This document shows positions 1 through 64,000 of a stretch of 64,000 bases of DNA, in pieces. This DNA comes from Thermodesulfobacteriota bacterium (GTDB lineage: Bacteria > Desulfobacterota > GWC2-55-46): assembly GCA_030583865.1 (NCBI GenBank), contig CP129479.1, positions 1,066,744 through 1,130,743 on the forward strand, in the 5' to 3' direction. Within the stretch, counting starts at the first letter, position 1. Each line of letters begins with the position of its first letter. Under the pieces are notes generated by a model. That model was given only the letters and a program-made list of their open reading frames with translations, searched no databases and was not told where the DNA came from. Both the position numbers and the translations under genes were made by a program.

Positions 1-61
1 CTTCGCAATCTGGCAACCCATCCGTGGATTGACTGGCAGGGTGTTTTTTTCAACACACTGC
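1..61. repeat. Fragment of interspersed repeat with hairpin, shared with 9297-9426
   Basis: Bases 1-26 match 9399-9424 with a single mismatch. Bases 36-61 form a ten-pair hairpin with one mismatch and a T-rich loop, whose base touches the stop codon of the carboxylase gene. No T-run follows the stem on the minus strand, so it is not a classical intrinsic terminator, but it could still stop or protect that transcript. The element is cut by the window edge. Confidence 0.5.
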
Positions 62-1962
62 TATTCCTTCTCGACCTCCATGAGGGTCTCATCCGGGTTC
101 ACGGAATCGCCTATCTTTACGAGCACCTTCTTAACGACTCCGCTTATCGGGGTGTGCACCTCGTTCTCCATCTTCATGGCCTCGACCGTAAGGACGGTGT
201 CGCCCTCAGAGACCTTGCTCCCCACGCTCACCTTTATTGACGTGACCTTGCCGGGGATGGGGGTCGTTACGTCCCCTTCCTTTTTGGCTTTGGGCCTTAT
301 GGACTGGGTGATGGAGGAGCGCTCTATCTCGCCGGCGGTCGTGGGAATGACCTCGGTGAGGGACTCTATCATCACCTCTTCGAGCTTGCCGTCTATCGAG
401 ATGAAGAACGGCCTCTTGCCCTCGACCCTGTGCCCGGCGCCAGCGACCTTTATCTTGTAGTTCTCGCCGTGGACCGTGACGTTGAATTCGCTGGGCGCGA
501 GGTGGGGGGCCGTATGCCCCGCGTCCGCAGCGGGCTGGAATTCCTCTTCGAGCGGCTCGGGCTCGAGCTTCCCGTTGTCCCTCTGCTCGAAGAACTCGAG
601 CGCGACCATGGGGAAAAGGGCGTAGGAGAGGACGTCCTCTATGGACTTGGCCTTCCCGTCTATGTCCCTCATGACCTTGTCGAGCTCGGGCTCGAGGAGG
701 TCAGCCGGCCTGCAGGTGATGGGCTTTTCGTCGCCTATGGCGAGCTTTCTCGCGGTCTCGTCTATCTGGCCCGGAGGGTTCCCGTAGAGGCCCTTGAAGT
801 AGTTCCTGGTTTCGCTCGTTATGACCTTGTACCGTTCGCCCATGAGGACGTTCAGGGTAGCCTGCGTGCCCACTACCTGGCTCGTCGGGGTGACCAGCGG
901 CGGAAACCCCATGTCCTTCCTTACCTTGGGTATCTCCTCGAAGACCTCGTCCATCTTGTCGAGCGCGTTCTGCTCCCTGAGCTGGTTCGCGAGGTTCGAT
1001 ATCATGCCGCCGGGAATCTGCACCACGAGCGTCTTCGGGTTTATGGCCGTGTACTCGCTTTCGAACTTCTTGTACTTCCTCCGTATGTCCCTGAACCTGT
1101 CTGCTATCTCGGCCAAAAGCCCGAGGTCGAGGCCGGTGGAATATGGCGAGCCGTTGAGCGCCGCGACCATGCTCTCGGTCGGCGGCTGCGAGGTCCCTGA
1201 CGCCAGCGACGATATCGCGGTGTCGACTATGTCGGCCCCGGCCTCTATGGCCTTCAGGTAGCTCATGGACGCGAGGCCCGAAGAGTCGTGCGAGTGTATG
1301 TGTATGGGGAGGGTTACCCTGGCCCGCATCTTCGTGACGAGGTCAAAGGCCGCAACCGGCGTAAGGAGCCCGGCCATGTCCTTTATGCAGATGGTGTCGG
1401 CCCCCATCTTCACAAGCTTCAATGCCAGGTCAACGAACCCCTCGTGCGTGTGCACCGGGCTAGTGGTGTAGCAGATGGTCGCCTCCACTATGGCCTTCGC
1501 CTCCTTGGCGGCGCGGACCGCGACATCGATGTTCCTCATGTCGTTCAGGGCGTCGAATATCCTGAATACGTCAATCCCGTTCCTAGCGGCCCTCTCCACG
1601 AACTTCTTCACCACATCGTCGGAATAGTGCCTGTAGCCCACGAGGTTCTGGCCGCGCAAGAGCATCTGGAGCCTGGTGTTGGGTATGGCCTTCCGGAGGA
1701 GCTTGAGCCTCTCCCAGGGGTCTTCCTTGAGGAAACGGAGGCACGAGTCGAAGGTGGCTCCGCCCCAGGCCTCGAGCGACCAGTACCCGACCCTGTCCAG
1801 CATGGAGGCGACCTCTATCATGTCGGCGGTCCTCATCCTGGTGGCGAGGAGGGACTGGTGGGAGTCCCTGAGGATCGTGTCGGTTATCCACGTCCTCTTG
1901 TCGGTCCTCGGCTTGATCTTGAAATCCGCCCTGGAAGCGGCGGTTGCGGTCTTTTCAGCCAT
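61..1962 (-). CDS. pycB: Pyruvate carboxylase subunit B / oxaloacetate decarboxylase alpha-type, biotinylated
   Basis: This is the carboxyltransferase half of a two-subunit biotin carboxylase; with the adjacent biotin carboxylase it most likely makes oxaloacetate from pyruvate in the cytoplasm. The 633-residue protein has an HMGL-like TIM barrel at about residues 25-300 (TDTILRDSHQSLLATR at its start, HIHSHDSSG metal-site region), a conserved carboxylase domain to about 470, and a C-terminal biotinyl domain with EAMKMEN, biotin lysine K597. Length fits OadA/PycB. It lies 19 bp downstream of the biotin carboxylase gene and is surely co-transcribed. No membrane beta or gamma decarboxylase subunits are seen, which favours anaplerotic pyruvate carboxylase over the sodium-pumping decarboxylase. 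Family certain, precise substrate inferred. Confidence 0.93.
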   Translation of the reverse strand: MAEKTATAASRADFKIKPRTDKRTWITDTILRDSHQSLLATRMRTADMIEVASMLDRVGYWSLEAWGGATFDSCLRFLKEDPWERLKLLRKAIPNTRLQMLLRGQNLVGYRHYSDDVVKKFVERAARNGIDVFRIFDALNDMRNIDVAVRAAKEAKAIVEATICYTTSPVHTHEGFVDLALKLVKMGADTICIKDMAGLLTPVAAFDLVTKMRARVTLPIHIHSHDSSGLASMSYLKAIEAGADIVDTAISSLASGTSQPPTESMVAALNGSPYSTGLDLGLLAEIADRFRDIRRKYKKFESEYTAINPKTLVVQIPGGMISNLANQLREQNALDKMDEVFEEIPKVRKDMGFPPLVTPTSQVVGTQATLNVLMGERYKVITSETRNYFKGLYGNPPGQIDETARKLAIGDEKPITCRPADLLEPELDKVMRDIDGKAKSIEDVLSYALFPMVALEFFEQRDNGKLEPEPLEEEFQPAADAGHTAPHLAPSEFNVTVHGENYKIKVAGAGHRVEGKRPFFISIDGKLEEVMIESLTEVIPTTAGEIERSSITQSIRPKAKKEGDVTTPIPGKVTSIKVSVGSKVSEGDTVLTVEAMKMENEVHTPISGVVKKVLVKIGDSVNPDETLMEVEKE

Positions 1963-1981
1963 CTTGAGACGCCTCCGTCTT

Positions 1982-3406
1982 TTATAACCCGTGGTGGGCC
2001 GCTATTGCCGCGGCAATAGCGGCGACCAGGTCCGTGGGCTCGCCGTACTCGTCATATTCCATGAGTTCCGGCTTTCTGTCTATGAATCCGGTATCGAACC
2101 TGCCCATTCTGAAATCCTCGTCCTCCATTATCTTCTGGAGGAAGGGGATGGTGGTCTTTACGCCCCTTATGACGAACTCCTCGAGGCAGCGGTGCATGCG
2201 CCTTACGGTCTCGTCCCAGGTGGTGCCGCGCACCACGAGCTTTGTGACGAGCGAGTCGTAGCAGTTGGGTATGATGAAATCCTTGTAGATGGCCCCGTCT
2301 ATCCGGACACCTATGCCGCCCGGCGAGTAGTAGGAGGTAACTTTCCCGAAGGACGGGAGGAAGTTGTTCTTCGGGTCCTCGGCGCAGATGCGGCATTCCA
2401 TCGCGAAGCCGTTTATCCTCACGTCCTCCTGGTTAAAGCCGAGCGGCATGCCGGCGGCTATCTCTATCTGCTTCTTGACGAGGTCGATGCCAGTTACCTC
2501 CTCGGTAATGGGGTGCTCGACCTGGATCCTGGTGTTCATCTCCAGGAAATAGAAGTTCCTGTCGTTGTCGACCAGGAATTCGACCGTCCCAGCGTTGGTG
2601 TAGTCCGCTGCCCTTGCCGCCTTTACAGCGGCCTCGCCCATGCGCTTCCGGAGGTCGTCGTCCAGTATGAGGGAGGGGGTTATCTCCACGAGCTTCTGGT
2701 GGCGCCTCTGTATGGAGCAGTCCCTTTCGCCCATGTGGACGATGTTGCCGTGGCTGTCGGCCATTATCTGGAACTCGATGTGGTGCGGCTTCTCAAGGAA
2801 CTTCTCAAGGAATACCTCGGAAACGCCGAATGCTGCTGCGGATTCCTTCTTCGCGGTGGTAATGGAGTCCACCAGCTCCTTTTCGGTCCGGGCGACCCTC
2901 AAGCCCCTGCCGCCGCCTCCGCCCGAGGCCTTGACCATTATGGGATAGCCGATCTTCGTGGCGAAAGCAATGGCCTCTTCCACGTCCTTTATCGAGTCCT
3001 CGGTCCCGGGGAGTATGGGCACCCCGGCCTTCAGCATCATCTTCCGGGCCATGACCTTGTCGCCCATCTCGGCGATGGTCTTGCTGGACGGGCCGATGAA
3101 GGTGATGCCCTTTTTCGTGCAGAGCTGGGGGAACCTGGGGTTTTCCGAAAGGAAGCCGTAGCCCGGATGGATGGCGTCCACGCCGACCTTTGTCGCGAGG
3201 TCCACGAGCCTGTGGATATTGAGATAGCCCTGGATGGGGCCTGGGCCCACCATGTAGGACTCGTCCGCCTTCTTGACGTAGAGGGAGGTCGAGTCCTCCT
3301 CGGAGTAGATGGCCACGGTGGCTATCCCGAGCTCCCTGCAGGCCCTTATGACCCTGGTGGCTATTTCGCCCCTGTTGGCGACCAAGACTTTTTTGAAGAG
3401 TCCCAA
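1982..3406 (-). CDS. pycA: Biotin carboxylase, pyruvate carboxylase subunit A
   Basis: ATP-dependent carboxylation of biotin for the PycB partner directly downstream. The protein has the biotin carboxylase N domain (LFKKVLVANRGEIATRVIRA), an ATP-grasp domain with the glycine-rich loop KASGGGGGRGLRVA, the catalytic segment EMNTRIQVEHPITEEVTGID, and the C-terminal domain ending near residue 470. I start at the TTG at 3406, which has GGGGAG a few bases upstream and begins directly at the family N-terminus; the open frame extends 24 codons further without similarity. The resulting 474 residues is a normal AccC/PycA length. It could also serve acetyl-CoA carboxylase, but the pairing with pycB argues for pyruvate carboxylase. 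Confidence 0.92.
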   Translation of the reverse strand: MGLFKKVLVANRGEIATRVIRACRELGIATVAIYSEEDSTSLYVKKADESYMVGPGPIQGYLNIHRLVDLATKVGVDAIHPGYGFLSENPRFPQLCTKKGITFIGPSSKTIAEMGDKVMARKMMLKAGVPILPGTEDSIKDVEEAIAFATKIGYPIMVKASGGGGGRGLRVARTEKELVDSITTAKKESAAAFGVSEVFLEKFLEKPHHIEFQIMADSHGNIVHMGERDCSIQRRHQKLVEITPSLILDDDLRKRMGEAAVKAARAADYTNAGTVEFLVDNDRNFYFLEMNTRIQVEHPITEEVTGIDLVKKQIEIAAGMPLGFNQEDVRINGFAMECRICAEDPKNNFLPSFGKVTSYYSPGGIGVRIDGAIYKDFIIPNCYDSLVTKLVVRGTTWDETVRRMHRCLEEFVIRGVKTTIPFLQKIMEDEDFRMGRFDTGFIDRKPELMEYDEYGEPTDLVAAIAAAIAAHHGL

Positions 3407-3475
3407 TTTACTCCCCGTATCCGGTGTGATTCGCGCTCTCTTTCGGAGTCGCAAAAGGTACAAACCGCAATGAAA

Positions 3476-3505
3476 CATTTAGCCAAGAACGGCCCGATAA
3501 GTCAA
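3476..3505 (-). promoter_or_regulatory. Possible sigma-70 promoter of pycA-pycB
   Basis: Reading the minus strand: TTGACT, an 18-base spacer, then TAAATG, about 70 bases upstream of the TTG start. The -35 is good, the -10 is mediocre. Confidence 0.35.
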
Positions 3506-3534
3506 GTAAATAAAAGCCTTATAAAGGAAAAAGG

Positions 3535-4947
3535 TCAGTTGCCCTGAGCATCATGAGGGCGCTTTGCGATTGCAGCGGCGTCTGTAAGCCGCTTTATCGC
3601 AAGGTCCCTGCCCATGGCGCTCAAGGTCTCGAAGATCCCCGGGCTGACGGTCGCGCCGGTGAGGGCCACCCTTACGGGCTGGGCGAGCTTCCCGAGCTTG
3701 AGGCTGCGCTCTTCGAGGAGCGAGTTGAAGGCCGCCTCAAGCTCCTTTTCCGTGAACGAGGGGAGGGCTGAGAGGCGCTCAAGGAGGTCTTCGAAAAGCC
3801 CGGCGCTATCGGGGGTAAGGAACTTCTCCCTGGCCTTGGGGTCGTAATCGACAGTCTCCCTGAAGTAGAATAGCGAGCCTTCCGCCATCTCCTTCAAGGT
3901 CCTCGCCCGCTCCTGCAGGGTCTTTATTATGGCCGGGAGCCTCGGGTCGCCGGAGGCGTCCACCCCGAGCTCCTTCCAGAATGGGAGCATGAGAGGCATA
4001 AGCTCCTCGGGGGAGGACGATTTTATGTAATGCTGGTTGAGCCAGAGTAGTTTTTCCGGGTTGAAGACCCCCGAGGACTTCCCGACGCTATCGAGTGAGA
4101 ACTTCTCTATAAGCTCTTTCATCGAGAATATCTCCTGGTCGCCGTGCGACCAGCCGAGCCTGGCGAGATAGTTTACGAGGGCATGGGGCAGGTATCCCAT
4201 CTCCTTGTAGGCCATGACGGAAGTTGCGCCGTGGCGCTTGGAAAGCCGGGTCTTGTCCGACCCTAAAATCATGGGGAGATGCGCGAATACCGGGACCTCG
4301 TACCCGAGGGCGCGGTAGAGGAGTATCTGCTTTGGGGTGTTGTTTATGTGGTCGTCCCCCCTTATGACATGGGTCATTCCCATCTCGGCGTCGTCCACCA
4401 CGACACAGAAGTTGTAGGTAGGGGTCGCGTCGCTACGGAGTACGACCAGGTCCTCGATTGTCGAGTTCTCGAAGGAGATCACTCCCTTTATCTCGTCCTT
4501 GAAAGAGGTAACGCCCGGAGGCACCCTGAACCGTAGCGCAAAAGGCAGGTCGGGCCGGTCGGCCCTTTCCCTGCATCTGCCGTCGTACATGGGCGGGCGG
4601 CCCGCCTTCATGGCGGCCTCCCTTCTCGATTCAAGCTCCCCGGGAGTGCAGTAGCAGCGGTAGAGGTGCCCTTTTTCCAATAGCTCCCCGGCCCGTTTCC
4701 TGTACTCGTCGAACCTCTTGCTCTGGAAGAATGGGCCTTCGTCCCAGGTAAGGCCGAGCCATTCCATGCCGTCGAGAATGGCCTGGATGGACTCCTGCGT
4801 GGAGCGGGCCACGTCGGTGTCCTCTATCCGGAGGACGAACTTCCCCTTATGGCGCCTGGCGAAGAGCAGGTTGAAGAGAGCGGTCCTTGCCCCTCCGATG
4901 TGAAGGTATCCGGTGGGGCTCGGGGCGAATCTTGTGCGTATGGTCAA
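3535..4947 (-). CDS. gltX: Glutamyl-tRNA synthetase
   Basis: Charges tRNA-Glu with glutamate (or tRNA-Gln in organisms using the amidotransferase route). Class I synthetase signatures are clear: [13 protein letters not shown] at residues 8-19 (HIGH motif) and [10 protein letters not shown] (KMSKS motif) in the middle. A CYC...C arrangement after residue 98 may be a zinc site. Length of 470 residues is typical. The start is TTG at 4947 with AGGAGG seven bases upstream. The gene is followed by pycA-pycB in the same direction but with a plausible separate promoter between. A copy of the 145-bp repeat lies 17 bp upstream of the start, so transcription must originate in or beyond that element. Confidence 0.96.
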
Positions 4948-4963
4948 AGCGGTCCTCCTGATA

Positions 4964-5108
4964 AGGGTGCCCTTTAAAAATAGCTCTTTTCCCCGATCTC
5001 TTCGTTAGGGCGGAAGTAAAAATGCTCACATATTGACATATATGCTGCGCTTTTTACTTCCACCCTGCCTCGACCTCGTGAAAAATAGCTGATTTTTAAA
5101 GGCACCCT
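4964..5108. repeat. 145-bp palindromic interspersed element, copy 1
   Basis: Terminal inverted repeats run AGGGTGCCCTTTAAAAAT and ATTTTTAAAGGCACCCT, so the element ends are nearly perfect complements. The centre carries the family core: GTAAAAATGCTCACATAT, four bases, ATATGCTGCGCTTTTTAC. It sits between gltX and the MEMO-like gene. No open reading frame is inside. See the findings for the family. Confidence 0.85.
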
Positions 5109-5148
5109 GAAGCTGTTAGAGCAAACCTGTAATAAAAACGAACGCTCA

Positions 5149-5949
5149 TCAGCAGATGATTATCCCGGCATACCCGACTACCTGTCCCAGGTCGCCGTTC
5201 ACCTCTCCCGATGTCGCGTATTTAACGAGAGCCGCCTTGGTTGCTCCGAGTTCCCTTGCCGCCACAATGGCGATGGCAGCAGGGACGGCCCCGCACATGC
5301 TTATGTCCTCTTCGGACGTCACCTGAAGGAGACCTGCCGAGTCAAGTGCCAGTATCCTGTCGATAGCGAGGCGGTCCTTCTGCCTTGCGATGCCGTCCTC
5401 CTCGTAGTGGCTCATGTCCGTGCTCGCTATGATGAGCGAGCCCCCTTCGAGCCCGGATATGGCTCTGGCGATCGACTTGCCGATCTCAATGCAATCCTTC
5501 TCGTCCGCCCTCAATATGGTGACCGGGACGATCAGTGCAACCGGATTACGGGCCAGTATGAAAGGGAGCTGGACCTCGAGCGAATGCTCGAAAAGGTGCG
5601 CCTCCGTATCGGCTGAAAAGAGTTTCGAGCCGCCTCTCAGCATGGAAGCGGCCTCTTCGTCTATTTTAAGGCTTCCGAGCGGGGTATCCCACTCGCCCTC
5701 GGGCCAGACCGAAACCCTCTTCCCGAGCCCCGTGTGGTTGGGCCCAATGAGAAAGACCCTTTCAGGGACCCGCACCCTCGCGTAGACGCTCCCGGCAACG
5801 TCCCCTGAATACATGTATCCGGCATGGGGCGCTATTATCGCCCTTGCGTCCTCTGCCCGGCTGTGGGTAAGGAGCTTCTCGACCGCTTCCCTGAGGGCGG
5901 CCTTCTCGCCGGGGTAGAACCTCCCGGCAACCGCTGATTCTCTTTTCAT
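5149..5949 (-). CDS. AmmeMemoRadiSam system protein B (MEMO1 family)
   Basis: A 266-residue member of the MEMO1/AmmeMemoRadiSam-B family, structurally related to extradiol dioxygenases, of unsettled bacterial function. Visible family signatures are the N-terminal SAVAGRFYPG, IAPHAGYMYSG, GPNHTG, EHSLEVQLPF, STDMSHYEED and CGAVPAA. The histidines in the HAGY, NHTG and MSHYE motifs are those expected to line the metal-binding pocket. The partner genes (AMMECR1-domain protein and radical SAM protein) are not adjacent in this window. The gene is divergent from the HAD phosphatase at 6105. Confidence 0.88.
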   Translation of the reverse strand: MKRESAVAGRFYPGEKAALREAVEKLLTHSRAEDARAIIAPHAGYMYSGDVAGSVYARVRVPERVFLIGPNHTGLGKRVSVWPEGEWDTPLGSLKIDEEAASMLRGGSKLFSADTEAHLFEHSLEVQLPFILARNPVALIVPVTILRADEKDCIEIGKSIARAISGLEGGSLIIASTDMSHYEEDGIARQKDRLAIDRILALDSAGLLQVTSEEDISMCGAVPAAIAIVAARELGATKAALVKYATSGEVNGDLGQVVGYAGIIIC

Positions 5950-6047
5950 ATCTTGTACTTCGCCCTCGTCTGGGCGGCTAACGATATTACCAGACAGGGC
6001 CCTGAATGTAAAGCCGTAAGCCGCGGCGGAAAGCGGCGTTAGGCGTA

Positions 6048-6076
6048 TTCACAGCGGCTCCGCGTTATGCTATACT
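6048..6076 (+). promoter_or_regulatory. Sigma-70 promoter of HAD phosphatase
   Basis: TTCACA, 17-base spacer, TATACT, ending 28 bases before the ATG at 6105. Confidence 0.5.
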
Positions 6077-6104
6077 CACCGGAATCCATTTGAGAAGGGG
6101 AGAG

Positions 6105-6752
6105 ATGGAAACGGAACTCATCATTTTCGACCTTGACGGCACTCTCATAGATTCGAGCGAGGACATCGCCTGGTCCGCGAACAGGACGCTTGCGGCAATG
6201 GGTCACAGTGAGATGGAGCCGGGGGAGATAATCGGCCACATCGGATGGGGCGTAAAGCCCCTACTTCAGAAACTCATGCCAGGCGAGAGCGAGGAGAGGA
6301 TAGCCGAGGCGCGTCTCAAGTTCCTCGATTTCTACGGCGGCCACCTCGTAATAAAGACCAGACTTTACCACGGGGTGGAGGATACAGTGAATCACTTCCA
6401 CTACGCCGGAAAGAAAATGGCCGTGGTTACGAACAAGCCCTTCGGGTTGGCCGACCGGATACTCGATTCCTTCGGCCTCAAGAGGTTTTTCCCGCTCATA
6501 CTCGGCGGCGACTCGCTCCCCAACAAGAAACCGCACCCCGAGCCCATAGAGAAGGCCATCAGGGAGTTGTCCTGCAGGCCCGAGAGGACGGCCGTGGTCG
6601 GCGACAGCCCCGTTGACTGCGAGGCGGGAAAGGCCGCCGGGGCCTATACTGTCGGCGTTTCCTACGGCTTCAGGGGCAGGGGAGAACTCGCAAGCGCCGG
6701 CTGCGACATCATCGTGGACGACTTCCCGTCCCTTAGGAAAGCGCTCGGGTAA
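6105..6752 (+). CDS. HAD-family phosphatase, phosphoglycolate phosphatase-like
   Basis: A 215-residue haloacid dehalogenase hydrolase probably acting on 2-phosphoglycolate or another small phosphomonoester. Motif I is FDLDGTLIDSS with nucleophile D9 and general acid D11; motif II is VVTNKPFG; the motif III lysine is in LPNKKPHPEP; motif IV is VVGDSPVDCEAGKAAG. The helical cap lies between motifs I and II. I start at the ATG at 6105 (GGGGAGAG just upstream); a TTG five codons earlier has no better ribosome site. Substrate cannot be set from sequence alone; a Gph-like role is the usual annotation. Confidence 0.85.
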   Translation: METELIIFDLDGTLIDSSEDIAWSANRTLAAMGHSEMEPGEIIGHIGWGVKPLLQKLMPGESEERIAEARLKFLDFYGGHLVIKTRLYHGVEDTVNHFHYAGKKMAVVTNKPFGLADRILDSFGLKRFFPLILGGDSLPNKKPHPEPIEKAIRELSCRPERTAVVGDSPVDCEAGKAAGAYTVGVSYGFRGRGELASAGCDIIVDDFPSLRKALG

Positions 6753-6818
6753 AGGCCCAAGCCGCCATTCCCAAACCTGCTATACTGGTAATGTCGCTAC
6801 CTGACCGGACATTACCGC

Positions 6819-7865
6819 ATGGACCCTCAAACGCACACAAGGCGAACGGCCCTCAAGGCGATGGCGGCTTCGGGGATGCTCCTCCTCTGGGGGGAGATGC
6901 CCGTCATGGCCGAGGTCTTTTCAAGGCCGAAGACTCTGAGGGAGCCGAGGCTCCGTGAGAACGCCTTTACCGGGGGCGGCGCATCGCTCGTCTCGGTCGC
7001 AACCGGAAAGACCGTGGATGAGATGGTCGAGGAGGCTGTCGACCTTATCGGCGGCTTCGACAGGCTCGGCCTCTCCGGAAAGACCGTACTCCTCAAACCC
7101 AACGTCGTATCAGGCGAGGCGAACCCGGCAACGACAAACCCCGAGGTGGTCGGGGCGGTCGTAAGGGCGGTCTCAAGGCGCGGGGCCAAAAAGGTCTACG
7201 TTGGCGACATGTCCGCCCTTCGTACGATATCCACCAGGCGGAACATGAACCGGAACGGGATACTCAAGGCCGCGTCCGACAACGGCGCGGAGGTAATCAT
7301 ATTCGAGGACTTCGAGTGGCACACGGTCCCGCTCGAAGGAACAAGGCATCTGACCGAGGCCTACGTGACCGAATGGATATACAGGCCGGACATAATAATA
7401 AACCTGCCGGTAGTCAAGACGCACAGGTCCGCGAGCTACTCCATAACCCTCAAGAACTTCATCGGCTGCACGCATCTCCGCCAGCGGCCCTATCTCATCG
7501 GCCCCTCTCATTGGGAGGAGCTCATCTCAGAGTTCAACGCTGCATACGCCCCGGAGCTCAACATAGTCGACGGGACCGTCTCCATGATAGAGGGCGGCCC
7601 CTGGCAGGGTACCCCGGCAAAGACAAACCTCATAATCGCGAGCGGGGATAGAATCGCGGCTGACATTGCCGGGCTCGGCCTCATAAGGTCTTTCGGCAAA
7701 TGGGAGCCGGTCACCTCAAAGCCAGTCTGGGAGCAGAGGCAGATAATAAGGGGCGTCGAGCTCGGCCTGGGCAGGGGAAGAGACGGGATTAAGCTTGTAG
7801 CAGGGGGCGGCGGCGTGGAATTCGAGCGGCTTGTCTCAGGGATAAGGGAGAATGCCGGGCTTTGA
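6819..7865 (+). CDS. DUF362 domain protein with twin-arginine-like leader
   Basis: A 348-residue DUF362 family protein. The N-terminus MDPQTHTRRTALKAMAASGM has a pair of arginines followed by a hydrophobic stretch, resembling a Tat signal for an exported folded protein. Body motifs include KTVLLKPNVVSGEANPATTN, VYVGDMSA, INLPVVKTHRSASYSITLKN and NIVDGTVSMIEGGPWQGTP, all typical of DUF362. No CxxCxxC ferredoxin module is present, unlike the longer DUF362-ferredoxin proteins. Function is unknown for the family. It is encoded between the phosphatase and the di-haem peroxidase, which has its own promoter. Confidence 0.8.
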   Translation: MDPQTHTRRTALKAMAASGMLLLWGEMPVMAEVFSRPKTLREPRLRENAFTGGGASLVSVATGKTVDEMVEEAVDLIGGFDRLGLSGKTVLLKPNVVSGEANPATTNPEVVGAVVRAVSRRGAKKVYVGDMSALRTISTRRNMNRNGILKAASDNGAEVIIFEDFEWHTVPLEGTRHLTEAYVTEWIYRPDIIINLPVVKTHRSASYSITLKNFIGCTHLRQRPYLIGPSHWEELISEFNAAYAPELNIVDGTVSMIEGGPWQGTPAKTNLIIASGDRIAADIAGLGLIRSFGKWEPVTSKPVWEQRQIIRGVELGLGRGRDGIKLVAGGGGVEFERLVSGIRENAGL

Positions 7866-7875
7866 CGGCCCGTCT

Positions 7876-7904
7876 TTGACACCATCCGTGCTTTACGATA
7901 TATT
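7876..7904 (+). promoter_or_regulatory. Sigma-70 promoter of the di-haem peroxidase
   Basis: TTGACA, 17-base spacer, TATATT, 28 bases before the ATG. A near-consensus match. Confidence 0.65.
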
Positions 7905-7931
7905 CCCTGAAAATAGACGGAGGGAGTACCA

Positions 7932-8876
7932 ATGAAAAGAACGATACTGACCGCCTTTGCATTATTTTTCGCGTTGTCTGCAGAGGTGTCCGCAACGGAG
8001 ATATTGCCCGCGGTACCGCCGATTCCGGCTGACAACACAATGACCCAGGAGAAGGTCGAGCTCGGGAAGATGCTCTTTTTCGACCCGAGGCTTTCGTCCA
8101 CAGGCGCGGTAAGCTGTGCTTCCTGCCACAACCCGGCCTTCGCCTTTACCGACAGGCTGCCGCTCGCCCTCGGCCACAAGCACCAGGCAGGGCCCAGGAA
8201 CACCCCAACGGTCCTTAATTCGGCCTTCCTTACTTCCCAGTTCTGGGACGGCAGGGCCGCGACCCTCGAGGAGCAGGCGCTCGGGCCGGTGCAGGCCGCG
8301 GTAGAGATGAACGAGACCCTCGATAACATGGTAAGGAAGCTCAAGGCGATACCTGCCTACGCGGAGAGGTTCAAGCAGGTATTCGGCGGCAAGGACCCGG
8401 TCACGCCGGAGAACACGGCCAAGGCGATGGCCGCGTTCGAAAGGACGCTCATAACCACCAACTCGCCTTTTGACAGGTTCCTCATGGGCGACGAGGGCGC
8501 GATAAGCGCGGACGCAAAAAAGGGGTGGGAGCTTTTCAGGAACAAGGGCTGCACCGCGTGCCACAACGGGCCCAACTTCACTAACGGCGGCTTTTTCAGG
8601 ATACAGGTGCCGGGTTCAACGGACATGGGTAGGTTCGAGGTGACAGGAAATGAGGATGACAAGTACAAGTTCAGGGTGCAGACGCTCCGGAACGTCGCTC
8701 TCACGTACCCCTATTTCAATAACGGCTCGGTCGCCTCTCTTTCGGACGCGGTTAAGATAATGAGCAGGGAGATGCTCGGCGTCCAGGCGACCGACAAGGA
8801 GGCGGCGCTCATAACCGAGTTCCTGAAGACCCTTACGGGAGAGATGCCGAGGGTTGACGTCCCTGTGCTCCCTTGA
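7932..8876 (+). CDS. Di-haem cytochrome c peroxidase (CcpA/MauG family)
   Basis: Periplasmic di-haem protein that reduces hydrogen peroxide with electrons from cytochromes. The 314-residue precursor has a Sec signal peptide ending near ALSAEVSA (residues 1-21). Two c-type haem sites are visible: CASCH at residues 62-66 and CTACH at 207-211. Other family segments are LGKMLFFDPRLS, GPRNTPTVLNSAF, FWDGRAATLEEQA, AMAAFERTLITTNSPFDRF and LRNVALTYPYFNNGS. The ribosome site is GGAGGGA, and the gene has a strong promoter of its own. A small Met-rich exported protein follows 33 bp downstream and is probably co-transcribed. Confidence 0.94.
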   Translation: MKRTILTAFALFFALSAEVSATEILPAVPPIPADNTMTQEKVELGKMLFFDPRLSSTGAVSCASCHNPAFAFTDRLPLALGHKHQAGPRNTPTVLNSAFLTSQFWDGRAATLEEQALGPVQAAVEMNETLDNMVRKLKAIPAYAERFKQVFGGKDPVTPENTAKAMAAFERTLITTNSPFDRFLMGDEGAISADAKKGWELFRNKGCTACHNGPNFTNGGFFRIQVPGSTDMGRFEVTGNEDDKYKFRVQTLRNVALTYPYFNNGSVASLSDAVKIMSREMLGVQATDKEAALITEFLKTLTGEMPRVDVPVLP

Positions 8877-8909
8877 CCAGGTTTCACTAAACCCCAAGGA
8901 GGTGTCAAA

Positions 8910-9257
8910 ATGAAGATCCTGGTGTTTTTCATAGCCGTGGTCCTTGCAGGCGCTCTTTCAGGCACTCCTGCCCTTGCGGGCCAGGGCAGCGGGCCGGGAC
9001 AGGACGGCAAGATGCCCGGCTCCAAGATGACCGACTCGACGACGAAGGACCGCATGCAGATGCACGAGGACGTCTTGGGCATGATGAAGGAGACGATGGT
9101 CATACTCAGGGACATGAACCACAAGCCCACGGAAGCGCAGCAGAAGAGGCTTGACGAGATGATAACGAAGATAGATGAAATGACGGCCAGGCACCGGGAC
9201 ATGATGGAGAAAAAGAAGGAGAAGATGGAGGATAAGAAGGAGCGGATGAAGAAATAG
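8910..9257 (+). CDS. Small exported Met- and Lys-rich protein, hypothetical
   Basis: I do not recognise a family. The 115-residue product has a clear signal peptide (residues 1-23, ending LAGALSGTPALAG). The mature part is hydrophilic with many methionines, and the last 40 residues are a highly charged helix dominated by Lys, Glu and Met, probably a coiled coil. The ribosome site AAGGAGGTG is perfect. The layout (periplasmic, helical, Met-rich, beside a peroxidase) resembles small metal-binding or Spy-like periplasmic proteins, but no LTxxQ motif is present, so that is only a guess. Confidence 0.7.
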   Translation: MKILVFFIAVVLAGALSGTPALAGQGSGPGQDGKMPGSKMTDSTTKDRMQMHEDVLGMMKETMVILRDMNHKPTEAQQKRLDEMITKIDEMTARHRDMMEKKKEKMEDKKERMKK

Positions 9258-9296
9258 CCCGTCTCCAAGCTTGAAGGATTGGTAATAGCACGGCCC

Positions 9297-9426
9297 TTCT
9301 TTGGCAGGATGTTGAATAAGTCCTTCCGGGACTTTTTCAACCACGGCTTGGCCGGAATGAATCCGTCCAAGCCTCACAAATTGCCCGACTTGGATAGTCT
9401 TCGCAATTTGGCAACCCATCCGTGTT
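9297..9426. repeat. Interspersed repeat with hairpin, same family as bases 1-60
   Basis: A perfect-looking hairpin at 9311-9341 (GTTGAATAAGTCC, four bases, GGACTTTTTCAAC) is followed by about 85 bases that end in CTTCGCAATTTGGCAACCCA. That end matches the first 26 bases of the window. It fills most of the gap between the small exported protein and the convergent aconitase gene. The hairpin followed by T-rich sequence may terminate transcription in either direction. Confidence 0.55.
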
Positions 9427-9523
9427 AGAGGGGCCGTGCTATTTCAATCATGTTCGGGTCAAAAATTCCCCGGATCCTGCGCTGTCAGCGGGATGGGAAA
9501 CTGGGGAGGATGAAAATACGCGC

Positions 9524-11500
9524 CTATTTTTTGTTTGGCGCGGTTTCCCTTTCTTCGGCGCGCTTAAGCCCCCGTTCTTTCCGTATGCGGTTAAGGAGCC
9601 CGCCTTCGAGGACGCTCTCGCGCTCCCTCCTGCTTAAGCTTACAAGGAACCTGAAGCCCCTGCCGCTTTCCTTTGCTACCCCCACTATCTCGTCCGAGGC
9701 CTCGACCGCCTTTCTAAGTCCGGTGAATACGAGCGTCTGCCCTTCTTCAAGGGCGCGGTAATCGAACGGGTCAGCGAATACCAGCGGCAGCACGCCGAAG
9801 TTTATGAGGTTCGCCCTGTGTATTCGCGCGAAGCTCTTTGCGGCTTTGATCCTTACCCCGAGATACCGCGGGGCTATGGCCGCGTGCTCCCTCGATGAGC
9901 CCTGCCCGTAGTTGTCCCCGGCGGCGATGATGCCCCCTCCGCTCTCCCGGCATCTTTGGCTGAACTGCCTGTCCATCCGCTCGAGGACGAAATCGCTTAT
10001 CTTCGGGATATTGGACCTGAAGGGAAGCACCCTGTTCCCCGCCGGGAGGATGTCGTCCGTAGAGACGTTGTCGCCGAGTTTTATGAGCACCCTGGCCTCG
10101 TATGCTTCGGGCAAGGGGTCGAAAAGAGGGAAGGGGACGATATTTGGCCCCCTTACGACCTCCACCGCCGCTCTTTCTTCGGGCGGCAGCGGCTTGAGTA
10201 TTATGGAATCGTTGTAGCGGTACCTCTTGGGCTCGACGACCCTCGGGTAGGGGCCGAGTTTCCTCGGGTCGGTTATCCTGCCCGAGATGGCTGCGGCCAC
10301 GGCCGTTTCCGGGCTCGAAAGGTAGACGTAGTCGTCCTCGGTCCCGCTGCGGCCCTTGAAGTTTCTCGGAAAGGTCCGGACAGAGGCGGCCTTTGTCGGA
10401 GGGGCCTGCCCCATGCCTATGCAGCCGAGGCACCCTGACTGGTGCACCCTCGCGCCCGCGTGAAGGAGGAGCTCCGAGCCGCCAGCCCGCTCTATATTTT
10501 CGAGAACCGTCCTGCTCCCCGGGTTTATCTCGAAGCTCAGGCCTGGATAGGCGGTCCGCCCACGCACCGCCTTGCTTACGACCATCATGTCCTTGAACGA
10601 GAAGTTTACCGATGAGCCGACTATGACCTGCGCGACCGGAGTGCCTTCAACCTCGGATACCCTTTTTACGTTATCCGGCGAGCTCGGGCAGGCTATGAGG
10701 GGCTCTAGCGACGCGAGGTCTATCTCGTCCGTCTCGTCGTACTCGGCATTGGGGTCCGCTTCGAGCGGGATCCACTGGCCGACCCTGCCGTGGCGCTCGA
10801 GAAAGTCCCTGGTCATGGAGTCGGACGGGAATATCGAGGTCGTGGCCCCGAGCTCGGCCCCCATGTTGGCGATGGTCGCCCTGTCGGTCGCCGTAAGGGT
10901 CTTTACCCCCGGCCCCCAGTATTCGATTATCTTCCCGACCCCGCCCTTTACCGTGTGGCGGCGGAGCATCTCTAGGATGATGTCCTTTGCCGAGACCCAG
11001 GGCTTGAGCTTCCTGGTAAGCCTCACGCCCATTACCCTGGGAACGGCCATGTTGAAAGGCTCCCCCGCCATTGCGAGCGCGACATCCAGGCCGCCCGCGC
11101 CTATGGCAAGCATCCCGAGCGCGCCGGCCGTGCACGTATGGCTGTCCGCCCCGAGGAGGGTCTTCCCGGGAGATCCGAAGCTCTCCATGTGCACCGGATG
11201 TGAAACGCCGTTTCCAGGAGGCGAGAAGTAGACGCCGTATCTCAGGGCCGCGGTCATCAGAAACCTGTGGTCGTCGGCGTTCCTGAAATCAGTCTGGAGG
11301 ATATTGTGGTCCACGTAGCTCGCTGAGAGCTCAGTCTGCACCGAGTCTAGGCCGAGGGACTCGAATTCGAGATACACGAGCGTGCCGGTCGCGTCCTGGG
11401 TAAGGGTCTGGTCTATCCTTATGGCTATCTCCGACTCCGGCGACCACTTGCCGGATACCATGTGCGACTCGATGAGTTTTCTTGCCAGGTTCCTGTTCAT
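9524..11500 (-). CDS. acn: Aconitate hydratase
   Basis: Converts citrate to isocitrate through a [4Fe-4S] cluster in the TCA cycle. The 658-residue protein is the shorter mitochondrial-like type. Evidence: YVDHNILQTDFRNADDH, GADSHTCTAGALGMLAIGAGG with the first cluster cysteine, HQSGCLGCIGMGQAPP with the two remaining cluster cysteines, and the swivel domain with VSTDDILPAGNRVLPFRSN and GDNYGQGSSREHAA. Start ATG at 11500 lies directly against the edge of a repeat copy, so the entire upstream untranslated region and any close promoter are inside the repeat. The stop is 24 bp from where the neighbouring repeat-rich gap begins. Confidence 0.95.
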   Translation of the reverse strand: MNRNLARKLIESHMVSGKWSPESEIAIRIDQTLTQDATGTLVYLEFESLGLDSVQTELSASYVDHNILQTDFRNADDHRFLMTAALRYGVYFSPPGNGVSHPVHMESFGSPGKTLLGADSHTCTAGALGMLAIGAGGLDVALAMAGEPFNMAVPRVMGVRLTRKLKPWVSAKDIILEMLRRHTVKGGVGKIIEYWGPGVKTLTATDRATIANMGAELGATTSIFPSDSMTRDFLERHGRVGQWIPLEADPNAEYDETDEIDLASLEPLIACPSSPDNVKRVSEVEGTPVAQVIVGSSVNFSFKDMMVVSKAVRGRTAYPGLSFEINPGSRTVLENIERAGGSELLLHAGARVHQSGCLGCIGMGQAPPTKAASVRTFPRNFKGRSGTEDDYVYLSSPETAVAAAISGRITDPRKLGPYPRVVEPKRYRYNDSIILKPLPPEERAAVEVVRGPNIVPFPLFDPLPEAYEARVLIKLGDNVSTDDILPAGNRVLPFRSNIPKISDFVLERMDRQFSQRCRESGGGIIAAGDNYGQGSSREHAAIAPRYLGVRIKAAKSFARIHRANLINFGVLPLVFADPFDYRALEEGQTLVFTGLRKAVEASDEIVGVAKESGRGFRFLVSLSRRERESVLEGGLLNRIRKERGLKRAEERETAPNKK

Positions 11501-11643
11501 GGCAACTCTTGAAATTGATATTTTCCCCGGACTCTTCGCAGGTTACGTGAATAAAAACGCTCACATATTCACATATATGCTCCGCTTTTTATTCCCGCCC
11601 TTCCAGGAAAAGCGGGAAAAATCTCTGATTTTCAGAGGTTGCC
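11501..11643. repeat. 145-bp palindromic interspersed element, copy 2
   Basis: Begins GGCAACTCTTGAAATTGATA and ends CTGATTTTCAGAGGTTGCC, with the core ATAAAAACGCTCACATAT, then ATATGCTCCGCTTTTTAT. It occupies the whole gap between the aconitase start and the end of the glucoamylase gene region. Confidence 0.85.
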
Positions 11644-11673
11644 TCATGTCAGCTCAAGCGGTTAGGGACAGGC

Positions 11674-14061
11674 CTAGTCGATTCCTATCTCGAAGTCCCG
11701 GCCTTCCCACTCGCCGGTATCCGCATACCTGAAGGTGAATACGAGCCTTGCGCCGGGCTTTAGCTTCCCGGCTTCGAAGTCCCTGTGCCATATGCCGAGG
11801 CCCGTCCCTTTCAAGGGCTCCTCGTTCCTGGTCGCCCAATGGTCTGTCGTCCAGACGATATGGGCCTCCCTTGGCGAGGTTATGCGGACTGCCTCAGAGC
11901 TTTTCGCCGAGCCTATCTCCATGCCCTTTTTCCATTCCGCGACCGAAAACGAGGTCAGGCATTCGACATACCTCTCTCGCGCTTCCTTTATCATATCGAA
12001 GCACTGCCGGTCGTGCATGCTCCTTAGTAGCTTTATGTACTCGGCGTGGGCCGGTATGAAAGGCGTTGCCGAGCCGGTGCCGCGCCCTTTGAGGAGCTTA
12101 AGCTCAGGTATGTCGGACTTGTCCCAGACCTGCTCCGGGAAGAGGAACCCCTCGTTGGCCGAGGCCTCGAGAGATTCGAGGTATTTTTCGGGGAAGCCGT
12201 CCGCGGCTATTTCGTACATTGCGCGCTCGCCGGACAGGAGCGGCCAGGGCCTGCCTGTGCCTGAGCCGTCGAAAGGCGAGCCGTCCTCCTTTTCGCCGTA
12301 GCCGTCGCCCTCGTGCCTGTAGAAGTATACCCTCCCGTGGTGCTCGAATCGGAGGTGCCTGTCGACCGCGCGCAGCGAGCTTACTATGCTGGGGTCTCTC
12401 GGGCCGCGCACCCCGAGCCTCACGAGGTCGAGAAACCCGGTGTCGAACACCCCGCGCCCGTGCTCGGGGAAGCGGTCGGGCCTGTCCTTATTGAATACGA
12501 GGGCATGGAAGTCCTCTTCTTCAGGGGCGAGCGCAAAGGGCCGCCCTCCGTCCATCCTCATGTAATGCCCGGGCGCGCCTTCGCCCGTGCAGCCGCATTT
12601 TATGAATGTCCATTCCTCGATCTTCGTATGCCATCCGTCAGCGACTGAAAAGAGGTAGTCTGATTCCCTTGTCTCGCGCATCTCCCTTGCCCAGTGCGCG
12701 GCCGCGACAAGGGCGGATATGCCGTATGCGAGCGTGGAAGGCGAAGCGCCGCCGCCCTCCGGCCCGAACGGGCCGTTCCTCGCCATATACGACGCCGCGT
12801 TCTTTATCATCGGGTAAAAGCCAGTCCCGGCAAGCCCGATGCCCCTGAGCCTCCATGCAAGGAGTATCGGGAGAGCGGCATTTTCCAGGCGCACCTCCGG
12901 GCGGCTGACCGTGCCGTTTACGTGCATCTCAAGGGGCCATGCGCCTGCGTCCGCCTGCGTGGACTGCAGGTAGTCGAGGACGGAAAGGGCGGTCCTGCCG
13001 TCGCCCATGGCCATGAAGGCGAAGGCGGTCCTGCAGAGGTCGCCGGGCCTTACGAGCCTGTAGCCTCTGCCGGCCTCGTCGCCCCTGGATTGCCCCCACG
13101 GGATGGATAGGGACGACGCGACCGCTCCGGGAAATGTCTTGTCTTCGTGGGCCTTCAGGGCGAGCGCGCTCGCCCTGAACCTCCTGCCCCCGTCAGCCGC
13201 GCGCTTGCCGAGCGGCATGAGGGTATTGATATGCCTCCTCCAGCCCCGGATGAAGTCCCGCTCGACCGAGGCGTATTCCCTTGAAAGAGATATCTCCGCC
13301 TCTAGCGCCGCCTCCACCTCGTCCTTGCCGAAGCCGAGCGCGAGCACCATGTCGCTGCCCGGCTTAAGCTCGGCAGTAAGGGCGACATTGCCGTCCTCCG
13401 CGCGCTCGAACATCCAGTCCATATCGAGGTCGTCCTTCAGGTCGTGCCAGCCGTCCGAGATCCCGGAGTACCCTGCCGACATTCCGAGGAAGGGCTTGTC
13501 CGACGCAAGGGCCGCTGCGGTGTCCTCTCTCCGGGCCAGGAGGTAGTTCCTTTTCCCGTAAGCGGCGCACCTGCCGGTATTGCCGTAGCCCATGTTCTTC
13601 ATGTGTGGGGCAACGAGGACGAAAAGGCGGAAATCGGCGGTCGTGCCGTGCAGGGCCTTGAAGCCGACGTTCATCACTAGGGAGTTCGCCTGCGGGTCCG
13701 TGACCACGCGCTTCGTTATGCTCCAGAGCCCGGACCTGGCGGTATTCGTGATTACATACCCCGGCGCCTTTTCATGTATGTACTCGAAGCGCGTCGTAAG
13801 GGTGTCTTTCCCCTCCTCGCCGAAGAAGGTCCTCGAATCGGTCACGAGGAAGCGGAGGTCCTTTATGCAGGCGGTCTCAATATCGGGGAAGTAAACCTCG
13901 GTTATTATGCCGCCTTCCATCGTGAACCATACGCGTGAAAAGGGGCTTTTCGCCGTGCCCGCGCCCTCCTTCGAGGCCCTGGTCCACCTGGGCTCGTGGC
14001 CAGGCTTGCCGAATGCCTCTGCGGAAGTAAAGGGGAATGACGGTTTATGGGCAACGCTCAT
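11674..14061 (-). CDS. Glycoside hydrolase family 15, glucoamylase-like
   Basis: Releases glucose from alpha-glucan ends; a cytoplasmic role in glycogen or maltodextrin breakdown is likely because no signal peptide is visible. The 795 residues comprise a glucodextranase-type N-terminal beta domain (about 1-275, with FTMEGGIITEVYFPDIET and ITKRVVTDP) and an (alpha/alpha)6 barrel. Barrel segments matching GH15 include IPWGQSRGDEAGRGYRLVRP, GAWPLEMHVNG, LENAALPILLAWRLR (position of the general acid Glu) and PWPLLSGERAMYEIA (position of the base Glu). C-terminal residues 700-795 form another beta-rich part. The start ATG at 14061 has GGAGGTAC upstream. It is divergent from the bacterioferritin-like gene. 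Confidence 0.88.
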   Translation of the reverse strand: MSVAHKPSFPFTSAEAFGKPGHEPRWTRASKEGAGTAKSPFSRVWFTMEGGIITEVYFPDIETACIKDLRFLVTDSRTFFGEEGKDTLTTRFEYIHEKAPGYVITNTARSGLWSITKRVVTDPQANSLVMNVGFKALHGTTADFRLFVLVAPHMKNMGYGNTGRCAAYGKRNYLLARREDTAAALASDKPFLGMSAGYSGISDGWHDLKDDLDMDWMFERAEDGNVALTAELKPGSDMVLALGFGKDEVEAALEAEISLSREYASVERDFIRGWRRHINTLMPLGKRAADGGRRFRASALALKAHEDKTFPGAVASSLSIPWGQSRGDEAGRGYRLVRPGDLCRTAFAFMAMGDGRTALSVLDYLQSTQADAGAWPLEMHVNGTVSRPEVRLENAALPILLAWRLRGIGLAGTGFYPMIKNAASYMARNGPFGPEGGGASPSTLAYGISALVAAAHWAREMRETRESDYLFSVADGWHTKIEEWTFIKCGCTGEGAPGHYMRMDGGRPFALAPEEEDFHALVFNKDRPDRFPEHGRGVFDTGFLDLVRLGVRGPRDPSIVSSLRAVDRHLRFEHHGRVYFYRHEGDGYGEKEDGSPFDGSGTGRPWPLLSGERAMYEIAADGFPEKYLESLEASANEGFLFPEQVWDKSDIPELKLLKGRGTGSATPFIPAHAEYIKLLRSMHDRQCFDMIKEARERYVECLTSFSVAEWKKGMEIGSAKSSEAVRITSPREAHIVWTTDHWATRNEEPLKGTGLGIWHRDFEAGKLKPGARLVFTFRYADTGEWEGRDFEIGID

Positions 14062-14280
14062 GAGTACCTCCGTTTTCAGGAAACTGCGGCTGGAAGGTTA
14101 CGCTCTGGCGGGCTTCCTCTTAAGGGGGTTTCAGCCGGAACAGGCCCTTTCGTGAGCCCTTACAGGAGGTTCGCGACGGACGTGTCTGGTGTGGTAGCGA
14201 GAGGGCGGCCCTAATCCGAGTTAACCCCCCTTTCAGGGCATTGTCAAGACGACACGCCGCCTGGCATACCCACGGGACGG
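14062..14280. other. Divergent intergenic region
   Basis: About 340 bases separate the divergent glucoamylase and bacterioferritin-like genes. The right part holds the promoter listed at 14281-14309. I see no ORF, repeat copy or RNA gene in the left part; it must carry the glucoamylase promoter, which I could not place. Confidence 0.4.
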
Positions 14281-14309
14281 CTGACAAGTACGCGGGTATA
14301 GGATATAAT
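14281..14309 (+). promoter_or_regulatory. Strong sigma-70 promoter of the ferritin-like operon
   Basis: CTGACA, 17-base spacer, TATAAT; one base off full consensus. It leaves a leader of about 90 bases before the ATG at 14406, containing a short GGGCGCC-type hairpin (near 14366-14382). Confidence 0.7.
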
Positions 14310-14405
14310 TACATGGCTTTGCGGCCCGGACAGGAGGCTCGCAGCCGAAACCGAATGCAGCAGGGCGCCAAGGGGCGCCCGCACAATACACTACGGAGGT
14401 GAAAG

Positions 14406-14846
14406 ATGTCCCTTAAGCTGAGTGACGACGCCAGGAAGAAGATAATCGACATGCTGAACGAGGACAGGGCCCAGGAGCTTACCGCCATAATCCAGTACAT
14501 GGGCCACCATTACGAGGGCGAGGGGCTTGAGAGCCCGGCGATACTCGACCTTTTCAGGAAGACCGCCATGGACGAGATGAGACACGCGGAGGACCTGGCC
14601 GAGAGGATAGTCTACCTCGGGGGCGTTCCAGTCTACAAGCCCGGGCAGGTGCAGAGGGGAGGGGACCTGAGGACCATGCTGAAGGCAGACCTGGGTCTCG
14701 AGGACGGCGCGATAGAGCGCTACAGGGGGCATATAAAAGTTTGCGCCGAGCTGGGCGACACCACCACCAGGCTCATGCTCGAAAAAATACTTTCGGAGGA
14801 GGAAGGCCACGCCGACGCGTTCGAGACGGCGCTTGGCAGAGGTTAA
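14406..14846 (+). CDS. Bacterioferritin-like ferritin family protein
   Basis: A four-helix di-iron protein of 146 residues likely to store iron or detoxify peroxide. Carboxylate and histidine motifs of the ferritin fold are in order: EDRAQELTAIIQYMGHHYE on helix A, FRKTAMDEMRHAEDLAERI on helix B, and EKILSEEEGHADAFE on helix D. The ribosome site GGAGGTG is perfect. A 40-residue rubredoxin-like ORF follows after 4 bases, which suggests an electron-donor pairing like that of rubrerythrins but with the two domains encoded separately. Bacterioferritin versus DPS-like ferritin cannot be separated with certainty; the haem-ligand methionine of true Bfr is not obvious. Confidence 0.85.
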   Translation: MSLKLSDDARKKIIDMLNEDRAQELTAIIQYMGHHYEGEGLESPAILDLFRKTAMDEMRHAEDLAERIVYLGGVPVYKPGQVQRGGDLRTMLKADLGLEDGAIERYRGHIKVCAELGDTTTRLMLEKILSEEEGHADAFETALGRG

Positions 14847-14850
14847 GCCG

Positions 14851-14973
14851 ATGGCGGTAAAAAAATGGAAGTGCATCGAGTGCGGTTATATCCACGAGGG
14901 GGAGCACCCCCCGGACGTATGTCCCATGTGCTATGCGCCGATGGAGGCGTTCCTGGAGGTAGTTGATGCGTGA
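14851..14973 (+). CDS. 40-residue rubredoxin-like protein
   Basis: A tiny iron-binding domain: KWKCIECGYIHEGEHPP then VCPMCYAP. The CxxC...CxxC pattern with the EC-GY-I-HEG turn is the same as the C-terminal rubredoxin module of rubrerythrin. It starts 4 bp after the ferritin-like stop (GGTTAAGCCGATGG) and overlaps the next gene's start, so it is translated within the operon. It probably passes electrons to the ferritin-like protein encoded just upstream. Below the usual ORF length cut-off and easily missed. Confidence 0.85.
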   Translation: MAVKKWKCIECGYIHEGEHPPDVCPMCYAPMEAFLEVVDA

Positions 14974-16114
14974 GGCCGGGCCGCGGCCTGAAACCGGCCT
15001 TGCCGCTGAAATAGTTGCCGAGATAAGGGAAAAGGGGCCGATCACCTTCGCAAGGTTCATGGAGATAGCCCTTTACCTCCCGGGAAAGGGCTATTACACC
15101 TCAGGCAGGGGGACCTGGGGTCCCGAGGGCGACTACATTACAAGCCTGGACGTAAGCCCGGTCTTTGCGAGGACGCTGGCCAGGGGGCTTAAGGAGATGT
15201 GGGAGGCCCTCGGCTCGCCGTCGCCCTTCGTCTTCGTCGAGGCGGGGGCAGGAAGGGGATGGCTAACCAAAGGCGTGCTGGAGTCCTTGAAGGAGATCTC
15301 TCCCGGGCTTTCGGGGGCGATAATCCCCAGGCTCGTCGAGAGGTCCGCCGCGGAAAGGGATTCTCCCCCTGGGGCGACATGGCATTCGGAGCTTTCCGAT
15401 ATCCCGCCGTTTTCTTCCGGCTGCATACTATCGAATGAGCTTATGGACAGCTTCCCGGTCCACAGGGTCGAGTTCTCGGGCGGAGAGTTGAAGGAACTCT
15501 ACGTCGGATGCGATGGAAACGGCTTTAAAGAGGTCCACGGCCCTCTTTCGACCGGCGAGCTTCAAGGGTATTTCAGGGAGAACGGTGTGGCCCCCTTCGA
15601 GGGCATGAGGACCGAGGTCAACCTCGAGGCGATACGGTGGCTGGGCGAGGCCGGAGCCCTCATGGAGCGCGGCTTCATGGTGACCATAGACTACGGCTTC
15701 CCTGCAGCCGAGCTCTATTCGCCCGAAAGAAGGGGCAGCCTCATGTGCCATTACAGGCACACCCTGAACGACAACCCGTTTATAAACGTCGGGGAGCAGG
15801 ACATGACCACCCATGTGGACTTTACCGCCCTTGCCAACGCGGGCCTTAAGACGGGCCTCGGTGTTACCGGCTTTACTACGCAGAAGAACTATCTTATCGG
15901 GCTCGGCATACTGGATGAGCTTAAGCCCCCTCCGGAGGGCTCGCCGGGCGTCGAGGAGATGAAGTTCAACAGGGCAGTTGCCAGGCTCATCTCGCCCGGG
16001 GGCATGGGGGACACCTTCAAGACGCTCGTGCAGCACAAGGGCATTGCCAAACCCGGGCTCCGGGCCTTCTCGTTCAGGGATATGGCCCGGAGCCTCTGGC
16101 CAGAGCCCTCTTGA
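14966..16114 (+). CDS. SAM-dependent methyltransferase, MidA/NDUFAF7 family
   Basis: A 382-residue member of the family that in mitochondria methylates an arginine of a complex I subunit during assembly; bacterial targets are unknown. Motifs: ITFARFMEIALYLPGKGYYT near the N-terminus, FVEAGAGRGWLTKGVLE (SAM-binding glycine loop), GCILSNELMDSFPVHRVEF, FMVTIDYGFPAAELYSPERR, CHYRHTLNDNPFINVGEQDM. The ATG at 14966 with GGAGG 6 bases upstream is preferred to the TTG one codon earlier. It overlaps the rubredoxin-like ORF by 8 bases. Confidence 0.9.
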   Translation: MREAGPRPETGLAAEIVAEIREKGPITFARFMEIALYLPGKGYYTSGRGTWGPEGDYITSLDVSPVFARTLARGLKEMWEALGSPSPFVFVEAGAGRGWLTKGVLESLKEISPGLSGAIIPRLVERSAAERDSPPGATWHSELSDIPPFSSGCILSNELMDSFPVHRVEFSGGELKELYVGCDGNGFKEVHGPLSTGELQGYFRENGVAPFEGMRTEVNLEAIRWLGEAGALMERGFMVTIDYGFPAAELYSPERRGSLMCHYRHTLNDNPFINVGEQDMTTHVDFTALANAGLKTGLGVTGFTTQKNYLIGLGILDELKPPPEGSPGVEEMKFNRAVARLISPGGMGDTFKTLVQHKGIAKPGLRAFSFRDMARSLWPEPS

Positions 16115-16140
16115 TATTGTAATGCCCGGCGTAATATGAT
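16111..16140 (+). promoter_or_regulatory. Sigma-70-like promoter before the zinc-ribbon and rubrerythrin genes
   Basis: TTGATA, 18-base spacer, TATGAT, overlapping the MidA-family stop codon and 47 bases before the ATG at 16188. Confidence 0.45.
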
Positions 16141-16187
16141 AAAAGTTATTGCCTTATAAACGTATATTTTTCGGGGGGTGCTTCGAT

Positions 16188-16361
16188 ATGCCTGAGAAGG
16201 AAGAAAAGGAAGCAAAGGAAAAAAAGCACGTCTGTTCGATCTGCGGACGTCCGTCGGACCTTGTCATCTGCCATGCCTGCGAGGACAAGATAAGGGGCGA
16301 GGCGCTCGAGAAGAAGCACGACATAGACAAGGCCGGTAGGACGGATTCCGGCAGGAGATAG
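16188..16361 (+). CDS. 57-residue zinc-ribbon-like protein, hypothetical
   Basis: A small basic and acidic protein with two CxxC pairs, CSICGRPSDLVICHACEDKIRGEA, likely to bind one zinc ion. The rest is charged and probably disordered. ATG at 16188 has GGGGGG seven bases upstream; an upstream in-frame TTG at 16149 lacks a site. Similar short proteins occur in delta-proteobacterial genomes, but no function is known to me. It is co-directional with and 42 bp upstream of the rubrerythrin-like gene. Confidence 0.7.
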   Translation: MPEKEEKEAKEKKHVCSICGRPSDLVICHACEDKIRGEALEKKHDIDKAGRTDSGRR

Positions 16362-16403
16362 GGACCGGGCCTGCGAGGCCCTAATAAACAATTCGGAGGG
16401 GAC

Positions 16404-16934
16404 ATGGCCAGGGACAGGATTGTCGAGGAGCTTGGGACAGCATACAATACCGAGATAGCCGGATACCACTTCTACACCACGGCCGCCGCGCTTGTCGACG
16501 ATTCCAGGGGGAGGAGCGTATTTGCGAACCTCGCGAAGGACGAGCTCGCCCACATGGTCGTGGTCGGCAAGATTGCCGAATCGGTAAAGAACGGCCTCGG
16601 CTGGATTAGCTACGAGCAGGCCCTTGCAGAGGGGTTCGCGCTCACCCAGAGCATACCCTACCCGAAGGAAAACGACCTCATAAAAAGGCTCACCACCAAC
16701 CAGTCCGACACCAACGCCGTCCAGATAGCCATCGAGAACGAAGAGTCCGCCGTGGAGTTCTACTCCCGTCTCCTCAAGGAAGCCGAGACCCCGGTAGAGA
16801 AGGTCGTCCTTACGAAACTCCTCGAGATGGAGAAGGGGCACCTGAAGATACTCAGGTGGGAGTACGAGTCCCTTACCAAGACCGGCTTCTGGTGCGGCGA
16901 GATGGAGTACAGCGTCGAGAAGGAGAGCGAGTAG
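16404..16934 (+). CDS. Rubrerythrin-like ferritin family protein
   Basis: A 176-residue di-iron four-helix protein. Helix signatures are IVEELGTAYNTEIAGYHFY, FANLAKDELAHMVVVGKIAE, IAIENEESAVEFYSRLLKEA and LTKLLEMEKGHLKILRWEYE; each contributes Glu or His ligands (E..., DELAH, ENEESAVEFY, EMEKGH). The C-terminal CxxCG rubredoxin module of classical rubrerythrin is absent; only one Cys (FWCGEM) is near the end. It likely detoxifies peroxide and forms part of the iron/oxygen block here. Ribosome site GGAGGGG. Confidence 0.85.
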   Translation: MARDRIVEELGTAYNTEIAGYHFYTTAAALVDDSRGRSVFANLAKDELAHMVVVGKIAESVKNGLGWISYEQALAEGFALTQSIPYPKENDLIKRLTTNQSDTNAVQIAIENEESAVEFYSRLLKEAETPVEKVVLTKLLEMEKGHLKILRWEYESLTKTGFWCGEMEYSVEKESE

Positions 16935-16938
16935 GGGA

Positions 16939-18108
16939 ATGTACGACGCGATCGTTGCCGGCCTGGGGCCGGCCGGTTCGACTGCAGCGTATTACCTCTC
17001 AAAGGCGGGACTCAAGGTGCTCGGGGTGGACAAGGAGACCTTCCCGAGGTACAAGTCCTGCGGCGGGTGCGTCTCCACCAAGATAGACGGCCTCCTCGAT
17101 TTCGATATCTCCCCTGCCGTGGAAGAGACTGTCTACGGCGCGTCGTTCACCTACAAGTCAGGAAGGCCGCTCGATATAATCTCTGACAAGCCCGTCGGCT
17201 ACAACGTCATGCGCGACGCCTTCGACCACCTGCTCCTCAAGAATGCCAGGGAGGCCGGGGCAGAGGTCATCGAGGGCGCGCGGGTAAGGTCCGCAGAGGA
17301 CACCGGGGCGTCGGTAAAAGTCGGGCTTGCCGACGGCAGGAGCTACGAGGCAAGGGTGCTTGTCGGCGCGGACGGGGCCTCGGGCTTTACAGGCAGGGAG
17401 CTCTTCGGCCTTCGCCCGAAGGAGGCCGCTCTTTCCATGACCGCCGAGGTGCCTCTAAAGAGGGAGTCAAGGGGCTACTCCGGAAGGCTCTTCATTGACT
17501 TCGGCTGCGTGCCGCACGGCTACGCATGGATATTCCCGAAAAAGGACTTCCTTTCAATCGGCATCGCGGCGAGCGCCCAAAAGGCCGGGAGGATCAAGGA
17601 ATACTTCAACGCCTTCGTCTCATCGCACGGGGCGCTCAAGGGCCTTGATATAGGCCCTGCGGCGGGCTGGACCGTGCCTGTCTACTATGACGGCGCGCCC
17701 TCGCCCGTAAAGGGCAGGGTCGTGCTCGTGGGCGATACAGGTCATCTTGTTGAGCCCTTCCTAGGCGAGGGCATATACTACGCGGCCTATACAGCCAAGG
17801 CCGCTTCCTCTGTTATACTTGACTATATCGGGGGGAGGGCCGGGCTTCAGGATTATCCGGAACGGCTTGAGGCGGAGATGCTGCCCGGGTTCCGGTCTGC
17901 CCTGAAGCTCTCCGACCTGGTGTATAACCACCCGAGGCTCTGGTACGGCATTATCGAGCGGGACCCGCAGATAATGCAGAGGTACTATGACGTTATAAGG
18001 GGCACGGAGGATTGCTCTTCCTTTTACTCATGGGCGCTCAACAAGGTCAAATCCAAGCCCTGGAAGGTGCTCCGCAGCTGGTTGGAGTCGAGGTTCATCC
18101 CGGCTTAG
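16939..18108 (+). CDS. Geranylgeranyl reductase family FAD-dependent oxidoreductase
   Basis: A 389-residue flavoprotein of the type that reduces isoprenoid double bonds or other hydrophobic substrates. The N-terminal Rossmann dinucleotide site is IVAGLGPAGSTAAYYLSKAG (residues 5-24), followed by the family motif FPRYKSCGGCVSTK; the second FAD motif is VVLVGDTGHLVEPFLGEGIYYA. Starts 5 bp after the rubrerythrin-like stop, so the two are co-transcribed. The substrate (menaquinone side chain, archaeal-type lipid, or other) is not decided by sequence. Length is usual. Confidence 0.88.
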   Translation: MYDAIVAGLGPAGSTAAYYLSKAGLKVLGVDKETFPRYKSCGGCVSTKIDGLLDFDISPAVEETVYGASFTYKSGRPLDIISDKPVGYNVMRDAFDHLLLKNAREAGAEVIEGARVRSAEDTGASVKVGLADGRSYEARVLVGADGASGFTGRELFGLRPKEAALSMTAEVPLKRESRGYSGRLFIDFGCVPHGYAWIFPKKDFLSIGIAASAQKAGRIKEYFNAFVSSHGALKGLDIGPAAGWTVPVYYDGAPSPVKGRVVLVGDTGHLVEPFLGEGIYYAAYTAKAASSVILDYIGGRAGLQDYPERLEAEMLPGFRSALKLSDLVYNHPRLWYGIIERDPQIMQRYYDVIRGTEDCSSFYSWALNKVKSKPWKVLRSWLESRFIPA

Positions 18109-18165
18109 GGAATAGCCTGCCGGGTCAAGCCGAAAAATCGCAACACCTTTCCAAGGAGGCCAGCC

Positions 18166-19173
18166 ATGCGAAATCCGATGCCGCTGTTTGCCGTCCTTTT
18201 CTTCACGCTTTCCTTTTTTATAACCCACGAAGTCCATGCCCAGGACGGGCAGGAGATGGCCCGGACCATGCCCGGGGCCCAGGCTGAAAGGCCCTGGCTC
18301 GGCGTTACCATACAGGGCCTCGACCCCGAAAGGGCGGCTGAGATGGGCATGCCAGGGGCCAGGGGAGTGGTCGTCTCGGATGTTGCGGAAGGCTCCCCGG
18401 CCCAGGTTGCGGGGCTCATGCCTGGTGACGTAATAACCGAGGCCGGCGGCCGGGACGTAAGGAGCGCAAGCGACCTCATTACGGCCATACGCTCGGCAGG
18501 GGTCGGCAGGAACATCGAGCTTGACGTGCTGAGGGGCGGGGCAGAGGAGAGCTTCAACGTGCAGCTCTCGGCCATGCCGAAAGGCGCAATGCAGGAGCGC
18601 GGACGCGCCATGATGGGCGGACAAACGGGCGGCATGATGGCGGGAGGATGTCCGATGGGGATGGAGGGGATGGGCCCCATGCGCGGCCACGGCATGGGCT
18701 TCGGTATGGGCCACGGTATGGGAATGACGGGCATGGACATGATGATGGGCCCGCGCGGCAAAAAAGGCGGCATGCCAGGGGCTTTCTATGGTAGAATGAT
18801 GATGGCCGTGAAGGCCCTTGACCTCACCCCCGAGCAGAAGGCGCGGGCTACCGAGCTGTACACGGACTTCAGGAAGCAGGCCATAAGGACCGGCGCTGAC
18901 GTCAAGATCGCCAGGCTTGAGCTCCACGAGCTCCTCAAGGCCGAGCCTGTGAACATGGATAGCGTCACGGCAAAGGTGAACGAGATAACCCGTAAGCAGG
19001 CCGACCTGATGATGGCGGGCATAAGGGGGGTAGAGGAGTTCAAAAAAACCCTTACCCCCGAGCAGCGCGGGCAGTTAAGGGACATGCTCGCGATGGACTC
19101 CGGCGGCGTAGACGACATGGAAGCCATGGCAATGGATTCCGGCGGCATGGACATGACGGACATGCCGGAATAG
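18166..19173 (+). CDS. Exported PDZ domain protein fused to a Spy/CpxP-like helical domain
   Basis: A 335-residue precursor with an unusual composite structure. Residues 1-25 are a signal peptide (VLFFTLSFFITHEVHA). Residues about 38-140 are a PDZ domain (PWLGVTIQGL, GVVVSDVAEGSPAQVAGLMPGDVITEAGGRDV). Residues about 143-200 form a Met/Gly/His-rich linker that could bind copper or other soft metals. Residues about 205-310 are a helical domain with the LTPEQ motif twice (LDLTPEQKARATELY, KTLTPEQRGQLRDM), as in Spy/CpxP chaperones and heavy-metal sensors. The tail repeats MDSGG with Met and Asp. A periplasmic stress or metal-binding adaptor is likely. No protease domain accompanies the PDZ. Confidence 0.8.
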   Translation: MRNPMPLFAVLFFTLSFFITHEVHAQDGQEMARTMPGAQAERPWLGVTIQGLDPERAAEMGMPGARGVVVSDVAEGSPAQVAGLMPGDVITEAGGRDVRSASDLITAIRSAGVGRNIELDVLRGGAEESFNVQLSAMPKGAMQERGRAMMGGQTGGMMAGGCPMGMEGMGPMRGHGMGFGMGHGMGMTGMDMMMGPRGKKGGMPGAFYGRMMMAVKALDLTPEQKARATELYTDFRKQAIRTGADVKIARLELHELLKAEPVNMDSVTAKVNEITRKQADLMMAGIRGVEEFKKTLTPEQRGQLRDMLAMDSGGVDDMEAMAMDSGGMDMTDMPE

Positions 19174-19255
19174 GGACAGCTCCCGGTGTTTTTCCTTAAA
19201 GGCTGCCGGGCGCTCTTTCGGTGGAATTACAGAAAAAAGGAAAGGAGGGGTGCGC

Positions 19256-19324
19256 ATGAAGAGATACTCAATACCCAGGGTCGCCCACTGCAGTGAAGGG
19301 TGTCCAAGACGGTCCCGGGCATGA
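19256..19324 (+). CDS. Possible 22-residue peptide with two cysteines
   Basis: An ORF encoding MKRYSIPRVAHCSEGCPRRS plus two residues, with a very strong ribosome site (AAAGGAGGGG, six bases before ATG; an in-frame GTG is two codons upstream). It ends 50 bases before a strong terminator. The strong initiation signal with such a short product suggests a leader or small peptide, but chance cannot be excluded. Confidence 0.35.
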   Translation: MKRYSIPRVAHCSEGCPRRSRA

Positions 19325-19374
19325 CCTTAAACTGCCCATCTACAATCCCTTCCTTGATGACGCGTCATGAACAG

Positions 19375-19406
19375 AATCCCCGCGGCCTCCCGCGGGGATT
19401 TTTTTA
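19375..19406 (+). terminator. Rho-independent terminator
   Basis: An 11-bp perfect stem (AATCCCCGCGG, loop CCTC, CCGCGGGGATT) followed by a run of seven T. It closes the PDZ-Spy transcription unit. Confidence 0.9.
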
Positions 19407-19410
19407 TCAG

Positions 19411-19433
19411 GCTGCCTCTTTTCAGAGGTTGCC
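19411..19433. repeat. Remnant of the 145-bp element ends
   Basis: GCTGCCTCTT directly joined to TTCAGAGGTTGCC: the two ends of the 145-bp family with the interior missing. Probably an internal deletion derivative, or chance similarity of a short palindrome. Confidence 0.35.
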
Positions 19434-19610
19434 ATCGAGGCGTCGCGCATTGTGCTTGAAGGGTGATTTTGCGCGCTGCAACAGGTTGGCTCCATTTCCC
19501 GGCTCGGCCCATTGATCTCTCCTTAACAGTCGTGAGTCCCCGCCATTTTCCCCTTTTTTCCTGGGCTGGAATGGGTTAACATATCGGTAACCTATTTAGG
19601 GGTCTTTGGA

Positions 19611-20018
19611 ATGGGCATAGAATGGAGCGCCAGCCTGGCAACCGGGCTGGAGTGGCAGGACAGCCATCACAGGGAGCTCTTCAAGCGCATAAACCGCCTC
19701 CTGGACGCCATGGCCACGGGCTATGGGAAGGAAGAGGTGCGCACCCTTTTCAGGTTCCTTGACGAGTACTTCGTCATCCACTTCGAGGCCGAGGAGCGGG
19801 CAATGGAAAGGCACGGCTACCCTGATGCGGCCTTCCACAAGGCCGAGCACGCGCGTTTCATCGAGAACATCTCCCGCCTGAGGAATGAGTTCGAGAAAGG
19901 GCCCTCTTCAAGGCACGTCATCTGGGTGCAGCGCGAGGTAGTTGACTGGCTCATTAACCACATAGGCGACATGGACAAGAAGCTCGGGAGCTTCCTTAAG
20001 TCAGCGGAAGCCGTCTGA
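19611..20018 (+). CDS. Bacteriohemerythrin, first tandem copy
   Basis: A 135-residue single-domain hemerythrin that binds O2 at a di-iron centre; likely roles are oxygen sensing, storage or delivery. Ligand motifs in order: WQDSHHRELFKRINRL, DEYFVIHFEAEERAMERHGYPD, FHKAEHARFIENI and WLINHIGDMDKKLGSF, supplying the His and Glu/Asp set HxxxE, HxxxH and HxxxxD. It is about 75% alike to the gene 85 bp downstream by eye, a clear tandem duplication. Start ATG at 19611 has a weak GGGG site. The gene stands apart from the PDZ-Spy unit because a terminator intervenes. Confidence 0.93.
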   Translation: MGIEWSASLATGLEWQDSHHRELFKRINRLLDAMATGYGKEEVRTLFRFLDEYFVIHFEAEERAMERHGYPDAAFHKAEHARFIENISRLRNEFEKGPSSRHVIWVQREVVDWLINHIGDMDKKLGSFLKSAEAV

Positions 20019-20102
20019 GCGCCGTTTTTATCTTTCCGTGCATGTCCGGTTGAAGCACGCTCTCTCTTTCGATCAGGCGGACTTGCATGAAGGGGGTCTC
20101 GG

Positions 20103-20534
20103 ATGGGCATCGAGTGGAGCAGCCATCTTGCGACCGGGGTTGACTGGCAGGACAGCCATCACCGGGAGCTCTTCAAGCGCATAAACCGCCTCCTGGACGC
20201 CATGGCCGCCGGCTATGGAAAGGAGGAGGTCGCCAGGCTTTTCAATTTCCTGGACGAGTATTTCGTGGTCCATTTCGAGGCCGAGGGGCAGGCGATGGAG
20301 AGGCACAACTACCCCGGCGCGGCCACGCACGCAGCCGAGCACGCTCGCTTCATAGAGAGCATAACCCGGCTCAGGAAAGAGTTCGAAAAGGGGCCCTCCT
20401 TGAAGCTCGTCATAAGCGTAGAGCGCGAGGTAGTTGACTGGCTCCTTAACCATGTCGCAGGCATGGACAAGAAGCTCGGAAATTTCGTAAAATCGGCAGC
20501 GGACGGGCAAGGCGCGCACCCGGCGCGTCCTTGA
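20103..20534 (+). CDS. Bacteriohemerythrin, second tandem copy
   Basis: A 143-residue paralogue of the preceding protein with the same ligands: WQDSHHRELFKRINRL, DEYFVVHFEAEGQAMERHNYP, THAAEHARFIESI, WLLNHVAGMDKKLGNF. The main differences are in the second and third helices and in an extended C-terminus. Divergence is concentrated in a few patches while several 15-20 residue blocks are identical, as expected for a fairly recent duplication or gene conversion. GGGGGTCTCGG precedes the ATG at 20103. Confidence 0.93.
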   Translation: MGIEWSSHLATGVDWQDSHHRELFKRINRLLDAMAAGYGKEEVARLFNFLDEYFVVHFEAEGQAMERHNYPGAATHAAEHARFIESITRLRKEFEKGPSLKLVISVEREVVDWLLNHVAGMDKKLGNFVKSAADGQGAHPARP

Positions 20535-20567
20535 AATCCCACCCTTTACGCCGCACATCCCTTCACG

Positions 20568-21443
20568 TCAGGCCCCGGCTTGCCTTTTCTCAAGCGTTAC
20601 GGCCAGCACGCCCGCGATCACCAGCGCCATTCCTCCTATCTGGACCAGGTCAAGCTCTTCTCCGAGTATGAAGTACGCAAGTACCGCCGTGGATACCGGC
20701 CCTATGAAGCTTATAAGGGCCGCCCTGCTCGCGCCTATCCTCCTTATCCCGAGGGCGAGCGTAAGGACAGGCACGAAGGTGGATACCACCGCCAGCGCAA
20801 CGAGCAAGGTCCAGACCTCCGGCTCTTCCGGGAAGCGCTGTCCCCGCCAGGTCGCCAGGAACGCCATCGTCGCCGCGGTAGTGCCGTAAGCCGCGATCTT
20901 TACTCCGGACACCCGCGTCGAGAGGAACTGCGTGAGTATGTAGCTGAAGGAATAGATGAGCGCTGAAAAGAGCACGAGACCCGCGCCGAGCGCGTATCCG
21001 GGCTCGATGCCGCCATATACCTTGAGGACGAGCGCGAGCCCGGCATACGTCAGGACGAGCGAGACGGCCTTCACCCTTGTGAGCTTTTCCTTAAAGAATA
21101 TTGCCGCAAGGACCGCCACTATCGCGGGATAGGTGTAGAGAATGACCCTCTCGATGGACGCGTCGATATAGAGGAGGCCGTAGAAGTCGGCGAGCGCCGC
21201 AGCGTAGAGCCCGAGAAAGCCGCTCAGCGCCAGGTAAAGGAAGTCCTTCCATGAGACCCTCGGCGAGGGGAAGAAGAAGACGGCGGCCCAGAATAAGGGC
21301 ATGGCAATCGAGAACCGGAGCGCCAGGAGCGTAACCGGGTCGAGCCCGTACCCGTATATGAGCTTGGCGAATATCCCTTTTACCGAAAAGGTCACGGCAG
21401 AGGCCGCGGCCAGGAGATAGCCCGTAAGCAGGTTTCTTTCCAT
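20568..21443 (-). CDS. EamA/DMT-family transporter
   Basis: An inner-membrane permease of 291 residues with about ten hydrophobic helices arranged as two EamA repeats; the second begins near residue 155 (GYALGAGLVLFSALIYSFSY). Typical segments are LLALRFSIAMPLFWAAVFF, RVILYTYPAIVAVLAAIFFKEKL and LISFIGPVSTAVLAYFILGEEL. I start at MERNLLTGYLL (ATG, 21443); the frame stays open upstream into the opposing gene but that part is basic and unlike a membrane protein. Substrate unknown: amino acids or metabolites are common in the family. Confidence 0.85.
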   Translation of the reverse strand: MERNLLTGYLLAAASAVTFSVKGIFAKLIYGYGLDPVTLLALRFSIAMPLFWAAVFFFPSPRVSWKDFLYLALSGFLGLYAAALADFYGLLYIDASIERVILYTYPAIVAVLAAIFFKEKLTRVKAVSLVLTYAGLALVLKVYGGIEPGYALGAGLVLFSALIYSFSYILTQFLSTRVSGVKIAAYGTTAATMAFLATWRGQRFPEEPEVWTLLVALAVVSTFVPVLTLALGIRRIGASRAALISFIGPVSTAVLAYFILGEELDLVQIGGMALVIAGVLAVTLEKRQAGA

Positions 21444-21713
21444 TCCATTCAAAACCGGCTCATCAACGTCAAAAAGATCATTCCCGCGCTCAAGCCGGGC
21501 TGTCCGGCTAAAAACATCGTCAAATAAAGGAAAAATCGGACTTAAGTCACAGCCCTGTCGCACCGGCCCGTCGTATAAGACTTCCGACGGAGAGCGCCAA
21601 TGATAATACCGCGCGCCTGCCCGGTCAAGTGTAAAGCCCCGGGGCGTTCCAGCCGATAATATAACGCGGGCGCGAAGCGGCCCGCAAACAAACCTTAGCC
21701 AGGAAGGTCGAGC

Positions 21714-23114
21714 GTGCAGTCTGCCGTAAACGAGCCCAAGTATCTCAGCCTTGAAGTGCCGAGAAAAATAGCCCTTGCCATACTGTTCATACTCCTTTTC
21801 CTGCTGCCGGCCCTGTCCTACGCGGCCGTGAACCCCCGTGGGATGGAAAACCCCGGGCATTGGATCTCAAGGATGGGAGCCCCTGACGAAATCGTCCTTA
21901 CGCCGGAAGAGGTCCGGGCTTTCAACATTGCGGCGATAGGCATAACAGACCAGATGGCGGAGCTCCTGTCAATGCCGGATACCCTCCCCGGGGAAAAGGT
22001 GTTCGAGTGGATATGGACGGACTTCCTCGCGGACCCGGGGAAGAGGTACGACTCGAAAGGACGGAAGCTCCCGGGGAACTTCTTTATCGACCTGGTCAGG
22101 AACATGGACCTGGACGGGATCGGCAATGAAGTGAAGGTCAGGTACGGCGTGGTCGCCGAGAGGGCGGACATGAGGGGCCTTCCCACTTATGAAGCGATCC
22201 ATTCGAAACCGGGACGCGAGGGGTTCGACTCCATACAGTATTCGAGCCTCTATCCACCGGCGCGCGTTCTTCTCCTCCATACGAGCGAGGACGGGGAATG
22301 GGGCTTTTTCCAGGCAGAGACCCTGAGGGGCTGGTTAAGGATGGACAAGGTCGCATTCGGCGAGCGGAATGCCGTTATGCCCGCCGGCGATGAAGAGTTC
22401 CTCGTCGTAACCGGTAACAGGATTAAAGTGTACGGAGAAAGCGCCCTTGAAAAGCCGATGGCCGAGGTGGTCATGGGCGGCGTATTCGCCATTTCGTCCC
22501 CGGCTGAAGGGAGGTCCCCCTGGAGGGTAAGGTTCCCTGAGCGGCGCCAGGACGGCTCGCTCGCCTGGACAGACGGATACATAAAACCGGACGCCGATGT
22601 CAGCCTCGGTTATCTGCCTTATACGAGATCGAACATAATAAGGCAGGCCTTCAAGATGCTCGGCGAGGAGTACGGCTGGGGCGGGAAAAGAGGCCTCAGG
22701 GACTGCTCGCTTTTCATACAGGACATATTCGCGACGGTCGGCGTGAAGCTTCCGAGGAACTCAAGGCAGCAGGGCGTCACAGGGGAGGTGCTGGCGCACT
22801 TGAACACAGGGAGCGCCAGGGAGGACGTGGCGCTTGCGCTTCGGGGCTCGGACCCGGGCGTAACGCTGCTGACCCTTGACGGACATGTGATGCTTTATCT
22901 CGGCGAATCCGGGGGAAAGCCCTACGTCATACACCAGATATTCGGGTATGCGGACAGGGGCGGCATGCGGCGCGTTGGCAAGGTCGCGGTCACTGGGCTC
23001 GACCTCGGCAGCCGGTCGCCGATAGGCTCGATGAAGCTCCGGCTCCGGGGGGTCACGAAGATGACCATTCCGGAAGAGTTCAGGATAAAAACGGCTCTTG
23101 ACAAGCAGGCCTGA
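21714..23114 (+). CDS. SH3 and NlpC/P60 (C40) peptidase, membrane-anchored or exported
   Basis: A 466-residue cell-wall hydrolase-like protein. An N-terminal hydrophobic stretch (ALAILFILLFLLPALSYA, residues 19-37) is a signal peptide or anchor. The middle (about 60-300) resembles the SH3-type wall-binding part of NlpC/P60 proteins of the YgiM/SH3b class. The C-terminal C40 domain has the catalytic Cys in GLRDCSLFIQDIF, the His in TLDGHVMLYLG and a third polar residue in VIHQIFG. It likely cleaves stem-peptide bonds in peptidoglycan. GTG start with AGGAAGG six bases upstream. A consensus promoter for the next small gene overlaps its last codons. Confidence 0.85.
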   Translation: MQSAVNEPKYLSLEVPRKIALAILFILLFLLPALSYAAVNPRGMENPGHWISRMGAPDEIVLTPEEVRAFNIAAIGITDQMAELLSMPDTLPGEKVFEWIWTDFLADPGKRYDSKGRKLPGNFFIDLVRNMDLDGIGNEVKVRYGVVAERADMRGLPTYEAIHSKPGREGFDSIQYSSLYPPARVLLLHTSEDGEWGFFQAETLRGWLRMDKVAFGERNAVMPAGDEEFLVVTGNRIKVYGESALEKPMAEVVMGGVFAISSPAEGRSPWRVRFPERRQDGSLAWTDGYIKPDADVSLGYLPYTRSNIIRQAFKMLGEEYGWGGKRGLRDCSLFIQDIFATVGVKLPRNSRQQGVTGEVLAHLNTGSAREDVALALRGSDPGVTLLTLDGHVMLYLGESGGKPYVIHQIFGYADRGGMRRVGKVAVTGLDLGSRSPIGSMKLRLRGVTKMTIPEEFRIKTALDKQA

Positions 23115-23125
23115 TTTGCTATAAT
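23098..23125 (+). promoter_or_regulatory. Consensus sigma-70 promoter of the 28-residue peptide gene
   Basis: TTGACA, 16-base spacer, TATAAT: both hexamers are perfect. It overlaps the end of the C40 peptidase gene and leaves a leader of about 100 bases with a CCTCCGGGAGG hairpin. Confidence 0.75.
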
Positions 23126-23231
23126 AATATCACAATCGTAACCCTTCCTCCGGGAGGCAGGCTCTAATACCCCATTAATACATTCGCAATATTGGGGGCA
23201 AAGGCAAGCCAATCAATCAAGGAGGTAGGTT

Positions 23232-23318
23232 ATGAGCACGACAAAAATCTACATCGGCAATGTGGTCATGTTCCTGGCGGTCACTATCGCGCTGGTTGCG
23301 GCGGTCATTGCATCATGA
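23232..23318 (+). CDS. 28-residue single-helix membrane peptide
   Basis: The ORF reads MSTTKIYIGNVVMFLAVTIA then LVAAVIAS: one transmembrane helix with almost no other residues. It has a perfect ribosome site (AAGGAGG, seven bases before ATG), a consensus promoter 107 bases upstream and a strong terminator 34 bases downstream, so it is a complete free-standing gene. I do not recognise a family; small hydrophobic peptides of this size occur as respiratory complex accessory subunits, type I toxins and regulators of membrane proteins. Absent from standard gene calls because of length. Confidence 0.75.
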   Translation: MSTTKIYIGNVVMFLAVTIALVAAVIAS

Positions 23319-23351
23319 CCGGGCATCATGACCGGGGTCCAAAAACTGAAC

Positions 23352-23389
23352 ACGGGGAGGCGACCTTAAGAGTCCTCCCCGTTTTTTTT
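23352..23389 (+). terminator. Rho-independent terminator of the small membrane peptide gene
   Basis: A nine-base perfect stem ACGGGGAGG / CCTCCCCGT followed by eight T. Confidence 0.9.
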
Positions 23390-23457
23390 ACGAGGCCCTT
23401 CCTTGACTTTCCCTTCCCTTTGTAATATCCTGCTTTTATAACCGCCCGATATTGTTG

Positions 23458-23601
23458 AGGCAACTTCTGAAAATTGATCTTTTTCCCGGACTCTTTTTCA
23501 TGCCGGGAAATAAAATGCTCACATATTCCCATATATGCTCCGCTTTTATTTCCCGGCCTTCCTTAGATTGCGGAAAAATCTCTGATTCTTAGAAGTTGCC
23601 T
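23458..23601. repeat. 145-bp palindromic interspersed element, copy 3
   Basis: Begins AGGCAACTTCTGAAAATTGA and ends CTGATTCTTAGAAGTTGCCT. Core: GGGAAATAAAATGCTCACAT, then ATATGCTCCGCTTTTATTTC. It fills most of the gap before the histidine kinase at 23649; only 47 bases separate it from the kinase start. Confidence 0.85.
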
Positions 23602-23648
23602 TAGGATTTTCATTAGCCGCCATCAAGCCTCCGGCGCACGCCCTCAAG

Positions 23649-25898
23649 ATGAACATTGGCAGTAAACTAATACTATCCTTCCTCATAGCAACGCTCCTCC
23701 CGACGGTATTCCTGGCGTTTTTCACCACAAACCTCATAAGCGACAGCAGGCGCGAGGACGCCGAAGAGACCATCGGCAATAACCTCAAGGCCGCATGGAT
23801 GCAATATTATTCCAGGGCCTACCAGATGCAGTACGGTATGCTCCAGGCCTCTACCGAAGGCCACGTGAAAGCGGCCCTGAGGGACCGGGACAAGGCTTGG
23901 CTGAGGTCGCAGCTCATCGCATGGAAGGAATACAGGCCGCACGTGGACCTGTGGGCCGTGCTGGACCCGCGGATGAGGACCATAGCCTCGCTGAACGCGA
24001 AGGATTCCGGCCTTCTGATGCCGATTAACGGCCTTGTCGAAAAGGCGCTCGGCAGCAGGGAGTCGATAATCTCGACGGAGGTCATCCCGCACGAGTTATT
24101 GAAGGCCGAGGGGCTCGCAGGCGCTGCTTCCATTGCCACGGAGGACGGCAGGGTGCTTGGAGACGGCCTCATGCTGGTCGTGGTCACCCCGGTGGTGGAC
24201 GGCGAGGGCAGCGTCCTCGGGGCGATAATATCAGGCGACCTCATCAATAACGATTTTTTCGTGCCGGACAGCCTTGCGGAATCCATATCCGGCTCGATCG
24301 TCGCCATATCCATGGGCGGCACGCAGGTATCGACTAACGGGGTTGACGAAGACGGCGTAAGGGCGGTCGGCCGCCTCATACCCGAGGCGGTCCTCAGCGA
24401 GCTTGACTCCAACCTCGGCTACAGGGGGGAGATAGATATAGCCGGGAAGGCCTATTTGTCCGCGTTCGACCCCATAAGGAACAACGAGGGCCTGGTCGTC
24501 GGCTCGCTTTTCGTCGGCATCCAGAAGGAGAAGTTCGTCGATCTCCAGTATGCGAACATCAAGGCCGTAGCGACCATAGCGCTCATAGGCATCTTCATGG
24601 CCACAGGTGTCGCCTCCTTCCTCACGTACGTCATAACAAGGCCCATACTCTCCCTCAAGAAAAAGGCCCAGCTCGTGGCCGCCGGCGACCTCAACATCAG
24701 GATGGGGCCGGTAAAGTCCGGGAATGACGAGATAGCGGACCTGGCGCGCACCTTCGAGCAGATGGTCGAGAGCCTCCGTGACAAGGAGGAGAGCATCAGG
24801 GTAAGCCAGGAAAAGCTCGCGACACAGAAAAAGCTGGTGGAGTCGATAATAAACAGCCTCCCTTATTCGCTGTACGTCCTCGAGAGGAACAAGTCCGTGG
24901 TAGTCCGGAACAGGCACGCGACCGAGGCCTGCCCTGTCGGGGAATGCGAGGGGCCGGACGGGTGCCTTGAGGAGGACTTCATCTCCCATTTCACGAAGGA
25001 GCTGAAAGAAGAGCTCTCCGGCATGGTAGAGAGCGTCTTCGAGACCGGGGAGACCAGAAGCGCGGAATACAGGCTCAACACGCCTGAAGGGGAAAGGGTC
25101 ATGTTTGCCAGCGTTTTCCCGGTCGTGGCAGGCGGGGCGAGGCCGGCGGAGTTCGTGGTGTGGATGTCAGAGGACATAACCAGGAAAAAGGAGCTCGAAT
25201 CCAACATAATTTCGAGCGAGAAGCTCGCGGCCGTGGGGCAGCTGGCCGCGGGCATAGCCCACGAGGTCAATAACCCGCTCGGGGGCATATTGAACTGCCT
25301 CTATAACCTCAGGAACCGCAAGCTCACCGACGAGCGCAAGGCCGAGTACGTAGATTTCATGGAAGACGGCATCAAGAGGGTCCAGAACATAGTAAGGCAG
25401 CTCCTTGATTTCTCGCAGCAGCACACGCCCGAGCTTTCACTCACCGACATAAACTCCATGATCGAGGGCATAATCCCGCTCTTCAGGCATTCTGTCAGGG
25501 GCAAGGAGGTCCGGCTCCTCGTGAACCTCAGCCAGGGCCTGCCCCGCATACTCGTGGACAGGCACCAGATCGAGCAGATACTCGTGAACCTGATACTCAA
25601 TGCCGTGCAGGCGGTCTCATCCGAAGGCCTCATCGAGGTTACGACAAGGCGGGAGGGGAACTGGTTCTGCATACGGATATCCGACAACGGCTGCGGCATA
25701 CCCCAGGAGAACCTCGGGAGGGTCTTCGACCCGTTCTTCACGACCAAGGGCGTGGGCAAGGGCACGGGCTTGGGCCTTTCGGTGAGCCGTGGTATAATAG
25801 AGCGCCACAAGGGCAGGATAGAGGTCGAAAGCCAGCCGGGCAGGGGCAGCACATTCAGGGTGCTCCTGCCGATCGGCGGAGCGGAGGAAGGGGTTTGA
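23649..25898 (+). CDS. Membrane sensor histidine kinase (Cache-HAMP-HisKA-HATPase)
   Basis: A 749-residue two-component sensor. TM1 is at about residues 5-27 (LILSFLIATLLPTVFLAFFT) and TM2 at about 310-330 (IALIGIFMATGVASFLTYVI). Between them lies a periplasmic Cache-like sensing domain. HAMP follows (TRPILSLKKKAQLVAAGDLN), then a PAS-like region at about 395-510 containing several cysteines (CPVGECEGPDGC). The kinase core has the H box AAGIAHEVNNPLGG with phospho-acceptor H538, N box NLILNAVQAV, ISDNGCGIPQ and GTGLGLSVSRGIIERH. The next gene overlaps its stop, forming a cognate pair. The cysteine cluster may bind metal or sense redox state; that is speculation. Confidence 0.9.
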   Translation: MNIGSKLILSFLIATLLPTVFLAFFTTNLISDSRREDAEETIGNNLKAAWMQYYSRAYQMQYGMLQASTEGHVKAALRDRDKAWLRSQLIAWKEYRPHVDLWAVLDPRMRTIASLNAKDSGLLMPINGLVEKALGSRESIISTEVIPHELLKAEGLAGAASIATEDGRVLGDGLMLVVVTPVVDGEGSVLGAIISGDLINNDFFVPDSLAESISGSIVAISMGGTQVSTNGVDEDGVRAVGRLIPEAVLSELDSNLGYRGEIDIAGKAYLSAFDPIRNNEGLVVGSLFVGIQKEKFVDLQYANIKAVATIALIGIFMATGVASFLTYVITRPILSLKKKAQLVAAGDLNIRMGPVKSGNDEIADLARTFEQMVESLRDKEESIRVSQEKLATQKKLVESIINSLPYSLYVLERNKSVVVRNRHATEACPVGECEGPDGCLEEDFISHFTKELKEELSGMVESVFETGETRSAEYRLNTPEGERVMFASVFPVVAGGARPAEFVVWMSEDITRKKELESNIISSEKLAAVGQLAAGIAHEVNNPLGGILNCLYNLRNRKLTDERKAEYVDFMEDGIKRVQNIVRQLLDFSQQHTPELSLTDINSMIEGIIPLFRHSVRGKEVRLLVNLSQGLPRILVDRHQIEQILVNLILNAVQAVSSEGLIEVTTRREGNWFCIRISDNGCGIPQENLGRVFDPFFTTKGVGKGTGLGLSVSRGIIERHKGRIEVESQPGRGSTFRVLLPIGGAEEGV

Positions 25899-27280
25899 GC
25901 AGGATTCTTATCATAGACGACGAGCCGCTCATGCGCATCTCCATAGGCGACGCGCTAAAGGACGAGGGCTACGAGGTCTCGGATGCCGCTACCGGAAGGG
26001 AAGGCCTGGCCGTCGCCAGGGACGGCATCACCCCCTTCGACATAGTCATAACGGATCTGAGGCTCCCGGACATAGACGGCCTCGAGGTCTTGAAGTCGCT
26101 CCGGAAGTCCTCGCCCGAGGCGATGGTCGTCCTCATAACCGCTTTCGGCGCGGTCGAGACCGCCGTAGAGGCCATGAAGTACGGGGCCTACGACTACGTG
26201 ACAAAGCCCTTCGCAATGGACGAGCTCCTCATCATGATAAGGAGGATGTTGAGGCTCAAGGACCTCGAGCGCGAGAACCAGGCGCTCAAGGAGCAGGTCG
26301 AGGGGAGGTATAACTTCAGCGGCATCGTCGGCAGAAGCGATAAGATGAACGAGATATTCGAGATGATAAAGGTCGTCTCGCAGACCGATTCCACGGTCCT
26401 CATTCTCGGGGAGAGCGGCACGGGCAAGGAGGTCGTGGCGAGCGCCATACACCGGAACAGCCCCAGGAAGGACGGGCCGTATATAAAAGTAAGCTGCGCC
26501 GCCATTCCGGAAACGCTTCTCGAGGCCGAGCTTTTCGGCTACGACAAGGGCGCGTTCACGGGGGCCGTGAAGCAGAAGAAGGGCAGGTTCGAGCTCGCGG
26601 ACAAGGGCACCATATTCCTCGACGAAATAGGCGAGCTCGCTCCTTCCATACAGGTAAAGCTCCTCAGGGTGCTCCAGGAAAAGGAGTTCGACAGGCTCGG
26701 GGGCACCGGCACGGTTAGCGCCGACGTCCGGGTGATATGCGCAACGCAAAGGGACCTTAAAAAAGATGTCCAGAACGGCTCCTTCCGCGAAGACCTCTAT
26801 TACAGGCTTAACGTGGTGCCGATAGTGCTTCCGCCGCTACGCGAGAGGAAGGGCGACATAATGCTCCTCGCCAACCATTTCCTGAACTACTATTCCGGAC
26901 TGTGTAAGAAACAGGTAAAGGGCTTTTCGGTCGACGCTGTCGAGGCGCTCATCAAGTACCCGTTCCCGGGTAACGTCCGCGAGCTCGAGCACGCTGTGGA
27001 AAGGGCGGTCGTCATGGGCAAGGGCGAGGAGATACAGCCCTGGGACCTCCCGGAAGAGATAGGGAACTCGAACCTCAGCGACTGCCTCAAGGTCTTCCGC
27101 AGCGGAGAGGGCAGCTACGAGAACCTCACTAAGGCCATGAAGGACTTCGAGAAGAAATACATCATAAAGGTCCTCGAGGAGACGAACGGGAATAAGACCC
27201 TGGCAGCCAAGCTCCTTGGGGTTTCTAGGAAGACCCTCTGGGAGAAGTGCAAGCTCCTTGAGATAATAAGCGGCGAGTGA
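25895..27280 (+). CDS. Sigma-54-dependent response regulator, NtrC family
   Basis: A 461-residue activator with a receiver domain (phospho-acceptor D54 in VITDLRLPDIDG), an AAA+ sigma-54 interaction domain (Walker A LGESGTGKEVVASAIHR, GAFTGA loop, TIFLDEIGEL Walker B) and a Fis-type DNA-binding helix at the C-terminus (NKTLAAKLLGVSRKTLWEKC). It begins at a TTG that overlaps the kinase stop codon by four bases, preceded by GGAGGAAGGGG, so it is translated together with the kinase. Targets should be genes with -24/-12 promoters; none is obvious nearby. Confidence 0.94.
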   Translation: MSRILIIDDEPLMRISIGDALKDEGYEVSDAATGREGLAVARDGITPFDIVITDLRLPDIDGLEVLKSLRKSSPEAMVVLITAFGAVETAVEAMKYGAYDYVTKPFAMDELLIMIRRMLRLKDLERENQALKEQVEGRYNFSGIVGRSDKMNEIFEMIKVVSQTDSTVLILGESGTGKEVVASAIHRNSPRKDGPYIKVSCAAIPETLLEAELFGYDKGAFTGAVKQKKGRFELADKGTIFLDEIGELAPSIQVKLLRVLQEKEFDRLGGTGTVSADVRVICATQRDLKKDVQNGSFREDLYYRLNVVPIVLPPLRERKGDIMLLANHFLNYYSGLCKKQVKGFSVDAVEALIKYPFPGNVRELEHAVERAVVMGKGEEIQPWDLPEEIGNSNLSDCLKVFRSGEGSYENLTKAMKDFEKKYIIKVLEETNGNKTLAAKLLGVSRKTLWEKCKLLEIISGE

Positions 27281-27460
27281 GGGCAGCCTCTAACAGGCTG
27301 CTGAAAAAGTCCATCTGCTTCGAAGGCTACGTCGCTGGCTACGAAGGCGTACACGGAAAGTACGCCTCATTCCTCGCTCCCCTATTCCAATGGGGCCTCG
27401 CATCTGGAGCTTTTTGAGCAGCCTGCATAAAAACGGAGTTTTTCAGCAAGCTGCTAGAAT
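27281..27460. repeat. Second family of palindromic repeat
   Basis: Begins just after the response-regulator stop. CAGGCTGCTGAAAAAGTCC (27295 on) pairs with GGAGCTTTTTGAGCAGCCTG at about 27406-27425, enclosing GAAGG direct repeats around GGCTACGTCGCTGGCTACGA. A second nested hairpin AAAAACGGAGTTTTTCAGCA follows. Elements ending in GCTGCTGAAAAAGTCC are widely scattered in related genomes. The first bases (GGGCAGCCTCTA) also resemble the end of the 145-bp family. Confidence 0.6.
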
Positions 27461-27463
27461 TTT

Positions 27464-28339
27464 TCAGGCCTTATGCCTTGCCTTAAGTATCCTGTCTATC
27501 TTGCCGTAATCTCTGATTATTTCAATCTTGTCGTATCTGCCGTCAGCCGCGGCCATGCGCCTCGCTTCACCTGCCTGCCCGTAGCCGATTTCAATAAGAA
27601 GCCACCCTCCCGGAGCAAGGAAGAGAGGGGACTCGCTCACTATTCGCCTTATGAAGGAAAGGCCGTCCTCCCCTCCTGAAAGCGCCTCCCTGGGCTCGAA
27701 ATCCCTGACCTCCGGGTCGAGGCCTTCCATATCCCTTTCCGGTACATAGGGCGGGTTGGAGACTATTATTCCCGCGCTGCCCCTGAGTACGCCGGGAAGC
27801 GGTGCGAAGAGGTCTCCGTGAAGGAACCTGATCCTTTCCGCCACCCCGGCCCTTGCGGCGTTCTCCCTTGCGATCTGAAGCGCCTTTTCGGAGATATCCG
27901 TTGCGTATACGACAGGGCCCGGCGCTTCGCTCGCTATGGACGCGGCTATGCAGCCGCTACCCGTGCAAAGGTCTATGACGGCCAGGGCGGGGTCCATGTC
28001 CTTTCCGAGCTTTATCGCCTCCCCGGCAAGGAGCTCCGTCTCGGGCCTGGGTATGAGGACGTCTTTTGTGACCTTCAGGGTAAGCCCCCTGAAATCCGTC
28101 TCACCGAAGATGTACTGGGACGGCTCCCTCTTAACGCGCCTTAAGAGTGCGTCCTCAAGCTCCGCTGCTTTCTCGAAGGGAAGCTCCTTCCTGGCATCGA
28201 GGAAAAGGGAGTGCCTCTTTACGCCGAGTATACGCATGAGTATCAGCTCTGCCTCGGCAACCGGCTCCGGGATGCCCGCATTTGAGAGGGCCTCACTGGC
28301 CCTCGTAAGCGCCTCTCTTATCGTTTCAGTGCCCGGCAT
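27464..28339 (-). CDS. prmC: Peptide chain release factor N5-glutamine methyltransferase
   Basis: Methylates the GGQ glutamine of release factors RF1 and RF2. The 291-residue protein has the N-terminal helical substrate domain (RVKREPSQYIFGETDFRG, LIPRPETELL) and a Rossmann methyltransferase domain with VIDLCTGSGCIAASIASE as SAM-binding loop and the catalytic SNPPYVPERDM (NPPY). The ATG at 28339 is the family start. No prfA is adjacent in this window, although the two are often neighbours. Length typical. Confidence 0.93.
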   Translation of the reverse strand: MPGTETIREALTRASEALSNAGIPEPVAEAELILMRILGVKRHSLFLDARKELPFEKAAELEDALLRRVKREPSQYIFGETDFRGLTLKVTKDVLIPRPETELLAGEAIKLGKDMDPALAVIDLCTGSGCIAASIASEAPGPVVYATDISEKALQIARENAARAGVAERIRFLHGDLFAPLPGVLRGSAGIIVSNPPYVPERDMEGLDPEVRDFEPREALSGGEDGLSFIRRIVSESPLFLAPGGWLLIEIGYGQAGEARRMAAADGRYDKIEIIRDYGKIDRILKARHKA

Positions 28340-28417
28340 CTACCCGCAAAAGCCCCCTTGAACAAAATAATGGAACGCCCACTTACCTTATGGCAAGAGG
28401 GCTCCATTATACATAGG

Positions 28418-28558
28418 GGTGCCTCTAAAAATTAAGAATTTTTTCTGAGGTCAAGGAAGGGCGGAAATAAAAAGCGCAGCATATATGGGAATATGTGAGC
28501 ATTTTTATTTCCGCCCTGACATAGAGATCAGGAAAAATAATCATTTTTAGAGGCAGCC
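28418..28558. repeat. 145-bp palindromic interspersed element, copy 4 (reverse orientation)
   Basis: Begins GGTGCCTCTAAAAATTAAGA and ends ATTTTTAGAGGCAGCC. It reads in the opposite direction from copies 1-3, with core AAAAAGCGCAGCATATATGG. It is almost identical to copy 6 at 50369-50509, differing in only a handful of bases over 140. It lies in the about 310-bp gap between prmC and the YbaK-like gene, which otherwise shows nothing recognisable. Confidence 0.88.
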
Positions 28559-28653
28559 ATAGATTATTGCGGGGAGCTTGTCAAGGGATTCCGGCGGGCG
28601 CGCAATGGCAATACTGTATTGCAGGCCGGCAGGCGCGTTATGGGAATCCGCCC

Positions 28654-29121
28654 TCAAAACCTCTCGGTGAACTCGGCGACTCTGGGCCTTACAAGCTCCT
28701 CGAAGTCCCTGTATTTCATCTCCACGGCCTCGTAATGGGTGCCCGCGTTGAAATAGATGTACTCGTCGCCTGTAAGCGACCTGTCCACCACCGTTTCAAC
28801 CTGGTACAGGTTCCCGAAAGGGGGCTCGGCCCCGGTCTCGCAATCCGGGAAAAGGTCGGAGAACTCCTCTTCTTTTGCGAGCCTCAGGTCTTTTTTCCCG
28901 AGTACGTCACTGAGCCTCCCGAAGTCGACCTTTGAGCTTGCCGGGAGCACAGTCATGACGATCTCCCCGTCAGCCTTGACCATTACGGACTTGGCAAGCT
29001 CCCGGCCTTTCACGTGCATGGAGGCTGCCACCTCCTGGGCGGTATATGCCTCGGTGTGGACGAGCGACTTGTACGGTACGTGCCTTTCCTGGAGAAGGTT
29101 TTCAAGCCGTTTGGGTATCAT
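28654..29121 (-). CDS. YbaK/EbsC-family aminoacyl-tRNA deacylase
   Basis: A 155-residue single-domain protein of the YbaK/ProX trans-editing family, which hydrolyses mischarged aminoacyl-tRNAs. Family segments: VPYKSLVHTEAYTAQEVAAS, LAKSVMVKADGEIVMTVLPA (with the conserved Lys), GCETGAEPPFG-like CETGAEPPFGNLYQV, and YFNAGTHYEAVEMKYRDFEE. Start ATG at 29121 with GGAGGGG upstream. Which tRNA it edits cannot be told. It is divergent from the archaemetzincin gene. Confidence 0.86.
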   Translation of the reverse strand: MIPKRLENLLQERHVPYKSLVHTEAYTAQEVAASMHVKGRELAKSVMVKADGEIVMTVLPASSKVDFGRLSDVLGKKDLRLAKEEEFSDLFPDCETGAEPPFGNLYQVETVVDRSLTGDEYIYFNAGTHYEAVEMKYRDFEELVRPRVAEFTERF

Positions 29122-29219
29122 GTGCCCCTCCTTGAATTAATTATATACCCTCCGCCGCGAACCGGCAAAAAAGCCCTGCGCGTGTATAATCTGGTTGAGG
29201 GCCGTTTAAGGGGGTTTGC

Positions 29220-29762
29220 ATGGTGCTCATACTGCCGGTGGGAAAGATAGAGCGCGAAGCGCTTGAACGGCTCCGTGAAGACCTCGAAAGGGAATTCGGG
29301 TTCGAGGCCGCTGTGGCCGATGAGGCTGAAGCCCTTCCCACGCCCGATTTCGCGCTGGACAAGGAGCGGTGGCAGTACGATTCCACCGGCATACTTTATT
29401 CCATAATGGAAAGGCCTGAGTTCAAGCGTTACAAGAGGGTGCTGGGCGTGGCATCGGTAGACCTCTTCGCGACGGGACTGAACTTCGTCTTCGGGGAGGC
29501 CGGGACCAGGGCCGCGGTCATATCCGCCTTCAGGCTCCGCGAGGCCTTCTACGGCAGGGAGGAAGACACGGGGCTTCTGAGGAAGAGGATGCTGACCGAG
29601 GCCGCCCACGAGCTGGGACACACCTACGGGCTCGGGCACTGCGCGTTCCCGGAATGCGTCATGTTCTTTTCAAGCACCATAGAGGACACGGACAGGAAGG
29701 GGCCGAGCTTCAAGGGGAGGTGCCTGGAGAAGATAAGGGAGTCGGGGGCCTTCGGGAAATGA
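29220..29762 (+). CDS. amzA: Archaemetzincin-family zinc metalloprotease
   Basis: A 180-residue protease-like protein with the diagnostic metal site AAHELGHTYGLGHCAFPECVMFF: HExxHxxGxxHC followed by CxxxM. The conserved C-terminal cysteine also appears (GRCLEKI). The upstream half has the family pattern IEREALERLREDLEREFG and GVASVDLFATGLNFVFGEA. Most members are archaeal or eukaryotic (AMZ1/AMZ2) with a minority in bacteria; substrates are little known. GTG/ATG choice: ATG at 29220 with AGGGGG upstream. Cytoplasmic, no signal peptide. Confidence 0.9.
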   Translation: MVLILPVGKIEREALERLREDLEREFGFEAAVADEAEALPTPDFALDKERWQYDSTGILYSIMERPEFKRYKRVLGVASVDLFATGLNFVFGEAGTRAAVISAFRLREAFYGREEDTGLLRKRMLTEAAHELGHTYGLGHCAFPECVMFFSSTIEDTDRKGPSFKGRCLEKIRESGAFGK

Positions 29763-29763
29763 A

Positions 29764-29790
29764 AAGGCCCGGGGCAGCTGCCCCGGGCCT
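29764..29790. terminator. Palindromic hairpin between convergent genes
   Basis: AGGCCCGGGGCAGCTGCCCC continues to a perfect 13-bp palindrome, directly after the archaemetzincin stop and before the convergent DUF2249 gene. No T-run on either strand, so termination efficiency is uncertain. Confidence 0.45.
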
Positions 29791-29828
29791 CGAACCGCGC
29801 AGGCGGACGACAAACCGGCTTGCGGCGA

Positions 29829-30506
29829 TTAAGCCGCCTGGGCCTTCTTTATTACCATTGCCCTCTCGCTGCCCGTGATGAACGCGTCCGATTCCGGATA
29901 GAGTATGTGCTCCTCTTTCATGTTGTGGTCGAGCAGAATGCCGAGGAGATTGCTTGAGCCGGACTCCGCGCCAGCGGCGTCGTGCCTGTCGGTTGCGCCT
30001 AGTATCTGGTCAAGGAGCGCCTGTATCTCCTTGTGCTCCATCCTCATGACGAAGGTCGGCCCCGCGTCCCGCATCCCGGTCTTTTCCTCGAAAACGGGAA
30101 AGAGGATCTCCTCCTCTATGCGGATGTGCTTCTTGAGCCCCAGGCTGAATTCCCTGAAGGCCCTGGACGCGTCCTCCCATCTGGAGTCCTTGACTGCGGC
30201 CTTGAAGCCTTCGAATATCGTGTCCAGCCTCCGGTGGTCGGTCTGGAGGTAATCGGTTATGGTGATATCGGGATTCGGCCTTTCCCTCTTTACGATGCTC
30301 ACCCTCCAGGCCTCGGGGCCCGCCTCGAGCGTCCACCAGTCGAACTCGCCGTCGTGCTCGGCCTGGAACTGGTAAAGGAGCGGCTTGGGCTCGTGGTCGT
30401 TTACGAGAGTGAACGACTCCCCGGGCTTGAGGCCCCTGTAAAGCTCGAATATTTTGGCATGTCTGTCCCTCGGGACCATATCCCTTACGTCCAGGACCTT
30501 TTCCAT
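29829..30506 (-). CDS. DUF2249-hemerythrin HHE fusion protein
   Basis: A 225-residue cytoplasmic protein. Residues 1-75 are DUF2249 (VLDVRDMVPRDRHAKIFE, GESFTLVNDHEPKPLLYQFQ), and about 85-220 are a hemerythrin HHE domain with ITDYLQTDHRRLDTIFEGF, KKHIRIEEEILFPVFEEKT and LLDHNMKEEHILYPESD. The HHE part may bind iron and take part in NO or O2 responses; combined DUF2249-HHE proteins are frequent near nitric oxide or nitrite metabolism genes, but none is seen here. Ribosome site GGAGG before ATG at 30506. This is the third hemerythrin-fold gene in the window. Confidence 0.88.
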   Translation of the reverse strand: MEKVLDVRDMVPRDRHAKIFELYRGLKPGESFTLVNDHEPKPLLYQFQAEHDGEFDWWTLEAGPEAWRVSIVKRERPNPDITITDYLQTDHRRLDTIFEGFKAAVKDSRWEDASRAFREFSLGLKKHIRIEEEILFPVFEEKTGMRDAGPTFVMRMEHKEIQALLDQILGATDRHDAAGAESGSSNLLGILLDHNMKEEHILYPESDAFITGSERAMVIKKAQAA

Positions 30507-30621
30507 CTATGTCATTCCTCCTTGTTTGTTTTCCGTTTATCTTACCCGAAGGATATTTTCCTATGCAATAGGCCATATGAAAATGACAAAAATCAATAGC
30601 CGAATCTCTGGCACGCAGGGC

Positions 30622-31431
30622 TCAGTCTAAAAGCCTCGGAGGCCTTTCGAGGGAGGGGTCCCTTTGAATGGCCTCCCTGTAATGCTCCATGGCCTCGGGA
30701 AGGAAGGACCTAAGCTCATCTACCCTCTTCCTGTCGGTCGGGTGGGTCGAGAGGAACTCCGGGGGAGACGCGCCTTCCCTTTCGGCCATCCTCTCCCAGA
30801 ACTCTACGGCCGACTCCGGGTTGTACCCGGCCTTGGCCATAAGGATGAGCCCGATCCTGTCGGCCTCGAGCTCGTGCTTCCTGCTGTACGGGAGGAGCAC
30901 CCCCACTTTTGCGCCGAGGCCGTAAGCCTGGAGGAGCCCCTCGCGGGCGACCGGGCTTGTGCCCAGAAGCGCGGCGGAAAGCGCGGCCCCGCCTATCTGG
31001 AGCGCCTGCTGCTGTGACATCCTCTCGGCGCCGTGCCGCGCTATGACATGGGCCACTTCGTGACCCATGACCGCCGCCATCCCGGCCTCGTCCCGGCAGA
31101 CCGGCAGTATGCCGGTATTTAGGGCAACCTTGCCGCCGGGCAGGGCGAACGCGTTCACAGAAGGGTTTTCTATGACGACGAACTCCCATTCGTAGTCGGG
31201 CTTGTCGGCGGCAGAGGCTATCCTTGCGCCGACCTCCTTCGCGAGGGAGTTGTACCTGGCGTTCTCGCTCAAGTCGGCCTCGGCCTTTATCTGGCTGAAG
31301 AGCGTACGGCCTATCCTCTCCTCCTGGCTTTCGGAGACGATCATTATCTGGGTGCGCTCGGTGTACGGTACCCTTGCGCACCCTGAAAATGCGAGGAGGA
31401 CTGCGGCCAAGAAGAGCACGGTCCTGGTCAT
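30622..31431 (-). CDS. M48-family metalloprotease, lipoprotein
   Basis: A 269-residue periplasmic zinc protease tethered to a membrane. The signal peptide ends in a lipobox: AAVLLAFSGCARVPYTE, with the lipidated Cys at residue 18. The zinc site is GHEVAHVIARHGAER (HExxH) with the downstream Glu in KHELEADRIGLILMAKAGY. Family: Oma1/BepA/LoiP-like Zn peptidase with role in outer-membrane quality control. I use the ATG at 31431 because it begins directly with the lipoprotein signal; the longer frame upstream shows no similarity. Transcribed toward the DUF2249 gene. Confidence 0.88.
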   Translation of the reverse strand: MTRTVLFLAAVLLAFSGCARVPYTERTQIMIVSESQEERIGRTLFSQIKAEADLSENARYNSLAKEVGARIASAADKPDYEWEFVVIENPSVNAFALPGGKVALNTGILPVCRDEAGMAAVMGHEVAHVIARHGAERMSQQQALQIGGAALSAALLGTSPVAREGLLQAYGLGAKVGVLLPYSRKHELEADRIGLILMAKAGYNPESAVEFWERMAEREGASPPEFLSTHPTDRKRVDELRSFLPEAMEHYREAIQRDPSLERPPRLLD

Positions 31432-31653
31432 GGGTATAGACCCCCGGTGTCTGCCATGCTCCGATTCTAAACCTTTTCGGGAGAAATCACAACCACGAGG
31501 AGCCGGGGCGACGCCTGCGTTTTTTTGTGGAAATAAGGCGAGAGGCCAGGGATTATTCCGGGCAGATGGGTGAGTTGACATGGTTTTGAAAGGCTCCTAA
31601 AATCAAAATAGACCCTCTTAAGGGGGTCGGTTTGATTGGAGAGGAGGAATTCA

Positions 31654-31857
31654 ATGGCAAGCAAAACATGTCACATAAACAGCTCGAACGCGGACGATAT
31701 CAGGAAGTCCGTAGGCATCGGCGACAGCGAGGCCCGCAGGCTCGTTGATTACAGGTCTGAGCACGGCAGTTTCAGGACCCTTGACGACCTCATGAACGTC
31801 CCCGGGTTCTCACCGGACACCGTGGAAAAGCTCAAAAGCGAGTGCGATCTCGACTAG
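31654..31857 (+). CDS. Small helix-hairpin-helix (ComEA-like) protein
   Basis: A 67-residue cytoplasmic protein consisting essentially of tandem helix-hairpin-helix motifs: INSSNADDIRKSVGIGDSEARRLVDYRSE and FRTLDDLMNVPGFSPDTVEKL. It resembles the ComEA DNA-binding domain but without any signal peptide or anchor. Likely non-specific DNA binding; the biological role is not evident. ATG at 31654 with GAGGAGGA upstream. It is followed by a good terminator and forms a monocistronic unit. Confidence 0.82.
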   Translation: MASKTCHINSSNADDIRKSVGIGDSEARRLVDYRSEHGSFRTLDDLMNVPGFSPDTVEKLKSECDLD

Positions 31858-31869
31858 CCGCCCAGGTAG

Positions 31870-31906
31870 AAACCGGACATCAATCGGCATGATTTGTCCG
31901 GTTTTT
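31870..31906 (+). terminator. Rho-independent terminator of the HhH gene
   Basis: Ten-base stem AAACCGGACA / TGTCCGGTTT around a 15-base loop, then five T followed by ATTT. Confidence 0.8.
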
Positions 31907-32155
31907 ATTTCACCCCTTAACAGGGCCCCTGGCCCGACGCCACGATGTGTCCCGCCTTGCCCTTTTCATAACATCCTGTTTTGACAGGCATTTCACCGTT
32001 CCCTTATGGCGGCTCAACCTTTTGTCCGCTAACCGCTCAACCCTTTTCATTATTCGTAAATCAACCAAATGCCAGTCAATAATGAATCTCTAAGTCTATA
32101 CAGGGGTTTCCGTGCACTCCGATAAGCCATGTAGAAGTATGCAGGGGGTAACGGT
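31907..32155. other. Upstream region of the chemosensory operon
   Basis: About 250 bases with no ORF. There is a TTGACA at 31980 but the paired -10 is poor, and a TCCGATAA near 32118-32125 that resembles a sigma-28 -10 but has no matching -35. The operon promoter should lie here; I cannot fix it. Confidence 0.3.
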
Positions 32156-33457
32156 TTGGAAAAGCAGCAAAAAACAGCGGCTGTGCTTGACGGCCTGATG
32201 ATCGCAAAAAAAACGTCGGGCAGGTGGGGGGCGGCGGTTGCCTCGGTTGTCGTTTCCGCGGCGGCATTCGCGTACATGTTTTTTAGTGGCGACTCGATTG
32301 AGAGCGCCCTGTACCTGGCGCTCTGGTCGGTGTTCGCAGTCTTCGTCGCGGCTTTCGCATCGAGGAGCCGCGGCGTGATGCTCTCAGAGCTCAAGGACGA
32401 GGAGCTGGTAAGGGAGCTTGCCGAAAGGACGATCCACTATAGCTCGAGGAAGAAAAGGCTCACGAAGTTCTTCAGCTCGCAGCATGACTTGAATAGCCTT
32501 ACCCGGAGCCATCTCTCCGAGGTCATAGACGAGACGGGCACGGCGGCCGGGAGGATAATGAACCAGTCGCAGCGCATAGATTCCGCGATGTGCCAGATGC
32601 AGGGCACGATCGAAGGGCTGCAGGCCGAGAGCAAGGCCATGGCCAGGGCAACGGGCGAGACCATCGCCAGGAACGAGGCCAACATAGCGGGACTGAAGGA
32701 ATACATCGGGAAGCGCAGGGCAGACGTGGAGGAAGACTACAGGACCGTGCTGGCCCTGGCCGATGAGGCGAGGTCGATGACGAGCCTAGTGGACCTCCTG
32801 AAGGGCATAAGCGACCAGACTAACCTCCTTGCCCTCAACGCCGCCATAGAGGCCGCAAGGGCGGGCGAGCACGGAAGGGGCTTCGCCATAGTCGCGGACG
32901 AGGTAAGGAAGCTTTCGAAGAACTCCGAGGAGGCCGCCGGAAAGATAGGCAAGGCCATGATAAAGATGGCGGAGGAGATAGAGACGAAGTTCGCGCTCAA
33001 GCTGAACCAGGACAGGCACGCCGGGGAATCGTCGCTCCTCCTTGACCTCCAGAGCCAGCTCTCGTCGCTCGGCGAGGGCTACCGGAAGCTCGACAATCTG
33101 AACAGGCAGATACTTGAGCAGGTGGGCGAGAGCGGGGCCCAGGTCTCGGCGGAGGTCCTCGAGCTCATAGCCGGGGTGCAGTTCCAGGACATAGTCCGAC
33201 AGCAGATAGAGCTCGTGATAAAGACCCTCGCCGACTCCGACCAGTACATGAAGAGCATCGAAGGGTGCCTCGAGGAAGGGCACCTCTGCGAGGAGGAGTG
33301 CAGGATAGGCGAGTTCGGCATAGAAAAGGTGCGAGAGCACTACGTCATGGAGAGGCAGCGGGCAACCCACAACTCGTTCATCGATTCAAATGGCGATCCT
33401 CGAACCCACGCGCCGGCCAAGGCCGCGCCGGATGAGGGCAACGTCGTCTTTTTTTAG
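32156..33457 (+). CDS. Methyl-accepting chemotaxis protein, two adjacent TM helices
   Basis: A 433-residue receptor opening the chemosensory operon. Two hydrophobic segments lie close together near the N-terminus (about residues 24-43 and 50-68) with only a few residues between them, so there is no periplasmic ligand domain and the protein probably senses an intracellular or membrane signal. The signalling tip is unmistakable: [20 protein letters not shown], followed by [21 protein letters not shown]. After the tip it continues through [14 protein letters not shown] with an extended C-terminus rich in Cys and Glu ([12 protein letters not shown]). Start is TTG at 32156 after GGGGGTAACGG. Confidence 0.88.
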
Positions 33458-33475
33458 CGTAAGCACGGAGGGAAA

Positions 33476-33844
33476 ATGGCCAAGACAATAATGGTGGTCG
33501 ACGACTCGGCTTCGATAAGGCAGGTCATGAACCTGACCCTCAAGAAAGCCGGATACGACGTTATCGAGGCCAGCGACGGCTCGGACGCGCTCGGAAAACT
33601 CGGCGCCCAGAAGATAAACCTCATAGTCTGCGACGTGAACATGCCCAACATGGACGGCATCACTTTCTTGAAGAGCCTGAAGGAGAAGCCGACCCACAAG
33701 TTCACGCCAGTCATCATGCTCACGACGGAGTCGCAGGAATCGAAAAAGCAGGAAGGCAAGGCGGCCGGGGCCAGGGCATGGATAGTAAAGCCCTTCAAGC
33801 CCGAACAGATGCTCGAGGCGGTCTCGAAGCTCATATTGCCTTAA
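33476..33844 (+). CDS. cheY: Chemotaxis response regulator
   Basis: A 122-residue stand-alone receiver. Acidic pocket MVVDDS (D9, D10), phospho-acceptor D53 in VCDVNMPNMDG, switch Thr in IMLTTESQ and Lys in WIVKPFKPEQ are all present. No output domain, as in CheY. It is the second gene of the operon, 18 bp after the receptor, and likely relays phosphate from the CheA in the same operon. No flagellar genes occur nearby, so the output could be flagella, pili or another behaviour. Confidence 0.94.
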   Translation: MAKTIMVVDDSASIRQVMNLTLKKAGYDVIEASDGSDALGKLGAQKINLIVCDVNMPNMDGITFLKSLKEKPTHKFTPVIMLTTESQESKKQEGKAAGARAWIVKPFKPEQMLEAVSKLILP

Positions 33845-33857
33845 GGTGGAGAAACCT

Positions 33858-34169
33858 ATGCCGGTACACATCGGGAAAGACGCGGGGAACGGGTCCATAA
33901 GCGTGGAAGGCGAGATGAACATCTACTTCGCCAATGAGCTGAAGGAAGGGCTCATGAAGGCCGTGGAGGGGAAAGGCAGCGTGAGTCTCGACCTTTCGGG
34001 GGTCACAGAGATGGACTCTTCGGGGCTCCAGGTATTGCTCCTGGCGTGGAGGGAGGCGAACAGGAACGGCGTGCCGTTCAGGCTTACGGGCGCAAGCACC
34101 CCGGTCGACGAGGTCCTCCGCCTCTTCGACCTCAAGAAGCTCTTCTGCGAAGACATGGAGACTGCGTAA
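33858..34169 (+). CDS. STAS-domain protein
   Basis: A 103-residue single STAS domain (MPVHIGKDAGNGSISVEGEM, LDLSGVTEMDSSGLQVLLLA). The DSSG segment is the usual anti-sigma-factor antagonist phosphorylation site with a conserved serine. Stand-alone STAS genes between cheY and cheA are seen in some chemosensory operons of delta-proteobacteria, probably in scaffold or phosphate-signal roles. I start at the ATG at 33858 (AGGTGGA upstream). The stop overlaps the cheA start (TAATG). Confidence 0.85.
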   Translation: MPVHIGKDAGNGSISVEGEMNIYFANELKEGLMKAVEGKGSVSLDLSGVTEMDSSGLQVLLLAWREANRNGVPFRLTGASTPVDEVLRLFDLKKLFCEDMETA

Positions 34170-36325
34170 TGGAAATAGACCTCGGACAGGCGAAGACGAC
34201 CTTCCTGGCGGAAAGCCAGGAGCTCCTCGAGGAGATGGAGAGCTCGCTCCTCATCCTGGAGCGGGACCCCGCCGACCAGAACGCCATAAACTCCCTTTTC
34301 AGGGCCGCCCATACGATAAAGGGCTCTTCGGGAGTCCTCGGCATCGAGACGGTCGAGAAGTTCACCCATCTCGTAGAGAACCTCCTTGAGAAGATGAGGA
34401 CCGGCCAGATAAAGTCGGATTCCGGCAATATAGAGCTCCTCCTCCAGTGCAGGGACCACATCTCCAGCCTCATAGCGCTCGCCGCGGACGAAGTCGAGGG
34501 GCTCTCCGGAGACCTCCTCAGGGCCGGCAATGAGCTCTCGGCGAGGCTCGCCGCGTGCCTGGACGAAAAGGATGACGCGCCGGCAGCTCAAATTGAAACG
34601 CCCGAGGCCCTGGGGGGACCGAGCTCCAGGACCGACGCATGGCACATATCCGTCAGGTTCGGAACGAACACCTTGAAAACAGGTATGGACCCCATATCCT
34701 TTATCGCCTATCTGGCGAAGATGGGCGAGGTCGTAAGCATAACCACGCTCTTCTTCTCCATGCCCGGGCCCGAGGAGATGGACCCGGAGGACTGCTATCT
34801 CGGTTTCGAGATAGACCTTAAGAGCGATTTCGACAAGAAGGCCATCGAGGACGTCTTTGATTTCGTGCGGGACGAATCGACCATCCGCATCCTCCCTCCT
34901 TACAGCAGGGTGGCCTCTTACGTGGAGCTCATAAAGGGCATGCCCGAGGACGCGCTCCTTTTAGGCGAGATACTCGTCAAGGGCGGCGTGCTAACGGCCG
35001 GCGAGCTCGAGGAGGCGCTCAAGTACCAGGACGAAAGCCAGGCCGCGGAAAGGCCGCGCATAGGGGAGATACTCGTCGAAGAGGGCGCGACTTACCCTGA
35101 AATAATAAACGCCGCTCTTGAGAAGCAGAAGAAAAACCAGATAGTAAGCGCGAAAGAGGCAGCGACGGTAAGGATTGACGCCGCCAAGCTCGACTCCCTC
35201 ATGAACCTCGTCGGCGAGCTCGTAATAGCCGGGGCGGGCATCGACCAGCACGCCGGAAGGATAGGCGACACGGCCCTGCAGGAGTCGGCCTCCATAATGC
35301 TCCGGCTTGTCGAGGAGATAAGGGAGAGCGCCATGAAAGTGAGGATGGTCCCCATAGGCGAGACCTTCAACCGCTTCAGGAGGGTGGTGAGGGACATAAG
35401 CAAGGAGCTCGGCAAGGAAATAGAGATTTCCATAAGCGGCGCGGAGACGGAGCTCGACAAGAACGTCATCGAGAAGATAAGCGACCCTCTCATGCATCTT
35501 GTGCGGAACGCCGCGGACCACGGCATCGAGACGACCGAGGCCAGAAAGGCCGCCGGGAAGAGAGCGTCCGGGACCATACGCCTGAAGGCGGGCCACGACG
35601 CCGGGTGCATAGTCATCGAGGTCGAGGACGACGGCAGGGGGCTCGACCGCGAGAAGATCGTCGAAAAGGCGGTTGCAAGGGGGCTCGTAGCCGCCGGGCA
35701 GCAGCTCACGGACGCGGAGGCCTTCAAGCTCGTGTTCGAGCCCGGTTTCTCGACCGCCGACGAGGTCACGAAGTTCTCCGGAAGGGGCGTCGGCATGGAC
35801 GTCGTGAGGAAGAACATAGAGGCCCTCAGGGGCACGATAGACATGGAGAGCGCAGCGGGCAGGGGCACGACCGTAAGGGTGAGGCTCCCCCTCACAATGG
35901 CCATTATAGACGGCTTCATGGTGGGGATAGGGCAGTCGCCCTACATCATCCCGCTCGACATGGTCGTCGAGTGCGTGGAGTTGACGGAGGAGGACAGGAG
36001 GGCGGCCGGGAAGAGGAATTACGTGAACCTCCGCGGCGAGGTGCTCCCGTTCATAAGGCTCAAGGACTTCTTCAACGAAACCGGCGCGGACTCGAAATAC
36101 GAGAACATCGTCATCGTCCAGTACGCCGGCCACAAGATAGGGCTCGTGGTCGACGAGCTCTTCGGCGAGGTGCAGACGGTAATAAAGTCGCTCGGCAGGG
36201 TCTACCGGGAGGTAAAGGGCATCTCCGGAGCGACCATACTCGGAAACGGCAGGGTCGCGCTGATTCTCGACGTGCCGAGGCTCATGCAGACCATAGAAAA
36301 GAATTATTTCGCGAGGGCGGGGTGA
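34169..36325 (+). CDS. cheA: Chemotaxis histidine kinase CheA with extra middle domain
   Basis: A 718-residue kinase. HPt domain residues 1-110 (FRAAHTIKGSSG, phosphorylated H48). About 155-250 is a CheA-specific alpha/beta region (WHISVRFGTNTLKTG...). About 265-345 contains two copies of a GspE/MshE N-terminal-like motif: LLLGEILVKGGVLTAGELEE and RIGEILVEEGATYPEIINAA. Then dimerisation (KLDSLMNLVGELVIAGAGID), ATPase (DPLMHLVRNAADHGIE, VEDDGRGLD, GRGVGMDVVRKNIE) and the CheW-like regulatory domain. Start ATG at 34169 overlaps the STAS stop. The mid-protein motif pair is unusual for textbook CheA. Confidence 0.93.
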   Translation: MEIDLGQAKTTFLAESQELLEEMESSLLILERDPADQNAINSLFRAAHTIKGSSGVLGIETVEKFTHLVENLLEKMRTGQIKSDSGNIELLLQCRDHISSLIALAADEVEGLSGDLLRAGNELSARLAACLDEKDDAPAAQIETPEALGGPSSRTDAWHISVRFGTNTLKTGMDPISFIAYLAKMGEVVSITTLFFSMPGPEEMDPEDCYLGFEIDLKSDFDKKAIEDVFDFVRDESTIRILPPYSRVASYVELIKGMPEDALLLGEILVKGGVLTAGELEEALKYQDESQAAERPRIGEILVEEGATYPEIINAALEKQKKNQIVSAKEAATVRIDAAKLDSLMNLVGELVIAGAGIDQHAGRIGDTALQESASIMLRLVEEIRESAMKVRMVPIGETFNRFRRVVRDISKELGKEIEISISGAETELDKNVIEKISDPLMHLVRNAADHGIETTEARKAAGKRASGTIRLKAGHDAGCIVIEVEDDGRGLDREKIVEKAVARGLVAAGQQLTDAEAFKLVFEPGFSTADEVTKFSGRGVGMDVVRKNIEALRGTIDMESAAGRGTTVRVRLPLTMAIIDGFMVGIGQSPYIIPLDMVVECVELTEEDRRAAGKRNYVNLRGEVLPFIRLKDFFNETGADSKYENIVIVQYAGHKIGLVVDELFGEVQTVIKSLGRVYREVKGISGATILGNGRVALILDVPRLMQTIEKNYFARAG

Positions 36326-36401
36326 AATGGGCGGCAGGGCTCGTGCGGCGGAATCGAAGGTCTCAAAAAACTTTATAGATGAATGAAGGAGGTTTTTGAC
36401 A

Positions 36402-38102
36402 ATGGATTTCCTGAAGAACATGAAGACGCGGTCAAAGCTTTTTCTTAGTTTCGCGATGCTGATACTCTTTGTCCTGGGGCTCGGGGTCTTGAGCATAGAC
36501 AGGATAACCGGCATGAGGGACGACATACAGTCATTCTATGACGACAGGTTCGTGCCGACCGTCGACCTCGGTAAGATGAACAACGAACTCGCGTCCCTCC
36601 GGATAGGCGCCCTCCAGATAATGAACGAGAGGGACGCATCCAGGAGGCAGCAGCATTACAACAGCGCCACCGAGTCGGAGACCGAGGTGAATAACCTCAT
36701 CGAGAAATACGGGGCCACTTACCTTACGGATGAAGAGAAAAAGGTATTCGACGAAATGAAGGCCGCGTGGGTGACCTATAACGACTCAAGGCGGAACACC
36801 TTCAAGTGGGCCCTCGACGGCGATTTCGAGAGGTCCAGGCACAACGCCCAGACCGACGCGGGGCCTAAGTTCAACTTGCTCGACTCCAAGCTCGTAAGGC
36901 TCATACAGATACAGGACGAGGTGGGCAGGGAGATAATAGCCGAGGCCAACAGCAGCTTCGCCATGACGAGGAACGTGGTTGTGGTGGCTACCATCCTGGC
37001 CATAGGCATCGCCATAACGCTGGCGCTTGTACTCACGAGCCTCATAGCCAGGCCGCTGGCCGAGGCGACCGCCGCGGCGAACAAGCTCGCCCAGGGCGAC
37101 CTCGACGCTGACATCCAGACCGGCGGCAAGGACGAGATAGGCACCCTCCTCGAGGCCATGAAGAACATGGTCGGGAAGCTCCGCGAGGTCGTCTCGGACG
37201 TAAGGGCCGTCTCGGACAACGTCGCAAGCGGCGCGCAGGAGCTCTCAAGCGGCGCCCAGCAGATATCCCAGGGCTCGACCGAGCAGGCGGCGTCAATCGA
37301 GGAGACCTCGTCCTCGATGGAGCAGATGAGCGCCAACATAAGGCAGAACTCGGACAACGCGCAGCAGACCGAGAAGATAGCCCAGAAGTCCGCTGCCGAC
37401 GCGAAGGAGAGCGGGCAGGCGGTTTCCGAGACCGTGGGCGCTATGAAGGAGATAGCCTCGAAGATATCGATAATCGAGGAGATAGCGAGGCAGACGAACC
37501 TCCTTGCCCTGAACGCGGCAATAGAAGCCGCTCGTGCCGGAGAGCACGGGAAGGGATTCGCCGTCGTAGCCTCGGAAGTGAGGAAGCTCGCGGAGAGGAG
37601 CCAGACCGCGGCCGGCGAGATATCGAACCTCTCGGCGACGAGCGTACAGATAGCCGAAAAGGCCGGCGAGATGCTCGCAAGGCTCGTCCCCGACATCCAG
37701 AAGACCTCGGAGCTCGTGCAGGAGATAACCGCCGCGAGCGCGGAGCAGAACTCCGGCGCAGAGCAGATTAACAAGGCCTTGCAGCAGCTTGACCAGGTCA
37801 TCCAGCAGAACGCGAGCGGCGCGGAGGAGCTTGCCTCTACTTCAGAGGAGCTATCCTCCCAGTCCGAGCAGCTCCAGAGGACAATAGAGTTCTTCAGGCT
37901 TTCCGGGGCAGGCGCTTCAACGAGGGAGAAGGTCACCCCTATAAACAAGGCCAGGCAGTCGAAAATCAAGGCGGCCCATCCGGGCCATAACGCAAGCCTC
38001 GGCGCAGGCGCTCACAAGGCCGTTTCCGTCGTAAACAGCCCCGTCAAGCTCAACCTCGGCACCGGCAGGGACGAGGAAGACGGCGAGTTCGTAAAATACT
38101 AA
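36402..38102 (+). CDS. Methyl-accepting chemotaxis protein with 4HB sensor
   Basis: A 566-residue transmembrane receptor. TM1 is at about 13-33 ([17 protein letters not shown]), a periplasmic four-helix-bundle sensor spans about 34-185, and TM2 is at about 188-208 ([20 protein letters not shown]). HAMP follows ([20 protein letters not shown]), then the long coiled-coil signalling domain with tip [20 protein letters not shown]. Likely methylation regions contain [14 protein letters not shown] and [20 protein letters not shown]. The C-terminus lacks an NWETF-type CheR tether. SD AAGGAGG. Located directly after CheA and before CheW. Confidence 0.93.
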
Positions 38103-38114
38103 GGGGAGATGGAC

Positions 38115-38615
38115 ATGAGCGCAGCCGAAGCCGTATCTGAAAACATGCAGTACCTTACGTTCAGGCTCGAGGACGAGGTTTTCGCCCTGGACATAACGCA
38201 GGTGAGGGAGGTGCTCGATTTTACCACGGTCACCAAGGTGCCGAGGACGCCGGACTTCATGAGGGGGGTGATAAACCTCCGGGGAAGCGTCGTGCCGGTT
38301 GTGGACATGCGCCTTAAGTTCGGCATGAGCCGCACGGAGCAGACGGTCAACACCTGCATAATAATCGTGGAGATAAGCCTCGATGGCGAGAAACTCGTCA
38401 TCGGGGCGCTCGCGGACTCCGTGCAGGAGGTCATAGAGATAGAGCCCGGGCAGATAGAGCCCCCGCCGCGCATAGGAACGAGGCTCAATACCGATTTCAT
38501 AAAAGGCATGGGCAAAAGGGACGAGCAGTTCATAATCATCCTGGACATCGACAGGATATTCTCTTCCAGCGAGCTCGCTGTAATAAGCGGCGAACCCGCT
38601 GCCGAGAGCGCGTGA
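38115..38615 (+). CDS. cheW: Chemotaxis coupling protein
   Basis: A 166-residue CheW that bridges receptors and CheA. Characteristic segments: QYLTFRLEDEVFALDITQVR, FMRGVINLRGSVVPVVDMRL and IGALADSVQEVIEIEPGQIE. ATG at 38115 has AGGGGA seven bases before it; an ATG two codons earlier is too close to that site. The stop overlaps the start of cheR. Confidence 0.93.
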   Translation: MSAAEAVSENMQYLTFRLEDEVFALDITQVREVLDFTTVTKVPRTPDFMRGVINLRGSVVPVVDMRLKFGMSRTEQTVNTCIIIVEISLDGEKLVIGALADSVQEVIEIEPGQIEPPPRIGTRLNTDFIKGMGKRDEQFIIILDIDRIFSSSELAVISGEPAAESA

Positions 38616-39511
38616 AGCTGGATAAGGACATGGAATACGCGATAAGACCGGTCGATGAAATGGAACTAACGTCCGCAGGGGGCCTCAAGAGGCTTTCAGA
38701 AGGCGACTTCCAGAGGCTGAGCGCGTTCATCCAGCAGGAGCTCGGGATCAAGATGCCGCCGGCGAAAAAGGCGCTCCTCGAGTCCAGGCTCCAGAAGCGC
38801 CTCCGCGCGCTCGGGTGCAAGACCTTCGCCGAGTACTGCGACACGCTTTTCGGCCCGGGCGGCATGGCGCGCGAGCTGGTCTTCATGCTCGACCTGGTAA
38901 CGACGAACAAGACCGATTTCTTCAGGGAGTCCCATCATTTCGACCTGCTCATCCAGAGCATACTCCCTGCATTGGTCCGCGAGTCGGGCCGCCGCGTCTC
39001 GCTCTGGAGCGCCGGCTGCTCGACGGGCGAGGAGCCGTACACTCTTTCAATGGTCCTGAGCGAGTTCGCGTCAAGCCATCCGGGGCTCGGTTTCGATTTC
39101 GACATAATGGCTACCGACATCTCCACGCGCGTGCTTGAGATGGCCTGCAAGGGTATTTACAAGGAAGAGAGGCTCGCGCCGGTGCCGGAAGGCTTCAGGA
39201 GGCGCTACTTCCTGAGGAGCAGGGACAGGTCCTCGGGCCTCGTCCGGGTCGCGCCGGAGGTGCGGGAAAGAGTCAGGTTCTCGAGGCTTAACCTCATGGA
39301 AGATGAGTTCCCGATCGAAAGCCCGCTCGACATAATCTTCTGCAGGAACGTGATCATCTATTTCAGCAAGGAGACCCAGGAGCGGCTGATGTGGAAGTTT
39401 TGCAGTTACCTCAAGCCGGGCGGGTATCTCTTCCTCGGCCATTCCGAGACCCTGAGCGGCCTCGGGCTTCCGCTAAAGAAAGTGGCCGCGTCCGTCTACA
39501 TGAAGTGCTGA
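38612..39511 (+). CDS. cheR: Chemoreceptor glutamate methyltransferase
   Basis: Methylates receptor glutamates with SAM. The 299-residue protein has the all-helical N-domain (LSEGDFQRLSAFIQQELGIK, LESRLQKRLRALGC), the SAM-binding SAGCSTGEEPYTLSMVL, DIMATDISTRVLEMA and FCRNVIIYFSKETQ. The GTG start overlaps the cheW TGA (GTGA); an ATG six codons in is possible. Pairs with CheB and CheD of this operon for adaptation. Confidence 0.93.
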   Translation: MKLDKDMEYAIRPVDEMELTSAGGLKRLSEGDFQRLSAFIQQELGIKMPPAKKALLESRLQKRLRALGCKTFAEYCDTLFGPGGMARELVFMLDLVTTNKTDFFRESHHFDLLIQSILPALVRESGRRVSLWSAGCSTGEEPYTLSMVLSEFASSHPGLGFDFDIMATDISTRVLEMACKGIYKEERLAPVPEGFRRRYFLRSRDRSSGLVRVAPEVRERVRFSRLNLMEDEFPIESPLDIIFCRNVIIYFSKETQERLMWKFCSYLKPGGYLFLGHSETLSGLGLPLKKVAASVYMKC

Positions 39512-39537
39512 CAGGCATTGAGCAGGGGGGAGCAAAG

Positions 39538-40437
39538 ATGCATGACTTTTCGGACCGGGAACTCCTGGCCGTAATCGAAGAAAGGCTTGAGGCGAAGGAC
39601 AGGGCCTACGCGGAGCTCGTCAAGCTTACGGGCAAGCTCGAGGAGCTCAACAGGAAGCTCATCGAGTCGGAGGAGGTCAAATCCAGCTTCCTTTCGAACA
39701 TAAGGAACGAGATCAACAACCCGCTCACCTCTGTCCTCACCATGTCGGAGGTGCTCATGTCGGGCGGCGAGCTGCCGGACAACGACACCCTGAAATCCAT
39801 AATAGGGATGATACACAAGGAGTCCTTCAGCCTCAATTTCCAGCTCCGGAACATCTTCGCCGCCGCCGAGCTCGAGGCCGGCGAGGCGGTGCCCGGGTTT
39901 TCAAGAGTGGACATGGACTCGATACTCAAGGACGCGGTCTCTTCCCTGGGCCACAGGGCGTCGGAAAAGAAGATAACGGTCGGACTTGACGTCCAGGCCG
40001 GGCTTGCCGAGAAGGCCTTCCGGACCGATGCGGAAAAGGTGCACAGGGTAGTCACCAACCTCCTGGCCAATGCCATCGAGTTCAGCCCCGAGGGGGGGGA
40101 CATCTCAATTGCAGCCTCTGCCGAAGACGGGTGGCTCAGGGTGTCGGTAAGGGACCGCGGCCAGGGCATAGACCCCGATGATTTCAAACTGATGTTCGAG
40201 AGGTTCAAGCAGCTTGACAGCGGCGCCTCGAAGCAGCACCTGGGGCACGGCCTGGGCCTTTCGATAGTAAAAGCCACCGTGGACCTCCTGGGGGGGGACA
40301 TATCTGTAGAGAGCAGCCCGGGGAAAGGCGCGCTCTTCACGGTGTCGGTCCCGGAGGCCGACATGGACGTTTCCACAGGCGACATCTCGATGGACGGCGC
40401 CGAGTTCTTCACCCAACCAGAGACCAGAAGGTTCTGA
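39538..40437 (+). CDS. Histidine-kinase-like protein lacking the phospho-acceptor histidine
   Basis: A 299-residue cytoplasmic protein built like a small histidine kinase: coiled coil at residues 12-50, dimerisation helix FLSNIRNEINNPLTSVLTM at 51-69, and an intact ATPase domain (NLLANAIEFSPEGGDI, VRDRGQGIDPDDF, GHGLGLSIVKATVDLLGGDI). In the H box, the position of the conserved histidine is Asn57 (RNEINNPL instead of xHExRTPL), read directly from AGGAACGAGATCAACAACCC. Autophosphorylation at that site is thus impossible. It sits between cheR and cheD, with SD GGGGGG. It could be a pseudokinase regulator, an ATPase, or phosphorylate another protein; that is open. Confidence 0.88.
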   Translation: MHDFSDRELLAVIEERLEAKDRAYAELVKLTGKLEELNRKLIESEEVKSSFLSNIRNEINNPLTSVLTMSEVLMSGGELPDNDTLKSIIGMIHKESFSLNFQLRNIFAAAELEAGEAVPGFSRVDMDSILKDAVSSLGHRASEKKITVGLDVQAGLAEKAFRTDAEKVHRVVTNLLANAIEFSPEGGDISIAASAEDGWLRVSVRDRGQGIDPDDFKLMFERFKQLDSGASKQHLGHGLGLSIVKATVDLLGGDISVESSPGKGALFTVSVPEADMDVSTGDISMDGAEFFTQPETRRF

Positions 40438-40441
40438 CAGA

Positions 40442-40921
40442 GTGCTCCTGAACGCGGTAAAAGCAGGGGGACAGCACTACCTGTACCCGGGGATGCTCTT
40501 TGCCGAGACCGGCCCGCACAGCGTGGTGACCGTCCTCGGCTCCTGCGTCTCGGTCTGCCTGTGGGACCCCGAGAAGAGGGCAGGGGGGATAAACCATTAT
40601 CTGCTCCCATACTGGAACGGAGAGGGCCTGAGGACTCCAAAGTACGGCAACATCGCGGTCCCGAAGCTCATAGAGCGGCTCCTCCAGGCCGGGTGCAGCA
40701 AGTCCAGGCTCGTGGCCAAGGTCTTCGGAGGAGGAGCCGTCCTTGAAAGCTCGGGTATCCTCAACGTCGGGGAGCGGAACATCGCGTTCGCCAGGGGCGC
40801 GCTGGCGGAAGCCGGCATACATATCGCCTGCGAGGACGTCGGCGGAACGCAAGGGAGGAAAATAATGTTCCATACCGGCACCGGAGAGGTGTTCGTAAGG
40901 AAGATAGGGCGGCATGAATGA
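40442..40921 (+). CDS. cheD: Chemoreceptor glutamine deamidase
   Basis: Deamidates receptor glutamines and can modulate CheA/CheC activity. The 159-residue protein has the catalytic Cys35 in [14 protein letters not shown] and His52 in [12 protein letters not shown], plus [21 protein letters not shown] and [20 protein letters not shown]. Starts at a GTG 4 bases after the kinase-like gene. The cheB start overlaps its stop (ATGA). Its presence, without cheC, suggests regulation through CheB or CheY only. Confidence 0.93.
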
Positions 40922-41988
40922 CGAAAAAGACAAAGGTGCTCGTAATAGACGATTCCGCGGTCGTGAGGAAGGTCCTCACGACCATAATAGGCTCGGAGCC
41001 CGACATCGAGGTCGTCGGGGCGGCAAGCGATCCCTTTATCGCGGCAGAGAAGATAGCGCACGACGTGCCTGACGTCATAACCCTCGACGTCGAGATGCCG
41101 CGCATGGACGGCATCACCTTCCTGCAGAAGATGATGAGCCAGCACCCGATACCGACGGTCGTCATATCGAGCCTCGCGGGCAGCGGCTCGGAGACAGCCT
41201 TGAGGGCGCTTGAATACGGCGCGGTCGAGATATTGCAGAAGCCGTCCATCGGCACGAAGGAGTTCCTCGAGGAATCGCGGGTGCTCATATGCGACGCCGT
41301 GAGGGCCGCTTCAGTCGCGAAGCTCAGGCGGGTGCCGGTCCATGCGGCGGCCCCAGCCCCAAAGCTGAACGCGGACGCGGTAATCGCGAAATCCAGGCCC
41401 ACGAAGGCCATGCTCCGGACGACGGAGAAGGTGGTCATCCTCGGGGCCTCCACCGGCGGCACCGAGGCGATAAGCGATTTCCTCATGTCCATGCCGCTCG
41501 ATTCGCCCGGCATAGTCATAGTCCAGCACATGCCCGAGAAGTTCACCGCGTCGTTCGCAAAAAGGCTCGACTCCGCGTGCAGGATATCCGTGAAAGAGGC
41601 CGAGGACAACGATACGGTCATAAGGGGGAGGGCGCTTATCGCGCCGGGGAACAGGCACATGATGCTCAAAAGGAGCGGCGCGAGATATTACGTCGAGATA
41701 AAAGACGGGCCCCTCGTATCCAGGCACAGGCCGTCTGTAGACGTCCTCTTCCGTTCCGCGGCCATGTACGCCGGGAAGAACGCAGTCGGTGTCATACTGA
41801 CCGGCATGGGCGACGACGGCTCTCGGGGCATGAAGGAGATGAAGGAGGCCGGCTCGTTCAATATCGCGCAGGACGAGCGCACTTCGGTCGTATACGGGAT
41901 GCCAAAGGAGGCCATAAAGGCCGGGGCAGTGGACTGCGTGCTGCCGCTTAATGAAATAGCTGGGCGGGTCCTGAAGGAATGCGCTTAG
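40918..41988 (+). CDS. cheB: Chemotaxis methylesterase/response regulator
   Basis: Removes methyl groups from receptors when phosphorylated. Residues 1-125 are a receiver (phospho-acceptor D57 in [13 protein letters not shown]). A linker follows, then the methylesterase domain at about 165-355: [14 protein letters not shown] (catalytic Ser), [18 protein letters not shown] (catalytic His) and [19 protein letters not shown] (catalytic Asp). ATG overlaps cheD TGA. It is the last gene of the chemosensory operon and is followed by a 359-base gap. Confidence 0.95.
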
Positions 41989-42347
41989 GCCTTGCGCATT
42001 CCGCTGCGGAGGGACGATTCGCAAGCTGACAGACGCTCAAGCTGCCCCGTCGTTTCCGGCGCAGGCAGGCTGCTCCCCAATTCAGGAGACATTGTCTTAC
42101 CTCCCTTTTCCGGTTTGACTTAAATCCCATAAATCTGTATATTATAAGAGGCTTTGGGCGATGCCGGCACAATGGGCCCAGCGTCCGCGGCATGCAGGAT
42201 GCCGGTATTTGAGACAGGTCCTTTCCGGGCTCAGCACGCGACGCGACGCGAATAACCATATGCAGCCCGTTTACCTTATGTAAAAGGCGGGTATCCCCGC
42301 CAGGCCCTTTCCCGGGGGCGACAAAGCCCTGAATTGAGAGGTGTTTC
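41989..42347. other. Intergenic region between cheB and the cytochrome gene
   Basis: The gap of about 360 bases holds the promoter at 42115-42143 and then a leader of nearly 200 bases before the cytochrome start. The leader can form several hairpins (GATGCCGGCA... and GGCGGG...CCCCGCC near 42282-42303). I looked for c-di-GMP (GEMM) and other riboswitch patterns and did not find a convincing match. Confidence 0.35.
42115..42143 (+). promoter_or_regulatory. Sigma-70 promoter of the UshA-cytochrome operon
   Basis: TTGACT, 17-base spacer, TATATT. It implies a long untranslated leader of about 200 bases. Confidence 0.55.
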
Positions 42348-43511
42348 TTGCTGAGAGCCATTTTATGCGCTGTCTCTATTTTACTCTTTCCGGTTGCGGC
42401 TTCTGCGGAAAATAGCGTATTGACCATACTTTATACCGGGGCCATGAGAGGAGAGCTCGAGCCCTGCGGCTGTTCGCCTGAGAACCTTTCGGGCGGGCTC
42501 GCGAGGCTTTCTGGTTTCATAAGCGCGAACGGGGAGAAGCTCGGGCCCTATGTGCTCGTGGACTCTGGCAACTCACTCGGGGACGATTCGCGGCAGGGGA
42601 GGCTCAAGTCGGATGTGGTCGTCAGGTCGTTTTCGCTCATGAAGTACGACGCCGCCGCGCTCTCAAAGCATAATACCCATGCCGGTTCGGGGAAATCGAT
42701 CAAAAAATACGGGCTTAAAGCCGTCGGCGATGTCCCCGGAGGCAAGCGCTCGGTCCGCGTCAAAAGGGGGAAGCTCGCCCTCAATATTATCGCGGACAAT
42801 ACCACCCCCCCGAAAAAAGGCATGCTCAATGTGCTCCTGACGGAGAGGCCCTCATCGGAGTTCGGCCAGGTTGAAGGCTGGGACGTGGTCGTGACCTCCT
42901 CCGGAGAGGTCCTGGACGAGCCCCTTACGTCCGGCAGTGCTATCGTCGTCTCCGGATACCCGAGGGGGCAGAAGCTCGGGGTCCTTACTCTCAGCCTTGA
43001 TGAGAACGGCCGGATTTCGGGGTTCAGCCACCAGTGGCAGGCCCTTGGAAACGATATCAAGGAAGACGCTAAGATACGTGAAATCATTAATGAATATGAC
43101 AGGAAGGTCGCGGAGCTCGTAAGGGACGAGGACATGCCCCAGGCTGGCCTGAGCCCATTCCTCGGGGCTGAGAGCTGCCAGGAATGCCACCGTGCATACC
43201 ACGAGGGGTGGAAGGACACGCGACACGCCGGGGCGTTCGGCACCCTTGAGAGGGCCGGTAAACCCAGGGACCCTGAATGCGTGCAGTGCCATTCCACAGG
43301 CTATGGAGTGGAAGGCGGTTTCTACAGCATCTCAGCCACCCCGAATCTGGCCGGGGTGCAGTGCGAGGCTTGCCACGGGCCGGGCAGGGAGCATGCGAAG
43401 GACTTCAGGCCTATGCAGCCGGCAGGCGAACCCGTATGCGTCAAGTGCCATACGGAGGAGAGGAGCCCGAATTTCAAATACGAGCACTATCTCGAGGGGA
43501 TAGGGCATTAG
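42348..43511 (+). CDS. UshA-like/tetrahaem cytochrome c fusion, exported
   Basis: A 387-residue periplasmic protein. Signal peptide residues 1-20 (ILCAVSILLFPVAASA). Residues about 24-250 resemble the UshA/5'-nucleotidase metallophosphatase fold (ILYTGAMRGELEPCGCSPEN, VLVDSGNSLGDDSRQ), although several canonical metal ligands are not evident. The C-terminal about 120 residues hold four CxxCH haem sites: CQECH, CVQCH, CEACH and CVKCH, as in cytochrome c554-type domains. TTG start at 42348 following GAGGTG. Likely an extracytoplasmic redox protein; the role of the N-terminal part is unclear. Followed by a DsbA-like thioredoxin that could help haem or disulfide chemistry. Confidence 0.85.
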   Translation: MLRAILCAVSILLFPVAASAENSVLTILYTGAMRGELEPCGCSPENLSGGLARLSGFISANGEKLGPYVLVDSGNSLGDDSRQGRLKSDVVVRSFSLMKYDAAALSKHNTHAGSGKSIKKYGLKAVGDVPGGKRSVRVKRGKLALNIIADNTTPPKKGMLNVLLTERPSSEFGQVEGWDVVVTSSGEVLDEPLTSGSAIVVSGYPRGQKLGVLTLSLDENGRISGFSHQWQALGNDIKEDAKIREIINEYDRKVAELVRDEDMPQAGLSPFLGAESCQECHRAYHEGWKDTRHAGAFGTLERAGKPRDPECVQCHSTGYGVEGGFYSISATPNLAGVQCEACHGPGREHAKDFRPMQPAGEPVCVKCHTEERSPNFKYEHYLEGIGH

Positions 43512-43524
43512 ACAAGGAGGACGC

Positions 43525-44151
43525 ATGATAAAGAGGATACTTTTACTCATCCTGGGGCTCGCATTCATCCCGCTAGCCGCCTCGGCAGCTCCGGCCCCGT
43601 CGATAAAGGGGACCTATACGGAGGTTCAGGGCAAGGAATTCAAGTTCGACGGCAAGACGGTAGAGGTGGTCGAGTTCCTGAGCTTCTATTGCGGGAGCTG
43701 CTACAAGTTCGAGGAGTCAGTGCCGGTCGTGAAGGGCAACTTCCCGAAGAAGATAAAATGGACGATAGTGCCCGTATATTGGGGACAGGCGTCTACCAAG
43801 CCGAGCGAGGCGTATTTCCTCGCCGAGGAGGCCGGGAAAGGCGAGGATATGAAGAAGGCGCTCTTCAGGGCCAACTTCATAGAGAAGAGGGACATCGGGA
43901 ACATCGAGGTCCTTGAATCCCTTGCAGCCGAGATGGGGCTCGGGTTCGACTTCAGCAGGAAGCTAAGGACCGGCGCGAAAACGGAGCAGGCGAGGAAAGC
44001 GCTCGACCTGGCGAGGGAGTACGGGATAAACGAAACGCCGTCGCTCGTAATAGCGGGGAACCTCCTTACGAGCCCCCACACCCTGAACCACGACCTGAAC
44101 GCCCTGAAGGACAACGCGATAACCATAATCGGCAGCATACTGAAGAAATAG
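43525..44151 (+). CDS. DsbA-like periplasmic thioredoxin-fold oxidoreductase
   Basis: A 208-residue precursor with a signal peptide (residues 1-22, LGLAFIPLAASA). The active site is FYCGSCYKFEE (CGSC) and the cis-proline loop is ETPSLVIAGNLL, as in DsbA. Likely introduces or rearranges disulfides, possibly in the multihaem cytochrome encoded 13 bp upstream. The insert between active site and the C-terminal strand is helical as in DsbA. SD AAGGAGG. Confidence 0.88.
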   Translation: MIKRILLLILGLAFIPLAASAAPAPSIKGTYTEVQGKEFKFDGKTVEVVEFLSFYCGSCYKFEESVPVVKGNFPKKIKWTIVPVYWGQASTKPSEAYFLAEEAGKGEDMKKALFRANFIEKRDIGNIEVLESLAAEMGLGFDFSRKLRTGAKTEQARKALDLAREYGINETPSLVIAGNLLTSPHTLNHDLNALKDNAITIIGSILKK

Positions 44152-44157
44152 GTAGGC

Positions 44158-44775
44158 ATGGCGGACTGCTGCCAGGACAAGGCATGTGACATAGAGGCCC
44201 TCAAGGAGAAGCAGGGCGCGGTCCTCAAGGCCGTGCTGGCCATAAACGCCGTGATGTTCCTTATCGAGGCCGGGGCCGGCCTCATGGCCGGCTCAACGGC
44301 ACTCCTTGCGGATTCCCTCGACATGCTCGGCGACTCTCTAGTATACGGCTTCAGCCTTTATGTGCTGGGCAGGGGCGACAGGTGGCAGGCGGCGTCGGCG
44401 CTTTTCAAGGGGCTTATCATGGCCGCGTTCGGGTTCTTCGTCCTCGGCGAAGCGGCCTATAGGATATACAACCCCGCGGTGCCGCCCGCGGACGTCATAG
44501 TCGGGATAGGGGCGCTCGCGCTCTTCGCGAACTCAATATGCCTGTGGCTCCTCTGGAGGCACCGTAGCGACGACATTAACATGCACTCCGTCTGGCTCTG
44601 CTCGCGTAACGACATCATAGCCAACGTCTCGCTTTTCATTGCCGCGGCCGGGGTCTGGGCCACAGGCTCGTGGTGGCCTGACATGGCCATAGGCCTTGTC
44701 ATAGCCGCGGTCTTCCTCCGTTCCGCCCTGTTCGTCATAGGGAGGGCGGCGCGCCAGCTTAAGACGGCAGTCTGA
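44158..44775 (+). CDS. Cation efflux (CDF) family protein
   Basis: A 205-residue membrane protein with about six hydrophobic segments and the CDF metal motifs: AGSTALLADSLDMLGDSLVYG on TM2 (Asp residues) and MHSVWLCSRNDIIANVSLF on TM5 (HxxxD). It lacks the cytoplasmic C-terminal dimerisation domain, so it is a short form. The N-terminus starts MADCCQDKACDIEALKEKQ, with three Cys that could bind a metal. Likely exports Zn, Fe or a similar divalent cation. Starts 7 bp after the DsbA-like stop. Confidence 0.86.
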   Translation: MADCCQDKACDIEALKEKQGAVLKAVLAINAVMFLIEAGAGLMAGSTALLADSLDMLGDSLVYGFSLYVLGRGDRWQAASALFKGLIMAAFGFFVLGEAAYRIYNPAVPPADVIVGIGALALFANSICLWLLWRHRSDDINMHSVWLCSRNDIIANVSLFIAAAGVWATGSWWPDMAIGLVIAAVFLRSALFVIGRAARQLKTAV

Positions 44776-44893
44776 CCCCCCCCAGGCGAACTCCCGATTA
44801 TTCCAGCTTAATCCGGCTCTTCCCGCCCTTGACTTATGCTCTGGCTTATGGCCAGAGTTATCTGACGGAACAATACCCGACGACAGGACAATA

Positions 44894-45364
44894 GTGAACG
44901 GAAACCCAAGGTTCTTTGCCGATTCCATGCTCGGCAAGCTCGCAAGGTGGATGAGGACCCTCGGCTACGATGTCGAGTACGACCCCCATATAGATGACGG
45001 CGAGCTGGCCAGGAGGGCGGCTGCCGGAGACAGGGTCGTGCTCACCAGGGACACGATGCTTGTCAAGCGGAAGGCGGTCAGGAATAGGGCCTTTTTTATA
45101 ACCGGCGACCGCATAGACGACCAGCTGAGGGAGGTCGTTTCCGCATATCCTCCGGAAAAGGGGATGCTCCTTACGAGGTGCCTCCGGTGCAATGCCGTGC
45201 TGGAGGATGTCCCCCGGGAGTCTGTAATGGATAAGGTCCCGCCTTATGTCTACGCGACCCAGGAAGAGTTCTCCGTGTGCCCGGCCTGCGGGAGGACCTA
45301 TTGGGGGGGGACCCACAGGGCCGGGATGCTCGAAGAACTTAAGAGAATGCTCGAAAACGGCTGA
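44894..45364 (+). CDS. Mut7-C RNase-domain protein
   Basis: A 156-residue protein with Mut7-C (PIN-related) N-terminal part: PRFFADSMLGKLARWMRTLG, GYDVEYDPHIDDGELARRAA, VVLTRDTMLVKRKAVRN; acidic residues D9, D38-D39 and D57-D58 may form the nuclease site. The C-terminal zinc ribbon has CLRCNAVLEDV and CPACGRTYW. The family is prevalent in archaea and many bacteria; target RNAs unknown. GTG start. The stop is directly followed by a copy of the 145-bp repeat. Confidence 0.86.
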   Translation: MNGNPRFFADSMLGKLARWMRTLGYDVEYDPHIDDGELARRAAAGDRVVLTRDTMLVKRKAVRNRAFFITGDRIDDQLREVVSAYPPEKGMLLTRCLRCNAVLEDVPRESVMDKVPPYVYATQEEFSVCPACGRTYWGGTHRAGMLEELKRMLENG

Positions 45365-45479
45365 AGGCACCTCTGAACGACCTTTTCCCCGGACTCCGGG
45401 TAGTTACGGGAATAAAATTGCTCAAATATTATCATATATGCTCCGTTTTTATTCCCGGCCTTCCGGGAAAAGCGGATGA
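45365..45479. repeat. 145-bp palindromic interspersed element, copy 5 (3' end degraded)
   Basis: Begins AGGCACCTCTGAACGACC immediately after the Mut7-C stop. Core AATAAAATTGCTCAAATATT, then ATATGCTCCGTTTTTATTCC. The right terminal repeat is lost after about 45479, where it changes to GGCCGCTTCGG. More diverged than the others. Confidence 0.7.
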
Positions 45480-45653
45480 GGCCGCTTCGGAGCGCCAGTA
45501 GCCTTGCCTTGTTGATTTATACCTCCAAAGATGATAGCTTCAAATTCCTGGGTTCCCGAGACTTCAAATCAGGCATCGAATCAGTTCAGGCTGCCTGACT
45601 GTTCCAGACTTTCAGGCGGCGAGCTTCGGACTACTCGGAAAGGAGGGGCACCG

Positions 45654-45974
45654 ATGGACGGGCATATAGTCGTCTTCACGACCGCGCAGAACCAGGACGC
45701 GGCCCTGCAGATAGCTGACGCGGTCGTAAGCGAGGGCCTTGCCGCCTGCTGCAACATGCTACCCGGCATAAGGTCAGTCTACATGTGGAAAGGCGAGATG
45801 TATGACGAGGAGGAAGTGCTCTGCATCATGAAGACCAGGAGAGCGCTCTTCGACGCGCTCAAGGCCCGCATTCTGGAGCTCCACGGCTACGAGGTCCCGG
45901 AGGTCATAGCGATAGATATAAAGGGTGGGCACTCGGATTATCTCAAGTGGATAGACCAGGTCACGGCCGGCTGA
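45654..45974 (+). CDS. cutA: Divalent cation tolerance protein CutA
   Basis: A 106-residue trimeric-type CutA1: VVFTTAQNQDAALQIADAVV, EGLAACCNMLPGIRSVYMWK, EVLCIMKTRRALFDALKARI and HGYEVPEVIAIDIKGGHSDY are family hallmarks. Linked to copper tolerance and signalling in bacteria, exact role uncertain. ATG at 45654 with AGGAGGGG; the open frame continues upstream without similarity. It ends in a good terminator. Confidence 0.94.
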   Translation: MDGHIVVFTTAQNQDAALQIADAVVSEGLAACCNMLPGIRSVYMWKGEMYDEEEVLCIMKTRRALFDALKARILELHGYEVPEVIAIDIKGGHSDYLKWIDQVTAG

Positions 45975-46033
45975 TTGCAATCACCCCCCCTCCCAGGGAG
46001 AGGCCCGAATTCCTTCTCCTTTGCCGTATGAAT

Positions 46034-46074
46034 AAAACCCCGGCCCCCTTGAAAGGGCCCGGGGTTTTATTTTG
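46034..46074 (+). terminator. Rho-independent terminator of cutA
   Basis: Stem of AAAACCCCGG paired with CCGGGGTTTT plus an inner GGGCCC / CCCCC part, then TTTTATTTT. Confidence 0.8.
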
Positions 46075-46100
46075 ACAAAGCCCCTCTCTTTATTTACAAT
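46072..46100 (+). promoter_or_regulatory. Sigma-70 promoter of lepA
   Basis: TTGACA, 17-base spacer, TACAAT; starts at the T-run of the preceding terminator. Confidence 0.65.
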
Positions 46101-46147
46101 ATCTTGTTATCGCATTTAACCGGACCGGAAGGGAAAAGGCCGTAATT

Positions 46148-47950
46148 TTGACTACAAAAACAGGCAACATCCGCAACTTCTCCATTATAGCTCACATAGA
46201 CCACGGCAAGTCCACGCTCTCGGACAGGCTGCTCGAGTACACGGGGAGCATATCCAAAAGGGAGATGATGGACCAGTTCCTCGACAAGATGGAGCTCGAG
46301 CGCGAGCGGGGCATCACCATCAAGGCCCAGACCGCAAGGCTCTCGTACAAGGCCGACGACGGCGAAACCTATACCCTGAACCTCATAGACACCCCCGGCC
46401 ACGTGGACTTCAGCTACGAGGTCTCCCGCTCGCTTTCCGCGTGCGAGGGGGCCATACTGGTGGTCGACGCCTCCCAGGGCGTCGAGGCGCAGACGCTAGC
46501 GCACCTCTACACCGCCGTGGACGTAGGCCTCGAGATATTCCCGGTGCTCAATAAGATAGACCTCCCGTCCGCGGACCCCGAAAGGATCAAGGCGGAGATA
46601 GAAGAGGTATGCGGCATCGACGCGAGCGAGTCCGTCCTCACGAGCGCAAAGGAGGGCATAGGCATAAAGGACGTGCTCGAGGCCATCGTGAAGCGCGTGC
46701 CTCCCCCGGGCGGCAATGCCGAGAGCCCCTTGAAGGCCCTCGTGTTCGACAGCTGGTATGACATATACCAGGGCGTCATAGTGCAGATACGGGTCTACGA
46801 GGGTACGATAAAAAAAGGCACCAGGCTGCGCTTCATGGCCAACGGCAAGGAGTTCGACGTCGACAACGTCGGCGTCTTCGCGCCGAAGCCGAAGGCCGTT
46901 GAGGAGCTCGGCCCAGGCGAGGTCGGCTTCGTCATAGCCGGCATAAAAGAGGTCAGGGACACGAGCGTCGGCGACACCATAACGGACGCCGCAAGCCCGA
47001 CGAGCGAGCCGCTCCCCGGCTACAAGCCCGCCAAGTCGATGGTCTTCAGCGGCCTCTACCCGGTCGACTCGGTCCAGTACGAAGACCTGAAGGAGGCGGT
47101 CATGAAGCTCCGCCTGAACGACTCGTCCTTCACCTTCGAGCCGGAGACATCTCTCGCCCTGGGCTTCGGCTTCAGGTGCGGCTTCCTGGGCCTCTTCCAC
47201 ATGGAGATAATAAGGGAGAGGCTGGAGAGGGAATACGGCCTCGAGCTTATAACGACCGCGCCGACTGTCGTATACAGGGTCACGAAGACCGACGGGTCGG
47301 AGATGCTCGTGGAAAACCCCTCGAACCTGCCGTCCCCGCAGTTCATCGAGAAGATAGAGGAGCCGTACATACTCGCTACCGTCCACCTCCCGTCCGAGTT
47401 CCTGGGCGCGATACTCGGCCTCTGCGAAAATAAAAGGGGCATACAGCGCGAGATAAAGTACCTAAGCACCTCCCGTGTGGTCGTGGTCTATGAGATACCC
47501 CTTAACGAGATAGTCCTCGATTTCTATGATAAATTGAAGACCCTCACCAAGGGCTACGCCTCGATGGATTACGAGTACCTTGATTTCAGGGCCTCGGAGC
47601 TCGTGAAGCTCGACATACTCATAAACGGCGAGACCGTCGATGCGCTCTCCCTCATAGTGCCGAAGGAGCGGGCTTACGCCAGGGGGAGGGAGCTCACCGA
47701 GAAGATGCGCGAGATAATCCCCAGGCAGATGTTCGAGATAGCAATACAGGCCGCCATAGGGAACAAGGTCATCGCCAGGGAGACAATAAAGGCGATGAGG
47801 AAGAACGTGACCGCCAAGTGCTACGGCGGCGACATAACCAGGAAAAGGAAGCTCATCGAGAAGCAGAAGGAAGGCAAGAAGCGCATGAAGCAGGTGGGCA
47901 GGGTGGAGCTCCCGCAGGAGGCGTTCCTTGCCGTCCTCAAGGTGAGCTGA
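46148..47950 (+). CDS. lepA: Elongation factor 4 (LepA)
   Basis: A 600-residue translational GTPase that acts on stalled or mis-translocated ribosomes. G1 [15 protein letters not shown], switch region [15 protein letters not shown]3 [11 protein letters not shown] and G4 [11 protein letters not shown] are present. It has EF-G-like domains II, III and V, and the LepA-specific C-terminal domain ([20 protein letters not shown]). TTG start at 46148. Stop overlaps lepB (TGATG), the common lepA-lepB operon. Confidence 0.97.
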
Positions 47951-48648
47951 TGGGGATAGAGATGGCGGAAAAGGAAAAGGAAGATAAGGCCCGGGACGAG
48001 AAACGGAAAAAAGGGCACGCGCGGGAGATAGTCGAGGCGATCGCAATCGCCCTCGTCCTGGCCCTTATCATCAGGACCTTCATCATACAGGCCTTCAAGA
48101 TACCGTCGGGCTCGATGGAGGACACGCTCCTCGTGGGCGACCACATAATCGTAAGCAAGCTCTCATACGGCATACAGGTGCCCAAGCCCGCCATGATAAA
48201 GGTGCTCGGCACGACCCTCCCATTCTTCGAGACCACCCTCTACCGCACCTGGGGGGAGATAGAGCGGGGCGACGTCGTGGTCTTCCGCTTCCCCGGCGAC
48301 AGGTCGAAGGACTACATAAAGAGGGTGGTCGGGCTTCCTGGCGACCGGGTGGAGATAATATCGAGGAAGATCTACATAAACGGGGAGGAATGGGACGACC
48401 CCTACGGCATAAGCAAGGGCGGGGTATATGGCGAGGAGGTCGAAAGGAGCGTATCCTTCGGCCCGTATTCGGTACCCGATGGCGCCGTCTTCGCGATCGG
48501 CGACAACCGCGACAGGAGCTACGACTCGCGGTTCTGGGGGCCGGTGCCCATAAATGACATAAAAGGGAAGGCCCTTCTCATCTACTGGTCTTGGAACAGC
48601 GATGACGGATGGATAAGGTTCGGGAGGCTAGGCCAGGCAATAAAATAA
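47950..48648 (+). CDS. lepB: Signal peptidase I
   Basis: Cleaves Sec and Tat leader peptides. The 232-residue protein has one N-terminal TM helix (EAIAIALVLALIIRTFIIQAF). Catalytic Ser is in KIPSGSMEDTLLVGD and catalytic Lys in YIKRVVGLPGDRVEI; conserved boxes GDVVVFRFPGDRSKDY and FAIGDNRDRSYDSRFWG follow. The ATG at 47950 overlaps lepA; an ATG four codons in (MAEKEK) may be the used one. Confidence 0.96.
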   Translation: MGIEMAEKEKEDKARDEKRKKGHAREIVEAIAIALVLALIIRTFIIQAFKIPSGSMEDTLLVGDHIIVSKLSYGIQVPKPAMIKVLGTTLPFFETTLYRTWGEIERGDVVVFRFPGDRSKDYIKRVVGLPGDRVEIISRKIYINGEEWDDPYGISKGGVYGEEVERSVSFGPYSVPDGAVFAIGDNRDRSYDSRFWGPVPINDIKGKALLIYWSWNSDDGWIRFGRLGQAIK

Positions 48649-48701
48649 AGTTGCCATAAGCATACATCGCCCGAATTTACTTGTCAGAACAGGTTTCAAT
48701 C

Positions 48702-48734
48702 GGCCCCCCTCTCACCCGGCGGGGCCCTCTTTTT
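48702..48734 (+). terminator. Probable terminator after lepB
   Basis: GGCCCC / GGGGCC stem around a 13-base loop, followed by CTCTTTTTT. Short stem but good T-run. Confidence 0.5.
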
Positions 48735-48776
48735 TCCAGCCGGGCCGGGCCCTGGCCAGCAGACTCATTTTAGATA

Positions 48777-48805
48777 TTGCAGGTTCCGGGTTTTGGTGTT
48801 ATAAG
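48777..48805 (+). promoter_or_regulatory. Sigma-70-like promoter of xerC-hslVU
   Basis: TTGCAG, 17-base spacer, TATAAG, 65 bases before the GTG start. Confidence 0.45.
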
Positions 48806-48869
48806 CAGAATTTAACGTGATTTTCAACGGATGCGGCATTCGGGCGGGCCTGGTCAAAGAGGGGTTGAA

Positions 48870-49775
48870 GTGAACGGGCTTAAGCGGCTCATAGAGGACT
48901 TCGGGAGCTACCTGGCCGTTGAGAGGAACTCATCGCCGAATACCCGGCTGGGGTATCTGAGGGACCTCGAGCAGTTCCGTTCCTTTTTGGCCGAAGACGG
49001 GAAGTTCGGTGAAGACCCCGACGTATCCCTGATAGACGAGGCTGCCGTCGTCTCTTTCGTCTACTCGCTCTACGTACGCCGGAAGAAGGTCTCCATAGCC
49101 AGGAAGCTCTCTTCCATAAGGTCGTTTTTCAGGTATCTTATAAGAAAGGGGCTCGCGGCCAGGAACCCTGCCGGGAACGTGCCGACCCCGAAGACGGAAA
49201 AGTACCTCCCCACTGTACTTACTGTCGATGAGGCCTCGGCCCTTGTTGAATCGCCAGTAACGGAAGACGGCGGAAAGACGGCGCGGCGCGACCTTGCGGT
49301 CCTTGAGCTCCTTTATTCCTCGGGCATACGCCTGAGCGAGCTTACCGGCCTTGACCTTGACGATATCGACCTTGATGCCGGGACCATGCGGGTGCTCGGT
49401 AAGGGCGGCAAGGAGCGGATAGCCTATATAGGCTCAAAGGCAAGGGACGCTCTCATGGCTTACCTGGATGAGAGGGGCATGGGGAAAGGCCCGCTCTTTA
49501 CGGGCAAGGGCAGGAGCGGGCGGATTTCCCAGAGGACCGTAGAGAGGCTTTTGAAGCTCTACGTCCTTCGTAGCGGCATAATGAAGGACCCCACCCCGCA
49601 CTCGCTCAGGCACTCGTTCGCTACGCACCTTCTGGACGCCGGGGCCGACCTCCGGTCGATACAGGAGATGCTGGGGCACTCGAAGCTCTCTACGACTCAA
49701 AGATACACCAAAGTCGGCATGGCCGCCCTCATGGAGGCATACGACAAGGCCCACCCAAGGGCCAGGAAGACATAA
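48870..49775 (+). CDS. xerC: Tyrosine recombinase XerC
   Basis: Resolves chromosome dimers at dif with XerD. The 301-residue protein has the SAM-like N-terminal core-binding domain (LIEDFGSYLAVERNSSPNTR) and the catalytic domain with Arg in SSGIRLSELTGL, Lys in GKGGKERIAYIG, HSLRHSFATHLLDAGADL (HxxR), GHSKLSTTQRYTKVG (His and nucleophile Tyr). GTG start at 48870 preceded by AGAGGGG; the frame extends upstream without similarity. The xerC-hslV-hslU arrangement supports the xerC assignment over xerD. Confidence 0.93.
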   Translation: MNGLKRLIEDFGSYLAVERNSSPNTRLGYLRDLEQFRSFLAEDGKFGEDPDVSLIDEAAVVSFVYSLYVRRKKVSIARKLSSIRSFFRYLIRKGLAARNPAGNVPTPKTEKYLPTVLTVDEASALVESPVTEDGGKTARRDLAVLELLYSSGIRLSELTGLDLDDIDLDAGTMRVLGKGGKERIAYIGSKARDALMAYLDERGMGKGPLFTGKGRSGRISQRTVERLLKLYVLRSGIMKDPTPHSLRHSFATHLLDAGADLRSIQEMLGHSKLSTTQRYTKVGMAALMEAYDKAHPRARKT

Positions 49776-49787
49776 GCGGAGGTCCAT

Positions 49788-50330
49788 TTGTCAGGCATCG
49801 AGTTTCACGGGACTACGATCATAGCCGTCCGGAGGGACGGCAGGGTGGCCATAGCCGGGGACGGGCAGGTCACGCTCGGCGCGACGGTCATGAAGAAGGG
49901 GGCAGTCAAGGTGCGCCGCCTCCTTGAAGGGAAAGTGCTCGCCGGGTTCGCGGGCTCTACAGCCGACGCCATGACGCTATTCGACAAGTTCGAGGCCAAG
50001 CTCGAGGCCGCAAGGGGTAACATCACCAGGGCCGTAATAGAGCTCGCGAAGGACTGGCGGACCGACAGGATACTCCGGAGGCTCGAGGCCCTTCTGGTGG
50101 TGGCGGACAGGGAGCATACATTCGTCATCTCCGGTAACGGCGACGTCATCGAGCCCGAGGAGGGGATAGCGGCCATAGGCTCTGGCGGCGCGTTCGCCCT
50201 GGCCGCGGCAAAGATGCTCGCGAGGCACACGGCCCTGGACGCCAGGACCATAGCGGAGGAGGCCCTTAAGACAGCCGCCGAGATATGCATCTATACGAAT
50301 AATAATATAACAGTCGAGGAGTTGTCTTAA
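49788..50330 (+). CDS. hslV: ATP-dependent protease subunit HslV
   Basis: Proteasome-like peptidase of 180 residues; the N-terminal Thr nucleophile is in [15 protein letters not shown] after processing, and [20 protein letters not shown] and [17 protein letters not shown] are family hallmarks. TTG start with GGAGGTCC upstream, 12 bp after xerC. Its partner hslU is 197 bp downstream, separated by a repeat copy, which is unusual since the two normally abut. Confidence 0.95.
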
Positions 50331-50368
50331 AAAGCCTCAAAAACAAATAGTTACCGGAAAATATTAAG

Positions 50369-50509
50369 GGTGCCTCTAAAAAACAGGAATTTTTTCTGAG
50401 GTCAAGGAAGGGCGGAAATAAAAAGCGCAGCATATATGGGAATATGTGAGCATTTTTATTTCCGCCCTGACACAGAGATCAGGAAAAATAATTATTTTTA
50501 GAGGCAGCC
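50369..50509. repeat. 145-bp palindromic interspersed element, copy 6, between hslV and hslU (reverse orientation)
   Basis: Begins GGTGCCTCTAAAAAACAGGA and ends ATTTTTAGAGGCAGCC, reverse orientation. Nearly identical to copy 4 over 140 bases, so the two diverged recently. It lies 18 bp before the hslU start and splits the hslVU gene pair. Confidence 0.9.
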
Positions 50510-50527
50510 TGAAGAAGGTTTGTTACC

Positions 50528-51889
50528 ATGAAAAGCTTTACCCCAAGGGAAATAGTATCGGAGTTGGATAAGTTCATCATAGGCCAGAAGCTCGCCAAGC
50601 GGGCCGTGGCCATAGCTCTCAGGAACCGCTGGCGCCGCCAGCAGGTGAGGGCCGACCTCCGGGACGAGATATACCCCAAGAACATAATAATGATAGGCCC
50701 CACGGGCGTCGGCAAGACCGAGATATCGAGGAGGCTCGCGAAGCTCGCACAGGCCCCGTTCATAAAGGTGGAGGCGAGCAAGTTCACCGAGGTCGGCTAC
50801 GTGGGCCGGGACGTCGAGAGCATAATAAGGGACCTTGCCGAGCTTGCGGTCAAGATGGTGAAGGACGAGGAGAGGGTCAGGGTAAGGGTGAAGGCCAAGG
50901 ACCTGGCCGAGGAGAGGATCCTCGACCTCCTCCTTCCGCCCGCGACGGTCTCTCCGCTCCAGGTCGCCGACCACGAGAAGATAGCCAAGGAGCGGGAGGC
51001 GCAGAAGTCCACGCGCGAGAAGCTCCGTTTGCTGCTACGCGAAGGCAAGCTCGACGACAAGGAGATAGAGGTAGAGACCAGCGAGCAGCAGAAGATGCCC
51101 TCAATAGAGATACTTTCGTCCCAGGGCGGGTTGGAGGATATGGACATGAACCTCAAGGACATGTTCTCGAACATCTTCCCGAAGAAGACACGGAGGCGGA
51201 AGGTCAAGGTCCCCGACGCCAGGGAGCTACTCATAAACGAGGAGAGCCAGCGCCTCATCGACATGGAGAAGGTCACGAAGGAGGCGGTCGAGAGGGTCGA
51301 GCAGTCGGGCATCGTCTTCATAGACGAGATAGACAAGATAGCGGGCCGCCAGTCCGGGCAGACCCCGGACGTATCCAGGGAAGGCGTGCAGAGGGACCTC
51401 CTCCCCATAGTAGAGGGCTCGACCGTCAACACCAAGCACGGCATGGTAAAGACCGACCACATACTCTTCATCGCCTCGGGCGCGTTCCACATAGCCAAGC
51501 CCTCTGACCTCATACCCGAGTTCCAGGGCCGCTTCCCCATAAGGGTCGAGCTCGGCCCGCTCGGCGAGGAGGACTTCATAAGGATACTCACCGAGCCGGA
51601 GAACGCGCTCCTCAAGCAGTACAAGGCGCTCCTCGAGACAGAGGGCATAGAGGTGGAATACACCGACGACGGCGTGAGGGAGATAGCCTCCATCGCGACG
51701 ATAGTGAACGACAGGATGGAGAACATAGGCGCGCGGAGGCTCCACACCGTGATGGAGAGGGTCTTCGACGAGATATCCTTCAACGCGCCGGACATGGCCG
51801 AGAAGAAGGTGGTCATAGACCGGGAGTACGTGAGCAGCAGGCTCTCGGACATTGTGAAGGACGAAGACCTGTCGAGGTACATCCTGTAA
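50528..51889 (+). CDS. hslU: ATP-dependent protease ATPase subunit HslU
   Basis: Unfoldase of the HslVU complex, 453 residues. Walker [21 protein letters not shown], Walker [12 protein letters not shown], the intermediate domain (about 110-240) and sensor regions [15 protein letters not shown] with arginines, ending in the conserved [18 protein letters not shown] tail that docks in HslV. ATG 18 bp after the repeat copy; the ribosome site GAAGAAGG is moderate. Whether it is transcribed with hslV through the repeat or from a new promoter is not visible. Confidence 0.97.
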
Positions 51890-51951
51890 GGGATAGCCGT
51901 GGCGTCCGGGGGAGCCAGCGGCTCAGCCCCGGAATCCACGGATATTTTTTA

Positions 51952-52087
51952 TCTAAAAATTGACCTTTTCCCCGGACTCTTTGTCAGGCCGGGAATAAAA
52001 ATGCTCACATATAGTCATATATGCTCCGCTTTTTATTCCCGCCCTTCTGGAAAAGCGGGGAAGATCTCCAATTTTTAGGGAGTTGCC
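51952..52087. repeat. 145-bp palindromic interspersed element, copy 7
   Basis: Begins TCTAAAAATTGACC and ends TTTTTAGGGAGTTGCC; the outermost left bases are missing. Core GGGAATAAAAATGCTCACAT, then ATATGCTCCGCTTTTTATTC. Lies between hslU and argB. Confidence 0.85.
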
Positions 52088-52141
52088 TTTATTGGCGTGT
52101 TTTTACCCCGCTATCGGGGCAAGAGAATATGGAGCAAGCCC

Positions 52142-52999
52142 GTGCAGAAGAACATTGAAAAGATACGCACACTTTTCGAATCGCTTCCGTACATAAGGAA
52201 GTTCTTCAACAAGACCGTGGTCATAAAGTACGGCGGCCACGCAATGATAGACGACGCCCTCAAGAAGAGCTTCGCCAGGGACATCGTCCTCATGAAGTAC
52301 GTCGGCATAAACCCGGTCATAGTGCACGGGGGCGGGCCGCAGATAGGCGGGCTCCTTGCGAGGCTCGGCAAGGAGTCGAGGTTCGTAAAGGGCATACGCG
52401 TGACCGACAACGAGACAATGGACGTCGTGGAGATGGTCCTCGTCGGGAAGATAAATAAGGAGATAGTCGGGCTCATAAACCACTTCGGCGGCAAGGCCGT
52501 GGGCCTCGGCGGCAAGGACGGCGGGCTCATAAAGGCCAAGAGGCTCAATATAAAAGGCGAGGAGATGGGCTACGTCGGCGACGTAGAGGCCATAGACCCG
52601 GGTGTGCTCGCGGTCCTTGAAGAGAGCGACTTTATTCCGGTAATCGCCCCGGTAGGCGGAGACGAGGAAGGGACGAGCTTCAACATAAACGCCGACACGG
52701 TAGCCGGGAAGATCGCATCGGCCCTGAACGCCGAGAAGCTCATCCTCCTTACGGATGTTGCCGGCGTGCTCGACAAGGACAAGAAGCTCATATCCTCACT
52801 TACCCTTTCAGAGGCGCGGGCGCTAATTACGAAGAAGATAGCCGTGGGCGGCATGATACCCAAGCTCCAGTGCTGCATGGAGGCGGTGGTATCCGGCGTA
52901 AAGAGGGCCCATATAATCGACGGCAGGGTCGAGCACGCGGTGCTGTTGGAGGTATTCACTGACGCAGGGGTGGGCACGGCGATAGGGCTCAAGAAGTAA
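52142..52999 (+). CDS. argB: Acetylglutamate kinase
   Basis: Phosphorylates N-acetylglutamate in arginine biosynthesis. The 285-residue protein has [61 protein letters not shown] and [20 protein letters not shown], all amino-acid-kinase hallmarks of ArgB. I start at the GTG at 52142 (GGAG 8 bases upstream). The first gene of the arginine operon argB-argD-argF-argG. An N-terminal extension ([12 protein letters not shown] preceded by a helix) suggests the arginine-inhibited hexameric class. Confidence 0.95.
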
Positions 53000-53029
53000 G
53001 GCGGCAACGGCTAAGGAAATAAGAGGTTT

Positions 53030-53160
53030 AGCCCCCCTCTTTTTTAAAGAGGGGGAGGGGGAGGGGGAGATTATCGTTGCGATCATTACGAGACGCTTTA
53101 GCGCCGTGGCAATCTCAGTCCTTCGCAACTTTCATATAATCCCCCTTTAGAAAAAGGGGA
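53030..53160. repeat. Inverted-repeat-rich spacer between argB and argD
   Basis: CCCCCCTCTTTTTTAAAGAG, then a run of GGGGGA repeats, a GCGATCATTACGAGACGCTT tract around TAGCGCCGTGGCAATCTC, then ATCCCCCTTTAGAAAAAGGG. Outer blocks are complementary, so the whole 130 bases can fold as one hairpin. It looks like a different miniature repeat family. Confidence 0.55.
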
Positions 53161-53186
53161 AATCTGGAAAACCGGAGGACACTGAG

Positions 53187-54380
53187 TTGTCGAACGCGGA
53201 CATCATAGCTCTTACATCGAAGCATGTCGCCAACACATACGGCAGGTTCCCTGTCGCGCTCGTAAGGGGCGAGGGGACGCGGGTATGGGACGCGGACGGG
53301 AAGGAATACCTCGATTTCGTCTCCGGCCTGGCAGTCTGCAACCTCGGCCACTGCCACCCCAAGGTGGTGGCAGCCATAAGGGAGCAGGCAGGCAAGCTCA
53401 TCCACGTTTCCAACCTCTATCATATTGAGACTCAGTCCGAGCTTGCGAGGCTCCTTACGGAGAACTCGTTCGCTGACAGGGTCTTTTTCTGCAACTCGGG
53501 CGCGGAGGCTAACGAGGCGGCCCTTAAGCTTTCGAGGAAGTTCTTCAGCGACAGGGGCGCGAACAGGCATCGCATAGTAAGCATGGAGCAGTCCTTCCAT
53601 GGACGCACCTTTGCCGCGCTTGCGGCTACGGGGCAGAAGAAATACCAGTCCGGTTTCGAGCCGCTGCTTGAGAGGTTCGTCTACGCGCCCTTTAACGACA
53701 TCGAGGCCGCAAAGAGGGTGGTGGACGACTCGACCGCCGCCGTCCTGGTCGAGCCCATACAGGGCGAGGGCGGGGTGAACGTGCCTTCCCCGAACTATCT
53801 GAAGGAGCTGAAGGAGGTCTGCAAAAAGGCCGGGGCTCTCCTCATATTCGACGAGGTGCAGGTCGGCATGGGCCGCACAGGGACGCTTTTCGCATACGAG
53901 AACTACGGCGCGGCCCCGGACATAATGACCCTCGCAAAAGGGCTTGCCGGAGGGGTCGCCATAGGCGCTATGCTGGCTACCGATGCGGTCGCCGCTTCGT
54001 TCGTGCCCGGCACACATGCCTCGACCTTCGGCGGGAACCCGCTTGCGACAGCAGCCGGCATAGCCGCCGTGACTACTTTGATAGGTGACGGGGTGCTGGA
54101 GAACTGCAAAAAAGTCGGGGCCTATCTCGAAGGCAGGCTCAACGACTTGAAAGCCAGATACGGCTTCATACAAGAGGTGAGGGGCAAGGGGCTCATATTG
54201 GGCATGGAGCTTGCCGAAGGCATAAAGGGCGGCGAGATAGTGAAGGATTGCATTGCAAAGGGGCTCCTAATAAACTGCGTCGGAGACAAGGTCCTTCGCT
54301 TCATACCGGCCCTTATCGTTACGGAAAAGGAAGTGGACGAGATGCTGGGGATATTAGAATCAGTATTGAATGAAAAATGA
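53187..54380 (+). CDS. argD: Acetylornithine aminotransferase
   Basis: Transaminates N-acetylglutamate semialdehyde in arginine synthesis. The 397-residue PLP enzyme has NSGAEANEAALKLSRKFF, FHGRTFAALAATGQKKYQ, LLIFDEVQVGMGRTGTLF and TLAKGLAGGVAIGAML (Schiff-base Lys). TTG start with GGAGGACA upstream. Its last nine codons (ATATTAGAATCAGTATTGAA on) are AT-rich, unlike the rest of the gene, and the stop overlaps the start of the foreign gene (ATGA). The junction with foreign DNA thus seems to lie inside the 3' end of argD. Confidence 0.94.
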   Translation: MSNADIIALTSKHVANTYGRFPVALVRGEGTRVWDADGKEYLDFVSGLAVCNLGHCHPKVVAAIREQAGKLIHVSNLYHIETQSELARLLTENSFADRVFFCNSGAEANEAALKLSRKFFSDRGANRHRIVSMEQSFHGRTFAALAATGQKKYQSGFEPLLERFVYAPFNDIEAAKRVVDDSTAAVLVEPIQGEGGVNVPSPNYLKELKEVCKKAGALLIFDEVQVGMGRTGTLFAYENYGAAPDIMTLAKGLAGGVAIGAMLATDAVAASFVPGTHASTFGGNPLATAAGIAAVTTLIGDGVLENCKKVGAYLEGRLNDLKARYGFIQEVRGKGLILGMELAEGIKGGEIVKDCIAKGLLINCVGDKVLRFIPALIVTEKEVDEMLGILESVLNEK

Positions 54381-54964
54381 ATATGATAACTATGCTGAAA
54401 CTTGAAGATTTAGAAAAAGAATTAGCTATTTCATCGCTTCGAATGGTTTTGAATGAGCATATTTTAGGAGGAGAACCAATTTGTTTTTCTAAAGATAAGA
54501 AGTTAGTCTATATTCTGAAAAGAAAGATAGCTGATTATTTTGGTATTCACCTGAAAATGATCGAAATTGTTGGAAGTGCCAAGCTTGGAATTAGTTTGAG
54601 TGATACTAGGTGGGGCAAAAAATTTGACAATAAGTCCGACATTGATTTGGCAATTGTTTCACCAGAATTGTTTGATAAAGCTTGGGATGATTTAAGGGAA
54701 TTAGATTCCAACTATTATTCGCTTAAAGATCAAGATATTGTTTTCTTAAAAGAGTGTTTTCGAGATATACCAGATGGATATATAAGTCCAGATAAATTGC
54801 CAAAGAAATCTGAATTTCGGAAAAAATGGTGGCAGATTTTTATTGATTTATCTAGTAAGGAAGAATTTGAGTATCGAAAAATTAGAGGGCGCCTGTTTAG
54901 AAGCTGGTTTTTTGTGGAAAAATATTACTCTATTCAACTTCGTAAAATCAAAGGAGCTAAATAA
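54377..54964 (+). CDS. Nucleotidyltransferase-fold protein, foreign AT-rich pair (gene 1)
   Basis: A 195-residue protein with an NTase-like signature: EIVGSAKLG at residues 63-71 (G66, S67) and KSDIDLAIVS with D88 and D90, plus a possible third acidic site in DQDIVF (about 118-123). The spacing between GS and DxD (20 residues) is longer than in minimal or CD-NTases (9-13). The C-terminal 70 residues are basic and aromatic (KKWWQIFIDLSS, RLFRSWFFVEKYY). I know no exact family. ATG overlaps the argD stop; several Met codons follow, so the start could be slightly later. G+C is about one third, against about 60% in the flanks. Confidence 0.72.
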   Translation: MNMITMLKLEDLEKELAISSLRMVLNEHILGGEPICFSKDKKLVYILKRKIADYFGIHLKMIEIVGSAKLGISLSDTRWGKKFDNKSDIDLAIVSPELFDKAWDDLRELDSNYYSLKDQDIVFLKECFRDIPDGYISPDKLPKKSEFRKKWWQIFIDLSSKEEFEYRKIRGRLFRSWFFVEKYYSIQLRKIKGAK

Positions 54965-56010
54965 TGCAGCTTAATCAAACATCGCACCCAATTAGCTGGT
55001 TTAGGGATAGAAATATTGAGAAAGCATTAATAATAAAGCCGCCATATCAAAGAAAGCCTGTATGGATTCCTACTCAGAAAGCTTATTTGATTGATACTAT
55101 TTTAAAGAAATATCTAATTCCAGAAATATATATACATCGCGAAACAGATGCGACTGGGAATAGTATTTACAATATCGTTGATGGCCAGCAAAGGATAAAA
55201 AGCATATTGGATTTCATTACGGGGGATTTGCCTCTTTCAGAGGAATACAATCCAGAGTATGCTGATTATGAATTTTCGGAATTACCAGATGCAATAAGGA
55301 AAGAGTTTTGGAATTATACATTGTTTTGCAGGGAAATTACTGACGCAACTGAAGAAGAGGTGCGGAATTTATTCAAGAGAATGAATCGTAATGTTGTTGC
55401 ATTAAATCCCCAAGAACTTAGGCATGCAACCTATTCAGGGGACTTTATTAAACTAATGGAAGAATTAGCAGAAAATGAATTTTGGGCGGAAAATCGCATC
55501 GTTACCACAAGTGAAATCAGAAGAATGAAGGATGTGCAATTTGTAAGTGAATTATTTGTTTCAATGATGAATGGTATTCAAGATAAAACTAAAGAGCTGG
55601 ATAATTTTTATGCTCAATATGAACAAAATTTCGTAGATAAAACAAGATGGCATCGTCTCTTTGAAAAAATTTTAGATCAAATAAATTCAATTTTGGGAGA
55701 TTTAAAGTGTACAAGATGGAGAAATAAATCTGATTTCTATAGTCTTTTTATGGCTTTGAAGGAAATACTTGGTGAGAATAGTATACCACAAAGGAATTGG
55801 ATTAAGCTGTCTTCTGCGTTGATGTCATTTTCTGAGCAGGTGAATGATTTTATTGCAATTCAGAAAGAAAAGAAAAAGAAAAGATTTTCTAGTGACATTC
55901 AAAATTATGCGAGCGCGGTAACAAAAGCAGCAACAGATAAGGGTAGCCGCGTTCTTAGGACTAAAATTGTACATGAAATTCTAAGAAAATATGCAGTTAA
56001 AAATCCATAG
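54964..56010 (+). CDS. DUF262 (ParB/GmrS-like) domain protein, foreign AT-rich pair (gene 2)
   Basis: A 348-residue DUF262 protein. Residues 1-150 hold the DUF262 hallmarks: PPYQRKPVW (26-34), VDGQQRIKSILDF (72-84; DGQQR is the NTP-binding or hydrolysis signature) and FKRMNRN (about 136-142). The C-terminal 180 residues are helical and end in a Lys-rich tail; there is no HNH (DUF1524) nuclease domain as in GmrSD or SspE. The start overlaps the upstream stop by one base (TAATG) with a perfect AAGGAG site, so the two genes are translationally coupled. AT-rich. DUF262 proteins are often phage-defence or DNA-modification sensing factors. Confidence 0.85.
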   Translation: MQLNQTSHPISWFRDRNIEKALIIKPPYQRKPVWIPTQKAYLIDTILKKYLIPEIYIHRETDATGNSIYNIVDGQQRIKSILDFITGDLPLSEEYNPEYADYEFSELPDAIRKEFWNYTLFCREITDATEEEVRNLFKRMNRNVVALNPQELRHATYSGDFIKLMEELAENEFWAENRIVTTSEIRRMKDVQFVSELFVSMMNGIQDKTKELDNFYAQYEQNFVDKTRWHRLFEKILDQINSILGDLKCTRWRNKSDFYSLFMALKEILGENSIPQRNWIKLSSALMSFSEQVNDFIAIQKEKKKKRFSSDIQNYASAVTKAATDKGSRVLRTKIVHEILRKYAVKNP

Positions 56011-56020
56011 GGAAATCTCA

Positions 56021-56944
<924 letters not shown>

Positions 56945-56945
56945 G

Positions 56946-58262
56946 ATGTCAAGGGGTGTTGGCGTTAAGAAGGTCGTTCTGGCGTACTCCGGGGGGCTCG
57001 ACACCTCGGTCATAATGAAGTGGCTCATCGAGAAGTACGGGTGCGAGGTAATAGCGTTCTCCGCCGATATCGGGCAGGGCGACGTCGAGATAGACGGCAT
57101 AAGGAAGAAGGCCCTTGCTACCGGCGCGAAGAGGGTCTACATAAAAGACCTTAGAGAGGAGTTCGTAAGGGACTTCGTGTTCCCCATGCTCAGGGCGTCT
57201 TCGGTCTACGAGGGCGCGTATCTTCTGGGCACGTCGATCGCAAGGCCCCTCATAGCCAAGGCGCAGATGGAGATAGCGGCAAAGGAGAAGGCGGACGCCG
57301 TATCCCACGGCTCTACGGGAAAAGGCAACGACCAGGTCCGCTTCGAGCTCGCCTATTATTCGATGGACCCGCACATAAAGGTCATCGCGCCCTGGCGGGA
57401 GTGGGACATGAAGGGCAGGGCCGACCTCGTGGATTACGCGAAAAAGCACGGCATACCGGTGCCGGTAACCAAGAAAAAGCCCTACAGCTCGGACAGGAAC
57501 CTTTTTCACATAAGCTTCGAGGGCGGCATACTCGAAGACCCCTGGGCCGAGGCGCCCGAGAGCATGTACGTCCTGAGCGTCGCCCCTGAAAAGGCCCCGA
57601 ACAGGGCCACGTACGTCGAGATAGGGTTTGAGAACGGGAACCCTGTTTCGGTGAACGGAAAGAAACTGTCCCCTGCAAGACTCCTTGAGCTGCTCAATGA
57701 GATGGGCGGCAAGAACGGGGTCGGCAGGCTCGACATGGTCGAGAACCGCTACGTGGGCATGAAGTCAAGGGGCGTTTACGAAACGCCGGGCGGCACGATA
57801 CTTCACGCCGCGAGGAGGGCGGTAGAGTCCATCACAATGGACAGGGAACTCCTGCATCTACGCGACAGCCTCTCGCAGAAGTACTCGACCCTCGTATATA
57901 ACGGCTACTGGTTCTCGCCCGAGAGAAAGGCACTGCAGTCCCTTATCGACGACGCGACGAGCGGCGTTACCGGCATTGCGAGAGTCAAGCTCTACAAGGG
58001 CGGGGTGATGGTAGTCGGGAGGAAGGCCGAACAGTCGCTCTATCACCCGGACTTCGCCACCTTCGAGGAGGATACTGTCTACAACCAGAAGGACGCGGAA
58101 GGGTTCATAAAGATAAATGCGCTCCGGCTCAAGATAAAGTCGATGGTAGAGAAGGCCGTCACGGCAACGCCCGGGAAAACCGTGAAGAAAGCCCGGAAGA
58201 CCGTCAAGACGGCCCCGGTCCAGAAGGGCGCGGCCATATCCGCAAAGGGAGGCAGGAGGTGA
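56946..58262 (+). CDS. argG: Argininosuccinate synthase
   Basis: Joins citrulline and aspartate using ATP. The 438-residue protein has the PP-loop [35 protein letters not shown] and [14 protein letters not shown]. The last about 40 residues ([20 protein letters not shown]) are a Lys/Ala-rich tail not found in most ArgG. Ribosome site AGGAGC overlaps argF end; argF and argG are one base apart. Confidence 0.95.
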
Positions 58263-59068
58263 AGCTCTGCAGGTTCGAGTCCTCCGGAAAGGTCCTCTAT
58301 GGGGTTATCGAGGGCGGGAGCGTCTTCGAGCTTGACGCCGACCCTTATTCCGGGTCGTTCGTGTTTACAAGGGACTTGATCCGTTCGACAGGACACGACC
58401 TCGAAAAGGTGAGGCTTCTTGCGCCCGTCTCCCCGTCGAAAATAGTCGCGATAGGCCTCAACTACAAGGCCCACGCGGCAGAATTCGGGAAGCCCTTGCC
58501 CGAGGAGCCGATGATCTTCATGAAGCCCTCGACCGCGGTCATCGGCCCCGGCGACGAGATAGTCTATCCCGCTCACATGTCACACAGGGTGGATTACGAG
58601 GGCGAGCTTGCGGTCGTCATTGGGAAGACGGCAAAGGAGGTGCAGTCGAGGGACGCTTCCGATTACATACTCGGCTACACCTGCCTGAACGACGTCACGG
58701 CCCGCGACCTCCAGAAAAAGGACGTGCAGTACATCCGGGCAAAGGGCTTCGATACCTTCGCGCCGGTCGGGCCGTGCATATCCACCGACCTCGACCCACT
58801 GGATACCGTTATAAAGACCCGCCTTAACGGCGAGACGAAACAGGACACCTCGACAAGGGATATGATATTCAACGTATTCGAGCTCGTAAGCTTCGTCTCC
58901 CACGTGATGACGCTCCTCCCGGGCGATATAATCGCCACGGGGACCCCCTCGGGGGTGGGCAAGATGAGGCCCGGCGACACCGTCGAGGTCGATATAGAGG
59001 GCATAGGCGTATTGAGGAATACGATAGCCGAAGGCAGGGCTTCCAGGAAGCTCTGGGCTGACGGTTAG
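58259..59068 (+). CDS. Fumarylacetoacetate hydrolase family protein
   Basis: A 269-residue FAH superfamily enzyme; the family cleaves C-C bonds in aromatic breakdown or acts as oxaloacetate decarboxylase or 2-hydroxyhepta-2,4-diene-1,7-dioate isomerase. Segments: [39 protein letters not shown] (metal-binding DxExE region), [20 protein letters not shown] and [22 protein letters not shown] start overlaps argG TGA. Substrate unknown; its place at the end of the arg operon is shared with other related genomes. Confidence 0.87.
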
Positions 59069-59070
59069 TC

Positions 59071-59099
59071 TTGCAGAGAAGCTTTTTTTGTTCTAATAT
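59071..59099 (+). promoter_or_regulatory. Sigma-70 promoter of dapL
   Basis: TTGCAG, 17-base spacer, TAATAT, 43 bases before the ATG. Confidence 0.5.
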
Positions 59100-59141
59100 G
59101 TCTCATTCATCCAGTTTGGAATAAGGAGGTTCGCACCAGAG

Positions 59142-60380
59142 ATGCCTGAGGATTTCATCCAGGGCTCTTTCGCGGAGAGGATAGGGGGAAAACTTTTCGG
59201 AAAGAGCCAGAAGATCTACAAATTCGAGAAGATAAAGAGGGCCAAGGCAGAGGCCAGGAAGAACAACCCCAATGCGGAGCTCTTTGATTTCGGCGTGGGC
59301 GAGCCTGACGAGATGGCTTTCCCGCCCGTGGTAGAGGCGCTTAAGCTCGAATGCGCAAAGCCCGAGAACAGGGGCTATTCGGACAACGGCATACAGGAGC
59401 TGAAGGAAGCGGCCGCAAGATACCTCGACAAGGTCTACGGGGTCGCCGGCATAGACCCGTCAAAGGAGGTCGTCCATTCCATAGGGTCGAAGCCCGCGCT
59501 GGCCATGCTCCCGGACGCCTTCATAAACCCCGGCGACGGCGTGCTCATGACCGTGCCGGGATATCCCATCCTCGCCACCCACACCGAGTGGAACGGCGGG
59601 CGCGTGGTGAAGCTCCCGCTTATGGAAGAGAAAGGGTTCCTGCCGGACCTGGACGCCATTCCGGCAAACGACCTTGCCGGGATAAAGCTCCTCTATCTCA
59701 ATTACCCCAATAACCCTACCGGCGCCGCCGCGACCCCTGAGTTCTTCGAGAAGGTCGTCGCGTTCGCGAAGAAGAACAAGATTATCGTCGTCCACGACGC
59801 CGCTTATGCCGCGCTCTCCTTCGATTCGAGGCCGTTGAGCTTCCTTTCGGTGCCGGGGGCGAAGGACGTGGGCGTGGAGATACACTCCTTCTCCAAGGCC
59901 TTCAACATGACCGGCTGGAGGCTCGCATTCGTCGCGGGGAACGAGAAGGCCGTCTCCGCATACGCGCACGTGAAGGACAACTACGACTCCGGCCAGTTCA
60001 TCGCCATACAGAAGGCCGGGATCTACGCCCTCGACCATCCGGAAATAACCGAGAAGATTTCGGACAAATACAAGAGAAGGCTCAAGCTCATGGTCGAGGC
60101 GCTCGATAGCTGCGGCTTCTCGGCCGTCATGCCCAAGGGCTCTTTCTATCTCTATGTCCGCGCCCCTAAAAAAGCGAAAAAGACCAATACGGTTTTCTCG
60201 TCAGCCGAGGACGTCTCCGAGTACCTCATAAAAGAGGCGCACATCTCGACCGTGCCGTGGGACGACGTGGGGAGCTACTTGAGGTTCTCCGCGACATTCG
60301 CGGCCAAAAACAAGGACGAGGAATACAGGGTGATAGAGGAGCTTAAGAAGAGGCTTAAGGGGCTGGACCTCGAATTCTGA
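59142..60380 (+). CDS. dapL: LL-diaminopimelate aminotransferase
   Basis: Converts tetrahydrodipicolinate directly to LL-diaminopimelate for lysine and cell-wall synthesis. The 412-residue class I/II PLP enzyme has the N-terminal KIYKFEKIKRAKAEARKN, GVGEPDEMAFPP, the LNYPNNPTGAAATPEFFEKV loop and Schiff-base Lys in HSFSKAFNMTGWRLAFVAG. DapL is known from plants, Chlamydia, and scattered bacteria including delta-proteobacteria and Nitrospira. The stop codon is followed directly by a repeat copy. SD AAGGAGG. Confidence 0.93.
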   Translation: MPEDFIQGSFAERIGGKLFGKSQKIYKFEKIKRAKAEARKNNPNAELFDFGVGEPDEMAFPPVVEALKLECAKPENRGYSDNGIQELKEAAARYLDKVYGVAGIDPSKEVVHSIGSKPALAMLPDAFINPGDGVLMTVPGYPILATHTEWNGGRVVKLPLMEEKGFLPDLDAIPANDLAGIKLLYLNYPNNPTGAAATPEFFEKVVAFAKKNKIIVVHDAAYAALSFDSRPLSFLSVPGAKDVGVEIHSFSKAFNMTGWRLAFVAGNEKAVSAYAHVKDNYDSGQFIAIQKAGIYALDHPEITEKISDKYKRRLKLMVEALDSCGFSAVMPKGSFYLYVRAPKKAKKTNTVFSSAEDVSEYLIKEAHISTVPWDDVGSYLRFSATFAAKNKDEEYRVIEELKKRLKGLDLEF

Positions 60381-60381
60381 G

Positions 60382-60523
60382 GGCAACCTCTAAAAATTGA
60401 TATTTTCCCCGGACTCTTTGTCAGTCCGGGAATAAAAATGCTCACATATTGTCATATATGCTCCGCTTTTTATTCCCGGTCTTCCTCGATTGCGGGAAAA
60501 ATCTCTGATTTTTAGAGGTTACC
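60382..60523. repeat. 145-bp palindromic interspersed element, copy 8
   Basis: Begins GGCAACCTCTAAAAATTGAT one base after the dapL stop and ends TGATTTTTAGAGGTTACC. Core GGGAATAAAAATGCTCACAT, then ATATGCTCCGCTTTTTATTC. One of the best-preserved copies. Confidence 0.88.
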
Positions 60524-60543
60524 TGATAATAGTCAGTCTGACC

Positions 60544-60582
60544 GGGCCTGAATCCGCTTGCGCGGTTCAGGCCCTTGTTTTT
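60544..60582 (+). terminator. Rho-independent terminator just upstream of folK
   Basis: GGGCCTGAATCCGC / GCGGTTCAGGCCC with one mismatch, then TTGTTTTT. It probably ends dapL transcription, but folK begins 24 bases later with no room for a promoter. Confidence 0.8.
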
Positions 60583-60605
60583 GCGGAGAAAGATTCCCGA
60601 ATCCG

Positions 60606-61094
60606 ATGGAAGAACGGATATTCATAGCCCTGGGCTCTAACCTTGGGGACAGGGCCGGGAACATCCGCGAGGCGATAAGGCTTGCGGAAAAAGGCGGCGG
60701 GCTTGCTGTCGTGAGAATAAGCCCGCTCTATGAATCCGAGCCCTGGGGCCAGGAGGACCAGCCGAGGTTCGTTAACGCGGTCATGGAGGCGAGAAGCGGG
60801 TTGCCGCCCGGCGAGCTTTTACAATATCTCAAAGGCATAGAAACGGAGATGGGGAGGCAAGAGGCGGAAAGGTGGGGCCCGCGCCTCATCGACCTTGATA
60901 TAATATTCTACGGCTCGAGGGTTGTAAAAGACGAGCGCGTCGAGGTGCCGCACCCGTACGCGAAAGAGCGGGCCTTTGTCATGGTCCCCCTCTCGGACAT
61001 CGCGCCCGGGTTCATCGACCCGCTTTCAGGGGCCCCTGTCTCGGAATTGGCGGAAAGGACCGGGAAAGAGGGGCTAAGGAGACTGGAAGGTTGA
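60606..61094 (+). CDS. folK: 6-hydroxymethyl-7,8-dihydropterin pyrophosphokinase
   Basis: Folate pathway enzyme that pyrophosphorylates hydroxymethyl-dihydropterin. The 162-residue protein has IFIALGSNLGDRAGNIREAI, SPLYESEPWGQEDQPRFVNA, RWGPRLIDLDIIFYGSRVVK and VPHPYAKERAFVMVPLSDIA, all HPPK hallmarks (Asp pair LIDLD for Mg). ATG at 60606; the open frame extends 16 codons upstream without similarity. Lies 24 bases after a strong terminator, so its transcription may be attenuated or read through from dapL. Confidence 0.94.
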   Translation: MEERIFIALGSNLGDRAGNIREAIRLAEKGGGLAVVRISPLYESEPWGQEDQPRFVNAVMEARSGLPPGELLQYLKGIETEMGRQEAERWGPRLIDLDIIFYGSRVVKDERVEVPHPYAKERAFVMVPLSDIAPGFIDPLSGAPVSELAERTGKEGLRRLEG

Positions 61095-61363
61095 AGAGCG
61101 TACTCATATTATTGGCCGTATTCTTTATCGTACTTGCGCTTAAAAAGGCGCTCGAGGCAAAAAAGGGGCGCGGGGCCGGAGAGGTCTCGGCCCCCCGCGA
61201 CACCGTTCAGAACGGGCGCGGCGATAGCGAGGAGATGGTGCTGGATACGGTCTGCGGGACATATGTTCCAATAAGCTCGGCTTTGAGGTCGTCCGAAGGC
61301 GGCAGGAGCCTTTTTTTCTGTTCCGATGAGTGCAGGGCGAAGTTCATGGCGGGCCGCCACTAG
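61091..61363 (+). CDS. Small membrane-anchored TRASH-like metal-binding protein
   Basis: A 90-residue protein with an N-terminal TM helix (VLILLAVFFIVLALKKALEA) and a C-terminal metal-binding region: DTVCGTYVPIS and FFCSDECRAKFMAGRH, a Cys-rich YHS/TRASH pattern like PP0621-type proteins. It could bind a divalent metal at the membrane. TTG start overlapping the folK stop (TTGA). Function unknown. Confidence 0.78.
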   Translation: MKSVLILLAVFFIVLALKKALEAKKGRGAGEVSAPRDTVQNGRGDSEEMVLDTVCGTYVPISSALRSSEGGRSLFFCSDECRAKFMAGRH

Positions 61364-61530
61364 AGGGGTTTTTACCGGCAAACCCGGAATAATACAGTTG
61401 ACGCGGGCCCCTCGGGCTTGTTATCCTGATTTTCCGAAATCCTCCTCCGTTCTGTTCGGAGAAGCTCTTGTTTTAAAAAGATTTTTGCGGTCCGTTCCGC
61501 TGGAAAAAACTTTTTCGGGAGGGTATGCTC
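61364..61530. other. Spacer upstream of the LsrF-like gene
   Basis: About 167 bases with TTGACGCGGGCCCCTCGGGC and TTTTAAAAAGA tracts, which may carry a promoter for the aldolase operon; I found no clean -10. Confidence 0.25.
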
Positions 61531-62331
61531 ATGGGTTGGGGGAAGAAAAACCGTCTTGCGAAAATAATACGGCCTGAAACCGGAAGGACCGTCATGTTAG
61601 CCGTTGACCACGGTTATTTCCTCGGCCCCACGAGCGGGCTCGAAGAGCCGGGAAAGACCATAGCGCCGCTTGTAAAACACGCTGACTGCCTCATGCTTAC
61701 TAGAGGTGTCCTCCGGGCCTGCGTGGACCCGGGCGTGGACGTTCCCATAATGCTCAGGGTGTCGGGCGGCACCAGCATACTCGGCAACCTCGCGGACGAG
61801 GGCACGACGGTCTCGATGAGGGACGCCATCAGGATGAACGCCGCCGGGGTGGCCCTTTCGATATTCGTCGGCGCGGAGCTCGAAAGAAAGTCGCTTCTCG
61901 CGCTCGCTGACCTCATAAACGAGGCCGAGGAGTACGGGATACCCGTGCTCGCCGTGACCGCGGTCGGGAAGGAGATGGTGAGGGACTCCCGCTACCTTGG
62001 GCTCGCCTGCAGGATAGCCGCCGAGCTCGGCGCCCACGTCGTCAAGACATACTACTGCGAGGACTTCGAGAAGGTAGTAAAGAGCTGCCCGGTGCCCATA
62101 GTCATAGCCGGCGGCAAAAAGATACCCGAGAGGGAGGTGATCGACCTCTCCTATAACGCCGTCTCCAGGGGCGCCGTGGGCGTGGACATGGGGCGCAACA
62201 TCTTCCAGTCCGAGCACCCGGTCGCCATGATAAAGACCGTAAGGGAGATAGTGCACAAGGACTTGAAGCCTGATAAGGCTTGGGACCTCTTCAATACCCT
62301 GGCAGGCGAGAAGGAGACCGCCGCCCGTTGA
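61531..62331 (+). CDS. LsrF/DeoC-type class I aldolase
   Basis: A 266-residue TIM-barrel enzyme related to LsrF (3-hydroxy-5-phosphonooxypentane-2,4-dione thiolase), ADTH synthase and archaeal fructose-bisphosphate aldolase. Segments: VMLAVDHGYFLGPTSGLEEP, HVVKTYYCEDFEKVV (Schiff-base Lys), VIAGGKKIPEREVID and VGVDMGRNIFQSEHP. ATG at 61531 has GGGAGGG seven bases before; an ATG two codons earlier is too near the site. Substrate not settled: no lsr genes are near; a partner zinc dehydrogenase follows. Confidence 0.86.
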   Translation: MGWGKKNRLAKIIRPETGRTVMLAVDHGYFLGPTSGLEEPGKTIAPLVKHADCLMLTRGVLRACVDPGVDVPIMLRVSGGTSILGNLADEGTTVSMRDAIRMNAAGVALSIFVGAELERKSLLALADLINEAEEYGIPVLAVTAVGKEMVRDSRYLGLACRIAAELGAHVVKTYYCEDFEKVVKSCPVPIVIAGGKKIPEREVIDLSYNAVSRGAVGVDMGRNIFQSEHPVAMIKTVREIVHKDLKPDKAWDLFNTLAGEKETAAR

Positions 62332-63362
62332 AGGCCGCCGTCTACTACAGCAACAGCGACATACGGATCGAGGAAAGGCCCGTCCCCTCCATAGGTCCCG
62401 GAGAGGCGCTCGTGAGGATAGAGGCGAGCGGCATCTGCGGTAGCGACGTAATGGAGTGGTACAGGATAAAGAAGGCGCCGCTCGTCCTGGGGCACGAGAT
62501 AGCCGGCACCATTGAAAAGACCGGCCCCGGCGTAAAGGGCTTCAAGCCCGGCGACCGTGTGACGGTCGCCCACCACGTGCCGTGCAATACGTGCAGGTAT
62601 TGCCTGTCCGGGAACCATTCGGTCTGCGACACGCTCCGCTCGACCAACTTCGACCCGGGCGGATTTTGCGAGTTCGTGAGGGTCCCGGCCATAAACCTCG
62701 ACAGGGGCACATTCGTCCTTCCGGACAATGTGAGCTCCGAGGACGCTACCTTCATCGAGCCGCTCGGCTGCGTTGTCCGGGCGTTCAGGTCGGCAAGGTT
62801 CTCCCCCGGCATGAGCGTACTCGTAATCGGGAGCGGCATGTCCGGGCTCCTGCACATAAGGCTTGCGCGGGCCCTCGGCGCAGGTATGATAGCCGCCACT
62901 GACATTAACGATTTTAGGCTCGATGCCGCTACCCGCTCGGGCGCGGACCTCGCGCTCGATGCGCGCACGGACGTGCCTGCAAGGATAAGGGAGGCCTTCG
63001 GAAGACCTGCCGACCTCGTCATAATATGCGCCGCAAGCGATCCGGCCATAACCCAGGGCCTAAAGAGCGTTGACCGGGGCGGCACTATCATCTTTTTCGC
63101 GCCCAAGGAGCCGGGCGGGACATACCCGCTCCCGCTATTCGACCTCTGGAGGGACAACATCACCATCGTCAATTCCTATGCCTCTCCGCCGTACGACACC
63201 CTCGTCGCCCTGGAGCTCATCGCCTCCGGAAGGGTCAGGGTCAACGACCTCATAACGCACAGGCTCGGCCTGGGTGAAGCGCAGGAAGGCTTCAGGGTCG
63301 TGGCCGGGGCAGGGGCCGGTGCCGGGGAATCGATAAAGGTCGTAATAGAGCCGCAGAGGTGA
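62328..63362 (+). CDS. Zinc-dependent alcohol/sorbitol-type dehydrogenase
   Basis: A 344-residue medium-chain dehydrogenase. Catalytic zinc: ICGSDVMEWYR, LGHEIAGTIEKTG and IEPLGCVVRAFRS. Structural zinc cluster: HVPCNTCRYCLSGNHSVCD. Rossmann: VLVIGSGMSGLLHIRLARAL. Threonine-dehydrogenase/sorbitol-dehydrogenase-like. TTG start overlaps the preceding TGA, so it is made with the LsrF-like aldolase; the two may act in sequence on a sugar-phosphate or keto-acid. Confidence 0.86.
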   Translation: MKAAVYYSNSDIRIEERPVPSIGPGEALVRIEASGICGSDVMEWYRIKKAPLVLGHEIAGTIEKTGPGVKGFKPGDRVTVAHHVPCNTCRYCLSGNHSVCDTLRSTNFDPGGFCEFVRVPAINLDRGTFVLPDNVSSEDATFIEPLGCVVRAFRSARFSPGMSVLVIGSGMSGLLHIRLARALGAGMIAATDINDFRLDAATRSGADLALDARTDVPARIREAFGRPADLVIICAASDPAITQGLKSVDRGGTIIFFAPKEPGGTYPLPLFDLWRDNITIVNSYASPPYDTLVALELIASGRVRVNDLITHRLGLGEAQEGFRVVAGAGAGAGESIKVVIEPQR

Positions 63363-63384
63363 CGCGGATCCAGAGGAGTCTCCT

Positions 63385-64000
63385 TTGAAGAGGTTAGGCC
63401 TCATAGTCAAGGTAAGCAACCCCGAGGCGATAAAGCTCGCCGACAGGGTGGCGGACTGGGTCGTCGATAGGGGCGGCAAGGTCTTTACCGACGAGGGGCT
63501 GGCCCTCATGATAAAGAACGCCGTTGCGGTCCCGGTAAAGGACCTCCCCGCGAGTATCGACATGATGGTCGTGCTCGGCGGCGACGGCACCATGCTCCAC
63601 GCCGCCAGGCTCATAGACGGCAGGCGGGTCCCCATCCTCGGGGTGAACATGGGGAGCCTCGGCTTCCTCACCGCGATAACCGTCAAGGAGGTCTTCCCCG
63701 TCCTTGAAAGGATAGAGCGGGACGACTTCATACTCGAGGAGCGCATGCTCCTTTCGGTCGAGCACGCGAGGGACGAAAAGGTCCTCTCGACCCACAAGGT
63801 CCTGAACGACGCGGTCATAAAGGGCGAGAGCGCGAGGCTCGTAAGGCTCGAGACTCGCATGAACAGGGAATATGTCAACACCTACAGGGCCGACGGCCTC
63901 ATCGTGGCCACGCCTACCGGCTCGACGGCTTACTCACTCTCCGCCAACGGCCCCATACTATACCCGACGATACATTCCATAATAGTGGCCCCCATATGCC
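63385..64000 (+). CDS. nadK: NAD kinase (5' part, cut by window edge)
   Basis: Phosphorylates NAD to NADP. The 205 visible residues have the NAD kinase motifs VVLGGDGTMLHAARLIDG, GVNMGSLGFLTAIT, GLIVATPTGSTAYSLSANGP. The TTG start at 63385 has AGAGGAG upstream; the gene runs off the window (full-length proteins are about 285-300 residues). Same operon direction as the aldolase and dehydrogenase. Confidence 0.93.
   Translation, partial: MKRLGLIVKVSNPEAIKLADRVADWVVDRGGKVFTDEGLALMIKNAVAVPVKDLPASIDMMVVLGGDGTMLHAARLIDGRRVPILGVNMGSLGFLTAITVKEVFPVLERIERDDFILEERMLLSVEHARDEKVLSTHKVLNDAVIKGESARLVRLETRMNREYVNTYRADGLIVATPTGSTAYSLSANGPILYPTIHSIIVAPIC

Follow-up and report, generated by a model that had tools for sequence, protein, structure and literature searches.

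What can a protein with a histidine-kinase fold do in a chemotaxis operon once it has lost the histidine that such kinases phosphorylate? This question is raised by a gene in the window, the 64,000-nt stretch that we analyzed within the 2.75 Mb genome G000. Its che operon has the order MCP1, cheY, STAS, cheA, MCP2, cheW, cheR, PHK, cheD, cheB (Table 1), where PHK is the label used here for the kinase-dead protein. The initial annotation had placed this gene between cheR and cheD, where it does lie, and had suggested that it may be a pseudokinase that tunes CheA/CheY, a phosphatase or an ATPase scaffold. Judging from sequence comparisons, we propose that PHK probably arose from a kinase and now regulates CheD, because the acceptor His has been lost, an Asn is kept in its place and a cheD gene is nearly always adjacent.

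Table 1. Features of the PHK gene and its operon, in window coordinates.
Feature	Position	Strand	Remarks
MCP1	32156..33457	+	MCP without recognized sensor domain; CheZ-like QFQDIVRQQ after the signalling domain
cheY	33476..33844	+	One receiver domain; probable partner, as it belongs to the same operon
STAS-domain protein	33846..34169	+	
cheA	34169..36325	+	Hpt, dimerisation, HATPase and CheW domains
MCP2	36396..38102	+	MCP with 4HB and HAMP domains
cheW	38109..38615	+	Annotation of window
cheR	38612..39511	+	Annotation of window
PHK	39538..40437	+	Kinase-dead HisKA/HATPase_c protein, 299 aa (basis: sequence, Pfam, AF2, Foldseek, alignment)
H box FLSNIRNEINNPL	39688..39726	+	Residues 51-63; Asn57 replaces His; Glu58 and Asn61 keep HisKA ExxN spacing
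N box region NLLANAIEFSP	40057..40089	+	Residues 174-184; invariant Asn178; Glu181 in place of the usual Lys
C-terminal tail of PHK	40354..40434	+	Residues 273-299; recurring G-x-x-F-F element; AF2 confidence low for 279-299
cheD (subfamily CheD1)	40442..40921	+	Fixed 3′ neighbor of PHK, 4 bases past its stop; catalytic Cys and His kept
cheB	40918..41988	+	Annotation of window

The PHK reading frame, which by our own reading of the sequence is preceded by a purine-rich ribosome-binding sequence 5′ of its ATG, encodes HisKA (PF00512; 33.2 bits against a cut-off of 26.9, residues 48-115) followed by HATPase_c (PF02518; 106.4 bits, residues 164-274), both above cut-off and in the domain order of HisKA sensor histidine kinases. 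HATPase_c_2 is barely above its cut-off (27.8 vs 27.4 bits). Pfam detected no sensor domain and no PAS domain in the 299 residues, and CheC, CheX and CheZ (PF04509, PF13690, PF04344) are not among the six Pfam families listed for PHK. An AF2 model built from 31 sequences has a mean pLDDT of 78, with low confidence for the ATP lid (residues 223-237) and the end of the tail, and its best Foldseek matches in the PDB are HK853, HK853-RR468 (3dge), DivL (4q20) and HK853-BeF3-RR468 (5uht).

We collected orthologues at increasing distance from G000. Clear orthologues are present in 24 of 59 relatives, G000 included (E value of 7.6e-59 or better; next match 6.8e-40), and likewise in 24 of the 63 genomes of its class (at least 344 bits; next match 191), and a phylum sample of 395 genomes yielded 15 (at least 307 bits; next 207). 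In the class of a new carrier, G257, 76 of 277 genomes carry PHK, in 78 copies of at least 292 bits. The resulting set of 104 non-overlapping orthologues, all from one phylum, consists of these 24 and 78 together with L089 and L092 from another group; identity to the window PHK ranges from 36 to 93% (median 42%), and full-length frames are kept down to 36%. Those records that carry a name are MAGs of Deltaproteobacteria, plus one ‘uncultured Geobacter’ MAG, and a search centered on the latter gave 14 of 394, the same matches as the phylum sample except the MAG itself, so that it appears to have covered the same phylum.

The H box of the translated frame reads FLSNIRNEINNPL, which confirms that Asn57 stands at the phospho-acceptor position, and the alignment that the initial annotation had called for shows this residue to be fixed: Asn in 103 of 104 orthologues, Tyr in one and His in none. 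Its two caveats, that orthologues might have His and the Asn be a single mutation, or that another His nearby might serve, therefore fall away, as the DHp domain of the family contains no other well-conserved His. The most conserved His residues lie in the ATP lid (position 234 in 95/104, position 237 in 89/104). Such constancy of Asn57 far exceeds chance: the mean top-residue frequency over the 287 alignment columns is 0.59, and every non-orthologous kinase with a letter at the acceptor site has His there (54/54). Codons at residue 57 in 33 orthologues are AAC in 22, AAT in ten and TAC in one. Given the near-invariance of the Asn, the synonymous codons and the His in all other kinases, the alignment indicates that the loss of the acceptor His in the PHK family is old and held by selection. 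The one Tyr, which is also the acceptor-site residue of DivL, is in L034 (genome G001), where the reading frame shifts close to the 3′ end so that the gene runs into cheD; this change is either an assembly error or real.

Around Asn57 the family is strongly constrained. Glu58 and Pro62 are invariant (104/104), Arg56 is kept in 103 and Asn61, at H+4, in 101, with Asp in two and Thr in one, so that by sequence criterion PHK has the acidic and amide ExxN helix motif of CheY~P phosphatases. Of the stretches compared, the H box is the most conserved (mean top-residue frequency 0.94), followed by helix 2 (0.81) and the CA domain (0.61), whereas helix 1 below the H box (residues 64-80) is variable (0.47). 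The ATPase motifs, which had been described as intact in PHK, are so across the family, where the N, G1, F and G2 boxes are present with N178, G208, F220, G236 and G238 in 104/104 each, D206 in 101 and G210 in 102; the invariance of N178, G208, G236 and G238 suggests that ATP binding by PHK is probably kept. We considered whether Glu181, which replaces the usual N-box Lys in PHK and in 94/104 orthologues, is a second kinase lesion through a lost ATP contact, and rejected this because Glu occupies the same position in 20 of 55 aligned His-bearing kinases, a set biased towards the Glu motif as many of its loci were found with the NAIEFSPE pattern; Glu181 is thus no sign of inactivity. In the tail, a loose pattern for the G-x-x-F-F element matches 91/104 sequences.

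CheD is a Gln deamidase that tunes chemotaxis receptors, and its gene is the one constant in the neighborhood of PHK. In the first class it directly follows PHK on the same strand in 23 of 24 loci; the same holds for all 78 loci of the second class and for L089 and L092, so that 103 of 104 PHK loci adjoin CheD1, the remaining locus (L026) ending with its contig; PHK thus has the genetic linkage to CheD of a CheC-CheD-like feedback module. In genomes G1042 and G854, which have two PHK copies each, every copy has its own cheD next to it. The upstream gene, by contrast, varies, being mostly cheR in the first class but elsewhere cheB (L093, L242, L244, L246), a second cheD (L014, L017, L018), an MCP (L095) or another kinase (L090). 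We further inspected 15 second-class regions of 15-16 kb (six around the first loci seen, nine picked on long contigs), and in eight of them (L111, L113, L114, L239, L240, L241, L245, L247) the PHK-CheD pair stands without any other match to ten operon proteins; neighbors in three of these include HDOD, EamA, ferredoxin-like, pseudouridine synthase and DnaB genes. Another che match is likewise lacking from 21 of 76 short PHK loci. The proposal of a pseudokinase, phosphatase or ATPase scaffold remains sensible, but it overlooked the main partner. The fixed neighbor is CheD and not CheA/CheY or cheR: several loci lack an upstream cheR, and PHK-CheD pairs also occur away from che operons.

The linkage is specific to one CheD subfamily. 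In CheD1, Cys35 and His52 are invariant and a W-N-G-x-G-L stretch is present, whereas CheD2, present in some operons, is more distant (34-40% identical to the window CheD) and forms a separate group in the tree. In L089 and L092, the CheD2 beside PHK-CheD1 has its GSC-motif catalytic Cys changed to Ser or Ala, making these apparent pseudo-deamidases. With a CheD1 profile, 23 of 62 genomes of the class score at least 229 bits, all of them carrying PHK; 23 genomes have both genes, 36 have neither and three are cut by contig ends (PHK itself in G058, CheD1-like fragments at the ends of contigs with lengths of 7928 and 4945 in G026 and G018). Counting the three cut cases as mismatches gives a Fisher p of ~1e-13, uncorrected for kinship. 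The operon of G009 (MCP1-cheY-STAS-cheA-MCP2-cheW-cheR-CheD2-cheB) is otherwise complete and lacks both PHK and CheD1. In the genomes searched, the PHK gene and CheD1 are inseparable. An A/S-x-x-E/Q-x-x-A/S sequence, which we take to be a CheD-recognition motif, is present in helix 2 of PHK around Glu111; we made no use of it, as its first position varies freely in relatives.

The operon itself, in which cheD and cheB overlap by 4 bases, lies in a genome, G000, that has four CheA genes. A flagellar cluster carries CheZ (46.5 bits, cut-off 30.7) with one CheA, CheB, CheR, flagellar rod, MotA and MotB genes, and because this cluster has its own CheA, CheB, CheR and CheZ, the window operon is a second system, unlinked to flagellar genes within the annotated stretch. 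In G000 the cheA of the flagellar cluster is broken into two ORFs (L061:10103-11835, - strand), with an open frame of 377 aa vs about 560-640 in many relatives, reflecting a frameshift, an assembly error or a pseudogene. The DxxxQ motif of MCP1 is as in CheZ and recurs in 10 of 12 other loci, with and without PHK; PF04344 matches MCP1 weakly and outside this motif (17.8 bits, below cut-off), and MCP1 could possibly be another, receptor-fused CheY phosphatase of the operon. The family search of the genome found neither CheC nor CheX in G000; among relatives one or the other is above cut-off in 4/24 PHK genomes vs 9/35 others, which gives no clear signal that PHK replaces them. The STAS protein contains a DSSG stretch, presumably the phospho-serine site of SpoIIAA-like proteins, and none of the operon genes is an obvious cognate serine kinase.

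The explanation that we favor, while holding it somewhat short of even confidence, is that PHK is a kinase-dead, receiver-reading and possibly phosphatase-active protein serving as the dedicated partner of CheD1, an unrelated counterpart of CheC in the CheC-CheD pair. Its soluble histidine-kinase fold would no longer autophosphorylate and would instead be devoted to one CheD subfamily. The DHp four-helix bundle would dock a phosphorylated receiver, CheY~P in the first place and CheB~P in the second, and might use the retained ExxN motif to hydrolyze the phosphate; the receiver state would then reach CheD by way of the ATP-bound CA domain and the conserved C-terminal tail, changing the amount of CheD free to act on receptors. 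In its logic such a circuit would match the CheC-CheD feedback loop of B. subtilis, CheC being replaced by an unrelated protein. The conserved Asn57, Glu58 and Asn61, the synonymous codons at residue 57, the adjacency to CheD1, the stand-alone pairs, the joint loss in G009, the co-occurrence and the Foldseek matches to HK853, its RR468 complexes and DivL all support this explanation. Taken together, the precedents of CrdS, DivL and CheC-CheD suggest that PHK most likely controls CheD by reading a receiver, possibly with phosphatase activity of its own. The sequences themselves show the fixed Asn, the conserved ATP site and the inseparable CheD1, from which CheD binding, CheY~P docking, phosphatase activity and feedback are inferred.

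For the phosphatase part a guide is the HisKA kinase CrdS. According to passages of PMC3510030, its H371A variant retains the ability to dephosphorylate the regulator, whose half-life is 2.6 min with this variant, 0.7 min with wild-type CrdS and 53.5 min alone; phosphatase activity strictly requires Asn at H+4, and Glu at H+1 is required for kinase but not phosphatase activity. PHK has both residues. These same data also count against our explanation, as Asp, which abolishes the CrdS phosphatase when placed at H+4, occupies this position in two of 104 orthologues, and Glu58, a kinase-only residue in CrdS, is more constrained than Asn61 (PMC3510030). Further points against it are the variable helix 1 below the H box, DivL, which keeps the fold yet is no phosphatase in the passages of PMC4211667, the presence of CheZ in the genome and of a CheZ-like motif in MCP1, and the finding that PHK genomes are not clearly poorer in known CheY phosphatases.

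PHK might instead regulate CheD1 directly and independently of any receiver, as an ATP-driven clamp or scaffold that contacts CheD through its CA domain or tail while the DHp domain only dimerises. We regard this as unlikely: the top conservation of the H box is unexplained by pure dimerisation, although such a role would fit the conserved ATP site, the variable helix 1 below the H box and the persistence of CheD as the fixed partner in fetched regions devoid of other che genes. That PHK is mainly a CheY~P or CheB~P phosphatase, and the CheD link a matter of shared expression only, we consider improbable. The kept ExxN spacing, with Asn61 in 101/104, the retained phosphatase activity of CrdS H371A (PMC3510030) and the lack of CheC and CheX in G000 suit this idea, but the stand-alone pairs, the joint absence of PHK and CheD1 in G009 and the Asp at H+4 in two orthologues do not, nor do CheZ in the genome, the CheZ-like motif in MCP1 and the lack of clear anti-correlation of CheC/CheX with PHK.

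There is only a slim chance that the CA domain phosphorylates another protein, whether a STAS Ser in the manner of RsbW/SpoIIAB or the His of a mixed-dimer kinase. HATPase_c scores far better than the HATPase_c_2 match that, with the conserved ATP site and the STAS protein of the same operon, would hint at such a kinase; eight of the 15 larger PHK-CheD regions are without STAS or any other che gene, and G009 keeps STAS without PHK. The STAS protein is therefore unsupported as a PHK substrate. We give very little weight to the idea that Asn57 is kept because it is itself a working residue of the PHK-CheD pair, with the DHp domain mimicking a receptor for CheD1, which would bind it and perhaps deamidate Asn57 or a neighboring Asn; if so, a kinase fold would have had its phosphorylation site swapped for a deamidation-controlled switch. 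A decaying kinase or one-codon sequencing error, to which the Tyr and frame change of L034 might point, we dismiss as a reading that is already contradicted by the Asn in 103/104 with synonymous codon changes and by the full-length frames in distant relatives.

Pseudo-histidine kinases are a known kind of protein, of which DivL and RetS are familiar examples, each a single regulator in a well-studied bacterium. Our search of the open-licence PMC literature found no description of PHK or of any kinase-like CheD partner, nor of the Asn, its wide fixation or the tie to CheD. Passages of a Geobacter chemotaxis survey (PMC2577667) note that che clusters contain unidentified genes and that a genome can have up to three cheD, and PHK is absent from passages of PMC11481889 and PMC3447774. 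What sets PHK apart is a widespread one-phylum family in which His loss is fixed and tied to a chemotaxis enzyme, not to another kinase. Should PHK read CheY~P and control CheD, the CheC-CheD loop would have been built at least twice from unrelated parts, and the family is also a clean test of H-box residues once phosphorylation is gone, with the His dispensable and the adjacent Glu not.

Among known systems, the bifunctional HisKA kinases EnvZ, NtrB, CrdS and HK853 share the fold and ExxN/T motif of PHK, but are kinases with His, whereas PHK has neither the His nor a sensor domain. RsbW/SpoIIAB serine kinases are GHKL kinases without HisKA, unlike PHK, which has this domain. CheA3 of Rhodobacter sphaeroides acts in a cytoplasmic chemotaxis system and has a phosphatase part for a CheY, according to passages of PMC6829392. 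It resembles PHK in being kinase-derived, but belongs to the CheA and not the HisKA family. We know of no tie of CheA3 to CheD. DivL of Caulobacter has Tyr550 at the acceptor site, keeps the H, N, G1, F and G2 boxes and, as described in passages of PMC4211667, is neither kinase nor phosphatase, binds ATP weakly and reads a phosphorylated receiver. Like PHK it has a HisKA and CA fold with the acceptor His replaced, is the second best Foldseek match and provides a model of a receiver-reading kinase fold for PHK, but it has Tyr, PAS domains and a CckA partner where PHK has Asn, no sensor domain and linkage to CheD.

Placed by eye against CheC-type CheD proteins, the window CheD seems to carry Val-Leu at the position of their Met-Phe. 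In B. subtilis CheD this Met-Phe is M101/F102, and CheC binds CheD more strongly in the presence of CheY~P, controlling it by competition with receptors, while the phosphatase activity of CheC matters little (passages of PMC3513319). Although PHK has no Pfam match to CheC or CheX, PHK-CheD1 resembles the CheC-CheD pairs of B. subtilis and T. maritima in that a CheY-related activity, predicted for PHK, is paired with CheD.
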